Origin: Planctomycetota bacterium
GTDB taxonomy: Bacteria; Planctomycetota; Planctomycetia; Pirellulales; Pirellulaceae
Length of the DNA stretch: 64,000 bases
Direction: 5' to 3'
Assembly: GCA_016872775.1 (NCBI GenBank)
Contig: VGZA01000028.1
Location: 1-64,000 of the forward strand
Every line of letters begins with the position of its first letter. The stretch's first letter is position 1. This document shows positions 1 to 64,000 of this stretch, piece by piece. The translations under genes and the position numbers were made by a program. The notes beneath the pieces are model-generated. The model did no database searches and was not told the origin of the DNA. It saw nothing but the letters and a program-made list of their open reading frames with translations.

Positions 1-393
1 GCCTGTACGCTGTGCTTCGTCCGCCAGCCACTCCAGCAACTCCGGAACCGCAGGCTGATTTTCGCGGCTGACATCGTCCACCGGATGCACAATGCCGCGG
101 CCCAGCATGTGGTACCAGAGCCGATTGGCGAAATTCCTGGCAAACGGCCGGCTGCTCGTCAAGAAAAGGGCGAACTCTCTCCGCCACTGCGTGGTGCGGG
201 GCTGTGCGCCCGTCAGAAATCGCGGTCGTTCCTCCGGCGGCAACTCGCGAACCACATCGACCAGCCGTGCATTACCGACCGCGATATCGCGGCGCTCCAG
301 GCCCGCAAAGAAGCGGTTCATGCGCGTGAAGTCGTCCTTGGTCCATCGATCGAACGGATGATCGTGGCAGCGAGCGAAGCATCGCCCACCGCA
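1..393 (-). pseudogene. 5'-truncated DUF1549/DUF1553 family gene, running off the window
   Basis: Read on the minus strand, this frame encodes the heme-like CARCHDHPFDRW motif, then an acidic linker, then the characteristic FANRLWYHMLGRGIVHPVDD block and PELLEWLADEA. These are hallmarks of the planctomycete DUF1549/DUF1553 (PSD1) proteins. Upstream of CARCHDH the frame meets an in-frame TGA at 394-396 and a second TGA about 15 bases further, with no start codon between. The N-terminal DUF1549 half is therefore missing, and the reading frame is joined directly to a truncated blaR1-like gene. It is open to the window edge, so the C-terminal half may lie outside. This is probably a relic of a rearrangement. 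Initiation at an internal ATG near 312 is possible but would make only a C-terminal fragment. Confidence 0.75.
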
Positions 394-496
394 TCAATAA
401 GTATTGAATCACCAGTAGACCCGCGATCATGGCCAGACCGCTGGCCGCCAGCAAGCCGCTGGCCCGCATCACGACAGAGATCGCATCGTCAAACAT
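394..496 (-). pseudogene. truncated blaR1-like (M56) membrane sensor, N-terminal stub
   Basis: The ATG at 496 lies four bases after the stop codon of the blaI-like gene, which is the usual blaI-blaR1 arrangement. The first ~35 residues form one hydrophobic segment (GLLAASGLAMIAGLLVIQYLL), as expected for the first transmembrane helix of an M56-family sensor. The homology then stops: the DNA passes into DUF1549 sequence in another frame and this frame ends at 272 as nonsense. No HEXXH zinc motif, further helices or sensor domain remain. The BlaR1 assignment rests mainly on position behind blaI and on the hydrophobic start, so it is an inference. The exact junction lies somewhere between about 375 and 430. 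Confidence 0.55.
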
Positions 497-499
497 GGC

Positions 500-901
500 T
501 CAGCGCTCCTCGTTCACCTGCTTCTGGCGCTTCTCTTCCGATCGGATCAGTTTTTTCAATTCCGCCAACTCACCCGGCGTCAGCTTCGCACCCTGCACGA
601 GATGTGCGACCAACGGCACGACGGAACCCCACACCACTCGCTCCACAAAATGATCGAGCTGCGTTTCGCGGACCTGGTCAGGCGCGATCGTCGCCGAGTA
701 GCGCGTCGGCAGTTTGCCGACTTTCGTGCGGTCCACTCATCTTTTGTCCACCAGCCGGTTCAACCTGGTTTGCACCGTCGTGTACCCCACGTCGCGTCCC
801 AGACAATCGTGGACCTCGGAAAGCGAAAGTCCGCCATGCTCCCAGAGCAGATTCAGCAACTCCAGCTCGCCGGCTGTCGGATTGGCTCCTGCTCCCTGCA
901 T
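500..901 (-). pseudogene. blaI: blaI/mecI-type transcriptional repressor gene with an in-frame stop
   Basis: Starting at the ATG at 901, 54 residues match the winged-helix N-terminus of BlaI/MecI repressors (ELELLNLLWEHGGLSLSEVHD, then GYTTVQTRLNRLVDK). A TGA at 737-739 then interrupts the frame. The same frame resumes at once with VDRTKVGKLPTRYSATI and the typical C-terminal dimerisation half (VERVVWGSVVPLVAHLVQ, then LTPGELAELKKLI), ending at 500. One base change explains the break. A GTG directly after the stop (736) could restart translation, giving a dimerisation domain without a DNA-binding domain. The intact family member is about 120-130 residues, and the two halves together give that length. 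Confidence 0.8.
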
Positions 902-994
902 GGCAGTTCCTCGCTTGATTGCTGCCGGTCACTCGTTCGGACTCGATAAGTCCCGGCAGGGCCGACGGCCGGTTTTGTGACCTGCGTCGTAAAA

Positions 995-1014
995 TTTATG
1001 ACAAGCGTCATAAA
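995..1014. promoter_or_regulatory. BlaI-type operator palindrome
   Basis: TTTATGAC-AAGC-GTCATAAA is a perfect inverted repeat with 8-base arms and a 4-base centre. It lies 94 bases upstream of the blaI-like start at 901. A third half-site (GCGTCGTAAA, about 985-994) precedes it in tandem. BlaI/MecI repressors bind dyads containing GAC/GTC half-sites, so this is the probable autoregulatory operator of the broken blaI operon. Confidence 0.55.
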
Positions 1015-1076
1015 ACGTCAAAGGCCGCTGGAAGAAAAATGGCCCTATCCGATTTTGTGGGAGCGACTGCCGGTGG

Positions 1077-2780
1077 CTACGCGGCACGCGAACGCACCAA
1101 CCAGGACGGTGCGAGCGGATTGCCTCGCCGCACCGGCGGTTCCTCACGGTCCTCCTGTTGCACACTGTCAATCAACTGCACAATGCGCTCGCGGATTTCC
1201 GTCGATTGATAGTAGAAACTATGGGCCAGAGTCGGATTGGCGAACGCTTGAACGATGCGCGACTTCACGGCAAAAACGTCGGCCGAGGAAATGACCGTGC
1301 GTAGCGCCTGACTGGTCTGATCGCTGAGTTTTGCGCTGATCGCTATCGCTTTGCGCAACAACTCGTCACTGATCGGCTCGAGACTGTCGACGCCGGGTGG
1401 ATGCGTGGTCACGCGCACGAACGTCCCCGAGTCAGCTCCAAAGACCGCTTTGCGAACCAGAAAGGGGAGCGAAATCCTGCCGAGGTAGTGCGTCCCGCGC
1501 ACAAAGCCGCATGCGACCAATCGGCCAGTGACCTTGGCGATTGCCGAGCAGAGCCCCATCGAGACCTTCAGGACCAGGAACGGAAGTGTGGCGCACACCC
1601 AGAGCACAACGATGGCAAAAGATCGGAACGGCAACAGTGTCGCTGCCGCATCGAGCAGCGTCCGCAGCAGCGAAGGCTCCTTCTCCAAGGCGAGTTCGCC
1701 GGATTCTTCGGTGACGGTCGCTGCCGACAACGCCAGCGTTTGGGGACGACTTGCCTGAATCGACCTCAAGAGCCGATAGGCGACCGTCTCTTTGATCTGG
1801 CTGCGGTAGTCGACCGGTGGCGGCTCCGTCACCGGCACGGCAAAGTCGCTGAGTCGTTTCGGTTGCATGAACTGGCGGATAAACTTGCCCGGCTGACGGG
1901 TGATCTGTTGTGCCGCGAGCAGTCCGGCGATCGCCTCGTCGACCACGTTGCCGTCCGCACCGCCAGGAGACGCCGACGTAACACCCTGGTCTTTCCGCTC
2001 CACTTCCTGGTTGGCAAAGACGAACGCACTAGCGCGCCCGGAACCGTAATAGTGCGGGTGGCGGCGAGTGGTGCGTGATCTCGAGCGGATCAGTTCGCCT
2101 CCCATCGTGATGATGACGATTGCCGCCGCAAGACACGCCATCCATTCGTAACCAGGCCAGTTCCGACATGCCCAGGCACAAGCCCAAACCAGTGCGGAGT
2201 AGATCGGGATGGAAATCCAGCGGTAATCCAACGACTCCCAATGCCGAAAATAGAGCACAGGAGTGCCCAGAGTGATGACCTGTCCGAGTTTTTGCGGCCG
2301 GGTAGTCAGTTCATCGAGTGCATTGAGAATCACATTGCCGCCATGCGAGTGTCCGACAAGGTGATAACGAACGATACGAGGATCTTGCTCCAGGGCTCGC
2401 AGGCGCCCGGCCAGAGCCCGCCCCGCTTCGCGCCTCGCTTTTTCGCTGTTCTCACCGCACCAGGCAAAGGGTAATCGACGGGAAGGATCACGGGTCACTT
2501 TCGCCCGTGACGTCCGGTTCAAGTGTTCCCAGCAGCGGGCTGCGGAACCCCTTGTTCGCAATTTTTCATCCAGGTCGCGGCAGAAATCACTTCCCGGCGT
2601 CCACCAATCCCCTTCTTCCTTATCGCTGCTGTTGGCGAAGGTACCGTGAATGAGCAGGATGGTTTCCAATCCAGGAGCGGACGGTGCGAGAAGAGCCGGT
2701 TGTGCGAGGGATTCCGTGGTATCTCCGATCAACTCCTTGCCGGCCATCACGTGAATTGGATGCCATGACGAGATTTTCAC
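1077..2780 (-). CDS. membrane-associated alpha/beta hydrolase (lipase-like)
   Basis: The 567-residue product has an oxyanion-hole LLIHGTF motif at residues 42-48 and a nucleophile elbow GHSHGG at 143-148 (Ser145), which fit an alpha/beta-hydrolase of the lipase/esterase type. A long hydrophobic stretch at about 188-230 and another at about 375-415 suggest two or more membrane segments after the hydrolase core, so the enzyme is probably anchored in a membrane. The GTG start at 2780 is preceded by AAAGGAG at good spacing, which favours it over the internal ATG. The last ~130 residues are charged and unassigned. No neighbour explains its substrate. The third member of the catalytic triad cannot be assigned by eye. 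Confidence 0.7.
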   Translation of the reverse strand: MKISSWHPIHVMAGKELIGDTTESLAQPALLAPSAPGLETILLIHGTFANSSDKEEGDWWTPGSDFCRDLDEKLRTRGSAARCWEHLNRTSRAKVTRDPSRRLPFAWCGENSEKARREAGRALAGRLRALEQDPRIVRYHLVGHSHGGNVILNALDELTTRPQKLGQVITLGTPVLYFRHWESLDYRWISIPIYSALVWACAWACRNWPGYEWMACLAAAIVIITMGGELIRSRSRTTRRHPHYYGSGRASAFVFANQEVERKDQGVTSASPGGADGNVVDEAIAGLLAAQQITRQPGKFIRQFMQPKRLSDFAVPVTEPPPVDYRSQIKETVAYRLLRSIQASRPQTLALSAATVTEESGELALEKEPSLLRTLLDAAATLLPFRSFAIVVLWVCATLPFLVLKVSMGLCSAIAKVTGRLVACGFVRGTHYLGRISLPFLVRKAVFGADSGTFVRVTTHPPGVDSLEPISDELLRKAIAISAKLSDQTSQALRTVISSADVFAVKSRIVQAFANPTLAHSFYYQSTEIRERIVQLIDSVQQEDREEPPVRRGNPLAPSWLVRSRAA

Positions 2781-2990
2781 TTGTTTCGCTCCTTTGCCAG
2801 CGCCTCCCAGTTCGCCCAGCTACGGCGACGCGCAGAACCAAGCTTCTTCGAACAACGGGTTTTGCCGACGGTTTCTAAAGAAAATCCGGCAAGCTTGAGC
2901 AACTCCCCGCCAAGTCGGTGCCCGATCGTCAGATTCACGAGCGCGTGGGATTCAAGCCGCGCGAAGTACGAGGCGAACCAGCCTGTTTGG

Positions 2991-4445
2991 TCAGAGCATG
3001 ATCGGGTGAACAACTTCGCCGTGAACGTCGGTCAACCGGAAATCGCGTCCCGCGTAACGATACGTAAGCCGTTCGTGGTCCAATCCAAGCAGGTGCAACA
3101 GGGTCGCGTGCAGATCATGGATATGCACCTTATCGTCGCGAGCGAAGAAGCCGTAATCGTCCGTGGCACCATACCGGAATCCCGGCTTGACCCCGCCGCC
3201 CGCCAGCCACATCGTGAATCCTTCGGGGTTGTGGTCCCGTCCGTTGCTGCCTTCCACGGTGGGCGTCCGACCGAACTCACCACCCCACCAGAGAAGTGTA
3301 TCGTCGAGCATTCCTCGGGCTTTCAGGTCGCTGAGCAGTCCGGCAATCGGAAGATCGACTTCCGCCGCGTTTTTTTCATGTCCATTCTTGAGATCGCTGT
3401 GCTGGTCCCATTGCACCTTGTTATCACTATGGGTGACCTGGATAAAGCGCACGCCTCTTTCGGCGAAGCGGCGTGCCAGCAGGCACATCCGTCCGAAATT
3501 CGCCGTGGCCGGTTGATCGATCCCGTACAGACGCAGCGTGGAGGCTGATTCCGCCGAGAGGTCCTCGACTTGTGGCATTTCCCGTTGCATTCGGAATGCC
3601 AATTCAAACGAGCGAATGCGGGCGTCCAGCGTCGGATCGGCGTTGAAGCGCTGCAGGTGCTCCCGATTGCGCTGCGACAGTTGCTCGAGTTGCCGCTGCT
3701 GAATCTCGCGAGGCAGCCAGGGGTTCTCGATATATTTTACCCGCGCCTTGTCGGAGGGCACGCTGGCATTTCCAAGCGGCGTCCCCTGGTATGCGGCCGG
3801 CAGAAACGCGGCACCCCAATTATTGATTCCGCCATGAGCCAGTGTCGGACAAATCGATATGAACGCCGGCAGGTTCTGATTTTCCGTCCCTAACCCGTAA
3901 CTCACCCACGATCCGATGCTGGGCCGCACGAAACTGTCGCTGCCGGTGTGCAACTTGAGCAGTGCTCCGCCGTGGGCCGGATTCGTTCCATGCACCGAAT
4001 GCAGCATGCATAAGTCATCGGCATGCCGCCCCAGGTGGGGAAACAGCTCGCTGACCCAATGGCCGCACGCACCATGCCTCTGGAATTTCCAGGGCGTGTT
4101 CAGCAAGTTGCCGGTTGGGGCGAACTGCACTCGCGGTTTTGCGAACGGCAACGGCTTTCCGTCGTCGCGAGCCAGCAGCGGTTTATAATCAAATGTGTCG
4201 AGGTGTGAAGGACCACCTTTCATGAAGAGGAATATGATTCGCCGTGCCCGAGCGGGAAAATGGGGCGTACGCGCGGCCAGCGGGTTGTCGGCGGAAGCAC
4301 CGTTCTCGGGCCCTGGCGCAGCATCCGGTTCCGATCCGGCCCGCAGAAGATCCGCCAGCGCTAACACTCCAAACCCGAGCGCAGACCCTGCCAGCATCTG
4401 CCGACGGCTTGTCTCGTTGCGTTGGTTCCACGCCAGGCTTTTCAT
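2991..4445 (-). CDS. DUF1501 family protein
   Basis: This 484-residue protein begins with SRRQMLAGSALGFGVLALADLL, a twin-arginine-like leader usual for DUF1501 proteins. It carries the family blocks FLFMKGGPSHLDTFDYKP, HSVHGTNPAHGG, RGVRFIQVTHSD and WWGGEFGRTP. DUF1501 has an alkaline-phosphatase/sulfatase-like fold, but its activity is not established; it is typically encoded directly after a DUF1549/DUF1553 protein, as here. The chosen ATG (4445) lies just beyond the upstream stop (4468). In-frame starts at 4478 or 4484 would overlap the upstream gene and imply translational coupling. Export to the periplasm is inferred from the leader. Confidence 0.88.
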   Translation of the reverse strand: MKSLAWNQRNETSRRQMLAGSALGFGVLALADLLRAGSEPDAAPGPENGASADNPLAARTPHFPARARRIIFLFMKGGPSHLDTFDYKPLLARDDGKPLPFAKPRVQFAPTGNLLNTPWKFQRHGACGHWVSELFPHLGRHADDLCMLHSVHGTNPAHGGALLKLHTGSDSFVRPSIGSWVSYGLGTENQNLPAFISICPTLAHGGINNWGAAFLPAAYQGTPLGNASVPSDKARVKYIENPWLPREIQQRQLEQLSQRNREHLQRFNADPTLDARIRSFELAFRMQREMPQVEDLSAESASTLRLYGIDQPATANFGRMCLLARRFAERGVRFIQVTHSDNKVQWDQHSDLKNGHEKNAAEVDLPIAGLLSDLKARGMLDDTLLWWGGEFGRTPTVEGSNGRDHNPEGFTMWLAGGGVKPGFRYGATDDYGFFARDDKVHIHDLHATLLHLLGLDHERLTYRYAGRDFRLTDVHGEVVHPIML

Positions 4446-4467
4446 TGTCGAACCGCCGCTGCTTCGC

Positions 4468-6594
4468 TCAAGGGACATACACAAATTCGTTGGAGGCCAT
4501 CAAGGTGTGGCAGAGCGTGCTCCATGCCAGCCTGACCCGATTGGCTTCGTCCGACTCGCTCACGGCCAGCGCATTGCGTAATTCACCCAGGAATCGCTGC
4601 AGTGCTTCCAACTCCCCATCGGCCGCCGGGCGCTGGAAAAGTCGGCGGACGAGTCCCGTCATCGTCTGTTTCTCATCGGCGGAGCCCGTCCCACAGGCTG
4701 TCGCCGCGCACTGGGCACTCACTTCCGCGACGAATTCGCTGTTCATCATCCAGAGCGCCTGGGGCGCAATGGTCGTGGTTGCTCGATCGCCGTTCGGCAC
4801 CGCGGCGTCGGGGTAATCGAGTAACTGGAAGACGTCGTAGACATTATTTCGGACCACCGGCAGGTAAAGCGACCGCCGAGGGCTGCGATAGTCGGTCAGA
4901 TCCTTCGAGGTGTGATCGAAGAAATACTCGCGGTTCTTGACCGTAAGCAACGAGCCGCCCATGCGGCGATCGAGCGATCCGCTCACAAACAACAGCGCGT
5001 CGCGGATCGATTCCGCCTCCAGCCTCCGCAACGGAAATCGCGAGAATAACTCGTTTTCCGGGTCTTTTGCCACCTTGTCGGGCGCCGCCAGACTGCTCTG
5101 CTGGTAGGTCGCGGAGGTGAGAATTCGGCGATGGAACCGCTTCCACGAAGAACCGTCACGGGCAAACTGCAGGACGAGCCATTCCAGCAGTTCGGGGTGC
5201 GATGGAGATTCGCCCAGCAGCCCGAAATTGTCAGTCGTTCGCACCAATCCTCGCCCGAAGTGCCAGCGCCAGAGCCGATTGACAACCACACGTCGCGCCA
5301 GGGCATTGGCGTCGGAGGCCAGCCAGCGGGCCAATTCCATTCTTCCGCTCGAGGCCGGATCGATCGGAGCCGCGGATATCGGCCCAAGCGCCGAGGGAAT
5401 GCCGCGCCGCACAATTTCACCTAAGGTCAGGTGACTCCCGCGCACATGGATCGGCAAATCGACCAGCGTTCCCTCGGCGACGCCCATCGCCGAGGGAATA
5501 GGGGGACCCTCTTTTTCCATCGTCGTCAGCTGTTCACGCAGTTTCTTCAGTTCCTCGGCGACCGGCGCGGGGAACATCGGTTCGAGATTTTTCGGCAGTT
5601 GCTCCTTGTTCTCGGCTTGGGCGCGTATCGTTTCCTCCGCCGCCTGCACGACTTTCTGAATCGACTCGCGTTGTTGCTGTAACCGCGTTTCAAATTCCGC
5701 TTTGCGGGCCGCCAGTTCGGGGGTCATCAGCGGGTTCTCGTGCCACTTGGCGACCTTCTTCAAGTTCTCCATGGTCTTCGTGCTCTTGAAGATCCCGGCC
5801 AGCGCGTAATAGTCCGCCGTGCCGAGCGGGTCGAACTTGTGGTCGTGGCAACGAGCACATCCGATCGTCATCCCCAGCAGGGCTTTGCCGACCGTATCGA
5901 CCTGTTCGTCGACAATATCCAATTCCATTTTGGTTTCGTCGACTTCGGCGAGCACCTTCGGGCCGATCGCCAGGAAGCCGGTCGCGGTCAGCAACTCGTG
6001 ACGCTCCTCGTCACTCGCGGCCGGCAACAGATCCCCCGCGAGCTGCTCCAGCACGAACCGATCCCACGGCTTGTCCTGGTTCAAACTGCGGACGACATAA
6101 TCGCGGTATCGCCAGGCATTGCCGTGCGCGACATTCTCGTCCAATCCGTTCGAATCGGCGTAGCGGGCGATATCCAGCCAGTGTCGCCCCCATCGTTCCC
6201 CGTATCCGGGAGAAGCCACCAGCCGATCGAACAATTGTTCGAAACGGTCTGGCAATGGCGATGATTCGTATTCATCAAGCAGATCGATGTCGGCGGGAAG
6301 CCCGGTCAAGTCAAAAGAAACGCGCCGGACCAGTTGCCACGGCTCCGCCTCGGCGGCGGGCCGAAATCCACGGCCCACCATCGTTTCGCGGAGCAGCAGG
6401 TCGAGCGTCGACCGATCCCAGGCGGTTGTCTGGAGAAGCTGCAGATCGGGTGCCACAACGCCCCGGAATGCCCAATGTTCATTGTTGGCGTCGCGGTCGG
6501 CCGCTCCGATGGGGCTCGACAGGGCGGCAAGCAGCATCAGGCCGATCGAGAAAACGGCCAGGATCACGCATCTTCGTCGTTCAAGGATCGTCAT
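4468..6594 (-). CDS. DUF1549 and DUF1553 domain protein (planctomycete surface/cytochrome-associated)
   Basis: The ATG at 6594 follows GGAG at suitable spacing and starts a hydrophobic leader of about 30 residues. The DUF1549 domain follows ([41 protein letters not shown]). A charged, coiled-coil-like stretch (about residues 270-370) comes next, then DUF1553 (RRVVVNRLWRWHFGRGLV, HPELLEWLV, RRLEAESIRDALL). The CARCH motif resembles a heme-binding site, but the separate N-terminal planctomycete cytochrome domain (PSCyt1) found in many relatives is absent. The downstream partner is DUF1501, 22 bases after its stop. Function is unknown; carbohydrate or sulfated-polymer use is often suggested from genome context. 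Confidence 0.88.
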   Translation of the reverse strand: MTILERRRCVILAVFSIGLMLLAALSSPIGAADRDANNEHWAFRGVVAPDLQLLQTTAWDRSTLDLLLRETMVGRGFRPAAEAEPWQLVRRVSFDLTGLPADIDLLDEYESSPLPDRFEQLFDRLVASPGYGERWGRHWLDIARYADSNGLDENVAHGNAWRYRDYVVRSLNQDKPWDRFVLEQLAGDLLPAASDEERHELLTATGFLAIGPKVLAEVDETKMELDIVDEQVDTVGKALLGMTIGCARCHDHKFDPLGTADYYALAGIFKSTKTMENLKKVAKWHENPLMTPELAARKAEFETRLQQQRESIQKVVQAAEETIRAQAENKEQLPKNLEPMFPAPVAEELKKLREQLTTMEKEGPPIPSAMGVAEGTLVDLPIHVRGSHLTLGEIVRRGIPSALGPISAAPIDPASSGRMELARWLASDANALARRVVVNRLWRWHFGRGLVRTTDNFGLLGESPSHPELLEWLVLQFARDGSSWKRFHRRILTSATYQQSSLAAPDKVAKDPENELFSRFPLRRLEAESIRDALLFVSGSLDRRMGGSLLTVKNREYFFDHTSKDLTDYRSPRRSLYLPVVRNNVYDVFQLLDYPDAAVPNGDRATTTIAPQALWMMNSEFVAEVSAQCAATACGTGSADEKQTMTGLVRRLFQRPAADGELEALQRFLGELRNALAVSESDEANRVRLAWSTLCHTLMASNEFVYVP

Positions 6595-6661
6595 GGACCA
6601 GATCTCCGTTTCCTCCGCGGACGCCACGGGGACTCGGACGGAACGGTGCGTGGCGGCGGGG

Positions 6662-6690
6662 TAAGCTCAGTTGAACTGAGTATCAGCTTA
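6662..6690. repeat. nested inverted repeat upstream of the DUF1549 gene
   Basis: Outer arms TAAGCT (6662-6667) and AGCTTA (6685-6690) enclose a tight inner dyad CTCAGTT-G-AACTGAG (6666-6680). It lies between the stop of the TPR gene, which it touches, and the start of the DUF1549 gene. It has no T-run, so an operator or mRNA end-processing structure is as likely as a terminator. Confidence 0.35.
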
Positions 6691-8808
6691 GTCCGAAGTG
6701 CCCTTGCTGGGCAATCGTTGATCGAGGATTGGCGGCAGGTTGGGTCGCGACCGAGGCTGATATTCGACGCGCAGCACACGATCGGGCATTCCGTCCGTAC
6801 CTCGCACGATCTGTTGGCCCTGGGGATTGAATTCCTCCCGCTCGTTGCCGCGAATCCGCGTCCAACCGAGCATGGTTCCGGCCTGATCGTAGTCGTACTC
6901 GTCGCGCCAGTTCTTGCGCACGGAAATCAGCGGATCAACGTAGTTCGTCGCCGCGCGTGAATTGCCGGCCCGTTCGGCGGCGGCCCGTGGATCCGCGCGT
7001 TCGTCCGCATAGTCGACGCGACGGATGCGGCCGTCGTCGTCGTATTCCCGAAGTTCATTGTCGAGGTAATAGACCGAGATAAACGCTGGTGCGGACACGA
7101 CATCTTGCCGCGCCGCAAATACACCGATGTCGACGCGGCTCGATTCCAAGCCGCCATCCCCGGAAATGGGTCGGCGGCCGTGGTAGTCGATCTGTAGTTC
7201 CATGATCGAGCCGGATTCGTTGCGCGGTACCAGCCTGATCTTCTCGGCGGAACCGCGCAGGATCACCCAGCGCAGCGGAAATGCGGTTGACTCGCCACCC
7301 AGCCTGCTCTCGGCCGCGACGACCATCCGGCGCGTGTATCGCAACGAACGAGCGACACGAGCCACGGCCTGCGGCGTATTGAGCAGAACTTCGCCGCGAT
7401 AGGCGTCGAAATAGTCGCGCCCCGGCTCGGCCGGTTCCTCGGCGATCACCCGTAATTCCACCAGCGGTGGAATTGTTTCCAGCGACATCTGATGCGCCAT
7501 GTGGACCATGCGTTCGGCATTGACCTGTTCGCCGTCAAATACCGAGGGGTGGGCGGTCCCGGAAAAGTAGTCTTCATCCCGGGCCACGGACTTCAGAGTA
7601 CCACGTAGTACTCTCTGCAGGGTTGGCATCAACAGGCCGGTCTCGATCAGCCGGCGCTTCACCTCGGGTTGGAATGCGGCTAGAGTTGCGGCCAAGGCGT
7701 CCAAGAATACGCGATCGGAACCGGACGAGCCTTGCGAGATAATCAGGTAGGGCGTATTGCAGGGTAACAGGTCGCCATACCCCTGACCGTTCTCACCGTT
7801 TGTACCCGGATCGTGGTCACGGTGTTCAGGATAAACGTAGAGCTGATTGGCATGGTATTGGGCGAACAGGATGGAAGCGTGGCGCCCCTGCGTAAGTGCC
7901 AGGCGTGGCAAGCTGCGCCACAGTGGGCCTCCGGTCACGGCGGTCGAGGAATTTCCAATCGTCACACGGTTGTAGCTGAACAGAGTCTGCAGACCGTGGT
8001 GCACGCCGGTGCTGCGAGCACGGTCGTCGAATTCGATCCGTGTCAGTTGCGGAAAGCTGGCAAAGTCCATATTCGAGTGATCGGAATCATGGTTGTCGTA
8101 AAGGTCGCCGGCATTTCCGGCGGCCGTTCCCTGTTGATACCAGCGGCGCAACAGGTCGCCAACGACCCCCTTCCCGCTTGCCACAGGCCGCTCCGCGGCT
8201 GTCGCATCGAGCTCCACGAAGCACTGAAAAATCCCCAGGCTGGAATTCCACCGCGTACACTCTTCGGCAATCAGTACCTGCCCGTCGCGAGGCGTCGCCG
8301 GTGTCGCGCCACGCGGTTCGGGATTTCGCAGTTCTGCGAAGCGGGTGTTGAGCGACTCGGCTCGAGTAGCATTCGGCTGGATTGCATCACCGGTTGTCCG
8401 CCGGCGATTTCGCATCGCATCCAGCAGTGACGGAAACGCTGGTTGGTCGCGCAGCGACTGCAGATCGTCGTCCCGCTGGACGAGGTCAACGTCGTGGAAT
8501 CCCCGCGCAACCGCCGCTTCGAGGCTCTGCATCGCCTCGTCGAGGCGATCCATTCGAGCCAGGATACAGGCCAGGTTGTATCGAGTCCCGGCATCGTCGG
8601 GAACCACTTCGGCCATCCTTCGGCATAGCGGTTCGGCGGCGGCCCATTTCTGTTCCCGAATTGCGGCGGTCAGCCGCTCGGAAAGCCGCGGCATCTCAAA
8701 GACCGTCGCCGCCCGAGGCTCCTGGTCCTGAACCAGCCCGTTCGCCATCCAGTAGAACCACGCACCACATAACAGGCAGATCAAAGTGATCATTAGCCGC
8801 CGCTCCAC
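6688..8808 (-). CDS. membrane-anchored TPR-containing protein of unknown function
   Basis: This 706-residue protein has one N-terminal membrane segment (LMITLICLLCGAWFYWM). A TPR-like region covers about residues 40-140 (EPLCRRMAEVVPDDAGTRYN, LARMDRLDEAMQSLEAAVARG). The remaining ~550 residues contain no motif I recognise. They include 'PYLIISQGSSGSDRVFLDALAATLAAF', whose GSSGSD stretch could be a loop of a hydrolase fold, and a C-terminal part with YD/RHS-like wording (REYDDDGRIRRVDYADE, DYDQAGTMLGWTRI). It follows the exporter permease genes by 131 bases and might be cotranscribed with them. Exposure outside the cytoplasmic membrane is inferred from the anchor. Confidence 0.7.
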   Translation of the reverse strand: MERRLMITLICLLCGAWFYWMANGLVQDQEPRAATVFEMPRLSERLTAAIREQKWAAAEPLCRRMAEVVPDDAGTRYNLACILARMDRLDEAMQSLEAAVARGFHDVDLVQRDDDLQSLRDQPAFPSLLDAMRNRRRTTGDAIQPNATRAESLNTRFAELRNPEPRGATPATPRDGQVLIAEECTRWNSSLGIFQCFVELDATAAERPVASGKGVVGDLLRRWYQQGTAAGNAGDLYDNHDSDHSNMDFASFPQLTRIEFDDRARSTGVHHGLQTLFSYNRVTIGNSSTAVTGGPLWRSLPRLALTQGRHASILFAQYHANQLYVYPEHRDHDPGTNGENGQGYGDLLPCNTPYLIISQGSSGSDRVFLDALAATLAAFQPEVKRRLIETGLLMPTLQRVLRGTLKSVARDEDYFSGTAHPSVFDGEQVNAERMVHMAHQMSLETIPPLVELRVIAEEPAEPGRDYFDAYRGEVLLNTPQAVARVARSLRYTRRMVVAAESRLGGESTAFPLRWVILRGSAEKIRLVPRNESGSIMELQIDYHGRRPISGDGGLESSRVDIGVFAARQDVVSAPAFISVYYLDNELREYDDDGRIRRVDYADERADPRAAAERAGNSRAATNYVDPLISVRKNWRDEYDYDQAGTMLGWTRIRGNEREEFNPQGQQIVRGTDGMPDRVLRVEYQPRSRPNLPPILDQRLPSKGTSD

Positions 8809-8939
8809 GTGAGTTCATTCTCCCGCATCTTCGCGCGATCGAATCGCACTGCCGACCATTCCCCCTCGCACGCCGACGTCCGCGGTGACTCGCGCGCGGC
8901 GGTACGTTTGACGGCATGCTCGAGGACGCCGCCGTTGTT

Positions 8940-10286
8940 TCAGCGCACAGCGTCCAGCGGCTTGAGGCGCATTGCGCCGCCCGCCGGCAGTAGTCCGCCG
9001 ACAAATCCCATCACGATTCCCAGGATCATCCCCTTGGAGAGAATCCCGCTGTCCACGACCAGCTTCAAAACAACCGTCTTGCCGCCGCCGCCCTGGCCGC
9101 TGCCGACGACGCTGGTTGCCGAGAGACCATGCACCAGACTGCCAAGCAGGCAACCGGTTGCCGCGCCCACGAACGCGATCAACAGCGATTCCAGCATGAA
9201 CGACGTGAGGATCTGCGTGCGCGAGAAACCGATGATCCGCATCACGCCGATATCCTTGATTCTCTGGCTGATCGCGGCGAACATCGTATTCATGATGCCG
9301 AACACTCCTCCAACCGCCATCACAAACGCCACGACCATGATCGCCACGGTGAACTGCTGGTTCGTTCCGGAGAGCCCGGCGTAATAGGCCGTTTCCACAA
9401 ACGCTTTGATCGGCGCGACCTTGTACTCCTTTTCGAGGAACTGGGCGAGCTTTCCGGCGGCGGCGGAACTGGCACAACGGGCGACAACCGTGGTGTACGA
9501 CTGTTTGCCAAAAATGAATGCAACCAGAGGACGATAGGTCCAGATCTCCGAATCCATCGTCGACCCGGCCGACTGCATGACACCGACAATTCGCCAGCGC
9601 CGGCCGCCCATCGAAATCGTGTCGCCGACATCCAGTCGCCCCAGCGCCTTGACGGAGTCCCTCTGCCAATTCGATGCGTCGCGGCCTAATTCCCGCGCAG
9701 CCCCTTCTCCGATCACCGCTTCCACAACCGTCTCGTCGTCATCCGCGTCGCCCTGCTGGACACCGGCTGCGGAGAACCAACTTCCGCCCGGATGCAGGCG
9801 AACTTCGTGGACGCGAGCGGCAATCTCGGCGTTGTCGACGCCACGCAACTGGAGGAACCGCCGCTTGGGACCTTCCGAACGCGGTTGCTCGATCGGCTGG
9901 TTCACTACCAGATAGGTTTCGCGACTGCAAAGTGGCTGCTCACCCTCGCGGGAAATGCCGGGCAGATTCTCGATCCCACTGACCGCCTCCGGGGTCAGGC
10001 TGCTAAATGCCTCGTCGGTCGCACTGGCCGATATCACCAGGACATTCGTATCCCTGCCGCTGCTTTCGGTCAGTCGCTGCATGCCGTTCACAAACGACAG
10101 CATGACCGTCAACAATCCGATGACGAACGTAAATGCGATGACCGTCAGCAACGTGGTTCGCCAGCGCACCGTGAGATTGCGAAAGTTGTAGCGCAACGGC
10201 ACGGCGCCGCTGATCGCGAGCAGGCAGACACATACGATCGCGGCGCCAAGTCCACCGATCCAGCGTAGCGTTGCTTCCGTCAGCAT
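8940..10286 (-). CDS. FtsX/MacB-type ABC transporter permease
   Basis: The 448-residue protein has the MacB/FtsX layout. A first transmembrane helix lies near the N-terminus (IGGLGAAIVCVCLLAISGAV, then a second near VIAFTFVIGLLTVML). A large periplasmic domain follows, then three C-terminal helices (FTVAIMVVAFVMAVGGVFGIMNTM, FMLESLLIAFVGAATGCLLGSL, GMILGIVMGFVGGLLPAG). RIKDIGVMRIIGFSRTQI is the typical cytoplasmic FtsX loop. The frame is open further upstream to 10424 but that part overlaps the preceding permease gene, so the ATG at 10286 was chosen. It is the second permease of an operon with the genes at 10315 and 11629. Confidence 0.88.
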   Translation of the reverse strand: MLTEATLRWIGGLGAAIVCVCLLAISGAVPLRYNFRNLTVRWRTTLLTVIAFTFVIGLLTVMLSFVNGMQRLTESSGRDTNVLVISASATDEAFSSLTPEAVSGIENLPGISREGEQPLCSRETYLVVNQPIEQPRSEGPKRRFLQLRGVDNAEIAARVHEVRLHPGGSWFSAAGVQQGDADDDETVVEAVIGEGAARELGRDASNWQRDSVKALGRLDVGDTISMGGRRWRIVGVMQSAGSTMDSEIWTYRPLVAFIFGKQSYTTVVARCASSAAAGKLAQFLEKEYKVAPIKAFVETAYYAGLSGTNQQFTVAIMVVAFVMAVGGVFGIMNTMFAAISQRIKDIGVMRIIGFSRTQILTSFMLESLLIAFVGAATGCLLGSLVHGLSATSVVGSGQGGGGKTVVLKLVVDSGILSKGMILGIVMGFVGGLLPAGGAMRLKPLDAVR

Positions 10287-10314
10287 CGAATCAAAACTCC
10301 CCTGCCTGTTCGCT

Positions 10315-11580
10315 TCAAGCGACTTTGGCGAATACCTCGGACACCTTGACGCTCCGCGCCGACCAGGCCGGCACGACGGAGCCCGCCAGAGCTGTTCCGG
10401 CACCCACGATCGTTCCCAGGACAACCGCTTCCCACGGGATGAAGAACTTCGAAAAAAACGCGATCGGAAAGGTCACGCCACCAAATCCCAAATTGATCAA
10501 CAGGTACGTCGCCAGCGCACTCGACAACCCAGCGCTCACGCCGATCGCCAGCGCTTCCATGACCACCAGACACAACAACTGATTCGGACGGAAGCCAAGC
10601 ACCTTCAGTACGGCCAGTTCCGTACGACGCTCGCGCACGCTGATACTGATCGCATTGGCGATAATCACGGCCAGTACGGTAATGATCGCGGGCATCAGCA
10701 GCCAGCGCATTCCCCAGATCAAGGTGCGGTACGCTTCCAGGAACGCCGCAATTCCCGACGATGCCGTTTCGACTTTGACCTGTGGATTGCGGAACTGCGG
10801 CGAGGATTCGATCTGCTGGGCAACCTGCGCCATTTCCTGGCGGTCCTTCACCCGCAACCAGACGAGATTCAGAGTCCGATCTATCATCGGATGCCGGCGA
10901 CCCGTTTCCCGCTCATACTGGTCCATCGCGGAACTCAAGTAGTCGCGGTGAATTGCCGCGCTGAGATCGTATCGGCCGGGCGGAAACGTCCCGACGATTT
11001 CCAGATCGAGTTTGATTCCGGGATAATTCAGGCTGAAAAGAGTCAGCCGGCCGCCGACTTTCTGCTTGAGCAAATCGAGTCGGCTCTGGCCCACCACCAG
11101 TCCCTGTCGATTGGCGGCCAGTTTATCGACGACGCGCTGAAATTCCGCCGCGACCGATCCTCCCAGTTCGTCCAGCTCGTCCATCATGGTCGCCAATTTG
11201 GGCGGTTCCAGCGCGAAAGCGAACAGGATGCTGTCGGGACTGCGATTGCGCGGGTCCTCTTCGGTCGATCCACCGAAAAACTGCCAGGTCATCGAGTCCC
11301 TGTCGGCGATCGTCAAGTCGTTCGGTTCGCGTGGCGCGCCTTTCGACAAAATGTCGGCATAGGACAGCGGCATCTGGCTGGGAAGTTGCCAGCGTTCCGT
11401 CACGATCAACTTGAGATTCTGGCTCTTTTCCGATGTCTGCCGATCGAGGAACGAAAGCACCGACCAGATCAGCGTCACGACACACACCAGCATCATGGTG
11501 CCCATCGCGGTCAGCAACGTGCGCAGCGGATTGCGGCGGATGTTCTTGAGAATCAAAGTCAGGTACTTCATCGCTCGCAA
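10315..11580 (-). CDS. FtsX/MacB-type ABC transporter permease
   Basis: The 421-residue protein starts with an ABC-permease N-terminus (LKNIRRNPLRTLLTAMGTMM). A periplasmic domain follows, then the FtsX C-terminal helices (ITVLAVIIANAISISVRERR, ELAVLKVLGFRPNQLL). It probably forms a heterodimeric exporter with the next gene, because both lack a fused ATPase and share an operon with one ATPase (48 bases upstream) and one HlyD adaptor. Its substrate is unknown; related systems export macrolides, peptides or lipoproteins (LolCDE, MacAB). Confidence 0.88.
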   Translation of the reverse strand: MRAMKYLTLILKNIRRNPLRTLLTAMGTMMLVCVVTLIWSVLSFLDRQTSEKSQNLKLIVTERWQLPSQMPLSYADILSKGAPREPNDLTIADRDSMTWQFFGGSTEEDPRNRSPDSILFAFALEPPKLATMMDELDELGGSVAAEFQRVVDKLAANRQGLVVGQSRLDLLKQKVGGRLTLFSLNYPGIKLDLEIVGTFPPGRYDLSAAIHRDYLSSAMDQYERETGRRHPMIDRTLNLVWLRVKDRQEMAQVAQQIESSPQFRNPQVKVETASSGIAAFLEAYRTLIWGMRWLLMPAIITVLAVIIANAISISVRERRTELAVLKVLGFRPNQLLCLVVMEALAIGVSAGLSSALATYLLINLGFGGVTFPIAFFSKFFIPWEAVVLGTIVGAGTALAGSVVPAWSARSVKVSEVFAKVA

Positions 11581-11628
11581 GGCTCCCCAACCGATGGTTC
11601 GCGAATTCTGTGCGCGGACCGCTCCGAA

Positions 11629-12336
11629 TCAAGCATGCTCGTACGCCATGGCCGGTTTGTCGACCAGCAGCCCCTTGTCCAGGTGCTGGACGCGATGCGC
11701 ACGTTGTGCGGCCCGCGGATCGTGCGTGACCATCACGATCGTTTTCCGCAAAGTTGTGCCTAATTCCACCAGGAGATCGAGGATCTCGCCGGCGGATTTC
11801 GCGTCCAGGTCGCCTGTCGGTTCGTCCGCCACGATCAACGTCGGGTCCGTTACGATCGCACGGGCGATGCCGACACGCTGTTGCTGACCGCCCGACAATT
11901 GTCCCGGTCGATGGGACATGCGGTCGGAAAGCCCGACGAGTTGCAATGCCGTCTGCACCTGCTGGCGGCGCTGCGCGGCGTTCAACGGTAGAAGCAACAA
12001 CGGCAGCTCGACGTTCTCGAATGCCGTCAACACCGGAATCAAGTGATAGAACTGGAAAATGAACCCGATATTGCGCGTACGCCAAGTGGCCAGTTGAGTT
12101 TCGGACATCGACGAGATCACGTCGGTGCCCACGATCACCTGGCCTTCGCTGGGCCGATCAAGGCCGGCGATCAGGTTCAGCAGCGTCGTTTTTCCCGATC
12201 CGCTCGGCCCCATCAGGGCCAGGAAATCGGCTTGCGCGACTTCCAGCGAAAGTCCATTGAGAACGTCGATCCGTTCACTGCCGCGGCGAAAGTACTTGTG
12301 GACATTCACCACGCGAACGATGTTGGCCTGTGGCAC
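11629..12336 (-). CDS. ABC transporter ATP-binding protein (LolD/MacB type)
   Basis: All motifs of an ABC ATPase are intact in this 235-residue protein: Walker A GPSGSGKTT at residues 43-51, signature LSGGQQQR, Walker B LIVADEPTGDLD and the switch histidine in VMVTHD. Length and sequence fit the LolD/MacB/DevA group, which energise FtsX-like permeases. It precedes two such permease genes and follows a membrane-fusion protein gene. The gap to the upstream gene is 114 bases and contains a hairpin, so translation or transcript level may be adjusted there. Confidence 0.93.
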   Translation of the reverse strand: MPQANIVRVVNVHKYFRRGSERIDVLNGLSLEVAQADFLALMGPSGSGKTTLLNLIAGLDRPSEGQVIVGTDVISSMSETQLATWRTRNIGFIFQFYHLIPVLTAFENVELPLLLLPLNAAQRRQQVQTALQLVGLSDRMSHRPGQLSGGQQQRVGIARAIVTDPTLIVADEPTGDLDAKSAGEILDLLVELGTTLRKTIVMVTHDPRAAQRAHRVQHLDKGLLVDKPAMAYEHA

Positions 12337-12364
12337 AATAGTCCCCCTGACGATTGGCCCTCGA

Positions 12365-12398
12365 TGGGCCGGCCCACGCTGGCGTCGAAGCCCAGCGT
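12365..12398. repeat. palindrome plus hairpin between adaptor and ATPase genes
   Basis: TGGGCCGGCCCA (12365-12376) is a perfect palindrome that overlaps the left arm of ACGCTGG...CCAGCGT (12376-12398). Both sit in the 114-base gap between the HlyD-type gene and the ABC ATPase gene. A role in mRNA processing or attenuation is possible; no T-run follows. Confidence 0.3.
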
Positions 12399-12450
12399 CA
12401 ATGACTGTTTCCCCCGAATCCTATACCGCGGTCCCGCCGCGAGGTCCGAC

Positions 12451-13707
12451 TCACGGACCGCGAGCATCCGCCGTTTTTTCCTCGGGGTTGAGAAACGACA
12501 CCAGCGCGCTCATGTCCGGCTTCAGGTAAACTCCCTCCTCTTCGGCCGGCACGCGCAATTTCACGCGGACCGTAATCGATGATTTGGCCCGATTCGCGAT
12601 CGGCATCAACCGCGACACCACTCCGTCGTAGACTCGCGCTTTGAACGCGTCCGGTCGCACCTTGCACGGCTGGCCGACGAAGACCTTGGAAATGTCCCGT
12701 TCGGGTACGTCTAACGACACTTCCAGGTCGGAAAGGTCGGCGATGTCACAGAGGCTGAACGATCCGTTCATTGCCACCGGGTTCACCAGGTTACCTTCTT
12801 CTGCATTGCGTTTGAGGATCGTCCCGGAAATCGGGGCTACGATCGTGCAATTTCCCAGTCGCCATTCGGCCTTGGCCAGATCGGCTTCGGCCTGCTTGAC
12901 TTCGGCGCGTGCCACATTGATTCGTTCGACGCGCGGTCCGTCCTGCATCAGTTTCAGTGCCAGCCGCAGACGATCGGACCGTCGTTGCGTCGCCCGGAAC
13001 TTACTGTCGGTAATCTCGAAATTCTCGGCCGAAATCAGACTCGCCTTGCGCAGTTCGTAACCTCGATTCCACTCCGCTTGCAGCTGCTCGGTCTGCGCTT
13101 CCACTTCCGCCAATTCGGCTTTCGCCTGATCGACTTCCTCGGGACGATTTCCGTTTTCCAATTCAAGCAGCCGCTCCCTGGCAAGCTCCAACGACGCGCG
13201 GGCCCGATCGCGTTCCGCGACATACTCGGTCGATTCGATTTCACCCAGCACGTCACCTTTGTTGACGCGGCGCCCCTCGTCGGCGTCGAGCCGCACCACG
13301 CGGCCGTTCACCAGCGGACTGACGAGAATCTGGTGCGCCACGATCACATAGCCATTCGATTCATACGCATACTTACCGGACGCTGGCGTTGCGTCGACCG
13401 GCAGGGATTCGGCCGCCTGCCCGGAGGCGGACTGCTCCGAATCGACGGCATCGACCAAAGCTCCCGCAGGCTGGACATAAATGCGCAGGCTGAGCCAGAC
13501 CGTCGCGGCGGCCAGAATCACACAGACACTCCAGGCCAACCGCGATGATCCACCTGCTCCGCCGCTCGACGGGATCCGCAACGACATGACCTGTTGGGAT
13601 AACGCCGAACCCGATGCAGACTGGTCCGAAAGCGCGGCTTGCGCGTCAGGCCGCGATAGCCCGATCGCCGTCGGAATGTTGGACGTCACCAGATTCGATT
13701 CGCTCAC
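12451..13707 (-). CDS. HlyD/MacA-type periplasmic adaptor (membrane fusion protein)
   Basis: The 418-residue product has a cytoplasmic lead, one membrane helix at about residues 57-78 and a lipoyl-like half (VNGRVVRLDADEGRRVNKGDVL). A long alpha-helical hairpin follows at about 150-255 (ERDRARASLELARERLLELE, VDQAKAELAEVEAQTEQLQA). The second lipoyl half reads GNCTIVAPISGTILKRNAEEG and the beta-barrel includes LEVSLDVPERDISKVFVGQPC. This is the classical adaptor order. The GTG at 13707 lies 16 bases after the DUF1326 stop and was preferred to longer frames that run into that gene. It should bridge the inner-membrane ABC transporter to the cell envelope. Confidence 0.87.
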   Translation of the reverse strand: MSESNLVTSNIPTAIGLSRPDAQAALSDQSASGSALSQQVMSLRIPSSGGAGGSSRLAWSVCVILAAATVWLSLRIYVQPAGALVDAVDSEQSASGQAAESLPVDATPASGKYAYESNGYVIVAHQILVSPLVNGRVVRLDADEGRRVNKGDVLGEIESTEYVAERDRARASLELARERLLELENGNRPEEVDQAKAELAEVEAQTEQLQAEWNRGYELRKASLISAENFEITDSKFRATQRRSDRLRLALKLMQDGPRVERINVARAEVKQAEADLAKAEWRLGNCTIVAPISGTILKRNAEEGNLVNPVAMNGSFSLCDIADLSDLEVSLDVPERDISKVFVGQPCKVRPDAFKARVYDGVVSRLMPIANRAKSSITVRVKLRVPAEEEGVYLKPDMSALVSFLNPEEKTADARGP

Positions 13708-13723
13708 GAAACACCCTACCGAG

Positions 13724-14416
13724 TCAGCTTTGTTCGAACACTCCCATGTACGCGCTCCGGCTGTTGGGAGTTGACCACTTGATTCCCAGGCCACGGCCGT
13801 TGAATTCGGCCTCCATCGATACCCCGGGGACAAAATTCCGCAGTTCCGTTAACGGCGGATAATAGGCGATCTCATTGCTACAGATGCAGTCACCCTTGCG
13901 AGCCTTCCGCGTGGTGAGTTTCACCATCGAGCCGGCTCGCAGTTCGCCGGTCAATTCGACTTGGTCGAGTTTCATGACGATCGGAGCCGATTTGACCGCC
14001 ACAACATTTTCGCCGGCGCGGCCGGTACGACTTTTCACGAATTCAACCAATGCATCCCGTTGCGCGGACGAGGCATTTTCATCGACGATAATCATCGATC
14101 GAACTTCGGTCGGGTCGCCGATTCCAGCATTGGCCAACGTGTCGTTGGCGCGAAGAACCATGACGACCGACAGCCCCGCGAGATCGGTCTGCTGGTACGT
14201 TCCTTCGTCCACGCTCCAGGCCAGTATCGCGTCGTTGCCCGTAAGGCCGATCTCCGAATTTGCGAAACAAGGGCCGGTATACACCTGGCACGATCGGGTT
14301 TCCAGGTACGTGCCGCGGATCTCGGCACCCGCCCTGGAGGTCACCAGGAACAGGGACAGCATGGCCAGCCCATGAACCCACCCATTCCGTACAAACCGTC
14401 GTAAAACCCGTTTCAT
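13724..14416 (-). CDS. exported DUF1326 domain protein
   Basis: The ATG at 14416 follows GAGGAATC. The protein has 230 residues with a signal peptide (VHGLAMLSLFLVTSRAGA), then the DUF1326 opening GTYLETRSCQVYTGPCFANSE. DUF1326 is a family of unknown function, often secreted or periplasmic, with conserved cysteines. Two cysteines near the mature N-terminus and a CICS motif late in the chain could bind a metal or form disulfides; that is inference. It is the first gene of the exporter operon, so it may be the partner or sensor of the ABC system. Confidence 0.8.
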   Translation of the reverse strand: MKRVLRRFVRNGWVHGLAMLSLFLVTSRAGAEIRGTYLETRSCQVYTGPCFANSEIGLTGNDAILAWSVDEGTYQQTDLAGLSVVMVLRANDTLANAGIGDPTEVRSMIIVDENASSAQRDALVEFVKSRTGRAGENVVAVKSAPIVMKLDQVELTGELRAGSMVKLTTRKARKGDCICSNEIAYYPPLTELRNFVPGVSMEAEFNGRGLGIKWSTPNSRSAYMGVFEQS

Positions 14417-14613
14417 AGCCGATTCCTCGCAAATAAGGCTTCCTGACAGGACGAATCGAAACCCACCGAATGTCCCGATTCTAACCCTCCCGCCGTTTCG
14501 GGTCCACCTCGTGCAATTGCCGAAAAACGGGACTTTTGCGCAGCTCCGATTAGAATAAAAGCTTGCCAATGCCGCTCAGGATCCGAATCTCGTCTCCAGA
14601 AAAGGAACCTCGT

Positions 14614-15300
14614 GTGTCCGCGAACCCCATGGTTTGTCGCCCGGAAGCCTATTGGCTCTTCGCAAAACACCTCACCGCGCTGGACGAAACCGAATCGCTC
14701 TGGCGTGCCGCGGCGGCCGTTTCGATGCATTCGCTGGAGCATGTATCGCTCGACGCCCTCGACGACCGATTGACCGAACTGGCCGATCGCGTTCGCGAAG
14801 GGGCCAAGAGCGGCCGGGAAACGGCTCGACTGGCTCATTTACATGATGTCCTGTTTGAACAAGAGGGATTCGCTGGCAACACTTCAAATTATTATAGTTC
14901 GCTGAACAGCTACCTTCCGGCAGTTTTGGAAAACCGCTTGGGAATCCCGATCATGCTCTCGCTGGTCTACAAGGTTGTGGGCGAACGAGCCGGCTTGCGG
15001 GTGGAGGGTATCAACGCTCCCGGGCATTTTCTAGTGCGAGTGTTCGCCGACGGAAGCTGGTTGATCATCGACCCGTTTTTCCAGGGCCAGTCACTTTCCC
15101 GTGATGAAGCGGTCGCTCGACTCAGTGAACTTACGGGTCAGCCCATGGGGATCTACAAAGAAGTTCTCTTGCCCGCCAATCACCATCAATGGCTCTCGCG
15201 GATCCTCTCCAATCTGGAGAATATCTTCGCAGCGGAGGGCCGCCAGCGCGATCTTGTAGCGATGTCCGAACTGAAACGCCTGCTGTGGGACTCGACTTGA
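14614..15300 (+). CDS. SirB1/transglutaminase-like family protein
   Basis: The product (228 residues from the GTG at 14614) contains the SirB1_N signature: LHDVLFEQEGFAGNTSNYYSS, then LENRLGIPIMLSLVYKVVGERAGL, INAPGHFLVRV and IIDPFFQGQSL. In the transglutaminase fold the family commonly has no catalytic cysteine at the usual site, so it may be non-enzymatic. AAGGA sits seven bases before the GTG, which supports this start; an ATG at 14569 is also in frame but lacks a ribosome-binding site. It is transcribed away from the exporter operon. Confidence 0.85.
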   Translation: MSANPMVCRPEAYWLFAKHLTALDETESLWRAAAAVSMHSLEHVSLDALDDRLTELADRVREGAKSGRETARLAHLHDVLFEQEGFAGNTSNYYSSLNSYLPAVLENRLGIPIMLSLVYKVVGERAGLRVEGINAPGHFLVRVFADGSWLIIDPFFQGQSLSRDEAVARLSELTGQPMGIYKEVLLPANHHQWLSRILSNLENIFAAEGRQRDLVAMSELKRLLWDST

Positions 15301-15366
15301 TCGGCCATCGCGTTGCGGTGCGACGGTGCCGCCATGCCCCGGTACGACCGGCAATCACAACTGGGT

Positions 15367-18300
15367 TCAGTCCGGTGATTTCGTCTTGAGTTTCTGGCGT
15401 TGATTCTCGTTCAATTCCTCCTCGCGGACGATGCCCGCGGCCAACGCCTGCCGCAGCAAGTCCTGGCGTTGCACATTACGCAAAAGGGCATCCAGGGCTA
15501 ACGCCCGATTCTGCCCTTCAAGGAATCGGAGACTCTCCGCCAGTGCCTTGCCGGCCTCGGCGTGGTCGACATCCGCAAGCCCACTTACCGCTCCCATCTG
15601 CAACTCGCCATCGACCTCCCTGGCCAGGTACTTTACGAGTTGTTTCCCTCGCCTGTCCCAGGATGCAACGCCTAACATGCGTAACGCATCGTACCGAGTC
15701 CCCTTGTTGACTTTGGCATCGTCGGCCATTGCCGCCGCGAGTTCCAATGCCTGCCGATAGCGCCCCAGCAGTCCCGGACCGTCGTCTAACAGAGCCTCCA
15801 ATTGCTCGGCTGGCCATGCGCCCGACTGACTGATGCCGTTGATGATTCCACCTCCGATCACTACTGCCTGCCAGTCCCGCAGCGGTTCGCCGTTTCCGGG
15901 CAGCGACATCTCGAGGATTCGCCGGATGGGCAGCGGTTCGTTACGTTTTCCCGCCGCGATCGCCACACGCCAGATCCATGGTATGCGACGGTACTGCTCC
16001 TGGAGATCCTCGGCACTCTCGTATCGCAATCCGTCCGCCAGCGCCGCAATCAGTTCCGCCGCGATTTGAGGCTGGGACTGGATGATCGACGTTCGCTCGG
16101 CATCGCTGACGGCCGGACCGAGAATTCGACGCGCGTAGTCGGCGGGAGTGGAAAACCGTGGATCAATCGAGGCAGGCCGTACCGACAACGCCTTGGTGAT
16201 GGTCGCCCAGTCGGGTTCCCGGCCTCGTGGCTCCAGCACGACGGCTCGCAGATCCAACAGGGCTGGCCGTATCATCGGCCCGTCCGGCCGAAATGTGATC
16301 CGTCTCGAGCCGGCCCTCAGCTTCCATGTCCCGATTTTGCGCTTGCGATATTGGTCCCAACCGCCCGTCCCGACTACGATTCCGCGCAGGGGCTCACCGC
16401 CAGCTTCGAGCAGATATCGGTTTCCTTGCGAATCATTATGGCAGGCGTAATCAAGCCAGACATCGTATTCGGCGTCGCTCGGCAGTTCGCAGGTCCAGTC
16501 GGCTCGATCGCTCTCGCCGTGCCAGAGTCCGATGTTCTGAAACTCCGTTTCCAACGTAATATCGTTACCAGAAATCGCCGCGGACACCGCGGGAAAAACC
16601 AGCGTACCCCGCGCGTCGGCGCGGATCGCGACGGGAGTGTTTCCCGGAATCTGTTTGGGAGGGGGCGCCGATTCGGCAAGGTACGCCAGCAGATCGGCAA
16701 CATCCTGGCGGGGGAGATCTTTCTCCAATCCCTCCGGCATCAGCGACTTGCCGGTACTACGTAATTCATCCAGTTCCGACCGGAGAAAGGTCTGCTCCTT
16801 TCCTTCCTGACCTCGCAGCGTAATACTCGCCGACGATTCGCCCGCCAGGATTCCGCTGAAGGAGCGGCCGTCAACCGTTGTCGCGACATAGGCCACAAAC
16901 CGTTCATCGACCTGACGGCTAGGGTCGAAGATGGATACCAGCAACGCTTCCATCGACCGGTTGGACAAAGCGGCCAGATTCTGCCCGACGACGAACCCCA
17001 CGCCGTCCAGCCGGTGGCACGGCGCGCAGGACTTCGCGAATACTGCCTTGCCGCGCTCACGATCGGCCTGCAGCGAGCCCAGATCGCGGTATTGTCGTAC
17101 AACGTCTTCGCGGGCTCCGGTCAATGCATGGAATTGGCGGACCGCCCGTTCGCGAACCGACTCGGACGGATGGTCCACCAGTCGCGTGCGATGAGCCGCA
17201 TCGATATCGGTGGATTGAATCTTTGCGCTTGCGAGGGCCTCGAGCAAAAGCAGGGCGTCGCGTTCCCGGCGCAGCAATATTTCCAGGATCTGTTTGCGCG
17301 CGGTCGGCGTCGCGGAGTTCCATGCGCCAAGAATGGCGTCCGATGCTCGCGGATTGTCGAGCTGGCCCAACGCATCCAGCGCGGCGGCCTGCACCGCGCC
17401 CGAATTGCGCGGTGACAGTCGATTGCGGATGATCTCCACGCGTGGCTCACTCGCCGGGAGCGCCCCCAGCAATCCAATCGCCGGCAGGCACTGCTCCTCC
17501 GCCAAATCGTGGTCGGAAACTGCGGTCGTCGCCGCATCGATCAATCTGCGTACCGCCGCCTGGCCATCCTGATCCAAGCGCGCCGTGAGTTCCTGTTTTT
17601 GCTTCGCCGATACCGAAAGCAGCTCACGTAATACGGCGAATTTGGCCGCCATCGACGCGTCAGGCACCGCCAGGTGCCTCGCAAAATTCGACAATGTGGA
17701 TTCCGTGCCCAGGGTCGCGCTGAGTCCCACCAGCGTCGGCAGCAAAGCGTCCCGCGCGGCCGGCGGTGCATCGCCAACGACAATCTCCCGGATCAGCTCT
17801 GAAAAATTCTGCCGGTGCAGCGATGCCAGCGCCGCCCAGGTGAGCACACGATCGGCGTGATTCCTGACGAGAAGTCGCGATAAGGGAGCAGCCGATTGTG
17901 GACTGTTCCATGCCCCCAGAGTCCACGCCAACTGCAACTGGACCTGCGGATCAGGATCGTCCAGCATCCGCACGACCGCGTCGGTGACTTGCGTCGATTT
18001 GCCGAGCGCCGACTCCGCGATTCGCACCGCGTGCCGTCGCACGCCTGGATGCGGATCGTTACAACAGGAAATCAACGTCGCATCGTCGCATCGCCCCAAC
18101 AGGTCCAAGGTACAAAGCGCGTGGAGCCGTGCCTCGGCCAGCATGGACGATGCCGCAAGCCGCCGCAGGCCGTCACTCTGATCGAGCGCCTGCCGTTCCA
18201 CGAGCAGTTGCTGGGCCATATCGCGCTGCCAGCCGTTCGACGATTCGAGCGCCCCCGCGAGCTCGGCGTTCGATAGCCGATCGAGTCGCTTCGGTACCAT

Positions 18301-20847
18301 TGGCAAATGCCGCTCGCTGCTGGCAATCACTCGGTAGATTCGCCCGCGATCGTGTCCCGCGCGAACGTCCAGCGCGGCAACCGTTTCGGGCGGGATCCAG
18401 CGTGGATGCTCCACCACAAATCGGTACATATCGACGACCCACAGGCCTCCATCCGGCGCGGAACGCGCCTGCACGGGACGGAACCAGGGATCACTCGACG
18501 CCAGAAACTCCCGCTGCGTTTCGTTCGGCGCCCTGTCACCTGCGAAGGTCACTCCGTCCGGCCGGAGCCGCAAGTGATGGACCAGATTGGCCACCGGTTC
18601 GCACGTGAACGCGTCCCCTTGGAATTCGAGGCCCAGGGTCCGATCGCGATAGATCTCCAGGCCGCACGCGGCGGTGACGCGGCCGGGAGGCCCGGAAAGC
18701 GGATACAGTGTCACATTGCTGATCGGAAACAACTGACCCGGATCGGCATTGCGGTGATGGAACATCGATGTCACCGGCACCGGCAACGCGGGATTGCGTC
18801 GTGAATAACGATCCTCGATCGGGTAATGTCGAATTAAGGTGCTGTTGTCACAACCAAACCAGTCGCCCCAGTCATTGCGAACTCGGCCCTGCTGCGTCGT
18901 ACCTGTCACCGGTTCGATCGATCCCAGATCGGGACGGATACGAAAATCGCGATTGCCAAGTTCCAATCGGTCGCCATGTTCGTTCGTGATCCGGCCGCCA
19001 AACAGCCCGCATGCCCCGTAGATCCACCCATCCAGTCCATAACGCAAACTGTTGACGCGCGCCTGATAGTTCTCGGTGCCAAATCCACTGTAGACCTTTT
19101 TCACCAGATCGGCGGTGCCGTCGCCGTCGCGATCCTCCGCGTAAATTATGTCGGGCGCGGCACAAACGAGCACGCCTTTGTGCCAAGCCGTCACGCCCGT
19201 CGGGAACGGGATGTTCGCCAGGAAAATCCGCGACCGGTCATACCTGCCGTCACCGTCGGAGTCGTCGAGCATTCTCACGCGCCCTCCGGGCTGGTAATCG
19301 CCCGCGGTGCCGGACGGATAATCGTACATTTCCGCCACCCAAAGCTTGCCGTCTGCGGAAAAATCGATGGCAACAGGGCTGCTGATCAACGGTTCGCTGG
19401 CGACAAGCTGCACGCTGTAGCCCGGCAAGGTCCGCAACGATGCAACCGCCGTTGTCGCCGGCCGCGGCATGGTTCCACGGGTGCGCTGGCTGTCGAAACT
19501 GGCGGCGAATTGCGGATTCAAAGGACGACGAACCGCGTCAATAATCTGTTGTTCCAGCCCGGCGGCGTAGGGACCAGGAATATCGAAGTAGATCATCGCC
19601 CCGCCTCCCTCGTAGCCGCCTTCGCGCAGGATCCGCTCGGAGGGAACGTATCCGGGACAGCCGTTGGAGTAGCCGTTGAGCCAGAGGCGATAGCCATCTA
19701 ATTCCCGCTTGAGTCGCAGCGCATAATCGACCACGATTTCCCCCGGCAGGAAAACCATCGCCAGTTCCTTGCCGAATCGCCAGACGCGGATCGGGTAATC
19801 GATTCGCGTCGGCAGCGTCAGCCCCTGATCGAGTCGCGCCAACTGGACGCGGGCATGATGGCCCTCCGCGCCGGCGGCTTTTGCCTTCTGTTCCCACACT
19901 GCGCGCGACGGAAGTTCGGCCAGTGGTAGAACGATTTGCGGGCTGTCGACTTCCGGGACGCTGCGAATCGGCATCCAGCGAAGACCCATCAGTCGATCGA
20001 CCTCCGCTGCGATCTCGAGACCTTGTGCCGAAGCGGCCTCGGCATTTCCGCCGGTTACGCCGGAACTGGGGTTGGAATCGGCGCCAAAACCGACCGATAC
20101 CAGAGCGACGCAGCCCGGGGATTGGCGTTCCAGATGTTCCGCGGCATAGCCTGCCCAATCACCGCTGATCTGATTATCCGAAAGCGTTACACAGTGGCAC
20201 GCATAGTTGACGTAGACCGCACGTAATTCGCCTCGCGGGGCGCGGACGCGAAGCGTCATCAGTTCATGATTGACGGGACCTCCCGGCGTACGCCGGTTCC
20301 GCGCGAAGGTCGCTTCCCCGATCGCATATTCGAGCGTCGATGACCGGCGATCGCGCAAGGCATCGAGCGCCACTTGCACGACCCGATCGCGCAACTCCAC
20401 GGTGTACTGGTCAATATGCTCCTGGTGCGATGGCGGAATCGGTTCGCCAAATAAGGTGGGCGCCGCGTTGCGAATCATCGGCGCCGAATGGGTGTGTGTC
20501 GCCGTCAAGGCGATGCGGTCTTCCCTCACGCCATGCGCCGCCAGGCGGCGCGCCGTGTCGCGCAACAGTTCGTCCGTGACGAATGTCGCATCCAGCGCTA
20601 CCAGAACCGCGGGTCCTCCAGGATCATTGTCCGCTCCGATCGCAAGTGCCTTGGCCCAGATCCGCTGCCGAATCCCCTCGAACTCGTTCCGCCGACCGCC
20701 GAAGCCATTCAGCCGTACCGGATAATCCGGCGTAATGTCGATCCGCGCCACACCCACCTGGATCAGATCACTGTCCCCCGCCGACAACAGCGTTCCCGAC
20801 AGGCCCATCGTCACGATCGCCGCTGCCGCAATTTCTCGGATGCTCAT
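15367..20847 (-). CDS. giant fusion: ceramidase-like domain, PVC-type membrane-bound dehydrogenase, HEAT repeats, cytochrome c
   Basis: The ATG at 20847 follows AGGAG at ideal spacing and gives 1826 residues with a signal peptide. Residues ~25-450 resemble neutral/alkaline ceramidase N-terminal domains (VGVARIDITPDYPVRLNGFG, TATHTHSAP, NYACHCVTLS, with histidines that may bind zinc). From ~473 comes a PVC-type membrane-bound dehydrogenase propeller (LPGYSVQLVASEPLI, SADGKLWVAEMYDYP, PDGGLWVVDMYRFVVEHP). HEAT-like repeats cover ~880-1230. A class I cytochrome c with CAPCHRLDG lies at ~1275, and a jelly-roll-like segment at ~1410-1520 is followed by a helical C-terminus. PVC dehydrogenases are normally ~1000 residues and the ceramidase domain is usually a separate protein, so the join is unusual. 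The frame is uninterrupted. Confidence 0.85.
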   Translation of the reverse strand: MSIREIAAAAIVTMGLSGTLLSAGDSDLIQVGVARIDITPDYPVRLNGFGGRRNEFEGIRQRIWAKALAIGADNDPGGPAVLVALDATFVTDELLRDTARRLAAHGVREDRIALTATHTHSAPMIRNAAPTLFGEPIPPSHQEHIDQYTVELRDRVVQVALDALRDRRSSTLEYAIGEATFARNRRTPGGPVNHELMTLRVRAPRGELRAVYVNYACHCVTLSDNQISGDWAGYAAEHLERQSPGCVALVSVGFGADSNPSSGVTGGNAEAASAQGLEIAAEVDRLMGLRWMPIRSVPEVDSPQIVLPLAELPSRAVWEQKAKAAGAEGHHARVQLARLDQGLTLPTRIDYPIRVWRFGKELAMVFLPGEIVVDYALRLKRELDGYRLWLNGYSNGCPGYVPSERILREGGYEGGGAMIYFDIPGPYAAGLEQQIIDAVRRPLNPQFAASFDSQRTRGTMPRPATTAVASLRTLPGYSVQLVASEPLISSPVAIDFSADGKLWVAEMYDYPSGTAGDYQPGGRVRMLDDSDGDGRYDRSRIFLANIPFPTGVTAWHKGVLVCAAPDIIYAEDRDGDGTADLVKKVYSGFGTENYQARVNSLRYGLDGWIYGACGLFGGRITNEHGDRLELGNRDFRIRPDLGSIEPVTGTTQQGRVRNDWGDWFGCDNSTLIRHYPIEDRYSRRNPALPVPVTSMFHHRNADPGQLFPISNVTLYPLSGPPGRVTAACGLEIYRDRTLGLEFQGDAFTCEPVANLVHHLRLRPDGVTFAGDRAPNETQREFLASSDPWFRPVQARSAPDGGLWVVDMYRFVVEHPRWIPPETVAALDVRAGHDRGRIYRVIASSERHLPMVPKRLDRLSNAELAGALESSNGWQRDMAQQLLVERQALDQSDGLRRLAASSMLAEARLHALCTLDLLGRCDDATLISCCNDPHPGVRRHAVRIAESALGKSTQVTDAVVRMLDDPDPQVQLQLAWTLGAWNSPQSAAPLSRLLVRNHADRVLTWAALASLHRQNFSELIREIVVGDAPPAARDALLPTLVGLSATLGTESTLSNFARHLAVPDASMAAKFAVLRELLSVSAKQKQELTARLDQDGQAAVRRLIDAATTAVSDHDLAEEQCLPAIGLLGALPASEPRVEIIRNRLSPRNSGAVQAAALDALGQLDNPRASDAILGAWNSATPTARKQILEILLRRERDALLLLEALASAKIQSTDIDAAHRTRLVDHPSESVRERAVRQFHALTGAREDVVRQYRDLGSLQADRERGKAVFAKSCAPCHRLDGVGFVVGQNLAALSNRSMEALLVSIFDPSRQVDERFVAYVATTVDGRSFSGILAGESSASITLRGQEGKEQTFLRSELDELRSTGKSLMPEGLEKDLPRQDVADLLAYLAESAPPPKQIPGNTPVAIRADARGTLVFPAVSAAISGNDITLETEFQNIGLWHGESDRADWTCELPSDAEYDVWLDYACHNDSQGNRYLLEAGGEPLRGIVVGTGGWDQYRKRKIGTWKLRAGSRRITFRPDGPMIRPALLDLRAVVLEPRGREPDWATITKALSVRPASIDPRFSTPADYARRILGPAVSDAERTSIIQSQPQIAAELIAALADGLRYESAEDLQEQYRRIPWIWRVAIAAGKRNEPLPIRRILEMSLPGNGEPLRDWQAVVIGGGIINGISQSGAWPAEQLEALLDDGPGLLGRYRQALELAAAMADDAKVNKGTRYDALRMLGVASWDRRGKQLVKYLAREVDGELQMGAVSGLADVDHAEAGKALAESLRFLEGQNRALALDALLRNVQRQDLLRQALAAGIVREEELNENQRQKLKTKSPD

Positions 20848-20973
20848 GAAAGCTCCTGCCACGGTTTGATCGTCCAATCTCATGATCGCAGCGTGCCGGA
20901 TCCGGCACGCATGGTCACGACGCGATCGAGTTTACGGATTGCCGCCGCTTTCCACAATCGACACAATGAGCGA

Positions 20974-21882
20974 ATGCCACAGCGCCACAATGCCTCCCAT
21001 CTCCTGCTGCCGTCCTCACGCACCGGCGACGCCGATCACCCGCTGGCAGATCCCGCCGATCGGCAGCTGCTGGACGCATTCTGCCAGTATTTTGAACTCG
21101 CGCCGTGCAGCCCAACCGCGGAACGATCGGTCGCTAACCCCGTCGAGACGCTGCCGGCGATCGCCGCTGCCTTTGCGGAAATTCCTTACGAGAATCTTAC
21201 GAAGATCATCAAGCAAAGCGAAGCGGGAGCCAGCGACCGCTCGCGGCGCGGACCGTACGAAGTGCTCCGTGATCACTTTCTTTGGGGAACCGGCGGTACC
21301 TGTTTTTCTCTGACCGCGACCCTGCTGCACCTGGTGCGCAGCCTCGGCATACGCGCCGAACCGATCCTCGCCGATCGCCGCTATGGCGCCGACACCCACT
21401 GCGCGATGCTCGTCTGGATCGACATGGTGCCCTGCCTGCTCGATCCCGGCTATCTGATCGTCCATCCGATCCCGCTGACCTTCCGCCAGCCGTTGCGTCT
21501 GCCCACCTCGTTCAACGAACTGGAACTGCGTCCCGATCCGGTCGGCGAACGTATTGAATTGCGCACCTGGTTCGCCAACCAGTCCACTTATCGACTCACC
21601 TACAAAACTGCGCCGGTCGACGCCGCCCAGTTCCTGCGGGCCTGGGATGCGTCGTTTGGCTGGGAGATGATGAGCTATCCGGTGCTGACTGCCGTTCGCG
21701 GCGACTGCCAGAACTACCTGCAGGGAAATCGACTACAGCGACGCGCTCGAACCAAAGTCATCCGTCAGGAGCTCGCGGGGCAGGACCTGCTGGCCAGCAT
21801 TGTCCAGCAGTTCCAGATCGATGCGCGTGTTGCACAGCGAGCCCTGCAGATTCTGAATGCCAGAAAATCGCTGCTGACTTGA
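20974..21882 (+). CDS. arylamine N-acetyltransferase-like protein
   Basis: Taking the ATG at 20974 gives 302 residues. The NAT fold motifs are visible: IPYENLTKII, RRGPYEVLRDHFLWGTGGTCFS, ADTHCAMLVWID and CLLDPGYL. They place a Cys110-His142-Asp157 triad with the spacing seen in arylamine N-acetyltransferases, which transfer acetyl from acetyl-CoA to arylamines, hydrazines or specialised metabolites. The active-site region RGG-C of typical NATs reads GTGGTC here. The frame is open upstream but that part is antisense to the ceramidase-like domain and was not counted. The stop overlaps a possible TTG start of the next gene. Confidence 0.75.
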   Translation: MPQRHNASHLLLPSSRTGDADHPLADPADRQLLDAFCQYFELAPCSPTAERSVANPVETLPAIAAAFAEIPYENLTKIIKQSEAGASDRSRRGPYEVLRDHFLWGTGGTCFSLTATLLHLVRSLGIRAEPILADRRYGADTHCAMLVWIDMVPCLLDPGYLIVHPIPLTFRQPLRLPTSFNELELRPDPVGERIELRTWFANQSTYRLTYKTAPVDAAQFLRAWDASFGWEMMSYPVLTAVRGDCQNYLQGNRLQRRARTKVIRQELAGQDLLASIVQQFQIDARVAQRALQILNARKSLLT

Positions 21883-21902
21883 ATCGCCCCAGGTACTGCT
21901 CG

Positions 21903-22514
21903 ATGGCCCCCGTTCAACCCGTGATCCCGGTGAAACTGCTGATCGCCGCACTGTGGTCCGCGTCCGAAGTGCGTGCGGATGACCCGCATTCGCCGGACCC
22001 GCAGATGCCGGACCGCCAGAGCGACTGCCAGGTGGATGCCCCCCCCTCGAACAGCCCCCTTGCCGAGTCGCTGCGCCTGGCAACGGAGCGTTGGGGGCCG
22101 ATCGATTTCCAGGGTCCCGATCGCTTGTTCGATAGTACCGACTACTACGAACCGGAAATGGGACAGTCGCTTGTGCGACGGATCATCGCTTTTGAAACTC
22201 TGGTACCGCCGGAATCGCTGCCGGCAGCCAAATTATTCTGCAACGAGTTGGAACAGTTCACAGCCGCCGCGGGCAGGCGCACCGTGAATCTCGATGTCGG
22301 TTACCTCGATCACAACAAGATCGTACTCGCCAGCCTGAAATACGCCGGGCAGAAAATCCACCTGTCGGACGGCGTCTACGCCGATCTGATCGCGCGCTAC
22401 GAAGGCGGCAGCTATCGACCTTTTCCCTGGACGTTTCCCGACTTCAAGTCCGGGCGATACGACGAAGAACTCCGCGCGATACGCGTAAAGTACCTGAATC
22501 AGCTGCGGCACTAA
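21903..22514 (+). CDS. DUF4416 family protein
   Basis: The 203-residue product matches the DUF4416 pattern closely: GPIDFQGPDRLFDSTDYYEPEMG near residue 65, then FETLVPPESLPAAKLFCNELE, RTVNLDVGYLDHNKIVLASLK, YADLIARYEGG and PWTFPDFKS. The function of the family is not known. The ATG at 21903 was chosen; a TTG at 21879 overlaps the stop of the N-acetyltransferase-like gene and would be translationally coupled. Residues 1-60 are proline-rich and poorly conserved-looking, so the conserved domain starts late. Confidence 0.85.
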   Translation: MAPVQPVIPVKLLIAALWSASEVRADDPHSPDPQMPDRQSDCQVDAPPSNSPLAESLRLATERWGPIDFQGPDRLFDSTDYYEPEMGQSLVRRIIAFETLVPPESLPAAKLFCNELEQFTAAAGRRTVNLDVGYLDHNKIVLASLKYAGQKIHLSDGVYADLIARYEGGSYRPFPWTFPDFKSGRYDEELRAIRVKYLNQLRH

Positions 22515-22582
22515 TGTTCTGAATGGGGCGCGCGCCGCTGCTCCCTGACGTTCCTGAGCCGAATTCCATCAGGCAAAGTCGA

Positions 22583-24019
22583 TCAGGCGATCAACTCGGG
22601 GATCACGGCAGCGCCGATATCGGTGAGCCGTTGAAAGCGGCCGCCGTGGTACGCGCTCAACCGTTCATGGTCGAGTCCCAGCAGATGCAGCAACGTGGCA
22701 TGAACGTCTTTCAGATGATGTGCGTTTTCCGCGGCCCGTTCGCCGAATTCGTCCGTCGCGCCGAGGACCGTGCCGCTCCGCACTCCGCCGCCGGCGAACC
22801 AGATCGTCATTGCGCGAGGATTGTGATCTCGCCCCGGCTTCTGCTTCTTGTGCGCCGCCTCCGTCGTATCCACCGTCCGGCCGAACTCGCCGCCCCACAC
22901 GACGAGCGTCCGCTCCAGAAGTCCACGTTGCTTCAGATCGGTCAGCAGTCCGGCGATCGGGCGGTCGACCTGGGCCGCGGCGTTGCGATGTCCCGTGGCG
23001 ACGTCGTCGTGCGAGTCCCAGCCTCCCGACCAGACCTGCACGAAACGAACGCCCTGTTCAATCAGTCTGCGCGCCAACAGACATCGCGATCCAAACGCGC
23101 GCGTTGTATCGGCGTCCAACCCGTAGAGTTTATGTGTCGCCGCCGTTTCCGCGGCAAGGTCGATCGCCCTGGGTATTTCGCTTTGCATCCGGAACGCCAG
23201 TTCATAACTGGCGATGCGCGAGGCAAGGTCCGCAAACTCGGTACGCCCACGCAGATGCTCGCCGTTCAGGGCCTGCACGAGGCGAAGTGTGTCTTGCTGC
23301 CGGCCGCGACTGATCGACGCCGGTGGAGCCAGATCAAGCACCGGCTTGTCGCCACCGCGAAACTGCACACCCTGAAAGGTCGCCGGCAAGAACCCGTTCC
23401 CCCAACTCGTCGTGCCCCCGAACGGTTTTCCATCGCGCAAAACCACAAACGCCGGCAGATTTTCGTTCTCGCAGCCCAGACCGTAGACAATCCATGCTCC
23501 CATCGATGGATGACCCTGGATCGGATAGCCGGTCGTATACTGAAAGACGGCCGCAGGATGATTGTCGCTCTCGCCATATGCCGAACGAATGAACGCAATG
23601 TCGTCGACGTGCTGTGCCGTTTCCGAGAACAACTCGCTGACCTGCATTCCGCACTGGCCATACGAGCGAAAAGAAAACGGCGATCGGACGAAATAGCGGT
23701 TGCCCTTGACCTGATTGGTCTTCACGTTCTCGCGCTGAAATAATTCGCCATGCACCCGTTCCAACGCCGATTTCGGATCAAAAGTGTCGACCTGACTAGG
23801 ACCTCCTTCCATCATCAGAAACAGGACGGAATCGGCTCGGGCTGGGAAATGGGGTGGCTTGGCGGTCAAGGGGCTGATCGATTGGCTGGCCGACGCGGAC
23901 GATTCTGCGCCGGTAACAGTCGCTTCGCGGCCGAGCAGATACTGCAGGGCCACGCCGGCGAGTCCGGCGGTGGTGCCGTGCGCCAGCAGTTCCCTCCGCG
24001 TACAGCATTTCCAGTTCAT
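22583..24019 (-). CDS. DUF1501 family protein
   Basis: The ATG at 24019 is preceded by GGGGAG. The protein has 478 residues with an N-terminal TRRELLAHGTTAGLAGVALQ leader of Tat type. The DUF1501 blocks FLMMEGGPSQVDTFDPK, RSAYGESDNHPAAV, GVRFVQVWSGGWDSHDDV and VWGGEFGRTV are all present. The upstream neighbour is a DUF1549/DUF1553 gene that ends 22 bases before this start, the standard planctomycete pair. The catalytic role is unknown; export by the Tat route is inferred from the twin arginines. Confidence 0.9.
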   Translation of the reverse strand: MNWKCCTRRELLAHGTTAGLAGVALQYLLGREATVTGAESSASASQSISPLTAKPPHFPARADSVLFLMMEGGPSQVDTFDPKSALERVHGELFQRENVKTNQVKGNRYFVRSPFSFRSYGQCGMQVSELFSETAQHVDDIAFIRSAYGESDNHPAAVFQYTTGYPIQGHPSMGAWIVYGLGCENENLPAFVVLRDGKPFGGTTSWGNGFLPATFQGVQFRGGDKPVLDLAPPASISRGRQQDTLRLVQALNGEHLRGRTEFADLASRIASYELAFRMQSEIPRAIDLAAETAATHKLYGLDADTTRAFGSRCLLARRLIEQGVRFVQVWSGGWDSHDDVATGHRNAAAQVDRPIAGLLTDLKQRGLLERTLVVWGGEFGRTVDTTEAAHKKQKPGRDHNPRAMTIWFAGGGVRSGTVLGATDEFGERAAENAHHLKDVHATLLHLLGLDHERLSAYHGGRFQRLTDIGAAVIPELIA

Positions 24020-24041
24020 TGCCGATCTCCCCTGGGGCGCT

Positions 24042-26246
24042 TTAATCGAGGTAAATGAACTCATTGCTGTTCAGGATGGCCAGGCACAAATCCAACCACT
24101 TCGCGTCGGACGGCGTCCCCGAAGCATCGCCGCTGCCGGCAGCTTCCCGCGGACCAGCAACTGTTTCGCTGCTGGAAACCGTCTGCTGCAATTCGTGGCG
24201 CAGAAAACCGACGCAGATCGCCAACTCCTGCGGGCTGGGCGCTCGACCTAGCGCCCGCCAGTACAGCGAATCGATGCGCCGTTCGGCATCGGCGCTCGAC
24301 TGGCGAATGATCGCCGCCAAGTCGTGGCAACACTCATGAGTCAGGCTCCCGTTGAACAAGGCGAGCGCCTGGGGAGCGGTGACGGACGTGCGTCGTAATT
24401 CGCACGACAAGTTGATTTCCGGGCCGTCGAATGCTTCCACCAGCGGATGCACCAGGTTGCGGCGCTGGAACATGTAGATGCTGCGTCGGCATCGTTGGGA
24501 CTCCTCGGAGGCGTTCCAGTCGAAAAACGGAAGTTTCGTTTCCATTCCTGACGGTAACGCCTCGTAGATCCCCGGCCCTCCCATCTCACGCTGCAGTCGT
24601 CCGGAGACGGCCAGCAGCGCGTCGCGAAGCGATTCGGCGTCGAGGCGCCGCAGGGGAGCCCTCCAGCAAAGGCGGTTGGCAGGATCGATGCGCGAACAGG
24701 CTTCCTGTGCCGGGTGCCGCGACCCCATCCGGTAGGTGCGGGAAAGCAGCAGTTCGCGATGAAGTGTTTTCAGCGACCATCCGCCCTGCCGCAGCCGTTC
24801 GGCGAGATAATCCAGCAATTCCGGATGGCTGGGCCCCGAGCCGTTGTTGCCCAGATCGTTCGTCGTCGCCACCAGTCCGCTGCCGAAATGAAATTGCCAG
24901 ACGCGATTCGCGAATACCCGGGGTGGAATCGGGTTATTCACGTCGGTCATCCAGGCTGCCAATAACCCGCGACGTCCGGCGGCAGTCTCCACCAGAGTTT
25001 CGGCACGCTGTGATAAGGCTGCCGACCAGGACGCCGACGATGTCGCGGGAAAACCCGGTGTGACCCGATCCGCGGGATCGAATACGTCGCCGTTGCGCAG
25101 CAGATGGGATTCCGGGACCTTTTCCTCGCCGGCAGGATTGCGGATCGCGACCACTTTGGCGTCCAGTCGCTGCTCGACAACCTGATTGGCAAGTTGGCCG
25201 CGCAGCGCCTCGACCCGCTCGGCCTGCTCCTTGACCACAGGATAAGATCGATCTTTGATCGATCGATCCAAAAGGCTGTCCTCGACAAGTTCCGGCGGCG
25301 CGTCGATCACGCGGGCGATCCGTTGTCGAAGCTCCTGCAGCAGCGAATCGAGTTGACGCGCGGTTTCCTCGCGGTCGCGAATCGCCGCCCCGCGCGTTTT
25401 CTCACCGGCGGGCGTCAGTTCCCCCTGCATGAAATCGCACGCCAGGATTTCATGTTTGATCGGGGCGATGAACGCCTGCAGGCGGTAAAAGTCGAGCTGC
25501 GATATCGGATCGTATTTGTGATCGTGGCATCGGGCGCAGCCGATCGTCAGGCCGAGGAACGCGCTTCCGATATTCGTCGTGACATCATTCAAATAGTCCT
25601 GCCGGCGGTGCTCCGGGGTCATGTTATCGGCTTCCCACGGCCCGAGACGGTAGTAGCCGATCGCGACCAGACCGGCCGAGCGTCGATCGCCAGCCTCTAA
25701 CTCGCCAGCCTCTAACTCGTCGCCCGCCAGCTGTTCTCGGACAAACTGGTCGAAGGGCAGGTCTTGGTTCCAGGAGCGGATGACGTAATCACGATAGCGC
25801 CATAGCTGCAGTCGCTCGGCATCGATCGCGAATCCATCGGAGTCCGCATAGCGAACGACATCCAGCCAATGCCTGGCCCACCGCTCGCCATAGCGCGGGG
25901 ACGCCAGATAGCGATCGACAATTTCCGCCATAACCACGGCGTCCGGACGATCGTCGGCGAGAAAATCTTGCATTTCCTCAGGGGCAGGCGGAAGCCCATG
26001 GAGGTCGAGTGCAACCCGACGCAGCCAGATACGGCGGTCCGCGACGGGAGCCGGGCGGAGTCCGGCTTTTGTCAGGCCATCGTAGATAAAGGCGTCGATC
26101 GGAGCCTGCCAATCCGGGTCGACCACCGCCGGCGGCCGCGATCCGCGCAACGGATCGAAAACCGACCAATCACCGCAGTCCGCTCGGCCGGCAGGCAACT
26201 GACCGACAGCGACTATAAGCAGACCGATGCGCTTCATTGCGTTCAT
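24042..26246 (-). CDS. DUF1549 and DUF1553 domain protein
   Basis: This protein of about 734 residues starts with a short hydrophobic leader ([15 protein letters not shown]). The DUF1549 half has [30 protein letters not shown] and [15 protein letters not shown] mid-section of ~200 residues links to the DUF1553 half with [24 protein letters not shown] and [19 protein letters not shown] motif is the only heme-like site; no N-terminal cytochrome domain is present. An in-frame 15-base tandem duplication adds a second ELEAG at about residue 180. The choice between the ATGs at 26246 and 26237 is open. It pairs with the downstream DUF1501 gene. Confidence 0.88.
25688..25717. repeat. 15-bp tandem duplication inside the DUF1549 gene
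   Basis: CGCCAGCCTCTAACT occurs twice, exactly and head to tail. On the coding (minus) strand it encodes ELEAG twice. Perfect identity and reading-frame conservation suggest a recent slippage event in a surface loop. Confidence 0.85.
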
Positions 26247-26490
26247 GCCGGCATCGTACCAACCGCCGAGGAACAGGGTCAACGACCAAAATGGGCCGAA
26301 TTCGTCGCGACAACGACCAGGGATGCAGAATCAGGAATCCGCGAAGCGATTCCGACCATATTTCGACCGTTCACCGCGTCGGGTACGATAAGTCGGTCTT
26401 TCAGAATCGCCCGTGGTTCCCGACCGGTTTGTGGGCAGGCCGGCAGTCCCCGAGCGCGTAACGAAAACGAGAATTCACGAGACCGCCCGC

Positions 26491-27225
26491 ATGGTGCAAC
26501 CCGAGCCTTCGACCAACCCGCCCGTCGTGCTGATTACCGGCGGCACCGGCGGCATCGGCGCTACGGTGGCAGAAGCATTTGCCTCCGCAGGGGCGGACGT
26601 CATCGCGACCGGAATTGACAACGACGAATTGACCGCGTTTGGCCAGAGCTACCCGCACATCCGTTGTTTCAAGCTTGACGTCACACGCGACGACTCGGTG
26701 GCCCAGGTGGTCCACGGCCTAAAGCGGCTCTCGGTCCTGGTTAATGCCGCAGGGATCCTGCTGCGCGAAGGCAAGGAATATACGTTGCCTGCATTCGACC
26801 AGGTTCTGGACGTCAACCTCAGCGGTGTGATGCGCGTGTCGCTGGCATGCCGCGATCTGCTGGCCCGCGAGTCAGGATGCATCGTGAATGTGGCGTCGAT
26901 GTTGAGTTATTTCGGGAGTGGATTTGTGCCTGCCTACAGTGCCAGCAAGGGCGGAGTTGCTCAATTGACTCGTTCGCTCGCAATCGGCTGGGCGCCCCTC
27001 GGCATTCGCGTGAATGCCGTCGCGCCGGGATGGATCCGCACTCCGATGACCCGGGCACTGTACGAGGATGCTTCGCGCAGCCAAGTGATCCTCGACCGCA
27101 CGCCGTTGGGCCGGTGGGGCGAACCGCGGGATGTCGCGGGAGCCGTGATGTTCCTCTGTTCGCCGGCCGCCCATTTTATCACCGGTGTACTGTTGCCCAT
27201 CGATGGCGGATACTCGGTCGCGTGA
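26491..27225 (+). CDS. short-chain dehydrogenase/reductase (SDR)
   Basis: The product has 244 residues from the ATG at 26491. The nucleotide-binding motif TGGTGGIG is at 16-23. NAAG comes next, then the catalytic set Ser136, Tyr149 and Lys153 in YSASK, and the C-terminal PGWIRTPM and GVLLPIDGG blocks. Classical SDRs use NAD(P)(H) on alcohols or ketones; Asp-rich residues after the second strand (GIDNDE) suggest NAD preference, but this is inference. It is the first gene of a unit with a dihydroxyacetophenone-dioxygenase-like cupin and an Ldh-family dehydrogenase, so a role in degrading an aromatic or hydroxy-acid compound is likely. Confidence 0.9.
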   Translation: MVQPEPSTNPPVVLITGGTGGIGATVAEAFASAGADVIATGIDNDELTAFGQSYPHIRCFKLDVTRDDSVAQVVHGLKRLSVLVNAAGILLREGKEYTLPAFDQVLDVNLSGVMRVSLACRDLLARESGCIVNVASMLSYFGSGFVPAYSASKGGVAQLTRSLAIGWAPLGIRVNAVAPGWIRTPMTRALYEDASRSQVILDRTPLGRWGEPRDVAGAVMFLCSPAAHFITGVLLPIDGGYSVA

Positions 27226-27413
27226 AATATGCCGCGAGTGACTTCGGGCTCGTTCGCTGCTGAAGATGCTCTGAGGTTGATCCGCGTTACCATGGAAAAA
27301 CTGTTTACTGCTGCAGCTGGTGCAGCTGGGGCAGGATGCCCCAGGTACGGGGTTGGCTTGCGCTGGCCCGTTGGTCCTGAACAAAAAAACGTTCGAGAAA
27401 GGCAGATGATCAA

Positions 27414-27890
27414 ATGAGCGCGTCCTGGACGATTCCGGAAATGGCAGTGCAAGCGATCCCGGACGACGACCGACTGTGGGTGCCGCAGGCACCGCAGGTC
27501 TGGTTTCGGCCGCTGTTACTGAACACCGTCCAAGGGGAATGGGTCAACCTGCTGAAAGTGACCCGTGCCGGGATGCTCAGCCGACATCGGCACCCGGCGC
27601 CCGTACACGGATTTGTGCTGAAAGGTTCCTGGCGTTACCTTGAGCACGATTGGGTGGCCACCGAAGGGATGTATGTCTTCGAACCGCCCGGTGAGATTCA
27701 CACACTTGTGGTCGATGATGACGTACCCGAGATGATTACGTTGTTCCATGTCTGTGGAGCGTTGGTTTATTTTGACGAGCAGATGCGGCCCTGCGGGCAC
27801 GATGACGTCCATACCAAGATCGAATTGTGCAGGCGGCATTACGCTCGAGTCGGCCTGGGCGACGATTTCGTCCGGCAGTTCATTCGTTGA
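27414..27890 (+). CDS. 2,4'-dihydroxyacetophenone dioxygenase family cupin
   Basis: The 158-residue protein is a single cupin. SRHRHPAPVHGFVLKGSWRY, then EHDWVATEGMYVFEPPGEIH and MITLFHVCGALVYFDE are characteristic of the 2,4'-dihydroxyacetophenone dioxygenase family. His58, His60 and His96 are spaced as in the 3-His iron site I recall for that enzyme, which cleaves the alpha-hydroxyketone C-C bond to a benzoate and formate. The C-terminal motif HYARVGLGDDFVRQFIR is also typical. The true substrate here is unknown. It lies 189 bases after the SDR and 18 bases before the Ldh-type gene. Confidence 0.82.
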   Translation: MSASWTIPEMAVQAIPDDDRLWVPQAPQVWFRPLLLNTVQGEWVNLLKVTRAGMLSRHRHPAPVHGFVLKGSWRYLEHDWVATEGMYVFEPPGEIHTLVVDDDVPEMITLFHVCGALVYFDEQMRPCGHDDVHTKIELCRRHYARVGLGDDFVRQFIR

Positions 27891-27908
27891 GGTAGAAATG
27901 GAGAACCG

Positions 27909-28967
27909 ATGAGAATTGCAGCAGATCGATTGAAGCAGCTGGTCGCACAGATGTTCGGCCGCGCGGGATGTGCCACCGACGAGGCAGACCGCGTGGCACA
28001 TTACCTGGTCGAGGCGAATCTGGCGGGGCATGATTCCCATGGCGTCATTCGCGTCGCGACCTACATCGGCTGGCTGCGCAATGGCAAAGTGCTTCCCAAT
28101 CAACAGGCGCAGATCGTCTTGGAAACGGACGTGCTCGCGGTTGTGGATGGTCGCTTCGGGCTCGGACAGTCGATCGGTGAACAAGCGGTTCGTTTGGGGA
28201 TTCAAAAAGCGACGCGGCAGGGCGTGGCGGTGATCGCGCTGCGCGATTCCGGACACCTCGGAAGGATCGGAGACTGGCCGATCATGGCGGCCCGCGAAAA
28301 CCTGCTTTCTCTGCACTTCGTGAATACCAGCGGCGCGGGAATGTTGGTGGCACCCTTCGGCGGAATCAGCCGGCGGCTGTCCGCCTGTCCCGTCGCCGCC
28401 GGAGTGCCGATTCCGGGTGGCTCACCGATGATCGTCGATATTTCGATGTGCACCATCGCCGAGGGCAAGATCAAGGTCGCATTCAACAAAGGCGTGCAGC
28501 TGCCCGAGGGCTGCATGATCGACGCGCAAGGTAATCCGACAACCGATCCCAGGATTTTCTACGGCGATCCGCCAGGTTCGATTCTCTCGATCGGTGCCCA
28601 CAAAGGCTACGCCCTGGGGATGATCACGGAGATTCTGGCGGGAGCGCTGACCGGTGGTTCATGCACGAACCCCGCCCGGGCGGACCGTCTGACGAACGGC
28701 ATGCTCTCCATTTACCTGGATTGCCGCAAGTTCGGCCCCGAAGAGGCGTTCCATCAGGAAGTCCGCCGGTTCATCGATTTCGTCAAAAGTTCCGAGAAAC
28801 TCGACCCCTCCGGTCAGATTCTGGTCCCCGGGGAGATCGAGGAACAGACGCGCGCGCGGCGGCTGGCAAACGGCATCGAACTGGATGAAACAACCTGGGG
28901 CCAGATCCTCAGCGCCTGCGGCGAACTGAGCATCTCCCCAAGCGATATCCCGCCAACCCAGAAATGA
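27909..28967 (+). CDS. Ldh family (malate/L-lactate/ureidoglycolate-type) oxidoreductase
   Basis: The 352-residue product has the Ldh_2 hallmarks: NLAGHDSHGVIR with the catalytic histidine, DGRFGLGQSIGEQAV, RDSGHLGRIGDW and PFGGISRRLSACPVA. GYALGMITEILAGALTGG follows. This NAD(P)-dependent family oxidises 2-hydroxy acids (malate, lactate, ureidoglycolate, 2,3-diketogulonate and others). It follows the cupin gene by 18 bases with a plausible GAGG-like site, so the two should be cotranscribed. With the SDR it suggests a short catabolic route for a hydroxylated compound. Confidence 0.9.
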   Translation: MRIAADRLKQLVAQMFGRAGCATDEADRVAHYLVEANLAGHDSHGVIRVATYIGWLRNGKVLPNQQAQIVLETDVLAVVDGRFGLGQSIGEQAVRLGIQKATRQGVAVIALRDSGHLGRIGDWPIMAARENLLSLHFVNTSGAGMLVAPFGGISRRLSACPVAAGVPIPGGSPMIVDISMCTIAEGKIKVAFNKGVQLPEGCMIDAQGNPTTDPRIFYGDPPGSILSIGAHKGYALGMITEILAGALTGGSCTNPARADRLTNGMLSIYLDCRKFGPEEAFHQEVRRFIDFVKSSEKLDPSGQILVPGEIEEQTRARRLANGIELDETTWGQILSACGELSISPSDIPPTQK

Positions 28968-29118
28968 ACTGCTTCGGGCCAATTGAGGACCCACCGGCAA
29001 TTCGGGTTTCACTTAGATCCCAAGAGAGGCACCTTGGTATCGGCGTGTGAGGCGACGCGCTTCAGCCGCTCGCTGGCTCGTAGTCTTGCGTGCCAACGCA
29101 TTCTTGCCGCCGACCGGT

Positions 29119-30171
29119 TTACTGCCCGCGTACGACGCGTATTCTGCCACCGCCTGGATTGTCGATCCTGCCGATGATCGATGACTGCACGCCACGGACA
29201 GCCAGCCGGGATCGAATTTCAGTTGCGGATGCGTTTGCCACGGCTGCCAACAACCCGCCGGAGGTCTGGGCATCGCAGAGCAGGAGTTGCTGCTCCTGGG
29301 TGATTGCCGCGTCAAAGTCGACCCAATCCAGCAGGAACTTCAGATTGGCGCGAGTTCCACCCGGCGCGATACCTTGCGCGACATATTCCCGTGCCGCGGG
29401 CAGGACCGGGACCGAATCGCACCAGACTTCGGCCGTCACCGCGCTCGCGGCGGTCATATTGCGCAGATGGCCGAGCAGACCAAATCCGGTGACATCGGTG
29501 AGCGCATGGGCGCCCCATTCGACGAACACTTCGCTGCCGATCCGATTCAGCGTTGTCATCACGCCGATCGCTTCGTCGATCGCGTGCCGCGCGTCCTGAT
29601 CATTCTTGGCCGCGGTGGAGATGATGCCGAGTCCCAGCGGCTTGGTGAGTATCAACACGTCGCCGGGAACCGCGCCCGCATTGCTGAGAACCTGCTGCGG
29701 ATGAATTCTGCCAACGACAGCCAGTCCGAAAATCGGCTCCTCCGTTTTGATCGTGTGGCCGCCGACGATGCTTGCGCCGGCCTGACGCACGACCTCGGCC
29801 GCGCCGCGCAGGATCTCTCCCAGCACTTCCGCGGGAAGATTGTCCGGGAATCCGACGATACTTAGCGCTGCCAGCGGCGCGCCACCCATCGCATAGACGT
29901 CGGACAGCGCATTGGCGGCGGCCACGCGTCCAAAGTCCCAGGGCCGATCGACAATGGGAGTGAAGAAATCGGTCGTCAGCACCAGGGCCAGATCGTCGTT
30001 CAGTCGATAAACGGCCGCATCGTCGGCGGTGGCGCTTCCGATCAGCACATTCAGATCGTCGATCGGCGGCAGCAGGCCCAGCAGCGGCAATAGAAATCCC
30101 GGTGGGTGTTTGGCGGCACAGCCCGCCCGCTTCGCCAATCGCGTCAACCGAAGTTCGTCGAAACCCGTCAT
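29119..30171 (-). CDS. selD: selenide, water dikinase
   Basis: SelD makes selenophosphate from selenide and ATP. The 350-residue protein has the SelD N-terminus [11 protein letters not shown] with the catalytic cysteine (Cys18) and lysine (Lys21). [43 protein letters not shown] and [18 protein letters not shown] follow, then [13 protein letters not shown] and [12 protein letters not shown]. The second cysteine of the GCGCK motif is alanine here, which is tolerated because only the first is essential. The cysteine form means no selenocysteine readthrough is needed. AAGGAA precedes the ATG. It starts 26 bases after the katG stop and is probably cotranscribed. Other selenium genes are not in the window. 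Confidence 0.95.
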
Positions 30172-30197
30172 GCGATTCCTTTCCCAAGCAAACGCAA

Positions 30198-32453
<2,256 letters not shown>

Positions 32454-32522
32454 CTAGCGAGAACAGACCTATAATTCGAATGAAGTCAATGCCTTGTCAC
32501 GATGCACTGCGTGCATTGTTGC

Positions 32523-32553
32523 CGACGTCGAGTTGCCCCGCAACTCGACGTCG
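32523..32553. repeat. perfect 14-bp inverted repeat with a 3-base loop
   Basis: CGACGTCGAGTTGC, then CCC, then GCAACTCGACGTCG: 14 of 14 bases pair. It sits in the 372-base gap between katG and the DUF1501 gene, immediately in front of the oxyR-like fragment. No T-run follows, so it is not a canonical terminator. It may mark the breakpoint that removed the 5' part of oxyR or be a mobile palindrome. Confidence 0.8.
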
Positions 32554-32566
32554 AGCCGCGACGCGG

Positions 32567-32725
32567 CACCTGGAAATAGAAGAACTGTTCGAGGAGGAAC
32601 TGCTGCTCGTGCTTCCGCGGGATCATCCGCTTGTCGATAAACAGAATCTGCGTCCCGGCGACCTGGAGCCGTATCCGCTTGTGCTGCTGGATGAGGCACT
32701 TTGTCTGGCGGATCGGATTGTCGAG
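32567..32725 (+). pseudogene. oxyR-like LysR regulator fragment (effector domain)
   Basis: About 53 codons encode [21 protein letters not shown] and then [21 protein letters not shown]. This matches the part of the OxyR effector-binding domain that runs through the LFEE-LLL-LP-DHPL block to the region around the peroxidatic cysteine (here [12 protein letters not shown], normally LEDGHCLRDQ-like). No DNA-binding helix-turn-helix lies upstream and nothing LysR-like follows. The frame continues on as nonsense and overlaps the end of the DUF1501 gene. Its place divergent from katG is the usual position of oxyR, so this is most likely the relic of that regulator. The gap of 32409-32780 holds only this and the hairpin. 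Confidence 0.65.
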
Positions 32726-32780
32726 GGCGGTCCGCCGTGCATGCGGAACACCTGTTCGATCGCGCGGGCCACAGTCGCGG

Positions 32781-34184
32781 CTAACCCAGAATGGCGGCGA
32801 TCGGCTCCCCATCGCAGATTTTGAACGGACGCCCTTCCTGATCCCGAACCTCGCTGTTCGGATCGAGTCCGCACGCCTTGCAGACCGTCGCGAGATAATC
32901 GCCGGGTGTGACCGGATTCTCTTTGACGTAGGCCGCCTGGCTGTCGCTCGCGCCGTAGATCGCTCCGCCCTGAATCCCCGCGCCCGCCAGGACCGCCGAG
33001 TAACAGAACGGCCAATGGTCCCTGCCGTTGTTGCCATTGATCCTGGGAGTCCTGCCAAATTCGCCGGCACAGGCGACCAGCGTATCGGCAATCAACCCGC
33101 GTTGGGCCAGGTCGTCAAGCAAGGCGGAGAATGCCCGATCGAACGCCGGCAGGCAATAGTCGGCCTTGAGCATGCCGTAACCGGTCTGGCCATGCTCCAG
33201 ATCGTTGAGTCCACCATGGGCATCCCAGACGTTGTAAACCTTGGCGGCCGGCGTGATGAACATCCAATTGACGCTGACCAGCCGCACGCCCGCTTCCACA
33301 AGACGCCGGGCGGTAAGGAAACTTTCGCCGTATTCATTGCGGCCGTAGCGGTCCCGCACCGAGGCCGGTTCGGCCTCGAGATTCAACGCGTCGCGTATGG
33401 TCGTCGAGTGGAGCAGCCGGTATGCCGTTTCGAAGTTGCTGTCGAACGCGCGGACACCCGCGGTGTTCTGCATCGCTCGATCGCTGTCCTGCAGTAGATT
33501 CCGCAAGCCGCGACGCGCTTGCAGGCGAGCCAGCGACATGTCGCTGGGGAGGGTCAACGGAATCGCCGGAGGATCGTTACGTGGCCCGACCTGAACATGG
33601 TTGAACACCCGCCCTAATTCGATCGGGTCGTGGCTGGAACCCAAAAAGCCGGCATGGGTACCGGCATAGAAGACTCCATCGTGCGCGACCGCGCGGGGAA
33701 TGGAAATACTCGCAGGCAAGGCCGATCCGCCGCCCAGGTACGAAAAAATCGAGCCGATCGCGGGGAAGTCCGATCTTTGGCGGGCATTCCCCGGAAAAGT
33801 CCGCGGTGGGAGCATCGGCCGTCCCGTCAACGCATGATAGACCGACACGCCATGGTCCGAGTGCGAATGGGTGAGGGAACGGACAATCGCCAGCTTCTCC
33901 GCGTGCTCGGATAACCGTGGCAATTGATCGCAGAGCTGCAGGCCCGGCACGCGCGTCTGGATTGGCGAAAACGGGCTCCTCACGCCGTCGGGCGCGCCCG
34001 GTTTCAAATCCCACATGTCCTGTTGAGGCTGACCGCCCCACATGAACAAAAATATGCAGGACTTGCCGCTCGGCGGTCGAACGCCAGCGTTCGATCGCTC
34101 CGCCGCCAGCAGCCGCGGCAGGGTCATCGCCCCGCCGGTCAAAGCTCCGAGTCGCAACATCGCGTCGCGACGATGCATCCGCAT
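32781..34184 (-). CDS. DUF1501 family protein, unpaired
   Basis: This 467-residue protein begins [21 protein letters not shown], a Tat-type leader. It shows [49 protein letters not shown] and [21 protein letters not shown]. It is shorter than the paired DUF1501 proteins and has no DUF1549 partner beside it; the next gene on the same strand is katG, with the divergent oxyR relic between them. The gene is divergent from the glycoside hydrolase gene at 34424, with 239 bases between them. No enzymatic role is established for the family. Confidence 0.88.
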
Positions 34185-34423
34185 GGTGTGCCACCTGTTC
34201 GCTGCCCGACTGGCCTGCCAGGGAACAAGGTCGTCTCGGCAAGCGATGCTCCCAGCATACCGATATCGCTTCGATCATCCCATCGCGCGCCTCGCGTTCG
34301 CCGTAGTTACTGCCGCCCCAACGCCAAGGGACTGGCAACTTTGGGCCGTCGTGCAACAATCAGTGCAGCCCGATCTGTTGTCGACACCGCCCATCCGGCT
34401 TAAGGCATAACTCGTAACAAGAA

Positions 34424-37027
34424 ATGCGTTCCACCATGATCCGTTTCGCGTTTCTTTCCCGCGTCGATCTCATCATCGCGGTCGGCCTGTTCGGCAGCGC
34501 ATTGCCGTTGTTCGGTCAGGTTTTGAACAAACAGGAGCAGCTCCAGCGGCAGACGTTCTGGGATAATCGCGATTGGCGCTGGTATCGCGAGCAGATCCCG
34601 TTTTTCGAATGTCCGGACGCGGAGATCACCACCACCTGGTACTACCGCTGGGAGTTGCTCACCAAGCATCTGACCTATGGCTCGCCCAATACCGGGTATG
34701 TCTTTACCGAGTTCATCGATCGGCCCTTCTGGTCGGGAACCTACGGCGCCATCAGCTGTCCGGCCGGGCATCAGATTTACGAGGCGCGCTGGCTGCGGTC
34801 GCCGCGCATCGCAAACGACTACACGCGCTACTGGCTGGAAACGCCCGGAGCGCAACCGCGGAATTACAGCACCTGGCTTGCCGATTCTGCCTGGGCGGCG
34901 CATCTGGTGCACCCTGATCCGGCGCTACTGCGTCGCCTGCTGCCCGGACTGATCAAGAACTTCGAAGGCTGGGAACAGCGGCATTATGTTCCAGAGGTCG
35001 GGTTGTTCTGGCAGACGGGCCACGACGACGGGATGGAATTTAACATCAATAGCCGACAAACGGGTGACCTCCTGCGTGGTGCTGAAGGATATCGACCGAC
35101 CTTGAACGCGTATTTGTGGGCGGACGCGGTCGCGATCGCCCGGATGGCGCGAACGACGGGTGACGAACCGTTGGCCGAGCGGTTTCAAGCGAAGGCGGAC
35201 GCGATCCGTCAACGGATGCAGGAGCTGCTCTGGGACGAACGCCGCACGTTCTTTCTGCAGGTCTATCGTCGCGACGAGGAACGCGACGGGCACCGGATTC
35301 AGGCTCTGTCCAAGACCTATGAGACCGGCCAATTCGCGGGCAGCCCGCACGGTCGAGAATTGATCGGCTATGTACCGTGGCAATTCGGAATGCCCGAGCC
35401 GGGACGCGGCTACGAACGGGCCTGGAAGTTCCTGAACGATCCGGACTACTTTCACGCTCCCTTCGGCCCGACCACGCTCGAACGGAACGATCCGATGTTC
35501 CTGTTGCAGAAGACCTGCTGCTGGTGGAGCGGCCAGTCCTGGCCGTACGCGACCACACAGACGCTGAAAGCTCTGGCGAATCTTCTTCAGGATTATCCCG
35601 CGCCGCCGGTCTCGGCCGCCGACTACCAGAAATTGTTGGCGATCTATGCCCGGTCGCATCGCAAGGATGGTCGACCTTACCTCGCCGAGGCCCTGCATCC
35701 TGATACGGGGTCGTTCGAGGGCCACGACGGCTACAATCACTCCGAACATTATTTTCATTCAGGTTTCTGCGACCTGGTGATTACGGGGCTGGTTGGGCTG
35801 AAGCCTCGCGAGGACGAATTGTTGCGTGTCGTGCCGTTGGCATCCGAGGAGTGGGATTACTTCGCACTGGACGACTTACCCTACCGGGGTCATCGCATTG
35901 CGGTGGTCTGGGACCGATTGGGGAATCGTTACGGTCTGGGCAAAGGCCTGCAACTGATCGTCGATGGGGAACCGCTTGCGCGCGCGGATCAATTGGGGAT
36001 TCTGGAATGCCGCTTGCCGCCCCGCGCGCGTCCTGCCACCGATACTGCCGTCCCGAGTTCGGTGCCGCCGTCGTCCCAGGCGGCGGCGCGGATCAATTTC
36101 GCGGTGAACAATGAAGGCGACATTTTCCCGCGCGTCTCTGCCACGTACACAGCCGAAGGCAGTTCCTTGGCAAAAGTGCAAGACGGAAACTACTGGTACC
36201 ATCTCCATCCACCCAATCGATGGACCTGCCAGGGCAGCCCGAACGCGGTCGATTCGCTGGAAATGGAATTGGGGGTGCCGCGGACGATCGACACGCTGCG
36301 ACTTTATTTTCTGGATGACGAATCGGAAGTGGTTCCACCGGACAGCGTCGTGGTGGAAGTGGAGCGGGCTGGTCATTGGATGCTGGTGCGCTTCCGGGAG
36401 CGGGATTTCGTGTCGGCGGAGGGACACCGGCCGAACACCGTGGTTTTCGATCCGATCGAAGTCGCAAGACTGCGATTGCATTTTCGCCACGCGGCGAAGG
36501 GAAAGACGGGCTTGACCGAAATTGAAGTCTGGGGGGATGGCGCGCTTCCGTACGAACCTCCGCCGCCGCCCGCTGGCAATCTGGCGTTCAACCGAAACGG
36601 CACGGGGTTTCCCCAAATCCGCGCGTCGTATTCCGATCGATTTGGGGGCCGGCCGGAACGGGCGATCGACGGCAAAATCGTTTACGATCCGACGCCGATG
36701 AACCGCTGGACCAGTTATGAATCCCCGAACGCAGTGGACTGGCTGGAACTTGATTTCGGCGAACCGCGCCCGATTGGCCGGGTGGAACTGCATCTCTATG
36801 ACGATCGCGGCGGCGTCCAGGCGCCCGAGAAGTACACGCTTGAAACCTGGGATGGTGCCGCCTGGGTCGAGATTCCCAATCAAGACCGAACTCCGAAACG
36901 ACCGGCCGGCGGCGTTCGGAACACCGTTCGCTTTGCCGCGGTCAGCACCGACAGGCTCCGTGTGCTGTTCACCCATCGCGGCCAAGCCCGAAGCGGCCTT
37001 ACGGAAATCGAGGTCTGGCAAGAGTAA
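34424..37027 (+). CDS. secreted MGH1-like glycoside hydrolase with two discoidin-like domains
   Basis: The 867-residue product starts with a signal peptide (LIIAVGLFGSALPLFGQ). Residues ~25-530 form an (alpha/alpha)6-type domain like trehalase or mannosylglycerate hydrolase (MGH1-type): TTTWYYRWELLTKHLTYG, HDDGMEFNINSRQTG, LNAYLWADAVAIARMA and HYFHSGFCDLVITGLVGL. Two domains of ~145 residues each follow, at about 553-700 and 715-865, with F5/8 type C (discoidin) features: RWTCQGSPNAVDSLEMELG and RWTSYESPNAVDWLELDFG, both ending in LTEIEVW. They probably bind polysaccharide. The two repeats look like a duplication. The protein likely acts outside the cell on a glycan; the linkage is unknown. 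Confidence 0.85.
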   Translation: MRSTMIRFAFLSRVDLIIAVGLFGSALPLFGQVLNKQEQLQRQTFWDNRDWRWYREQIPFFECPDAEITTTWYYRWELLTKHLTYGSPNTGYVFTEFIDRPFWSGTYGAISCPAGHQIYEARWLRSPRIANDYTRYWLETPGAQPRNYSTWLADSAWAAHLVHPDPALLRRLLPGLIKNFEGWEQRHYVPEVGLFWQTGHDDGMEFNINSRQTGDLLRGAEGYRPTLNAYLWADAVAIARMARTTGDEPLAERFQAKADAIRQRMQELLWDERRTFFLQVYRRDEERDGHRIQALSKTYETGQFAGSPHGRELIGYVPWQFGMPEPGRGYERAWKFLNDPDYFHAPFGPTTLERNDPMFLLQKTCCWWSGQSWPYATTQTLKALANLLQDYPAPPVSAADYQKLLAIYARSHRKDGRPYLAEALHPDTGSFEGHDGYNHSEHYFHSGFCDLVITGLVGLKPREDELLRVVPLASEEWDYFALDDLPYRGHRIAVVWDRLGNRYGLGKGLQLIVDGEPLARADQLGILECRLPPRARPATDTAVPSSVPPSSQAAARINFAVNNEGDIFPRVSATYTAEGSSLAKVQDGNYWYHLHPPNRWTCQGSPNAVDSLEMELGVPRTIDTLRLYFLDDESEVVPPDSVVVEVERAGHWMLVRFRERDFVSAEGHRPNTVVFDPIEVARLRLHFRHAAKGKTGLTEIEVWGDGALPYEPPPPPAGNLAFNRNGTGFPQIRASYSDRFGGRPERAIDGKIVYDPTPMNRWTSYESPNAVDWLELDFGEPRPIGRVELHLYDDRGGVQAPEKYTLETWDGAAWVEIPNQDRTPKRPAGGVRNTVRFAAVSTDRLRVLFTHRGQARSGLTEIEVWQE

Positions 37028-37165
37028 TAGCGAGTTAAATGCCGATTTTCGGGAAGATCGGTCGTTGCCGCGGCCTGCGGTGTACGAAATCTCCAGCCGG
37101 ACGGCACGGATCGGGAAGTCGGTCTGCCTTTGGGCCGCCGGCCGGTCGTATCCGAAGTAAAGTGT

Positions 37166-37807
37166 ATGGTACGGCGGCGGGATTCCCGAAGGGCCTGGCG
37201 AGAGGAAGTGGCGTTGGAATCGGCAGGGGACGATTTGCAGTTGATCCAACGGCTCGTGTTGCGCGAACCGGCAGCCTGGGCGACGTTTGTGGAACGGTAC
37301 CAGCGGCTGGTTTTCACACGAGTCCTGGTCGTGGTGCGCGAATTTGGCCGCATGCCCGATTCCTCGGTGATCGACGATCTGTGCGCCGAGGTCTTTGCCA
37401 AGTTGGTGGCCCGCGACTTTTCGGTACTGAGACGGTTCGAGGGCCGCAGTCGATTCTCGACCTGGCTCTGCGTCGTCGTACGGAGAATCTGCGTGCGAAA
37501 GCTCTGCAGCGATCAACGCGATCCGGTCCGGAAGGCGGGCCAGGAGGATGGCCAACTGCATGACGTGGGCGGAGTCGATTCCGATCCTCTCCGCGAGCTG
37601 ATTCAGGCGGAAACGCGGGAACGCCTGCAGGCCGGACTAAGGCACTTGAATGACAAGCAGCAGGCGATGGTTCGCCTGTTTTATATGGATGGTTGCAGTT
37701 ACCGGGAAATCAGTGAGCAGTTGGGAATCCCGATGAACTCGATCGGTCCCACGTTGCAGCGGGTGCATCAGAAACTCCGCGAAGTGATGAACGTAGACGA
37801 GTCCTGA
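37166..37807 (+). CDS. ECF-type RNA polymerase sigma factor
   Basis: Residues LIQRLVLREPAAWATFVERY, then RRFEGRSRFSTWLCVVVRR form the sigma2 domain, with the FSTWL of region 2.4. LNDKQQAMVRLFYMDGCSYREI, SEQLGIPMNSIGPTLQRV form the sigma4 helix-turn-helix. This is a classic ECF sigma factor. The start is uncertain: the ATG at 37166 gives 213 residues, while a TTG at 37214 behind AGAGGAA would give a shorter, more usual length. The next gene begins eight bases later and encodes a membrane protein with FecR-like features, so the two probably form a sigma/regulator pair. Confidence 0.88.
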   Translation: MVRRRDSRRAWREEVALESAGDDLQLIQRLVLREPAAWATFVERYQRLVFTRVLVVVREFGRMPDSSVIDDLCAEVFAKLVARDFSVLRRFEGRSRFSTWLCVVVRRICVRKLCSDQRDPVRKAGQEDGQLHDVGGVDSDPLRELIQAETRERLQAGLRHLNDKQQAMVRLFYMDGCSYREISEQLGIPMNSIGPTLQRVHQKLREVMNVDES

Positions 37808-37815
37808 GGTCAGCG

Positions 37816-39852
37816 ATGTTATTGCAGTTGATTCGACTAGCCGAGAATCCGCCGGAGCAGAGCGACCGCGCTTTGTGGGATCGGATCGACGCGGAGCCTG
37901 AGGTCGCGCGGCAGTGGCAGCAACTTCAGCATGTCCGCGAACTCCTGGATTGCGGTCGTGCGCCGCCGGAACCGCTGACGGTACCTACCGATCTGCTGGT
38001 GGCCTGGCTGGAAGGAATCTTGACCGAAGCGCGGGCGGCCGAAGTAGAGACTGCATGCTGGAAGTCCACGGCGCAATTGGCCGAGGTGGTCAGCAATTAC
38101 CGGTTCCTGAATCGCGTGCCGATCATGAGCGACCCGCCAACCGATCTGACGCGCCGAATCCTTCGACTCGTGCCCCCGCTGCCGATCGCGCAGCCATTGT
38201 CGTCCCCGTCCCAGCAACCGGTTGCTACACCGACCAACCGACTCTCGCCACCGACCGCCAGCGATCCCGTGCCGCATGCGGAACCGACCAACGGGCATCG
38301 GCTGGATCACCGGATTGTTGTCGCGCGGCGCGATCGTTCGAACAATCGCAGGACGCGAACGACCGTCGCGTGGTTCTGGCCGCTCCTGGCTTCTGCGGCG
38401 CTGTTGGTCGCGCTGTTATTTGCAGCCCAGCAGTTATCGCGCGTCCGCGCACCGGCTCCGGGCGACCGTAACATCGTCCGTGACCAGCCGCCGCCGGTCC
38501 AATCGCCCGACATCGAGAGGCCAAGCCACAGGTCGCCGCGCGATCTGCCGCTCGACAACCCCGAGGACCGGCTTCCCGGCAGCCGCCGATCCGGCGAGGA
38601 ATCGCTGTGGGCGCTGGATGGTGATACCGACATCGAACCGATCCCGGAGCCGACCGATCCGCCCTTGGATACCGAACCGTTGATTGTCGAGCAACCTCCG
38701 CCCAAGGAATTCCAACTCCCGGAACACTCGGCGCCGTTCGAGTTGAAATGGACCGACATCCGCGGATTGCTGGCGACGCGCGGCATCGAGCCCGGCCGAT
38801 GGGCCGGTGTTGATGGAAAGCAGATTGTCGATGCATCGGCGACGCTCGTAACGTTGCCGGGCAGTTGGTCATCGGCGGAGTTATCTTCGGGGGGCCAACT
38901 GACGATGGCGCCGGATACGGAAATTTCACTCGCTCGCGAAGACGGGCCGTCCAGCGGAATGTCCCTGATGCTGCGGCGCGGCAAAGTTGCATTACGAGGA
39001 TTTCCTCGCGGGCAGCGCTTGCGGGTCCATTCCGGAGAACATGCGCTGGATGCGGAGTCGATCAGTGAATACGCGACGATTGCCGTTTCATTGATCGCGG
39101 ACGATACGGTCGTCAGTATCTTGGACGGCGAGATCCAGGCCGCCGACGAACACTTGACGCGGCATCAGCAACTGGTGCTGGGGCGAGAACTGCCTCGTGT
39201 CGTAATTCCCGCGACGGAGGCCCGCGATTCGCTGGAATGGCTCGAACCGCCAGCGACCGATTGGACGAAGCGCAATGCGGTCCTGGCGCGACTGCGCAAG
39301 TCGACCGACCTGGGATCCGATCTGGTGAAATTGTTCGACAAGCACGAAACGCGGCAATGGGCGACGGTCTGGAGTTTGGCGCTTGTGCCGGAGGATTCGC
39401 TGTGGCGCGCACTGACGCACGAAAGCCGCGCGGTGCGACTTACCGCGCTCGAGGTACTGCGCACGATTCCCCGACGCGACGAACGGCTTACCGCATTGCG
39501 GCAAGCCCTTCATCGGGAACTCGGTGCGCCGGGGGCCGGCAAGTTTCTGGAATGGATCCTGCTGGCCCGAAGCAGAACCCTTCCCAAACCGGCGGTCGCG
39601 CAAGGCATGCTGGAAGGACTTACCGATCGAAGACTCGTCGTCCGCCAGACCGCGATTTACTGTCTGGACCAGATTTACGCCAAACCTTTTCCTCGTTTGA
39701 CGCCGCCGCGTTACGAGCCGGAGCATTGGAGCCGCGAATCGGTGATGGAATGGGCCAGTTATGTGAAGGCGGTTCACGAACTGGCGGAGAACCGAAATCC
39801 GCACCGAGGGCCGGCCAATCTCCAGCCGGTGCCGCAGCGCCCGCGGAATTGA
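37816..39852 (+). CDS. membrane protein with FecR-like domain and HEAT-like C-terminus, probable sigma regulator
   Basis: The 678-residue protein has an N-terminal ~110-residue helical part that may contact the sigma factor, then a proline-rich linker. One membrane helix follows at ~183-205 (WFWPLLASAALLVALLFAA), then a second proline-rich linker. The region at about 330-450 resembles a FecR/anti-sigma regulatory domain (LMLRRGKVALRGFPRGQRLR, VSILDGEIQAADEHLTRHQQ). HEAT-like helices come at 490-640 (ALTHESRAVRLTALEVLRTI). It lies eight bases behind an ECF sigma gene. By analogy with other planctomycete pairs, it may hold the sigma factor until a signal arrives; direct evidence is missing. Confidence 0.7.
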   Translation: MLLQLIRLAENPPEQSDRALWDRIDAEPEVARQWQQLQHVRELLDCGRAPPEPLTVPTDLLVAWLEGILTEARAAEVETACWKSTAQLAEVVSNYRFLNRVPIMSDPPTDLTRRILRLVPPLPIAQPLSSPSQQPVATPTNRLSPPTASDPVPHAEPTNGHRLDHRIVVARRDRSNNRRTRTTVAWFWPLLASAALLVALLFAAQQLSRVRAPAPGDRNIVRDQPPPVQSPDIERPSHRSPRDLPLDNPEDRLPGSRRSGEESLWALDGDTDIEPIPEPTDPPLDTEPLIVEQPPPKEFQLPEHSAPFELKWTDIRGLLATRGIEPGRWAGVDGKQIVDASATLVTLPGSWSSAELSSGGQLTMAPDTEISLAREDGPSSGMSLMLRRGKVALRGFPRGQRLRVHSGEHALDAESISEYATIAVSLIADDTVVSILDGEIQAADEHLTRHQQLVLGRELPRVVIPATEARDSLEWLEPPATDWTKRNAVLARLRKSTDLGSDLVKLFDKHETRQWATVWSLALVPEDSLWRALTHESRAVRLTALEVLRTIPRRDERLTALRQALHRELGAPGAGKFLEWILLARSRTLPKPAVAQGMLEGLTDRRLVVRQTAIYCLDQIYAKPFPRLTPPRYEPEHWSRESVMEWASYVKAVHELAENRNPHRGPANLQPVPQRPRN

Positions 39853-39981
39853 GGGCCGGGAAGTTCGTGGAAACGGGCACGTGATGCCAGAGAGCATTGC
39901 CGCGCCCGGCCGGTTTCCCATATCATAGGCCCGAGGAGCGGCGTCGACGCCTTCGCGGATCCATTATTCAGGTTCTCTTCG

Positions 39982-41373
39982 ATGACACCCCGCAATCTGA
40001 CGATCCTCGCCGTAACGATCGTGGTTTCGCTGATCTGTTACGAAAAATCGGAGACCAACCGCTTCGCGACGCCATTGGGCGAAGCGATACGGAAGGTCGA
40101 GCGATACTACATTGAACGGGTCGAGACGCGACAGCTGTTCGAAGCGGCGATGACGGGGATCGTGAACAGCCTGGGCGACCCGTACTCCGAATACATTCCG
40201 CCCGAGCGCACGCAGCGATTCGACGAAGTCCTGGAAGGCGAATTCGCCGGCGTGGGGATCGTGGTCGACCCCAACACGAAACTGAAATGTTTGACGGTAC
40301 TGAGCCCAATGTATGGAGCGCCGGCGCATAAGGCGGGGATGCGCGCCGGTGATTCCATTCTGGAGATCAACGGCCGGTCAACGGCGGTCATGGCGATCAC
40401 TGACGCGGTGCAGTTGATGCGAGGTAAAGTTGGCACCCAAGTCGTTTTGAAAGTGATGCATCATGGCGAGACCGACGCCTTCGAACTGGTATTGACCCGC
40501 GCCCTGATCCGCATCGATTCGGTATTAGGTGACGTGAGGCGCGAGGACGGTTCCTGGGATTTCTTCCTGGAGGAGAATCCGCGGCTGCAGTACCTGCGGA
40601 TCAACACGTTCGGTGAACATACTGCCGATGAATTGCGTGCCGCGCTACGGTCGGTCAACGCCGCCGGAAGCCGCGCCGACGGCATCATCATCGATATCCG
40701 CAATAATGCGGGCGGCCTGCTGAAATCGGCCATCGAGTGCTGCGATATGTTTCTCGACTCTGGCGTCATCGTCAGTACGCGCGGACGGGACGGTATCGGT
40801 GGCGAGGAATACCTTGCTCGACAAGGCACCGTGGTGGGACGGGAGATTCCGATCGCCGTGCTGGTGAATGAGTACTCGGCAAGCGCCAGCGAGATCCTCG
40901 CCGCTTGCCTGCAGGACCATGGACGCGCCGTCGCGATCGGACAACGAACCTGGGGAAAAGGCACCGTGCAGAACGTGATCCCGATGGAGGGAGGTCGCAG
41001 TCGAATGCGGCTCACGACCGCCTCGTATTGGCGTCCCAGCGGCAAGAATATTCATAAGACCAAGGCGGCAACAGAAAACGACGAGTGGGGCGTTTCCCCT
41101 TCCGAGCGCCTTGAAGTTCCGATGCCCTCGGAAATCGCCGCGAAGGTGCTGCGCTATCGGCGATTTCGAGACTTGTTCCAGCGTGCTCAAGCCGCCCACG
41201 ACCCGCTCCAGCCTGAACAGAGTCTCGCCCCGCCGCAGGATGAACCCGCGACGACCGAGGATGACCCCGAAAGCGACGAACTGAGCGGCAGCGTGGAAAA
41301 AATCGACGATCCGCAGCTGCGACGCGCGATCGAGTACCTTCAGGAAAAACTTCACATTCCCCAGGCCGCCTGA
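39982..41373 (+). CDS. S41 family C-terminal processing peptidase (CtpA/CtpB-like)
   Basis: This 463-residue protein starts with an export/anchor segment (LTILAVTIVVSLICYE). A tail-specific-protease N-region follows (IVNSLGDPYSEYIPP), then a PDZ domain (LSPMYGAPAHKAGMRAGDSILEI). The S41 catalytic core has LRINTFGEHTADELRAAL, DIRNNAGGLL, the SASASEI box at residues 299-305 and Lys326 in GKGTVQN. The Ser/Lys dyad is intact. The last ~80 residues are acidic and proline-rich. Such proteases trim or degrade envelope proteins. The gene stands alone, 130 bases after the sigma regulator. Confidence 0.92.
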   Translation: MTPRNLTILAVTIVVSLICYEKSETNRFATPLGEAIRKVERYYIERVETRQLFEAAMTGIVNSLGDPYSEYIPPERTQRFDEVLEGEFAGVGIVVDPNTKLKCLTVLSPMYGAPAHKAGMRAGDSILEINGRSTAVMAITDAVQLMRGKVGTQVVLKVMHHGETDAFELVLTRALIRIDSVLGDVRREDGSWDFFLEENPRLQYLRINTFGEHTADELRAALRSVNAAGSRADGIIIDIRNNAGGLLKSAIECCDMFLDSGVIVSTRGRDGIGGEEYLARQGTVVGREIPIAVLVNEYSASASEILAACLQDHGRAVAIGQRTWGKGTVQNVIPMEGGRSRMRLTTASYWRPSGKNIHKTKAATENDEWGVSPSERLEVPMPSEIAAKVLRYRRFRDLFQRAQAAHDPLQPEQSLAPPQDEPATTEDDPESDELSGSVEKIDDPQLRRAIEYLQEKLHIPQAA

Positions 41374-41407
41374 TCGAGCTCCCCAGCGACCAGGCCGATG
41401 GCGCGCC

Positions 41408-41605
41408 TCAATCCTGCAACACCGGTTGAACCTTCTGCCGTCCTGAAGCCTCCTGCGGCAGTTCCTCGTCAAGCCGACGCTGAACTTCCGCGCGATGGAT
41501 CGGGACATCGATCGGCGCGTCAAATGCCAGGCGGACCTTGTTGCCACGAACCGAGACGACGATGTCAGAATTCGCGTTCACGGTACCGACCCGCGGACGC
41601 GTCAC
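41408..41605 (-). CDS. CsrA-like (carbon storage regulator) reading frame with unclear start
   Basis: The sequence IVVSVRGNKVRLAFDAP, then DVPIHRAEVQRRLDEE matches the second half of CsrA, a small RNA-binding translational regulator. The canonical CsrA opening (MLVLSRK...) is not present in frame; the upstream residues read SEWLVVPKLRIVTRPRVGTV and no ATG or in-frame GTG occurs before them. The GTG at 41605 was taken as a possible start, giving 65 residues. About two residues also seem missing before RGNKV. It may be a decaying csrA, a start-shifted allele or an unusual member. It lies tail to tail with the protease gene and divergently from the gene at 41734. Confidence 0.5.
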   Translation of the reverse strand: MTRPRVGTVNANSDIVVSVRGNKVRLAFDAPIDVPIHRAEVQRRLDEELPQEASGRQKVQPVLQD

Positions 41606-41733
41606 AATCCGCAGCTTCGGAACAACGAGCCACTCGCTGAGGAAGTTTCCGTTGGAATTGACCCGGCGTTCGCCGCACGAGATTTTGGCGTGACCTATAC
41701 TTGCGCGGCGAGTAGTCGCCCGCCGATCAGGGC

Positions 41734-42915
41734 GTGCGACGCGATCTGGATTGGCTTCCTTCCTTGCGTGTGGCGTTGCCAGTGAACCGTTGTGATTTTC
41801 TTCGGGTTGTCGGCGTGTGGCTGTGCCTGCCGGTAGCCTTTGCCACGACAAGCTCTGCCGCCATCGTTGCTGGCGGAGAATTCGATTTGTCGAATCCGGT
41901 TGGGATTCGCGATCTATCGGACGGAAAAGAACGTCTCGGTTCGAGTGATGAGAGAGTCTGGCGCCGATTGCACGACGCTGCCGAAGCGGCGGGCAATCGA
42001 CTCGCGTCGCACATTCCGGCTGTGCGACGGTTTGTCGCAGCCTTGGACGAACTGGAAAAGGCCCGCATCGAGGACGTCCACTACTGGCTGCACGCCAGGA
42101 TCCTGACCGGCGCGTATCGTGAGTCTCTGTATGACGTAGCGACCACGCTGGAGTCAGGCGATTACAATTGCGTGACGGCTGCGATTCTGTTCAAGATCGC
42201 TTGTGAGCGGTCGGGGATCGCGGTTCGATTTGTAGCGACGGCGCAGCATGTGAGTTGTCGGGAGTCCGACGGCCGTTGGATTGAACCGACCTGCGCCGAC
42301 TGGTTTCGAGACGGACGCCAAGCAGCCATGCTTGATCCCAGTCGGCGGGAATCCAGGCCTGCCCGCGACATTGGCTGGCAGGGGCTCTTGGCGCGGGTTT
42401 GCTACAACCGAGGGGTGGCTCGGCTGGCGGCGGGGGATTTTCCGGGCGCGACAAGCGACTTTGCATCGGCTTGCGGTCGGGATGACGGTTTTCGCGAGGC
42501 CTTCGAAAATCAATTGGCTGCGTTGAATAATTGGGCACTGGCGTGTTGTGCGGAACGAAAATTTTCCGAGGCGGTCGCGCGGCTGCAGGCGGCCCGGACG
42601 CTCGATGCGGACAACCCGCTGCTGCGGGCCAACGAACTGCATGTCGACCACCAGTGGTCGATGTGGTTATGTGAAAGTGGGGAGTACGGGGAGGCTCTCG
42701 CATTGCTGGAAGCGGGCCGCGCCCGTCAGCCGCAGGCGGAACTTTACCGCTGTGGTCCGCCGGCGATCGCCCGGCAGTGGCTGGAAGAACTGAACCGCCA
42801 GCCCAGTTCGCCGCAAAACGGCCGGATCCGGGACGATTTGACGGCACGCTACCCCGATGCTGCGTCAGCAACCGAGTCTCACGCGAATTCCGCCCGTTCT
42901 CGCCAGGCCCCTTAA
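41734..42915 (+). CDS. secreted transglutaminase-like/TPR protein of unknown function
   Basis: The product has 393 residues with a signal peptide (LRVVGVWLCLPVAFATTSSA). At ~145-170 is TLESGDYNCVTAAILFKIAC, a cysteine-centred segment as found in transglutaminase-like folds, followed by FVATAQHVSCR, which may supply the histidine. Tetratricopeptide-like repeats cover ~225-350 (NRGVARLAAGDFPGATSDFA, NNWALACCAERKFSEAVARL). The GTG start at 41734 is not well marked; shorter in-frame GTG starts are possible. Function is not recognised. The Cys/His pair suggests a peptidase or amidase, but the third residue cannot be assigned. Confidence 0.65.
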   Translation: MRRDLDWLPSLRVALPVNRCDFLRVVGVWLCLPVAFATTSSAAIVAGGEFDLSNPVGIRDLSDGKERLGSSDERVWRRLHDAAEAAGNRLASHIPAVRRFVAALDELEKARIEDVHYWLHARILTGAYRESLYDVATTLESGDYNCVTAAILFKIACERSGIAVRFVATAQHVSCRESDGRWIEPTCADWFRDGRQAAMLDPSRRESRPARDIGWQGLLARVCYNRGVARLAAGDFPGATSDFASACGRDDGFREAFENQLAALNNWALACCAERKFSEAVARLQAARTLDADNPLLRANELHVDHQWSMWLCESGEYGEALALLEAGRARQPQAELYRCGPPAIARQWLEELNRQPSSPQNGRIRDDLTARYPDAASATESHANSARSRQAP

Positions 42916-43047
42916 TCGCATCCTGGCGAGGTCGGGACGGTTTTCACCATCGGCCGTTCGAATTCGAAGTCGAAAGGCTGGAGATTTCCGCGCGGGCGGG
43001 GCATAATATCGGCAGCCCCGAATGCTGGCGGATTTAAAGCGTTTTCG

Positions 43048-43053
43048 TATAAT
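43048..43053 (+). promoter_or_regulatory. probable -10 element of the sigma-factor/kinase operon
   Basis: TATAAT is exact, and 53 bases separate it from the sigma-factor start at 43106. At 17 bases upstream, CTGGCG matches the -35 consensus only weakly. The surrounding 190-base gap (42916-43105) is AT-richer than its neighbours and has no other feature. Confidence 0.4.
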
Positions 43054-43105
43054 CCCACGGGCACGAAAGAACCAATGGCTTGAAGTAGGTACTGCCTGGT
43101 GACTG

Positions 43106-43714
43106 ATGAGCGTAGGTGGTTCGGTAACGCGATGGATCTACGATGCCAAGGGCGGCTGCAATTCCGCCGCCACGAAGTTGTTCGCGCGGTATCAGCACCG
43201 CCTGACGCGTTTGGCTCGAGTAAAAATGGCCGGCGGGCCGCGGGGTATCGCCGACGAGGACGACATTGTCGTCGATGCCTTTCAGAGCTTCCTGCGACGC
43301 ACGCGGATTGGAAGCTACGAGCAGATCCGCGACCGAGACGGACTCTGGCGTTTGCTGGCGACCATGACAGTCCACAAGGCGTTGAATCAGATTCGTGACG
43401 AGCGGCGCGAAAAGCGCGGCGGAGGCCGAGTGTGGTCAACGGCGGATGCCGGCCTGGACGCGCGGGAACTGGACGCGACGTTGAATCAACTGGCCGGAAA
43501 ACAGCCAGGGCCGGAGTTGCGGATAATGATGGCCGAATCGCTGGACCGGCTGCTGGGGTTGCTCGGCGATGACGAACTGCGGCGGATTGCCATCGGAAAA
43601 CTCGAAGGTTACTCCAATGAAGAAATTGCCGCGGCCATCCAGCGTTCCGTTCCTACCGTGGAACGCCGACTACGCCTGATTCGGGACACTTGGCAAGAGG
43701 AGTTGCGGGATTGA
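43106..43714 (+). CDS. ECF-type sigma factor, coupled to a Ser/Thr kinase gene
   Basis: This is a 202-residue sigma factor. The sigma2 region reads SAATKLFARYQHRLTRLARV and IADEDDIVVDAFQSFLRR, then RDGLWRLLATMTVHKALNQIR. The sigma4 region reads LGLLGDDELRRIAIGKLEGY, then SNEEIAAAIQRSVPTVERRL. This wording is typical of the planctomycete ECF groups encoded with Ser/Thr kinases. There is no anti-sigma gene; the next gene overlaps the stop (ATTGA, with TTG as the start of the kinase). Regulation by the kinase is therefore a reasonable inference. A TATAAT box stands upstream. Confidence 0.88.
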   Translation: MSVGGSVTRWIYDAKGGCNSAATKLFARYQHRLTRLARVKMAGGPRGIADEDDIVVDAFQSFLRRTRIGSYEQIRDRDGLWRLLATMTVHKALNQIRDERREKRGGGRVWSTADAGLDARELDATLNQLAGKQPGPELRIMMAESLDRLLGLLGDDELRRIAIGKLEGYSNEEIAAAIQRSVPTVERRLRLIRDTWQEELRD

Positions 43715-45594
43715 CATCGGCGCCGGGTGCTGGTGATGGCCGACTCTCGGTGGCCATTCAGAGTCGCATTGACCGAGTTTGCCTCGAGTTTGAGGACGAA
43801 TGGCGGGCGGGCCGCAACCCCTGCGTCGAGGACTATCTGCGGGATTCGTCCGGGCGCGAACGCCAGCAATTGCTGCTGGAATTGCTGAGACTGGAATTTG
43901 ATTACCGGCATGAGCCCGACCCGCAGCGGCTGATGGAGGAGCTGCTGGCTCGATTTCCCGACGAGCAACCGGTGGTGCGCGAGGCGCTCGGTTTACCTGA
44001 CCTCGAGCCGGCTCGTACCTACAAAGCGGGAGAATTGCTGGGCGGGTATCGCATCGAGTGCACACTTGGCGAGGGATCATTCGGGGTTGTCTACCGGGCG
44101 TATGACGACCGTCGTGGTGTCCGCGTGGCACTGAAAGTTCCCAATCCTCGCGTCCTGCGGCGCGTCGAGAGCGCGCAGCGCTTTCGCGAGGAAATCCGCA
44201 CGCTCGCGCGGCTCAACCACTCCGGCATCGTGGCGTTTCACGAAGTGATTCAGGACGATGCCGGCGACCCGGTCCTGGTCATGCAGTTCATCGAGGGCTG
44301 TTCGTTGCGGGAATGGCAGGAGAATCACGCACCCACCGTTCGACAGACGGCGGAAATCGTCGCGAGAATCGCCGATGCGATGGACTACGCGCACCGTGAA
44401 GGGTTCATCCACCGCGATCTGGAGCCGCGAAACATCATCATCGATCACGAGGAGCGACCGCACGTCACCGATTTCGGGCTGGCGCTGCACGAAAGTCATC
44501 AGTCCGGACGCCGCGGCGAAACGGCAGGCTCCATGGCGTACATGTCCCCCGAACAGGTACGTGGGGAAGCGGACTGGATGGACGGGCGCGCCGATATCTG
44601 GGCGCTGGGTGTCATCCTCTATGAACTCTTGACCGGCCGTCGACCGTTTCGCGGCGATACGTTGGATGAACTGGAGCTGGAAATCCGGCAACGCGATCCG
44701 AAACCTCCCCGCCAGATCGTTCCGGCGATCCCGGCGCGCGTTGAGCAGATCTGCTTGCGATGCCTGTCCAAATCGGCGGCGGATCGTTTCACCACGGCGG
44801 GGGATTTGGCCAGGCAACTTCGCGGCGCGGTAGGCCGACCCAGGTTGACGCGGTTGCTGCCGCGAACCCCGATCGATCGCCGCAGGTGGATGTGGGGCTC
44901 GCTGACGGCGGCCAGTCTGGTGACCGTCGGGCTGCGAGAATTTCTTTTTTCGTTGGCTCGCAGTGAGCGGCCTCCGCTGGATGTTACGGTCGATGTGCGG
45001 ACCTGGAAGACCGACGAACCAGGCCTGTCGAATATAGGCGTGCGCGATCCTCGATTCGCGCCCCTGCGACCCAATGATGAGATTCGGGTCGCGATTCGCG
45101 TCAATCGGCCCGCCTATCTGTACGTGCTTGTCATCGATGCCGAAGGCAAATCGTCGATCGTTCATCCTTGGGCGGCTTCGTCGATGCGCGTGCGATCGAC
45201 CGGCCAGTCGCGCGCGATCGCCCTTTCGCTTCCCGCCGATCAAACCTGGATCCTGGATGACGGACCACGGGGCGTGGAAACGATCCTGCTGCTTGCCGCG
45301 GATACGCCGCTGCCCAGCCGAATCGACCTGCGTTCGTTTCTGCATGGACTCGAATCGCAAGCAGGTGAGTCGGGTGACGAGGCGGTCTACTTCGTCGGTA
45401 AGGCTCCGATGGTGCAGACGCGAGCGGTCACCCGCAATCAACCCCGCGACGCGCCGACTTCCCCCGCCGACGCACTGCAGGCCGCTCGGCGAAATTGTGA
45501 TCTGGTGCTGGAACGGCTGGCGGTCTATGTCGACGCCGCGGTCGCCGTCGCGATGCCGTTCCAGGGCCGGAAGCCGATCGAATCCAGGGAATGA
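43711..45594 (+). CDS. membrane Ser/Thr protein kinase with altered catalytic loop and DUF4384-like domain
   Basis: The TTG at 43711 overlaps the sigma-factor stop and follows AGGAG, giving 627 residues. The kinase domain shows LGEGSFGVVYRAYD, Lys142 in VALKVPN, DFG at 254-256 and SMAYMSPEQVRG. The catalytic loop, however, reads HRDLEPRN: Asp236 and Asn241 are kept but the usual lysine is Glu238. One membrane helix lies at ~425-445 (WMWGSLTAASLVTVGLREFL). The C-terminal ~180 residues resemble DUF4384 (VAIRVNRPAYLYVLVIDAEG). The kinase is on the cytoplasmic side and the C-terminal domain probably outside. It may phosphorylate the sigma factor encoded just before it; the Glu for Lys change could weaken activity. 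Confidence 0.88.
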   Translation: MTSAPGAGDGRLSVAIQSRIDRVCLEFEDEWRAGRNPCVEDYLRDSSGRERQQLLLELLRLEFDYRHEPDPQRLMEELLARFPDEQPVVREALGLPDLEPARTYKAGELLGGYRIECTLGEGSFGVVYRAYDDRRGVRVALKVPNPRVLRRVESAQRFREEIRTLARLNHSGIVAFHEVIQDDAGDPVLVMQFIEGCSLREWQENHAPTVRQTAEIVARIADAMDYAHREGFIHRDLEPRNIIIDHEERPHVTDFGLALHESHQSGRRGETAGSMAYMSPEQVRGEADWMDGRADIWALGVILYELLTGRRPFRGDTLDELELEIRQRDPKPPRQIVPAIPARVEQICLRCLSKSAADRFTTAGDLARQLRGAVGRPRLTRLLPRTPIDRRRWMWGSLTAASLVTVGLREFLFSLARSERPPLDVTVDVRTWKTDEPGLSNIGVRDPRFAPLRPNDEIRVAIRVNRPAYLYVLVIDAEGKSSIVHPWAASSMRVRSTGQSRAIALSLPADQTWILDDGPRGVETILLLAADTPLPSRIDLRSFLHGLESQAGESGDEAVYFVGKAPMVQTRAVTRNQPRDAPTSPADALQAARRNCDLVLERLAVYVDAAVAVAMPFQGRKPIESRE

Positions 45595-45656
45595 GAGAAC
45601 GAAGTCAACGCCTGGCGAGAAGCGCGTCCGAATATCGACCATGAAAGGTACGATTC

Positions 45657-46862
45657 TTGTCGAATGCCACCCCTACGAATCCCAGCGCAACTGCCGCGTC
45701 GGATCGGCCGGCACAGCGACTCCGTTGGAGAAACGCGCGGTTTGATCGCCACGAACTGGCCGGGTCGCTGGGAGATCTGGGAACATTTCTGCCGTTGCTG
45801 GTCGGCATGTCGGCGACCAACGGGCTGGATTTTGCCGCCGCGCTGTTCTTCGCCGGCCTGTTCAACATCGTGACCGGCCTGAGTTTCTCCATTCCGATGG
45901 CGGTGCAGCCGATGAAGGCGATCGCGGCGGTTGCATTAACCGAAGGGCTGACTGTCCCGCAGATCCTGGCAGCGGGCGCCACGGTGAGTCTGGTGATCCT
46001 GCTCCTGGGCCTTACTGGTCTGATCGACTGGTTGAATCGCATGGTGCCGTTGAGCGTGGTGCGAGGACTGCAACTTGCGCTGGGTATTACCTTGTTGTCC
46101 AAGGGAATGCAGATGGTCGTCGCCACGGACCGATGGCTGGCGGTGGACAGTTACATAACCGGGATTGTCGCGGCCGTCGTGGTATTGCGACTATTCTTTT
46201 CCAGACGCGTTCCCGCCGCGCTGGTACTGTTCGCCGCCGGGTTGGTGCTTACGGTCTGCGTTCACCCCGAAGTACTGCGCGAACTGGGCATCAGCCTGAC
46301 CCTGCCTCGCTGGGCACCACCGCAATGGAGCGATTTCGTTTCCGCATTCCCCAAGGCGGCCCTGCCGCAGATTCCGCTGACGACATTGAATTCCGTGATC
46401 GCGGTTTGTGCCTTGTCGGCCGATCTGTTCCCAGACCGACCCGCCCAACCCCGTCGCGTCGCCGTTTCGGTGGGCCTGATGAATCTGATCGCTTGCTGGT
46501 TTGGCGGGATGCCGATGTGCCACGGGGCCGGCGGACTCGCCGGTCAATACCGATTTGGAGCCCGAACCAATGGCTCGATCCTGTTTCTTGGCGCGATCAA
46601 GTTGCTGCTGGCTGTCGTATTTGGGGCGTCGCTGATGAAATTGTGCCAGGCGTTTCCGCAGAGCTTGCTGGGTGTCCTACTGGCATTCGCGGGCATGGAA
46701 CTGGCGATGGTGTTTCGTGATCAAACTCGTCGCTCCGACGCGTTCACGATGTTGTTAACCACCGCCGCCTGCGTTGGTCTCAACAACATCGCCATCGGCT
46801 TTCTGCTTGGATGGTCGTTAGCCTGGTGCCTGAAACTGGGGCTGTTCCGCGTCGAGGAGTGA
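45657..46862 (+). CDS. MOT1-type molybdate/sulfate transporter-like protein
   Basis: The 401-residue protein is highly hydrophobic with about ten or eleven membrane segments. It has family signatures of the MOT1 branch of the SLC26/SulP superfamily: ELAGSLGDLGTFLPLLVG, FSIPMAVQPMKAIAAVAL and GGMPMCHGAGGLAGQYRFGA. The last is specific for molybdate-type transporters, which also exist for sulfate, so substrate is a family inference. There is no STAS domain, as expected for MOT1. The TTG start at 45657 follows GAAAGG. It stands alone between the kinase and the tmk gene, and no molybdate regulator is nearby. Confidence 0.85.
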   Translation: MSNATPTNPSATAASDRPAQRLRWRNARFDRHELAGSLGDLGTFLPLLVGMSATNGLDFAAALFFAGLFNIVTGLSFSIPMAVQPMKAIAAVALTEGLTVPQILAAGATVSLVILLLGLTGLIDWLNRMVPLSVVRGLQLALGITLLSKGMQMVVATDRWLAVDSYITGIVAAVVVLRLFFSRRVPAALVLFAAGLVLTVCVHPEVLRELGISLTLPRWAPPQWSDFVSAFPKAALPQIPLTTLNSVIAVCALSADLFPDRPAQPRRVAVSVGLMNLIACWFGGMPMCHGAGGLAGQYRFGARTNGSILFLGAIKLLLAVVFGASLMKLCQAFPQSLLGVLLAFAGMELAMVFRDQTRRSDAFTMLLTTAACVGLNNIAIGFLLGWSLAWCLKLGLFRVEE

Positions 46863-46980
46863 TCCCTGGAGATGTCCAGCCGCAGGCGGCCGATTGCCTT
46901 AAGTTCCTTGGTGGGCACGTGACGCCAAACAAGCGGACAGGTGGATTCGAGCACCCTGCGCGCCGGGTGCGGGAATCGCC

Positions 46981-46986
46981 TATAAT
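46981..46986 (+). promoter_or_regulatory. TATAAT close to the tmk start (possible leaderless promoter)
   Basis: An exact TATAAT ends six bases before the ATG at 46993, and no Shine-Dalgarno sequence is seen. If used, transcription would begin at or near the A of the ATG. The -35 position is not consensus. A GCACCC/GGGTGC inverted repeat (46951-46970) lies where the -35 would be. Confidence 0.35.
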
Positions 46987-46992
46987 GGCCCC

Positions 46993-47598
46993 ATGTTTTT
47001 CAGTTTTGATGGAATTGACGGCGTCGGAAAGTCGACGCAGATGCGCCTGTTTCGCGAATGGCTCGAGCAGCGCGGCAACGCGGTTACCGTCTGCCGCGAC
47101 CCGGGCGGTACTCCCTTGGGCGAGGCGATCCGCGGCTTACTGCTGGATCGAATCGACCTGGCGATGCAACCGCGGGCCGAAATGCTCCTCTATATGGCGG
47201 CTCGCGCCCAACTTGTCGATGAGTTCATTCGCCCGGCGATCGAACAAGGTCAGGTGGTGGTGTCGGATCGCTTTCTGCTTGCGAACATCGTTTACCAAGG
47301 CTACGCCGGCGGACTGGTGGTCGACGCGGTGCGTGCCGTGGGAAAGATCGCCGTCGACGGTGTTCAACCCAGGCTGGTTTTCTTGTTGGACATGGATGTC
47401 GATCAGGCGCTGTCTCGAATCCAGCGGCCTCCCGATCGCATGGAAGCCCGCGGCCGCGATTTCATGCAGCGTGTGCGTGAGGGATTCCTTTCTGAAGCGG
47501 CGCTCTGCCCCGAGCAGATCAAAGTGATCGACGCGCGTCGAGACATCGAATCGGTGCAGGCCGATATCCGCCGGCATGCCGCGAGCTGCTGGAGTTGA
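46993..47598 (+). CDS. tmk: thymidylate kinase
   Basis: Tmk phosphorylates dTMP to dTDP in DNA precursor synthesis. The 201-residue product has the P-loop FDGIDGVGKSTQ at ~5-16, RDPGGTPLGEAIR, then VVVSDRFLLANIVYQGYA and the lid-type DRMEARGRDFMQRVREGF. The DRF variant of the DRY motif is seen in several phyla. The gene ends three bases before holB and forms an operon with it, a common pairing. The start has no ribosome-binding site and lies just behind a TATAAT box, so the message may be leaderless. Confidence 0.95.
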   Translation: MFFSFDGIDGVGKSTQMRLFREWLEQRGNAVTVCRDPGGTPLGEAIRGLLLDRIDLAMQPRAEMLLYMAARAQLVDEFIRPAIEQGQVVVSDRFLLANIVYQGYAGGLVVDAVRAVGKIAVDGVQPRLVFLLDMDVDQALSRIQRPPDRMEARGRDFMQRVREGFLSEAALCPEQIKVIDARRDIESVQADIRRHAASCWS

Positions 47599-47601
47599 AG
47601 G

Positions 47602-48648
47602 ATGAGTTGGCACGGAATTTTGGGTCAGGACCACGTTTTCGAACAGTTCGAACAAACGTTGGCGCACGGTCGGCTGGCCAGTACTTATCTGTTTGTCGGC
47701 CCGCCAGGCGTCGGAAAACGATCCACCGCATTGGCGATCGGCCAGGCTTTGCTGTGCAGTTCCCGCAAAGATGATCTGCTGCAGGCATGCCGATGTTGTC
47801 CGGCCTGCATCCAGGTGGAGAAGCTGAGTCACGCCGACCTGGAAGTCATCAGCAAGCCACCGGATCAATCGGCAATCCCATTGGAGGCGCTGATCGGCTC
47901 CCGCGAGAAGCGGCTCCGTGAAGGACTCTGCTACAACCTGAGCTTGAAGCCCTTCCACGGCGGCCGCAAGATCGCCATCATCGACGACGCGGATTACCTG
48001 AACACCGAAGGGGCCAACTGTCTGCTCAAGACGCTGGAGGAACCCCCGCCGCATTCGCTGTTGATCCTGATCGGCACCAGTGCCCAACGCCAGTTGCCGA
48101 CCATTCGTTCGCGATGCCAGCTGATTCGCTTTCGCCCGCTCGACCTGCCCACTTTGACCCAGTTGATTGTCGATCAGGGTTACGCCGCCGCGACGGAAGC
48201 GGAGCAAATGGCCAGGTTGGCGGAAGGAAGCCTGCAGCGGGCTCGGGAGCTATCCGATGGTGCGTTACGGGAATTTCGCATCGGCTGGCTGGGCGAGTTA
48301 TCGACGGGGGATTTCTGGTCGGCCGAACTCCTCAAACAGGTTGCCGGATTTGTGGAGTCCGCTGGTACAGACGCTCCGTCGCGCCGCAATCGACTGCGTG
48401 CAATCCTGAGTTTTACACTGCAGTTTTATCGCCTGCTGTTGCATGCCTCCTGCGGCCATGCGATCGAAGCCGACGATTGCCTCGTCGAGAGCGTGCGCGT
48501 GGCCCAGCGATCGTGGAAAAACGGGCACGCCGGGATCATCTCCTGCATCGAAAACTGCCTGGAAGCCTTGGGACAGATTGACGCCAATGCGCACCTCAAC
48601 ACGGTCATTGACGTCTGGTTCGACGAAGTCAGTCTGGCGGCGCGGTAG
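47602..48648 (+). CDS. holB: DNA polymerase III subunit delta prime
   Basis: This 348-residue AAA+ clamp-loader subunit has a P-loop GPPGVGKRST at ~34-43, a zinc-type CRCCPAC cluster, IAIIDDADYLNTEGANCLLK as Walker B and sensor, and LPTIRSRCQLIRF as the SRC-motif region. The C-terminal collar region follows. The protein works with DnaX and HolA to load the sliding clamp. It follows tmk by three bases. Its last 20 bases overlap the convergent yjbQ gene, which leaves no room for a bidirectional terminator. Confidence 0.92.
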   Translation: MSWHGILGQDHVFEQFEQTLAHGRLASTYLFVGPPGVGKRSTALAIGQALLCSSRKDDLLQACRCCPACIQVEKLSHADLEVISKPPDQSAIPLEALIGSREKRLREGLCYNLSLKPFHGGRKIAIIDDADYLNTEGANCLLKTLEEPPPHSLLILIGTSAQRQLPTIRSRCQLIRFRPLDLPTLTQLIVDQGYAAATEAEQMARLAEGSLQRARELSDGALREFRIGWLGELSTGDFWSAELLKQVAGFVESAGTDAPSRRNRLRAILSFTLQFYRLLLHASCGHAIEADDCLVESVRVAQRSWKNGHAGIISCIENCLEALGQIDANAHLNTVIDVWFDEVSLAAR

Positions 48649-49075
48649 GCGATCGGGGCACGCCCCACAACGTCAATACCAGCCGCCTTGTCGAAGCCCG
48701 ATCGCGATGCTCGCACAAGTAGATCCCCTGCCAGGTTCCCATTGCCAGGGCTCCCTGCGAAACGGGGATCAGCAGCGAACAGCCAAGCAACGACGATTTG
48801 ACATGCGCGGGCATATCGTCGGGGCCCTCCAGAGTGTGTTGGTACGGGAACCGCTCCGGTACGATCGCATTCAGCGCCGTTTCCAGGTCGGCGCGCACAT
48901 CGGCATCGGCGTTCTCGTTCATGCTGAGCGACGCCGACGTATGCTGGATGAAAATATGGAGTAGTCCAACAGAAATTCTTGAGATTTCGGGGACAGCCGC
49001 CACAACCTCGCGCGTAATCAAATGGAATCCACGTGGCCGCTTTGTTAACGCCAGCGTGCGCTGATGCCATTCCAT
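48629..49075 (-). CDS. yjbQ: YjbQ/UPF0047 family protein
   Basis: The ATG at 49075 is preceded by GGAG and gives 148 residues. MEWHQRTLALTKRPRGFHLIT, then LLHIFIQHTSASLSMNENAD, HVKSSLLGCSLLIPVSQGAL and GTWQGIYLCEHRD are the conserved UPF0047 signature. Members are reported to have weak thiamine-phosphate synthase activity; the physiological role is not settled. The frame could extend to 49105 but that part lacks a ribosome-binding site. It is convergent with holB, overlapping by 20 bases. Confidence 0.9.
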   Translation of the reverse strand: MEWHQRTLALTKRPRGFHLITREVVAAVPEISRISVGLLHIFIQHTSASLSMNENADADVRADLETALNAIVPERFPYQHTLEGPDDMPAHVKSSLLGCSLLIPVSQGALAMGTWQGIYLCEHRDRASTRRLVLTLWGVPRSPTAPPD

Positions 49076-49299
49076 GAATTTGACTCCTAATGCTGGAAAT
49101 TGCACCCTTAAGGCGATGCTAAAGGTAACGACAGCCTCAATAACGCCGCACCGACGCCACGGCTTAAATAAGACAAAAAGGCGTGGAGGCAGTCTGCCCC
49201 GAAAGTCTACCTGGATCGATCATCTTTCGGCATCGGCAAATTCGACGTCGCCAGGGCTCTCCCGCGTGAAATTATTGCCTTTTTGCTCGTTCAAAAATC

Positions 49300-49327
49300 T
49301 TGACATTAGCGGCCTCGCACGAATAAT
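49300..49327 (+). promoter_or_regulatory. sigma70-type promoter of the 75-codon orphan gene
   Basis: TTGACA (49300-49305) matches the -35 consensus exactly. After 16 bases comes AATAAT (49322-49327), five of six of the -10 consensus. The rest of the 486-base gap 49076-49561 upstream of it shows no reading frame that I accept. Confidence 0.55.
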
Positions 49328-49333
49328 GGTGTG

Positions 49334-49561
49334 TTTCCTGGTGGAGAAAACATCGCCGACAAATCCCACCTGCTGCGGACCGGAACTCGTTTTCTGTCGT
49401 CCGCGCGTCGCGAGCGAGTTCCACGGAAACCAAAAAGTACACAATTTGCCGCCCGTTGGGGGCGGTTGCCGTGATCGTCGCTGATTTCGCGTTCTCAGCG
49501 GTGTCACTAACAACACAATAAATGAACGGGGTTAAAGAAGTTGTAAAAGGAGAGAGATATT
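49334..49561 (+). other. long, structured 5' leader of the orphan gene
   Basis: With the promoter at 49300, the message would carry about 228 untranslated bases. Inside lie two stems: GGAACTCG (49382-49389) with CGAGTTCC (49415-49422), and CCGCCC (49449-49454) with GGGCGG (49460-49465). A purine-rich AAGGAGAGAG follows just before the ATG. The leader may be a cis-regulator or stabiliser, or hide a small RNA. It matches no riboswitch I know. Confidence 0.4.
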
Positions 49562-49789
49562 ATGGGCAACAGTATCAAGAATGTTTTCGATGCCATCTTG
49601 AAGTATGGCCACGACGAGGATTTTTATCCTCAGGATTCCGATACGTTTGAACCGACCGATGCGCCGGCTGGCTCGCCAGAGAAGATCGAGATTCTGCGGC
49701 GGCGAATCGAAATGGGGCAGCCGCTGTGGCACAACAAGGACCGCAGCGATTTCAGCGGACTTACGGGCGCCATTCGACCTCGGGAATGA
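49562..49789 (+). CDS. 75-residue orphan protein, strongly expressed in appearance
   Basis: The ATG is preceded by AAGGAGAGAG, a near-perfect ribosome-binding site. The product is acidic and hydrophilic (YGHDEDFYPQDSDTFEPTD, then a helix-like EKIEILRRRIEMGQPLWHN) and ends in GLTGAIRPRE. It has no membrane segment or known motif. Coding is supported by the strong start, a consensus-like promoter upstream and a perfect intrinsic terminator 30 bases downstream. These suggest a monocistronic, well-expressed gene. I do not recognise its function. Confidence 0.75.
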   Translation: MGNSIKNVFDAILKYGHDEDFYPQDSDTFEPTDAPAGSPEKIEILRRRIEMGQPLWHNKDRSDFSGLTGAIRPRE

Positions 49790-49818
49790 TCCTGGATGTC
49801 GCACCGATCATCGCAGCG

Positions 49819-49846
49819 AGGCGTCCCTCAAGGGACGCCTTTTTTT
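49819..49846 (+). terminator. intrinsic terminator
   Basis: AGGCGTCCC-TCAA-GGGACGCCT forms a perfect nine-base stem followed by six T, a standard rho-independent terminator. It serves the 75-residue gene on the plus strand. It is the clearest terminator in the window. Confidence 0.92.
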
Positions 49847-49853
49847 ATTGCCG

Positions 49854-49964
49854 ATGCCGCACTCCCAGGCCGATCGCTCGGAACGCAAGGTGCTTCAAAA
49901 GTACGCCGCCTACGATTGCCTGGTCATCGATGAATTGGGGTATGTGGAAGTGGACCGTCCCTGA
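49854..49964 (+). pseudogene. istB-like (IS21 helper ATPase) fragment
   Basis: Thirty-six codons encode RSERKVLQKYAAYDCLVIDE, then LGYVEVDR, the Walker B segment of the IstB ATPase of IS21-family elements. No Walker A, no other istB part, no transposase and no terminal repeats lie around it. The piece begins directly after the terminator of the orphan gene and ends before rph. It is likely the scar of an old insertion. Confidence 0.6.
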
Positions 49965-49993
49965 TGAAGGACGCGTATTCTTGGAGTGGCGTA

Positions 49994-50698
49994 TCAGGAG
50001 AAAGGCCAGTGTTTTCCCAGCGATTTGCTCTGGACTTCCGTCAACTGGACAATCGCTTTTCGTGCCAATTTCAGCATCGTCGTCAACTCGTCCTCGCTGA
50101 ACGTCGCTTCTTCCCCGGTCCCTTGGACCTCCACGAACCGCCCAGCGCCGGTCATCACCACGTTCATATCGACGTCCGCTTCGGAATCGTGAATATAATC
50201 GAGGTCAACAACCGGTTTGCCATCAACGATTCCGACGCTGATCGCGGCAACGCTGTCGGTCAAAGGGTATTGGCGGGGATCAGGCAGGTCTTTCTGAACG
50301 GTCCGAATCGCTTCGACCAGGGCGATAAAACCACCGGTAATGCTGGCGGTCCGAGTACCGCCATCTGCCTGAAGAACGTCGCAATCGACAGTAATCAGGC
50401 GTTCGCCGAGTGCCTCGAGGTTGGCAATGGACCGCAGGCTTCGGCCGATCAATCGCTGGATTTCGGTTGAACGTCCATCGACTTTGCCGTCCCGTTCCCG
50501 CCGTTTTCGGGGGCTGGTGCTGCCGGGCAACATGCTGTACTCAGCGGTAATCCAGCCTTTGCCTTTTCCGAGCAGCCAATCCGGGATGCGCGGTTCGATA
50601 CTGGCCGTACATAGCACAATCGTCTCGCCGGATTGGTAGAGTACGCTTCCAGGGCAATTGCGGGTGTAACCGCGCTTGATCTTGATCGGCCGAAGCAT
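49994..50698 (-). CDS. rph: ribonuclease PH
   Basis: RNase PH is a phosphorolytic 3' exonuclease that trims tRNA precursors. The 234-residue product has the typical blocks [55 protein letters not shown] and [38 protein letters not shown] and [13 protein letters not shown] follow. The family length is usually ~235-240, so it is complete. It is the last gene of the dacB-dnaE operon, 27 bases after the methyltransferase gene. Confidence 0.96.
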
Positions 50699-50725
50699 AG
50701 GAGCGGATTCCAGGTTGTATTGAAG

Positions 50726-51262
50726 TCAGGGTGAATTCAACGAACACGCAGGGTCTGCCGTTCGACCATCTCGGAACTGACGGCAATATTCGTAAAGAGC
50801 CATAGCCGTCGCCGTGGCGACGTTGAAGCTGAACGGCAAACCGTAAACGGGGATTTCAACGACGTCATCCAGCAGCGCCAAGTACTCGGGCTCAAGCCCC
50901 AGACGCTCGTTGCCAACGACCAGCGCGGTCCGCTCCTGAAAGGCATAATCGAACAGGCAATGTGAATGCGTGGTCTGCTCGAGGCCGACCAGTCGAAGCC
51001 CCTCGCCGCGGAGCATCTTCAGTACCGGCGCGAGGGAGCGGTGTGTTTCCAGTTGGATCTGATCGATACCGTCGCGCGTCACGTCGCGATCGAGCCGCGC
51101 GTTGCCGCAGGCGATAATGCGGGTTACGCCGCAGCAACTGGCGGTGCGCACGATTTTAGAGAGATTGACATTACTGCGCAACGGAGCGCAGGCCACGACG
51201 AGGGACCGGGGCTGTTTCAAAGGGGTCGGCGGCTTGTGCCGCAGGTGTACGTATTCACTCAT
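50726..51262 (-). CDS. SpoU/TrmH family RNA 2'-O-methyltransferase
   Basis: From the ATG at 51262 the product has 178 residues. SNVNLSKIVRTASCCGVTRII is motif 1, ALVVGNERLGLEPEYL is motif 2 and VEIPVYGLPFSFNVATATAMALYEYCRQ is close to motif 3 of the SPOUT class (usually IPM-G---SLNVS-A-A). The knotted fold and S-adenosylmethionine site are expected. The RNA target is unknown. In motif 3 SLNVS reads SFNVA. It overlaps the asparaginase-like gene by eight bases, suggesting coupled translation. Confidence 0.88.
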   Translation of the reverse strand: MSEYVHLRHKPPTPLKQPRSLVVACAPLRSNVNLSKIVRTASCCGVTRIIACGNARLDRDVTRDGIDQIQLETHRSLAPVLKMLRGEGLRLVGLEQTTHSHCLFDYAFQERTALVVGNERLGLEPEYLALLDDVVEIPVYGLPFSFNVATATAMALYEYCRQFRDGRTADPACSLNSP

Positions 51263-51767
51263 GGCCGGCTTCGGGTTGCGGGTCTGCGAATTCGAATCGG
51301 CCTCGTTCACGGTTCTTGCGCGCTCGATGCGCCGGAAACACCTGACCGTTCATCGCGATGTAAACACCGGGTGCCGCCAATTGCACCGCCGCCACCGCGC
51401 AACCCAGGTTGAAAAAGGCGTCACTGGAGCGAAATCGGGCCGGTTGCATCGCGCCGGTCAAGACGATTGTCTTGTCGGGGATTCCTTGCAACGCGTCCGC
51501 GGTTTCGGTCATGGTGTCGGTGCCGTGCGTGACGACGATCATGCTTTCGGCGGCGGCCATGACGCGTGCTCGGATCAACGCCCGGTCCTCGTCCGTCATT
51601 GCCAGGCTGTCTTTGCGCACCACCGATTCGACCTCGTAGGAAAACCCGACATTCGCTTCCGTAAACAGTGGCAAGACCTGCGGTTCGCCGACATCGTAGC
51701 TGCTCGCCGCGTCAAAATAGACCTTATCGATTGTGCCTCCGGTGGCAATCACGCGCAACTTGATCAC
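51255..51767 (-). CDS. single-domain asparaginase-like protein
   Basis: The 170-residue product holds the N-terminal asparaginase catalytic motifs: ATGGTIDKVYFD with the first Thr and VVTHGTDTMTETAD with the Thr-Asp pair, then TIVLTGAMQPARF. Full type I/II asparaginases are ~330 residues with a second domain, missing here. One-domain asparaginase-like proteins are known, so this is not necessarily a truncation. It may hydrolyse an amide such as asparagine. The last ~25 residues are charged (KNRERGRFEFADPQ). The gene lies between dnaE and a methyltransferase gene in one operon. Confidence 0.82.
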   Translation of the reverse strand: MIKLRVIATGGTIDKVYFDAASSYDVGEPQVLPLFTEANVGFSYEVESVVRKDSLAMTDEDRALIRARVMAAAESMIVVTHGTDTMTETADALQGIPDKTIVLTGAMQPARFRSSDAFFNLGCAVAAVQLAAPGVYIAMNGQVFPAHRARKNRERGRFEFADPQPEAGHE

Positions 51768-51861
51768 ATTGGCATCCGATCATGCAGATTTCTCGAACTC
51801 AAGGCAACCTTGCCCGGCAACATGAACTTATCTCTTTTCCTGGCTCGTGGCTTCCCCGCGA

Positions 51862-55437
<3,576 letters not shown>

Positions 55438-55511
55438 GGTAACTCCTCCTGCGGCGTAATCGGTTCCGCGGCCAGACTCTTCAGCGAGCCTGCTCATTAT
55501 TGCCCAAGGAA

Positions 55512-57041
55512 TCAGTATTGGCGATGGACGATGTCACAGACCTTTCCCAGGTCACGCCCCACGCTGCGGGCATCCACGCCATTGCGCAAGTGAACGTTGT
55601 TCACAAATGCGGCAAAAATCAGGTTCCGCCCGCGAGCCGTCCGCAAGTATCCGGCCAGCGCCTTGCTGGTCAACAAGGTGCGGCCGTTCATCACGTTTTC
55701 CCAGGAGAGCGTGCCGGTCTTGGCAAAGACCTTATCGCGGGCCTGGTTGTCAGCACTGGCGGCCGTGGCAAGCGTTCCGTCGACACCTAACCTGGGCAGC
55801 GCCTGGAGGTACGTTGCGAAATCCGGCCGCGTGGTCATATGTTTCAGAAGCTGTACCGTCGCGCGCGGCGTCACATGGTCGGCCCGCGCGCCGCCGGCAC
55901 CGCCTCCAAACGAAATCGTTTCCACGTCAACGCCCGCCCTCGCCAGAAAATCATGTTGCCGCCGCAGGCCATCGCGCAACGTACGTTCGCCGTGCCGCGA
56001 CGCGATAATCAGTGGCAGTGTGCTGGCATGCAGATTGTGACTCACCTTGAGAATCAGCCGTGCCGATTCGGAGAACGGCGGGGAGGTTAACGCCGCGAGT
56101 TCCGCCAGACCGTCGTAACTGTCGGGCAGCGGCAACGGAGGATGGTCGGCGAAAGCCGCGGCGTCAACCGCGACGCCCACCCGTTGCAGCGCTTCGATCA
56201 ATAAGCTCCGGGCGAACGAGGCCGGATCAGGAACTTCCATGATTCGCAGAACCGGTTTGTGCCCCTCCGGAATTCGTCCAGCGAGATACAGCCGGCCGCC
56301 GCCCAGATGCCTGATCCTGGTCTCCAGCGTCGTCCCGGTCGCCGATGTTTCCAGGTCATTCTCCAGCCGGAACAAACTCGTCTCCGGCCGCATCGTGACC
56401 TTCGCCGGTTGCCCCGCCTGCGTTGGTTCGATCGTCAGATCGATGATATTGTCATTAATGATGATTGGCGTCAGTTGCGAAGGACCACTGCCGGTCGATT
56501 CCGCTTTGTCAAAAAGTCGATCGTCGATCAGCACATCGCCTTGTACCCGCTTGATCCCGGATTCCGCAACCTGTCGGGCCAGGGCGTTGAGCCCGGCCAG
56601 CGGGTCGGGTTCCGTCAGTTGGGAATCCAGCGAACCGTTGGCGTAGGTGTGGTCGCCGTTGGCAAAGGCGATTTCACCGCCGACGGTGGTGCGTCCACCC
56701 ATGGTCAAATCACCGCTGGCACGGAGGATGAGATTGCCTTCCAGCCGCTCGTCGTCTCGCTTGCCCGTCGCGTACAGCCGCGTCTTGAAACAGAAATCGG
56801 GCCCCAATTCGTCCAAGGCGGCAGCGACAGAATAGAGCTTTGTCGTCGATGCCGGTACGAATAATCGATCGGCATCCTGTTCCAGCAACACCTCGCCCGA
56901 CTCCTGGTCGACAAACAGCAGCCCCCAGTGCGACTGCTGGAATCGCGGTTCCTCGAGCAGCGAGCGAAGTTCGTCCGGCAAGGATTCCCCCCGCGTCGAA
57001 CCATACCCCAGGAGCATGACAACCAATATCGCCGAGCGCAT
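55512..57041 (-). CDS. dacB: D-alanyl-D-alanine carboxypeptidase/endopeptidase (PBP4, S13 family)
   Basis: The product has 509 residues with a signal peptide (MRSAILVVMLLGYGSTRG). Catalytic motifs are intact: Ser65-Thr-Thr-Lys68 (SxxK), SHN near residue 333 (SxN) and KTG near 440. LRASGDLTMGG and DVLIDDRLFDK are typical of the S13 insert. It trims peptidoglycan cross-links in the periplasm. Its presence agrees with the finding that planctomycetes have a peptidoglycan wall. It is the first gene of the operon that leads into dnaE. Confidence 0.93.
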   Translation of the reverse strand: MRSAILVVMLLGYGSTRGESLPDELRSLLEEPRFQQSHWGLLFVDQESGEVLLEQDADRLFVPASTTKLYSVAAALDELGPDFCFKTRLYATGKRDDERLEGNLILRASGDLTMGGRTTVGGEIAFANGDHTYANGSLDSQLTEPDPLAGLNALARQVAESGIKRVQGDVLIDDRLFDKAESTGSGPSQLTPIIINDNIIDLTIEPTQAGQPAKVTMRPETSLFRLENDLETSATGTTLETRIRHLGGGRLYLAGRIPEGHKPVLRIMEVPDPASFARSLLIEALQRVGVAVDAAAFADHPPLPLPDSYDGLAELAALTSPPFSESARLILKVSHNLHASTLPLIIASRHGERTLRDGLRRQHDFLARAGVDVETISFGGGAGGARADHVTPRATVQLLKHMTTRPDFATYLQALPRLGVDGTLATAASADNQARDKVFAKTGTLSWENVMNGRTLLTSKALAGYLRTARGRNLIFAAFVNNVHLRNGVDARSVGRDLGKVCDIVHRQY

Positions 57042-57176
57042 GTCGACGGTCCTCCTCTTCGGCCATGGACCAGGAGCAACGACTCTCTCGCGCGGGGCCG
57101 AACCGCAAAGCGGCTAATCTGGCATGGAACCGTCTACGGTTCAAGCGGTTCACCGGCGCCAATTTGGCAACTTGGG

Positions 57177-58133
57177 TTATTGCAGAAAAGGTGCCAGTCC
57201 CGCGAGGATTCCGCGCAAAATATCCCGATCCGAATCGGGCCGTTCGGGACTGCCCGGGTAGGTAAAATCGCAGTCAATCATTCCGCGGAGTTTCAGGAAC
57301 TGGGCTGCCGAATGGCGATACGCGGGAACGGGAGCGCGAAAGGCGAACATTCCCAGATACTGCAGCCAGTCATTCAACGCGTAGAACTCAGGCGCGCCTT
57401 CCCGCCACAGCTGGTCACGGAGCCCGAACAAATCGGGCGCAAACGTCGAGAGGCCGAGGAGGTAATCCGAACCGTAGATGACCATATCTATGGCCAGATC
57501 GTTGCCGGTGAGCAACTGGAATTCGGGACGAATACGGTCGCGGATCCGCAGTCGCTGCCATTCCAGGACGCGGTTGAGGGACGAATGCTTGAGCCCCGCG
57601 CATTGTGGAATCTTTACGATTTCAGAAAACGTGTCCAGATCCCAGATGCGGCCGCTTGGATGGAACATCTCTCCCAGTTCGAAGGCGTAGAATTTTGGAA
57701 ACTCGCGCCCCAGCCGTTCGAAAAATAAGATGACCTCTTGGGGTGGGAGGGCTGCGAGCCCGAACGATGGAAAGACGATCGGCGTACCCTGAGCGTTGCG
57801 GATCTGTTCGATGCCTGATCGGTACCGATCGAAATCCAGCGGGGCTCCTGGCCGATCGCCGACATAGGCTCCGGCGAGGAACGGCCGCCCCTCGAGCAGA
57901 TTCTCGGTGCGATGGAGAACTTCCTGGCGCGTCGCATGATCCAACAGCGCCGTGAAGCCTGTATCCATGTTGACGGCGGGGATCAATCCGGCCGCAACTG
58001 TGCGCTTCACGTGCCGCTCGAAGGCAGGCCAGTCGACCGACTTATTATGGTCCAGCGGCAGCAGGACCGCCGACATACCGACGATCGCGCGTCGCGGCCG
58101 AACAAGATCATGGAGGGGCCAGAGATTGTGCAT
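57177..58133 (-). CDS. dihydrodipicolinate synthase/N-acetylneuraminate lyase family protein
   Basis: The 318-residue product has a TIM-barrel-like layout with a candidate Schiff-base lysine, Lys182 in CAGLKHSSL, followed by LLTGNDLAIDMVIYGSDYLLG, a well-preserved late block. The usual TPYYNK tyrosine motif reads IVFPSFGLAALP, so the proton-relay tyrosine is not obvious, and NGTTGE reads NMDTGF. It is therefore an atypical member, probably an aldolase or lyase with another substrate rather than DapA. The ATG at 58133 was chosen; its upstream extension overlaps the WD40-like gene. The 26-base overlap with that gene suggests an operon. Confidence 0.72.
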   Translation of the reverse strand: MHNLWPLHDLVRPRRAIVGMSAVLLPLDHNKSVDWPAFERHVKRTVAAGLIPAVNMDTGFTALLDHATRQEVLHRTENLLEGRPFLAGAYVGDRPGAPLDFDRYRSGIEQIRNAQGTPIVFPSFGLAALPPQEVILFFERLGREFPKFYAFELGEMFHPSGRIWDLDTFSEIVKIPQCAGLKHSSLNRVLEWQRLRIRDRIRPEFQLLTGNDLAIDMVIYGSDYLLGLSTFAPDLFGLRDQLWREGAPEFYALNDWLQYLGMFAFRAPVPAYRHSAAQFLKLRGMIDCDFTYPGSPERPDSDRDILRGILAGLAPFLQ

Positions 58134-59859
58134 TGTCGCTTCGAGGTTTAGCCAGATTCCCTGGCGTCGTTGGAGATTCTTTCGCGTCGGTATGCGTTGG
58201 CTGGTTGTCGAGCAATAAACGGTTCGAGAGCGCGCGGCGGGAGGCCGCGGCGTCCCATCGAACCAGGGCGGCGGATGCGTCACGTCGGAGCATGCGATCG
58301 TCCGTCTGATTTGCCGCGGCCTCGAGGCTCGCGCGAGCCGCGTCGGTCCCGAGCCACTCCAGGATGAGTACCGCCCGCGCGCGACGGAACTCGTCAACGC
58401 GCTGGCTGTCCAGGATCTCATCGAGCAGCCGCTGGACGCGCAAGCGCGATTCGAGGCTCAACCGCCGCCCCAGCGCCTGCTCCAGCGTTCTCTGGCCAGC
58501 GACACCCGCGCGACGCAGCCAACTCGACGCCCGCTCGCGGGCATCAAATGACGGGTCCTCGAGCAGCTTGAGCAGCTCCGCCAGATCGTGATCTTTCACC
58601 ACCATCCGCGGCAACGGTTCCTGTAGTTTCTGGCTCAGGAATTCCACCGTTCCTCGCGGTGCCTCCAGCCATTTACGGATCGACTTATACGCCCTCGCTG
58701 CGTCTCGATCTCCCAGCAGGCGCCAGCGACTCTCGATCTGTTCCTCAGACAACGGTTCGATCTGCGCGGCCAGATTCGCCGGGCGGTACGGTGCCAGGTC
58801 CCAGATCCGGCGCCACGGCAGACTTCGTTCCGGGTCGTGAATGGCGGCCAACAAATAGCGGCTGTCGTCGGAGAAAGCGATCGATTCGGCGAGAAAATCA
58901 TCACCCCGCTCGTTGGCCAGACCAAAATGGACGATTTCAGTCCCGGTCAGGGCGTCCCAGACAACAATCGAATCGCCCGCGGGCCCAGCGATCAAGCGCG
59001 AGTCCGGAGAAAAGACCAGATCGCTGACGGCGACCGTCTCGTCGGCTGCTTGAAACAGCATGGCGCCCGATCTGGACTCCAGAACGGTGACGGTATTGTC
59101 GTTGGCGATTGTCGCGAACAGCGCGCCATTACCCGAAAGTACGCTGGCTCGCGGCTGGACCTGCGCGTTCGGCTGGATGATCTGTCGCACGACAGCGCCA
59201 TCCGACAAACGATAGATACTGGTGAAGTCGCCGCTCGAGATGGCGACGTAATTGCCACAGGAACTGAGACTCATCGACGGCATGGAACCGATTTCGTCCA
59301 GCGCTTCTGGAATCGGAATCGTGCGGCGCAACCCACCCGACTCGACGTCAAACTGCCGCACCCGTTGTGCGTCCAGCGCTAACAGAGTTTTGCTATCCGC
59401 GGAAAAGGCAACGTCGGCCACGAATTGATCGGCCTGAGTGAACTTTCGTATTTCATTGCCCGTCTCCCGGTCGAAAAGGTGCAGACCCTGGAAACCGCTG
59501 GTTGCGATCCAACGGCTGTCCGGAGAGAACATCGCTCGGTAGACCCCTCCATTGGGAATGCGAATCCGGACCGTGATCCGGTTCGACCTCACGTCCCAGA
59601 CACGCACCAGATTCTGTGACGATCCGCCGACCAGGACGCAGTATCGGCCGTCACGGGAGAAAGGGGGCAGATCGGCAGCGATCGCCGCCGATTCCGCAGT
59701 GTCACCCTCGGGCAGCCCGTGCCGCTGCGGAACGTCAACCGCCGCATCCCGTCGACCGACCTCTTCCGTGTGCGGCTGCGCGAGACCACCGCGGGCCGAC
59801 AGCAAGACGGCAGCCGCAAACAGGCGGACCACGATCCGAATGCGGCAATTTCCAGGCAT
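58108..59859 (-). CDS. secreted WD40/beta-propeller protein
   Basis: From the ATG at 59859, the 583-residue protein starts with a signal peptide (VVRLFAAAVLLSARGGLAQ). Residues ~70-380 contain about seven propeller-like repeats (FSRDGRYCVLVGG, RVWDVRSNRITVRI, MFSPDSRWIATSG, AFSADSKTLLALD, VFSPDSRLIAGPAGDSIVVWD). The last ~150 residues are helical (ELLKLLEDPSFDARERASSW, SRLRVQRLLDEILDSQ, AVLILEWLGTDAARASLEAA), like the repeats at the ends of other planctomycete propeller proteins. Its role is not known; binding or scaffolding outside the membrane is likely. It overlaps the lyase gene by 26 bases. Confidence 0.82.
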   Translation of the reverse strand: MPGNCRIRIVVRLFAAAVLLSARGGLAQPHTEEVGRRDAAVDVPQRHGLPEGDTAESAAIAADLPPFSRDGRYCVLVGGSSQNLVRVWDVRSNRITVRIRIPNGGVYRAMFSPDSRWIATSGFQGLHLFDRETGNEIRKFTQADQFVADVAFSADSKTLLALDAQRVRQFDVESGGLRRTIPIPEALDEIGSMPSMSLSSCGNYVAISSGDFTSIYRLSDGAVVRQIIQPNAQVQPRASVLSGNGALFATIANDNTVTVLESRSGAMLFQAADETVAVSDLVFSPDSRLIAGPAGDSIVVWDALTGTEIVHFGLANERGDDFLAESIAFSDDSRYLLAAIHDPERSLPWRRIWDLAPYRPANLAAQIEPLSEEQIESRWRLLGDRDAARAYKSIRKWLEAPRGTVEFLSQKLQEPLPRMVVKDHDLAELLKLLEDPSFDARERASSWLRRAGVAGQRTLEQALGRRLSLESRLRVQRLLDEILDSQRVDEFRRARAVLILEWLGTDAARASLEAAANQTDDRMLRRDASAALVRWDAAASRRALSNRLLLDNQPTHTDAKESPTTPGNLAKPRSDNAQSLAPP

Positions 59860-60110
59860 GGCGAACCATTTCGTTTCGAACACGGACGAACGCTGAACGC
59901 CTCGCGGCAACCTCATGTTCCAGGAAACGGGCGCGTTTCCTTCGAGCCAACCGCTCTCCACGATCGAGGCCAGCACATCGTTCAGTCTAACCGAGCCGTA
60001 ACCCAACAACAATGAATGGGCAAAATTGGGCCAGATAGCCGCGCGATTCGGCGATGGGCCGGCCGTTCTCGCGCGGAAAATGGGAGCGGACCAATCGGAC
60101 CAATCGGACC

Positions 60111-62174
60111 CTATTTTTGAATACGGCGGCGAAGCCGTGCAAATAGCTGGCGATATTCCTGACGGCGAACTCGGCCGCGCGCCCGGCTGTGCATTTCCCC
60201 GGCCGAGGATCCATCCTCATGGATAATAAGCAGATCACGGTCGTCCTCGCTGCACGGCGCAGGTCGATCGGCTGCCGGTCCCGCCGATTCCGAAGGCCAG
60301 ATCGCCTCCTCCACCACCGATGCCACGTCGATGACGGAATTCGTCAGTTCGCGCAGATCAGGATCGATTCCGATTGCCAAACCCAGCAGCGCCGGCTCGA
60401 TTTCGCCGATATCGAAATTCAGCCCCGCCCGTTCGCTTGCCGACGGCAGTTCCGAATCCAACGCCCAAGGCACCTCGGTAACCGGTTCGGGGAAAACGGG
60501 ATCGGTCGCCGGGTCAAATACGCGACGTTCGACGAATGGCCCGCTCGACGCAATGCCGGGCAAATCGGCCACGGCGATCTCGTGGTCGCTTGGTACGTCG
60601 TGTATCGCGGGCACTTCGGAAGAGGGCGCTTCAGAAGAGAGCGTTTCAGGAACCTGTTGCGGATGACCAACCTTGGTCAGGCGTCGATCGGCGAATTCTT
60701 CCTGGCGAGCGGCGGCCAGCGCTGCCGCCCATGCTCGTCCTTCGTGAAAACTGACCCGCGGCCGGTCTTTCAATGCCTCGGGACCGAACGCGGCGAAATG
60801 ATCCAGGATCACCTCCTCCTCGTGGAAACCGTCACCAAAGAGTCGGTCGGTGTCGCCGAGATCCGACAACCGCACGGTCGTCAGGCTGTCGGACCCGGCT
60901 TCGATGGACGGAATCGCCGAGTCGCTCGCGGTCGTCATCTCCGTGCTATCGATTCCTGTCGTTGCCGTGCCCTCGTCGATCGCGAGACCCGCTGCCGGGG
61001 CGTACTCCTGGACGCTTCGAGTGATGAAGTCGTCGGCGTCGATTTCCCGACTCCAGCTTGAATTGGCGCCTGGCGACAAGGTGAATTGATCCGCAGGAAT
61101 TGCCCCGGTTGCCGCCGCAACTTCCTGGAGCGGCAGCTGCGGCACTCCCGTGCTCGCATCCACTTCCTGCGCCTCCGCCGCGGACGGTTGTTGTACCGAC
61201 TCGATGCGAATCGCGTCGGCAAGATCCTGTTCGAGTTGTTCCGCCAGTGCTTGTGCTCGCGATTCGGGTGACTGCACTCCGACCGACGCGTTTTCGTCCA
61301 AGGCTCCGAATTCAATCACCGTCTGGGCTTCCTCGGTGACCTGATTCACCGCTTGCCATGGACCGGGAAGCTGCTGCAGGTCGGCCCAGGCTTCGTCGAT
61401 CGCATGGGAGTCGATGCGGGAACGGCCCGCCAGCGACGCCAGCAGCATCGCGTAATCGCCGATCTGATTGATACGGCGAGGGATTCCGTCCGAGGTTCTG
61501 GCGATTGCTTCGTAAGCCGATTCCGTGAATATCTCCTCAGCGCTGGATCCCGCCGCTCGCATCTGTTGCCGCAGGTAGTCGTCGATTTCGTCGCGCGTCA
61601 GCGGCTGCAGGCAACAGCGTGCCGCAATCCGCTGCTGGAAGGATGCCAGCCGCGGCTGGGCCAGTTTTTCGTCGAGGGCAATTCCGCCGCTGAGAACCAG
61701 CCGCACGCGAGCCTCTCCCTGATCGGCGAGATTCGAGAGCATCCGCAGTTCCTCGAGCAGTCTCAACGATAACAGGTGGGCCTCGTCCACGATAAGTACC
61801 AGATTGGTCGACACCGCCTGCAGGTGCGCGAGCAGAGATAATTGCAACTCGCCTTCGGCCATATCGCGGTACGGCAGCCCCAACTCGAACAGAATCGTCT
61901 GGAGTAATTCACGGCGGTTGGTTGCGCGGACCGTCCCCAACATGATCACACGGAACCGATCGGGAAGATTCTGGAAGTGTTCCGCGATCAGCGCACAGAG
62001 AAGAGACTTTCCGGTCCCTGCCCCGCCAAGCAGGAGCGATGGCCCCTGCGCCAGTTCCGCGCAGCGAATCAGCGTATGCCGCACATGCTCGAAATTCGCG
62101 TTGGGAAAATAACGTCCGCGATTCGGCGTGGAGAGGAACGGACGGCGGACCAGCCGAAAGAACGACTCGTACAT
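60111..62174 (-). CDS. ExeA/GspA-like AAA ATPase with long acidic C-terminus
   Basis: The 687-residue protein opens with MYESFFRLVRRPF, the ExeA signature. Walker A GGAGTGKS is at 50-57 and Walker B LVLIVDEAH at 125-133, then TSDGIPRRINQIGDYAMLLA as the C-terminal ATPase helices. This AAA+ type assists secretin or transposition systems, and in planctomycetes is often a stand-alone secretion gene. The last ~390 residues are acidic, rich in Ala, Ser, Glu and Pro and contain short repeats (SSEAPSSEVPAI), so probably disordered. No secretin gene is visible in the window. Confidence 0.85.
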   Translation of the reverse strand: MYESFFRLVRRPFLSTPNRGRYFPNANFEHVRHTLIRCAELAQGPSLLLGGAGTGKSLLCALIAEHFQNLPDRFRVIMLGTVRATNRRELLQTILFELGLPYRDMAEGELQLSLLAHLQAVSTNLVLIVDEAHLLSLRLLEELRMLSNLADQGEARVRLVLSGGIALDEKLAQPRLASFQQRIAARCCLQPLTRDEIDDYLRQQMRAAGSSAEEIFTESAYEAIARTSDGIPRRINQIGDYAMLLASLAGRSRIDSHAIDEAWADLQQLPGPWQAVNQVTEEAQTVIEFGALDENASVGVQSPESRAQALAEQLEQDLADAIRIESVQQPSAAEAQEVDASTGVPQLPLQEVAAATGAIPADQFTLSPGANSSWSREIDADDFITRSVQEYAPAAGLAIDEGTATTGIDSTEMTTASDSAIPSIEAGSDSLTTVRLSDLGDTDRLFGDGFHEEEVILDHFAAFGPEALKDRPRVSFHEGRAWAAALAAARQEEFADRRLTKVGHPQQVPETLSSEAPSSEVPAIHDVPSDHEIAVADLPGIASSGPFVERRVFDPATDPVFPEPVTEVPWALDSELPSASERAGLNFDIGEIEPALLGLAIGIDPDLRELTNSVIDVASVVEEAIWPSESAGPAADRPAPCSEDDRDLLIIHEDGSSAGEMHSRARGRVRRQEYRQLFARLRRRIQK

Positions 62175-62364
62175 GGATGGCACCCAATTTAAATCGTGAC
62201 TAAATCGTGGTACCGCCCTCCGTACAAGCAAAGCCTGGGCAGCCAGACCGCTCGATCTTTACTGATTTGCCCGGCTTTCCTAAACCGCACAATCGACAGA
62301 CAGGACGGCAACAGCCTACAAAGTCATCGTCCTGATGCGAGAACCGGCTTGATTCGAAGTTCCA

Positions 62365-62493
62365 CTAGCGAACGCGGTTCGCTTGAATCCAGCGCGTTGC
62401 GACCATCCCCAACACGCCTGTCAGGGCGCCGAGTACGAACGTAGCGACAAGGGTGGTCGTTTCGTAACCGGTGATATGAGCCAACAGGGACAT
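62365..62493 (-). CDS. 42-residue single-pass membrane protein
   Basis: A short frame reads MSLLAHITGYETTTLVATFV, then LGALTGVLGMVATRWIQANR, VR. It has a predicted membrane helix of ~20 residues and a positive C-terminus, so the N-terminus probably faces outside. TGGAG lies nine to ten bases before the ATG. The remaining part of the 524-base gap (62175-62698) shows no accepted gene. Coding is inferred from the clean start, membrane-helix composition and strand agreement with the neighbours. Confidence 0.5.
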   Translation of the reverse strand: MSLLAHITGYETTTLVATFVLGALTGVLGMVATRWIQANRVR

Positions 62494-62698
62494 GCCAATC
62501 GATCTCCAGCGAAGGGTAGGCGACGATCATACAATTCGGCGCTTAGTGTCGCGAAAATTGAGCATGAATGCAATGCGGGTTAGTGCCGCCCCAAAAACCC
62601 GCGACGGCGTTCCGCCGAATAGCGCTGCAGGGCACTTTCCATCACGGGCCAGGCACGTGACATTGACGGTTCTTTGACTTTCCGAGTAAGTGCGGCGA

Positions 62699-64000
62699 TC
62701 AGATCAACTCGCGAATGACCTCGCCATGATCGATAGCCGGCACAGGCCGACCGGAATGGTCAAGGAAATGAACTGTCGGGTCGACGCCGAGAACGTGGTA
62801 GATCGTATGGTGGATGTCTCCCGGACGTAATGGCCGGTCCTGCGGCACTTCGCCCAGCCGATTGGTGGAACCGACGATCCGCCCGCCCTGGACGCCGCCA
62901 CCGCCCATCAGGCAGAACATCGCGTTGCCCCAATGATCCCGTCCCGGCGTCCCCATGCTCATCGGCGCTCCGCCATTGCCGCCGTCGTTCATGCGTGGCG
63001 TGCGGCTGAATTCGCCGCAGAGCACAACCAGGACCCGTTCGCTCAAACCGCGTTCCGCGAGATCGCTGAAGAGCGCACTCACGGCTCGATCGACGATCGG
63101 CAGGTAGTTTTCCATGCCGGCCTTCAAGTCCCAGTGATGGTCCCAGCCTCCGAAGTGGCAGGTTACGAACGTCGCGCCAGCTTCGACCAACCGCCGAGCC
63201 AGCAACGTACTTTGACCCCAGGTATGCCGGCCGTAACGATCGCGCAGTTCCGGTGATTCACTGCCCAGGTCAAACGCTTTTCGGGCCCGCTCGCCCGTGA
63301 CCAGTTCGTAGGCCATCTGGTCAAATCGATTCATCGCTTCGACCGTTTTCGAACGATCGGCGGAGCGACGGACTTGGTCCAATTGCGTCAACATGGCTCG
63401 GCGATTCTCGAGCCGGTCGATGGTGAGTGAATTGGCCAGGGAAATATTCTGTACGCTGAAGTTCGGACTGTTCGGGTCGCCATCGGTCTGAAACGGGTCA
63501 TCCTGGGGACCCAGATAGTTACCGCCAAAATAGCCCGGTCGCAGTCCGATGCTCATCGCGTACGGGATCGCCACATTGGCGGGCATTCCTGCCTGGCGCG
63601 GCCCGAGCACTTTGGTGGCGATCGATCCGAAGTAGGGGTATTTTCCCGCGTTGTTGGCACCGCTGACTCCGGCACCACGCCCCGTCAGCATCCAGTGCCC
63701 GCCGGTGAAATGATCCCCCGTGTTGTGGTGCAACGATCGGACGATCGAGAACTTGTCGGCAATTTTTGCCTGCAACGGGAAGAGTTCGGTAATCTCCATT
63801 CCGGGCACGATGGTCGGGATCGGGCTCCAGATCCCCCGATACTCGGCCGGCGCCAACGGCTTCATATCGTACATGTCCATATGCCCAGGGCCACCATCCA
63901 GCCAGAGCAGGATTACGGCAGTATCCTTTCGAGGCATGCCACGCTGGGTCGAGAACTCCTTCGCTCGCAGGATCTCGCCGAGCCCCGTTGTTGCCATGCC
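62699..64000 (-). CDS. DUF1501 family protein, N-terminus outside the window
   Basis: The open frame reaches the window edge; the ATG at 63997 is probably internal because it starts at MATTGLGEILRAKEFS, where the family would still be in its leader. LLWLDGGPGHMDMYDMKP, RSLHHNTGDHFTGGHWMLTG, ATFVTCHFGGWDHHWDLKAG, VLCGEFSRTPRMN and LGVDPTVHFLDHSGRP are DUF1501 blocks. This subfamily carries the GDIHHTIYHVLG ending. A DUF1549/DUF1553 partner may lie beyond the edge. Confidence 0.85.
   Translation of the reverse strand, partial: GMATTGLGEILRAKEFSTQRGMPRKDTAVILLWLDGGPGHMDMYDMKPLAPAEYRGIWSPIPTIVPGMEITELFPLQAKIADKFSIVRSLHHNTGDHFTGGHWMLTGRGAGVSGANNAGKYPYFGSIATKVLGPRQAGMPANVAIPYAMSIGLRPGYFGGNYLGPQDDPFQTDGDPNSPNFSVQNISLANSLTIDRLENRRAMLTQLDQVRRSADRSKTVEAMNRFDQMAYELVTGERARKAFDLGSESPELRDRYGRHTWGQSTLLARRLVEAGATFVTCHFGGWDHHWDLKAGMENYLPIVDRAVSALFSDLAERGLSERVLVVLCGEFSRTPRMNDGGNGGAPMSMGTPGRDHWGNAMFCLMGGGGVQGGRIVGSTNRLGEVPQDRPLRPGDIHHTIYHVLGVDPTVHFLDHSGRPVPAIDHGEVIRELI

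Follow-up and report, generated by a model that had tools for sequence, protein, structure and literature searches.

The window analysed here is a stretch of 64,000 nucleotides of planctomycete DNA. On its minus strand, positions 15367-20847 form one uninterrupted open reading frame of 1826 codons plus a stop, in which the ATG is at 20847, the last sense codon ends at 15370 and the stop codon occupies 15367-15369. The continuous frame described in the first-pass annotation is thus confirmed. An alternative in-frame ATG is present upstream at 20883; the ATG at 20847 is the likelier start because it is preceded by AGGAG.

The encoded protein starts with a signal-peptide-like segment, judged by eye (residues 1-23, nucleotides 20779-20847), and is probably exported. 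It is followed by a ceramidase-fold zinc domain (residues 29-446, 19510-20763), delimited by Pfam, alignment and the fold model. A short linker seen in the sequence forms the junction (residues 447-465, 19453-19509) to a propeller of the DUF7133/TIGR02604 type (residues 466-842, 18322-19452), assigned by Pfam, NCBIfam and the fold model. Next come a HEAT-repeat arm (residues 880-1255, 17083-18210; Pfam and model), a cytochrome c domain of the TIGR02603 type (residues 1261-1392, 16672-17067; Pfam and NCBIfam), a CBM35/CBM6-like β-sandwich (residues 1396-1545, 16213-16662) and a C-terminal region (residues 1546-1826, 15370-16212), all encoded on the minus strand.

In Pfam, DUF7133 covers residues 466-841 (463.6 bits), HEAT_2 covers residues 924-1008 and Cytochrom_C covers residues 1264-1391, while Ceramidase_alk is found in two stretches, of which residues 30-123 form the better (50.2 bits, cut-off 32.1). 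Both NCBIfam models passed, TIGR02604 with 263.3 bits (cut-off 122.2) and TIGR02603 with 114.5 bits (cut-off 68.15). Together with the fold comparisons, these assignments agree with the order that had been read from the sequence at first pass: ceramidase-like domain, propeller, HEAT repeats, CAPCH cytochrome and binding-like domain. Two structural models were used: model 1 comprises residues 28-877 and was obtained from a 47-row alignment (mean pLDDT 90.9, pTM 0.83), and model 2 comprises residues 466-1548 (mean pLDDT 89.3).

The divergently oriented neighbour at 20968-21882 (plus strand) has no Pfam match at E<=0.001; its product looks like an arylamine N-acetyltransferase, judging from the motifs IPYENL, GGTCF, THC and LDPG, which we take to be those of that family. 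A PSCyt2/PSD1 gene (24042-26282, minus strand) overlaps a DUF1501 gene (22583-24064, minus strand) by 23 bases, and two genes on the opposite strand lie between this pair and the fusion gene. No conserved operon or pathway context was seen around the fusion: no family recurred at E<=1e-5 in more than three of 76 neighbouring proteins, taken as the nearest ORF of >=250 amino acids to the left and right of 41 fused loci (of 52 loci, the 11 whose flanks were cut or short were excluded). At four loci (L045, L055, L068 and L071) the fusion gene is preceded, on its own strand, by an extra propeller-HEAT-cytochrome frame without a zinc domain. The two frames overlap in L045 and L055, and in L068 and L071 about 1.6 kb lie between them.

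The model of the zinc domain superposes on neutral ceramidase (PDB entry 2zws) with a Z-score of 39.0 and an rmsd of 3.3 for 386 aligned residues that are 22% identical. A profile built from 41 domains, both fused and stand-alone, matches 2zws almost from end to end (E 1e-44). In the alignment to 2zws, His118, His218, Glu370 and Tyr400 fall on the positions that we take to be the zinc ligands of neutral ceramidase (two histidines, a glutamate and a tyrosine), and Arg186 on that of what is presumably its catalytic arginine. All five are kept in 49 of 49 fused rows. In the 41-row set that includes stand-alone relatives, His118, Glu370 and Tyr400 are present in every row, His218 in 40 and Arg186 in 39.

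The position of the ceramidase nucleophile, which we assume to be the serine equivalent to human Ser354, is occupied by Asn259 in the window gene in profile alignments to 2zws and 4wgk. This column contains Asn in 48 of the 49 fused rows and Asp in the other, and Asp257 is found in all 49. In the 41-row set there are 29 Asn, five Gly and three Ser, with other residues in the rest, and Ser therefore persists somewhere in the wider family. The C-terminal domain of ceramidases (PF17048) gives no Pfam match in the window protein at E<=1. It occurs in three of 60 related genomes, and the window genome is without it; the nucleophile column is Thr in the PF17048 proteins L189/L191 and L190 (two of three scored). 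The ceramidase equivalog NF041649 failed as well, scoring 21.1 bits where 1200 are required. Since both the nucleophile and the C-terminal domain are missing, the fused domain should not be named a ceramidase despite its fold and metal-site residues, and the hydrolysis of an amide or ester that the first-pass annotation had proposed is unsupported as far as the ceramidase mechanism is concerned.

Other relatives of the zinc domain occur by themselves or with a partner, which is DUF6259, peptidase S15 or a part whose CE2_N match lies below the cut-off. In one genome the ceramidase-like domain is joined to DUF6259 (L110:6772-10359, minus strand) and in another to peptidase S15/PepX_C (L111:6212-9745, minus strand). 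Because of these DUF6259 and peptidase S15 partners, the substrates of the family may be diverse.

A sequence profile of the propeller gave no match to PDB chains at E<=10, and fold comparison was used for this reason. The best matches are PQQ-dependent sugar dehydrogenases, with Z-scores of 25.5 and 25.9 for PDB entry 3a9g in the two models. AA12, aldose sugar and soluble glucose dehydrogenases follow at Z 22-25, and lactonases and other propellers at about 20-22. Pfam finds no match to PF07995 in the window protein at E<=1, and a paralogue (L179) is just over the cut-off for this family. When the propeller was compared with GSDH proteins by local HMM-HMM alignment, only 13 columns were aligned, and joint alignments were used instead. 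In these, the Arg-Asn motif typical of GSDH proteins remains unaligned with the fused propellers.

The histidine of the HNGG-type motif is taken here to be the catalytic residue of PQQ sugar dehydrogenases. In two joint sequence alignments with GSDH proteins encoded by the window genome, its column corresponds to Ala596 in the window gene, a placement on which two MAFFT modes agree. The 51 other fused propellers have Ala (37), Gly (three) or His (11) in this column, all seven propellers of the deacetylase/FG-GAP type described below have His, and 20 further DUF7133 proteins from the window genome are mixed, five of them with His. In a tree of 57 propellers, 38 fused rows of the Ala/Gly type and the window gene form a single clade (n=39, support 100/99), and the His-type and deacetylase-type rows are intermixed outside it. 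The His-type rows formed one weak clade (90/76) in an earlier propeller tree, but not in this fuller one. Elsewhere in the propeller, Arg790, Asp806, Met807, Arg809, Glu813 and His814 are among the columns that are invariant in 50 of 50 rows, and such strongly conserved residues argue against a dead propeller.

PqqC is over its cut-off in two of the 60 related genomes and PqqE in the same two (G016 and G033), both of which carry the fusion. The set contains at least 20 fusion-holding genomes, 18 of which have neither protein over its cut-off. The window genome (99.91% complete) gives no PqqC match and, for PqqE, only radical-SAM-type matches below the cut-off. It also encodes six GSDH-type proteins with an HNG motif; for these, either PQQ is imported or it is not used by them.

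The heme-binding motif CAPCH is located at residues 1274-1278 and a distal-type methionine at Met1370. The two Cys, the His and the Met columns are invariant in a 58-row alignment, and all 50 of the fused cytochrome regions compared retain CxxCH. The β-sandwich that follows, taken from model 2, matches PDB entry 2vzp at Foldseek rank 23 (TMt 0.78, rmsd 2.6), the rows above it being mostly long chains with low TM-scores. Its likeness to CBM35 is one of fold only, as the sequence match has an E-value of 0.39 and is not significant; Pfam CBM_35 appears at the equivalent place in two of five relatives scanned, with 24.6 and 22.6 bits, under the cut-off of 28. Cross-matches between the HEAT query and the last 280 residues occur in several relatives, which suggests that the C-terminal region is probably HEAT-like.

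The fusion is real and conserved in many planctomycetes and some verrucomicrobia. Scanning GTDB contigs with the whole protein yielded 48 loci. Over a total of 74 loci (L044-L111 and L194-L199), the zinc domain and the propeller share a single frame in 57 cases besides the window gene, so that the search for the same domain order recommended at first pass was productive. A stop delimits both ends in 46 of these frames, a number that includes near-copies of one another, and L057 is itself a shortened frame. The commonest arrangement, found in 18 frames, is that of the window gene: zinc domain, propeller, cytochrome, CBM and C-terminal arm. The hosts include Planctomycetota and Verrucomicrobiota MAGs. 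At least 20 of the 60 related genomes contain a fused frame, and at least 21 of 294 genomes of the phylum contain a stop-free match that spans the junction, the genome of the window being counted in both. In the phylum sample, matches were scored from query position 1-4 to 820-850 of 850 at E<=1e-100, with three candidates per genome. Eight of the 21 genomes are single-contig assemblies.

An assembly artefact or a missed frameshift at codons 440-490 was rejected as the source of the fusion on the strength of the 46 stop-delimited frames and the eight single-contig genomes. For the junction of the window gene, a missed stop or frameshift, to which the first-pass annotation had drawn attention, is very unlikely given the same order in 57 other frames and its stop-free passage through the eight single-contig genomes. 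The statement that the two parts are normally separate proteins is incorrect where this subfamily is concerned. Two instances of separate genes were seen: a zinc-domain gene neighbours a propeller-cytochrome gene in a verrucomicrobium (L090), and in G049 (L126) such a pair is about 1 kb apart. In two MAG contigs (L057:547-6053 and L091:4231-7425) the homologous gene is split into overlapping frames, a breakage that reflects either sequencing error or decay.

The zinc domains of 48 fused proteins are 31-59% identical to that of the window gene. Pairwise identities of zinc domain and propeller covary strongly (Mantel r 0.90 for 47 proteins; none of 2000 permutations was as high, the best being 0.39), as would be expected of one inherited unit. 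The fused state requires nine changes on the zinc-domain tree and seven on the propeller tree, with at least four forced by starred branches in each; the zinc-domain tree and this first propeller tree do not include the window gene, which is placed by the 57-propeller tree. Because several changes are needed on both trees, there has been more than one gain, loss or exchange of the fusion. A single origin without later loss is unsupported by these counts.

Near relatives of the propeller have a polysaccharide deacetylase and FG-GAP repeats in front, in place of the zinc domain or, in a protein from contig C38 of the window genome, in addition to it. Polysacc_deac_1 exceeds the Pfam cut-off in four of eight such frames (L078, L079, L084 and L089) and falls just short of it in three (L080, L082 and the C38 protein). 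In L074, where the contig end cuts the frame, there is no deacetylase match and only FG-GAP repeats and the redox part are seen. Seven relatives were first grouped as the deacetylase type by a profile built from them, and Pfam bears out six. The C38 protein (L092:6586-13629, minus strand) is a 2348-amino-acid frame and constitutes a second copy of the zinc domain-propeller fusion in the window genome. Here the order is a deacetylase-like part, FG-GAP repeats, zinc domain, DUF7133 propeller, HEAT repeats, cytochrome c and CBM-like domain. Its deacetylase-like part scores 21.3 bits in Pfam (cut-off 23.1) and contains DD and HxxxH motifs recognized by eye. The window genome has 33 DUF7133 matches in all. 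From 20 regions with further DUF7133 proteins of this genome, six proteins with long extra regions were scanned; these regions contain a 3-keto-disaccharide hydrolase in three cases and a ThuA domain in two, one protein having both, and two have no recognised extra enzyme.

The propeller-HEAT-cytochrome order is shared with the PVC-type heme-binding CxxCH proteins (TIGR02604 plus TIGR02603; DUF7133). To this module the fusion adds a zinc-hydrolase-like domain at the N terminus and, after the cytochrome, a CBM35-like domain and a C-terminal arm. With neutral ceramidase (2zws, 4wgk; NF041649) the fusion shares the fold, the four zinc ligands and the catalytic arginine, but it has Asn for Ser, is without PF17048 and has redox domains attached. 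The propeller fold is common to the PQQ sugar dehydrogenases (AA12 enzymes 6h7t and 6jt5, the aldose sugar dehydrogenases 3das and 2g8s and the soluble glucose dehydrogenase 1c9u; Z 22-26), whereas the fusion lacks a PF07995 match and has Ala in the catalytic-His column. The fungal AA12 pyranose dehydrogenase is likewise tied to a cytochrome and a CBM. A 'dehydrogenase' on a plasmid of Ketogulonicigenium vulgare (NZ_CP016593.1; L200) is a distant relative that can be aligned over the propeller and HEAT parts (identity about 27%, covering 54% of the query). Unlike the fusion, it is encoded by a gene of 2313 bases that directly follows a c-type cytochrome gene of its own, and its annotation names no zinc domain.

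In the open-licence PMC literature we found no printed description of the fusion architecture, no joint mention of ceramidase, Planctomycetes and cytochrome c, and no use of the phrase 'PVC-type heme-binding CxxCH'. Searches of the same literature for ceramidase with planctomycet, or for 'alkaline non-lysosomal ceramidase', returned nothing relevant as judged by title or start of the abstract. Protein databases may well list the architecture already. The only published activity found for the propeller-HEAT-cytochrome module in the open-licence literature searched is that of Lac161_ORF7 (AGW45552), a verrucomicrobial TIGR02604-HEAT-cytochrome protein from a cosmid assigned to Chthoniobacter (PMC5342196). 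It released glucose from lactose in vitro with a Km of 1.8 mM, and its authors regard it as a new β-galactosidase family (PMC5342196). As far as its published description allows comparison, it shares TIGR02604, HEAT_2 and a Cytochrom_C domain with CxxCH with the fusion; in contrast to the latter, the three domains named there do not include a ceramidase-like part (PMC5342196).

Taken together, we consider it plausible, with a probability of roughly 0.4, that the fusion proteins are a conserved PVC subfamily of probably exported, carbohydrate-directed multi-enzymes that combine a zinc hydrolase other than a ceramidase with a propeller and a cytochrome c. The carbohydrate direction is suggested by the fold, the CBM-like domain, the deacetylase partner and the sugar-enzyme paralogues. 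The lactose activity of Lac161_ORF7 also counts in its favour, although that result comes from a single paper on a protein produced in E. coli and might not hold for the fusion (PMC5342196). The gene neighbourhood points to no pathway. The zinc domain is a predicted hydrolase (or lyase) in which an activated water molecule or the invariant Asp257 would replace the ceramidase serine. It would remove an acyl group from, or cleave, a polysaccharide or glycoconjugate to which the CBM35-like domain binds, and the propeller would bind and process the same sugar next door. In lineages with an intact propeller active site, the tethered cytochrome c would accept the electrons of the propeller, while its role in the clade of the window gene may be reduced or altered. 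The HEAT arms would act as spacers or docking surfaces.

The first-pass annotation had proposed a single surface enzyme in which an amide or ester is hydrolysed and electrons are extracted from the product. The combination of hydrolase and redox parts in one enzyme stands, being consistent with the single chain, the signal-peptide-like start and the co-divergence. The proposed chemistry does not follow, because for each model enzyme the window gene lacks a decisive residue. In particular, PQQ-type electron extraction is not borne out in its clade, where the His column is Ala/Gly in 39 of 39 rows; the window genome itself has PqqE below cut-off and no PqqC match. Some hydrolysis or oxidation is possible, with another cofactor or with imported PQQ. 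An amidase or esterase joined to a working PQQ-type dehydrogenase, so that the hydrolysis product is oxidised and its electrons leave via the cytochrome, appears unlikely. It would suit the domain order and co-divergence, the CxxCH kept in 50/50 regions and the His kept in 11/51 fused propellers and in 7/7 of the deacetylase/FG-GAP type, but it is opposed by the replaced Ser nucleophile, by Ala or Gly in the His column of 40/51 other fused propellers and Ala in that of the window gene, and by the 18 fusion-holding genomes without PqqC and PqqE over cut-off.

It is also conceivable, but doubtful, that the propeller module itself cleaves glycosides in the manner of Lac161_ORF7, perhaps via a 3-keto sugar, and that the zinc domain deacylates the substrate first or finishes the cleavage. 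The release of glucose from lactose by that protein and the paralogues fused to 3-keto-disaccharide hydrolase agree with such a role. The 3-keto step, on the other hand, is our own inference, the term being absent from the main text of the paper, carry-over of host β-galactosidase is a caveat on the lactose assay and the glucose may have been released either by hydrolysis or by oxidation-assisted cleavage (PMC5342196). The active sites may moreover differ among clades.

The proteins might alternatively represent a new class of oxidative polysaccharide machine, composed of an Asn-type ceramidase-fold zinc hydrolase or lyase, a sugar-oxidising propeller and a tethered cytochrome c that act in tandem on a single chain. 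Deacetylase and zinc front ends would be swappable or additive, and the Ala/Gly clade would use another cofactor or chemistry. We regard this proposal as speculative and would not expect it to hold in full.

Unlikely, too, is that the zinc domain is the sole catalyst and that in the Ala/Gly clade the propeller, HEAT arms and cytochrome form a binding, electron-storage or scaffold part. The grouping of all Ala/Gly fused propellers in one 39-row clade (100/99) with invariant zinc ligands fits such a division of labour, but the other propeller columns invariant in 50/50 rows and the retained heme motif are unlike a decaying part. That the protein is a genuine ceramidase or lipid amidase mounted on an electron-transfer scaffold, as the Pfam and fold matches would suggest, is highly improbable given the absent Ser, the absent PF17048 and the NF041649 score of 21.1 against 1200 bits.

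For the fused proteins, the database name 'ceramidase' is misleading. DUF7133 is a family of unknown function in Pfam, yet it has 33 matches in the window genome alone. The swapping of hydrolases on one redox module, together with a Ser-less zinc domain, provides testable handles on the role of this module.
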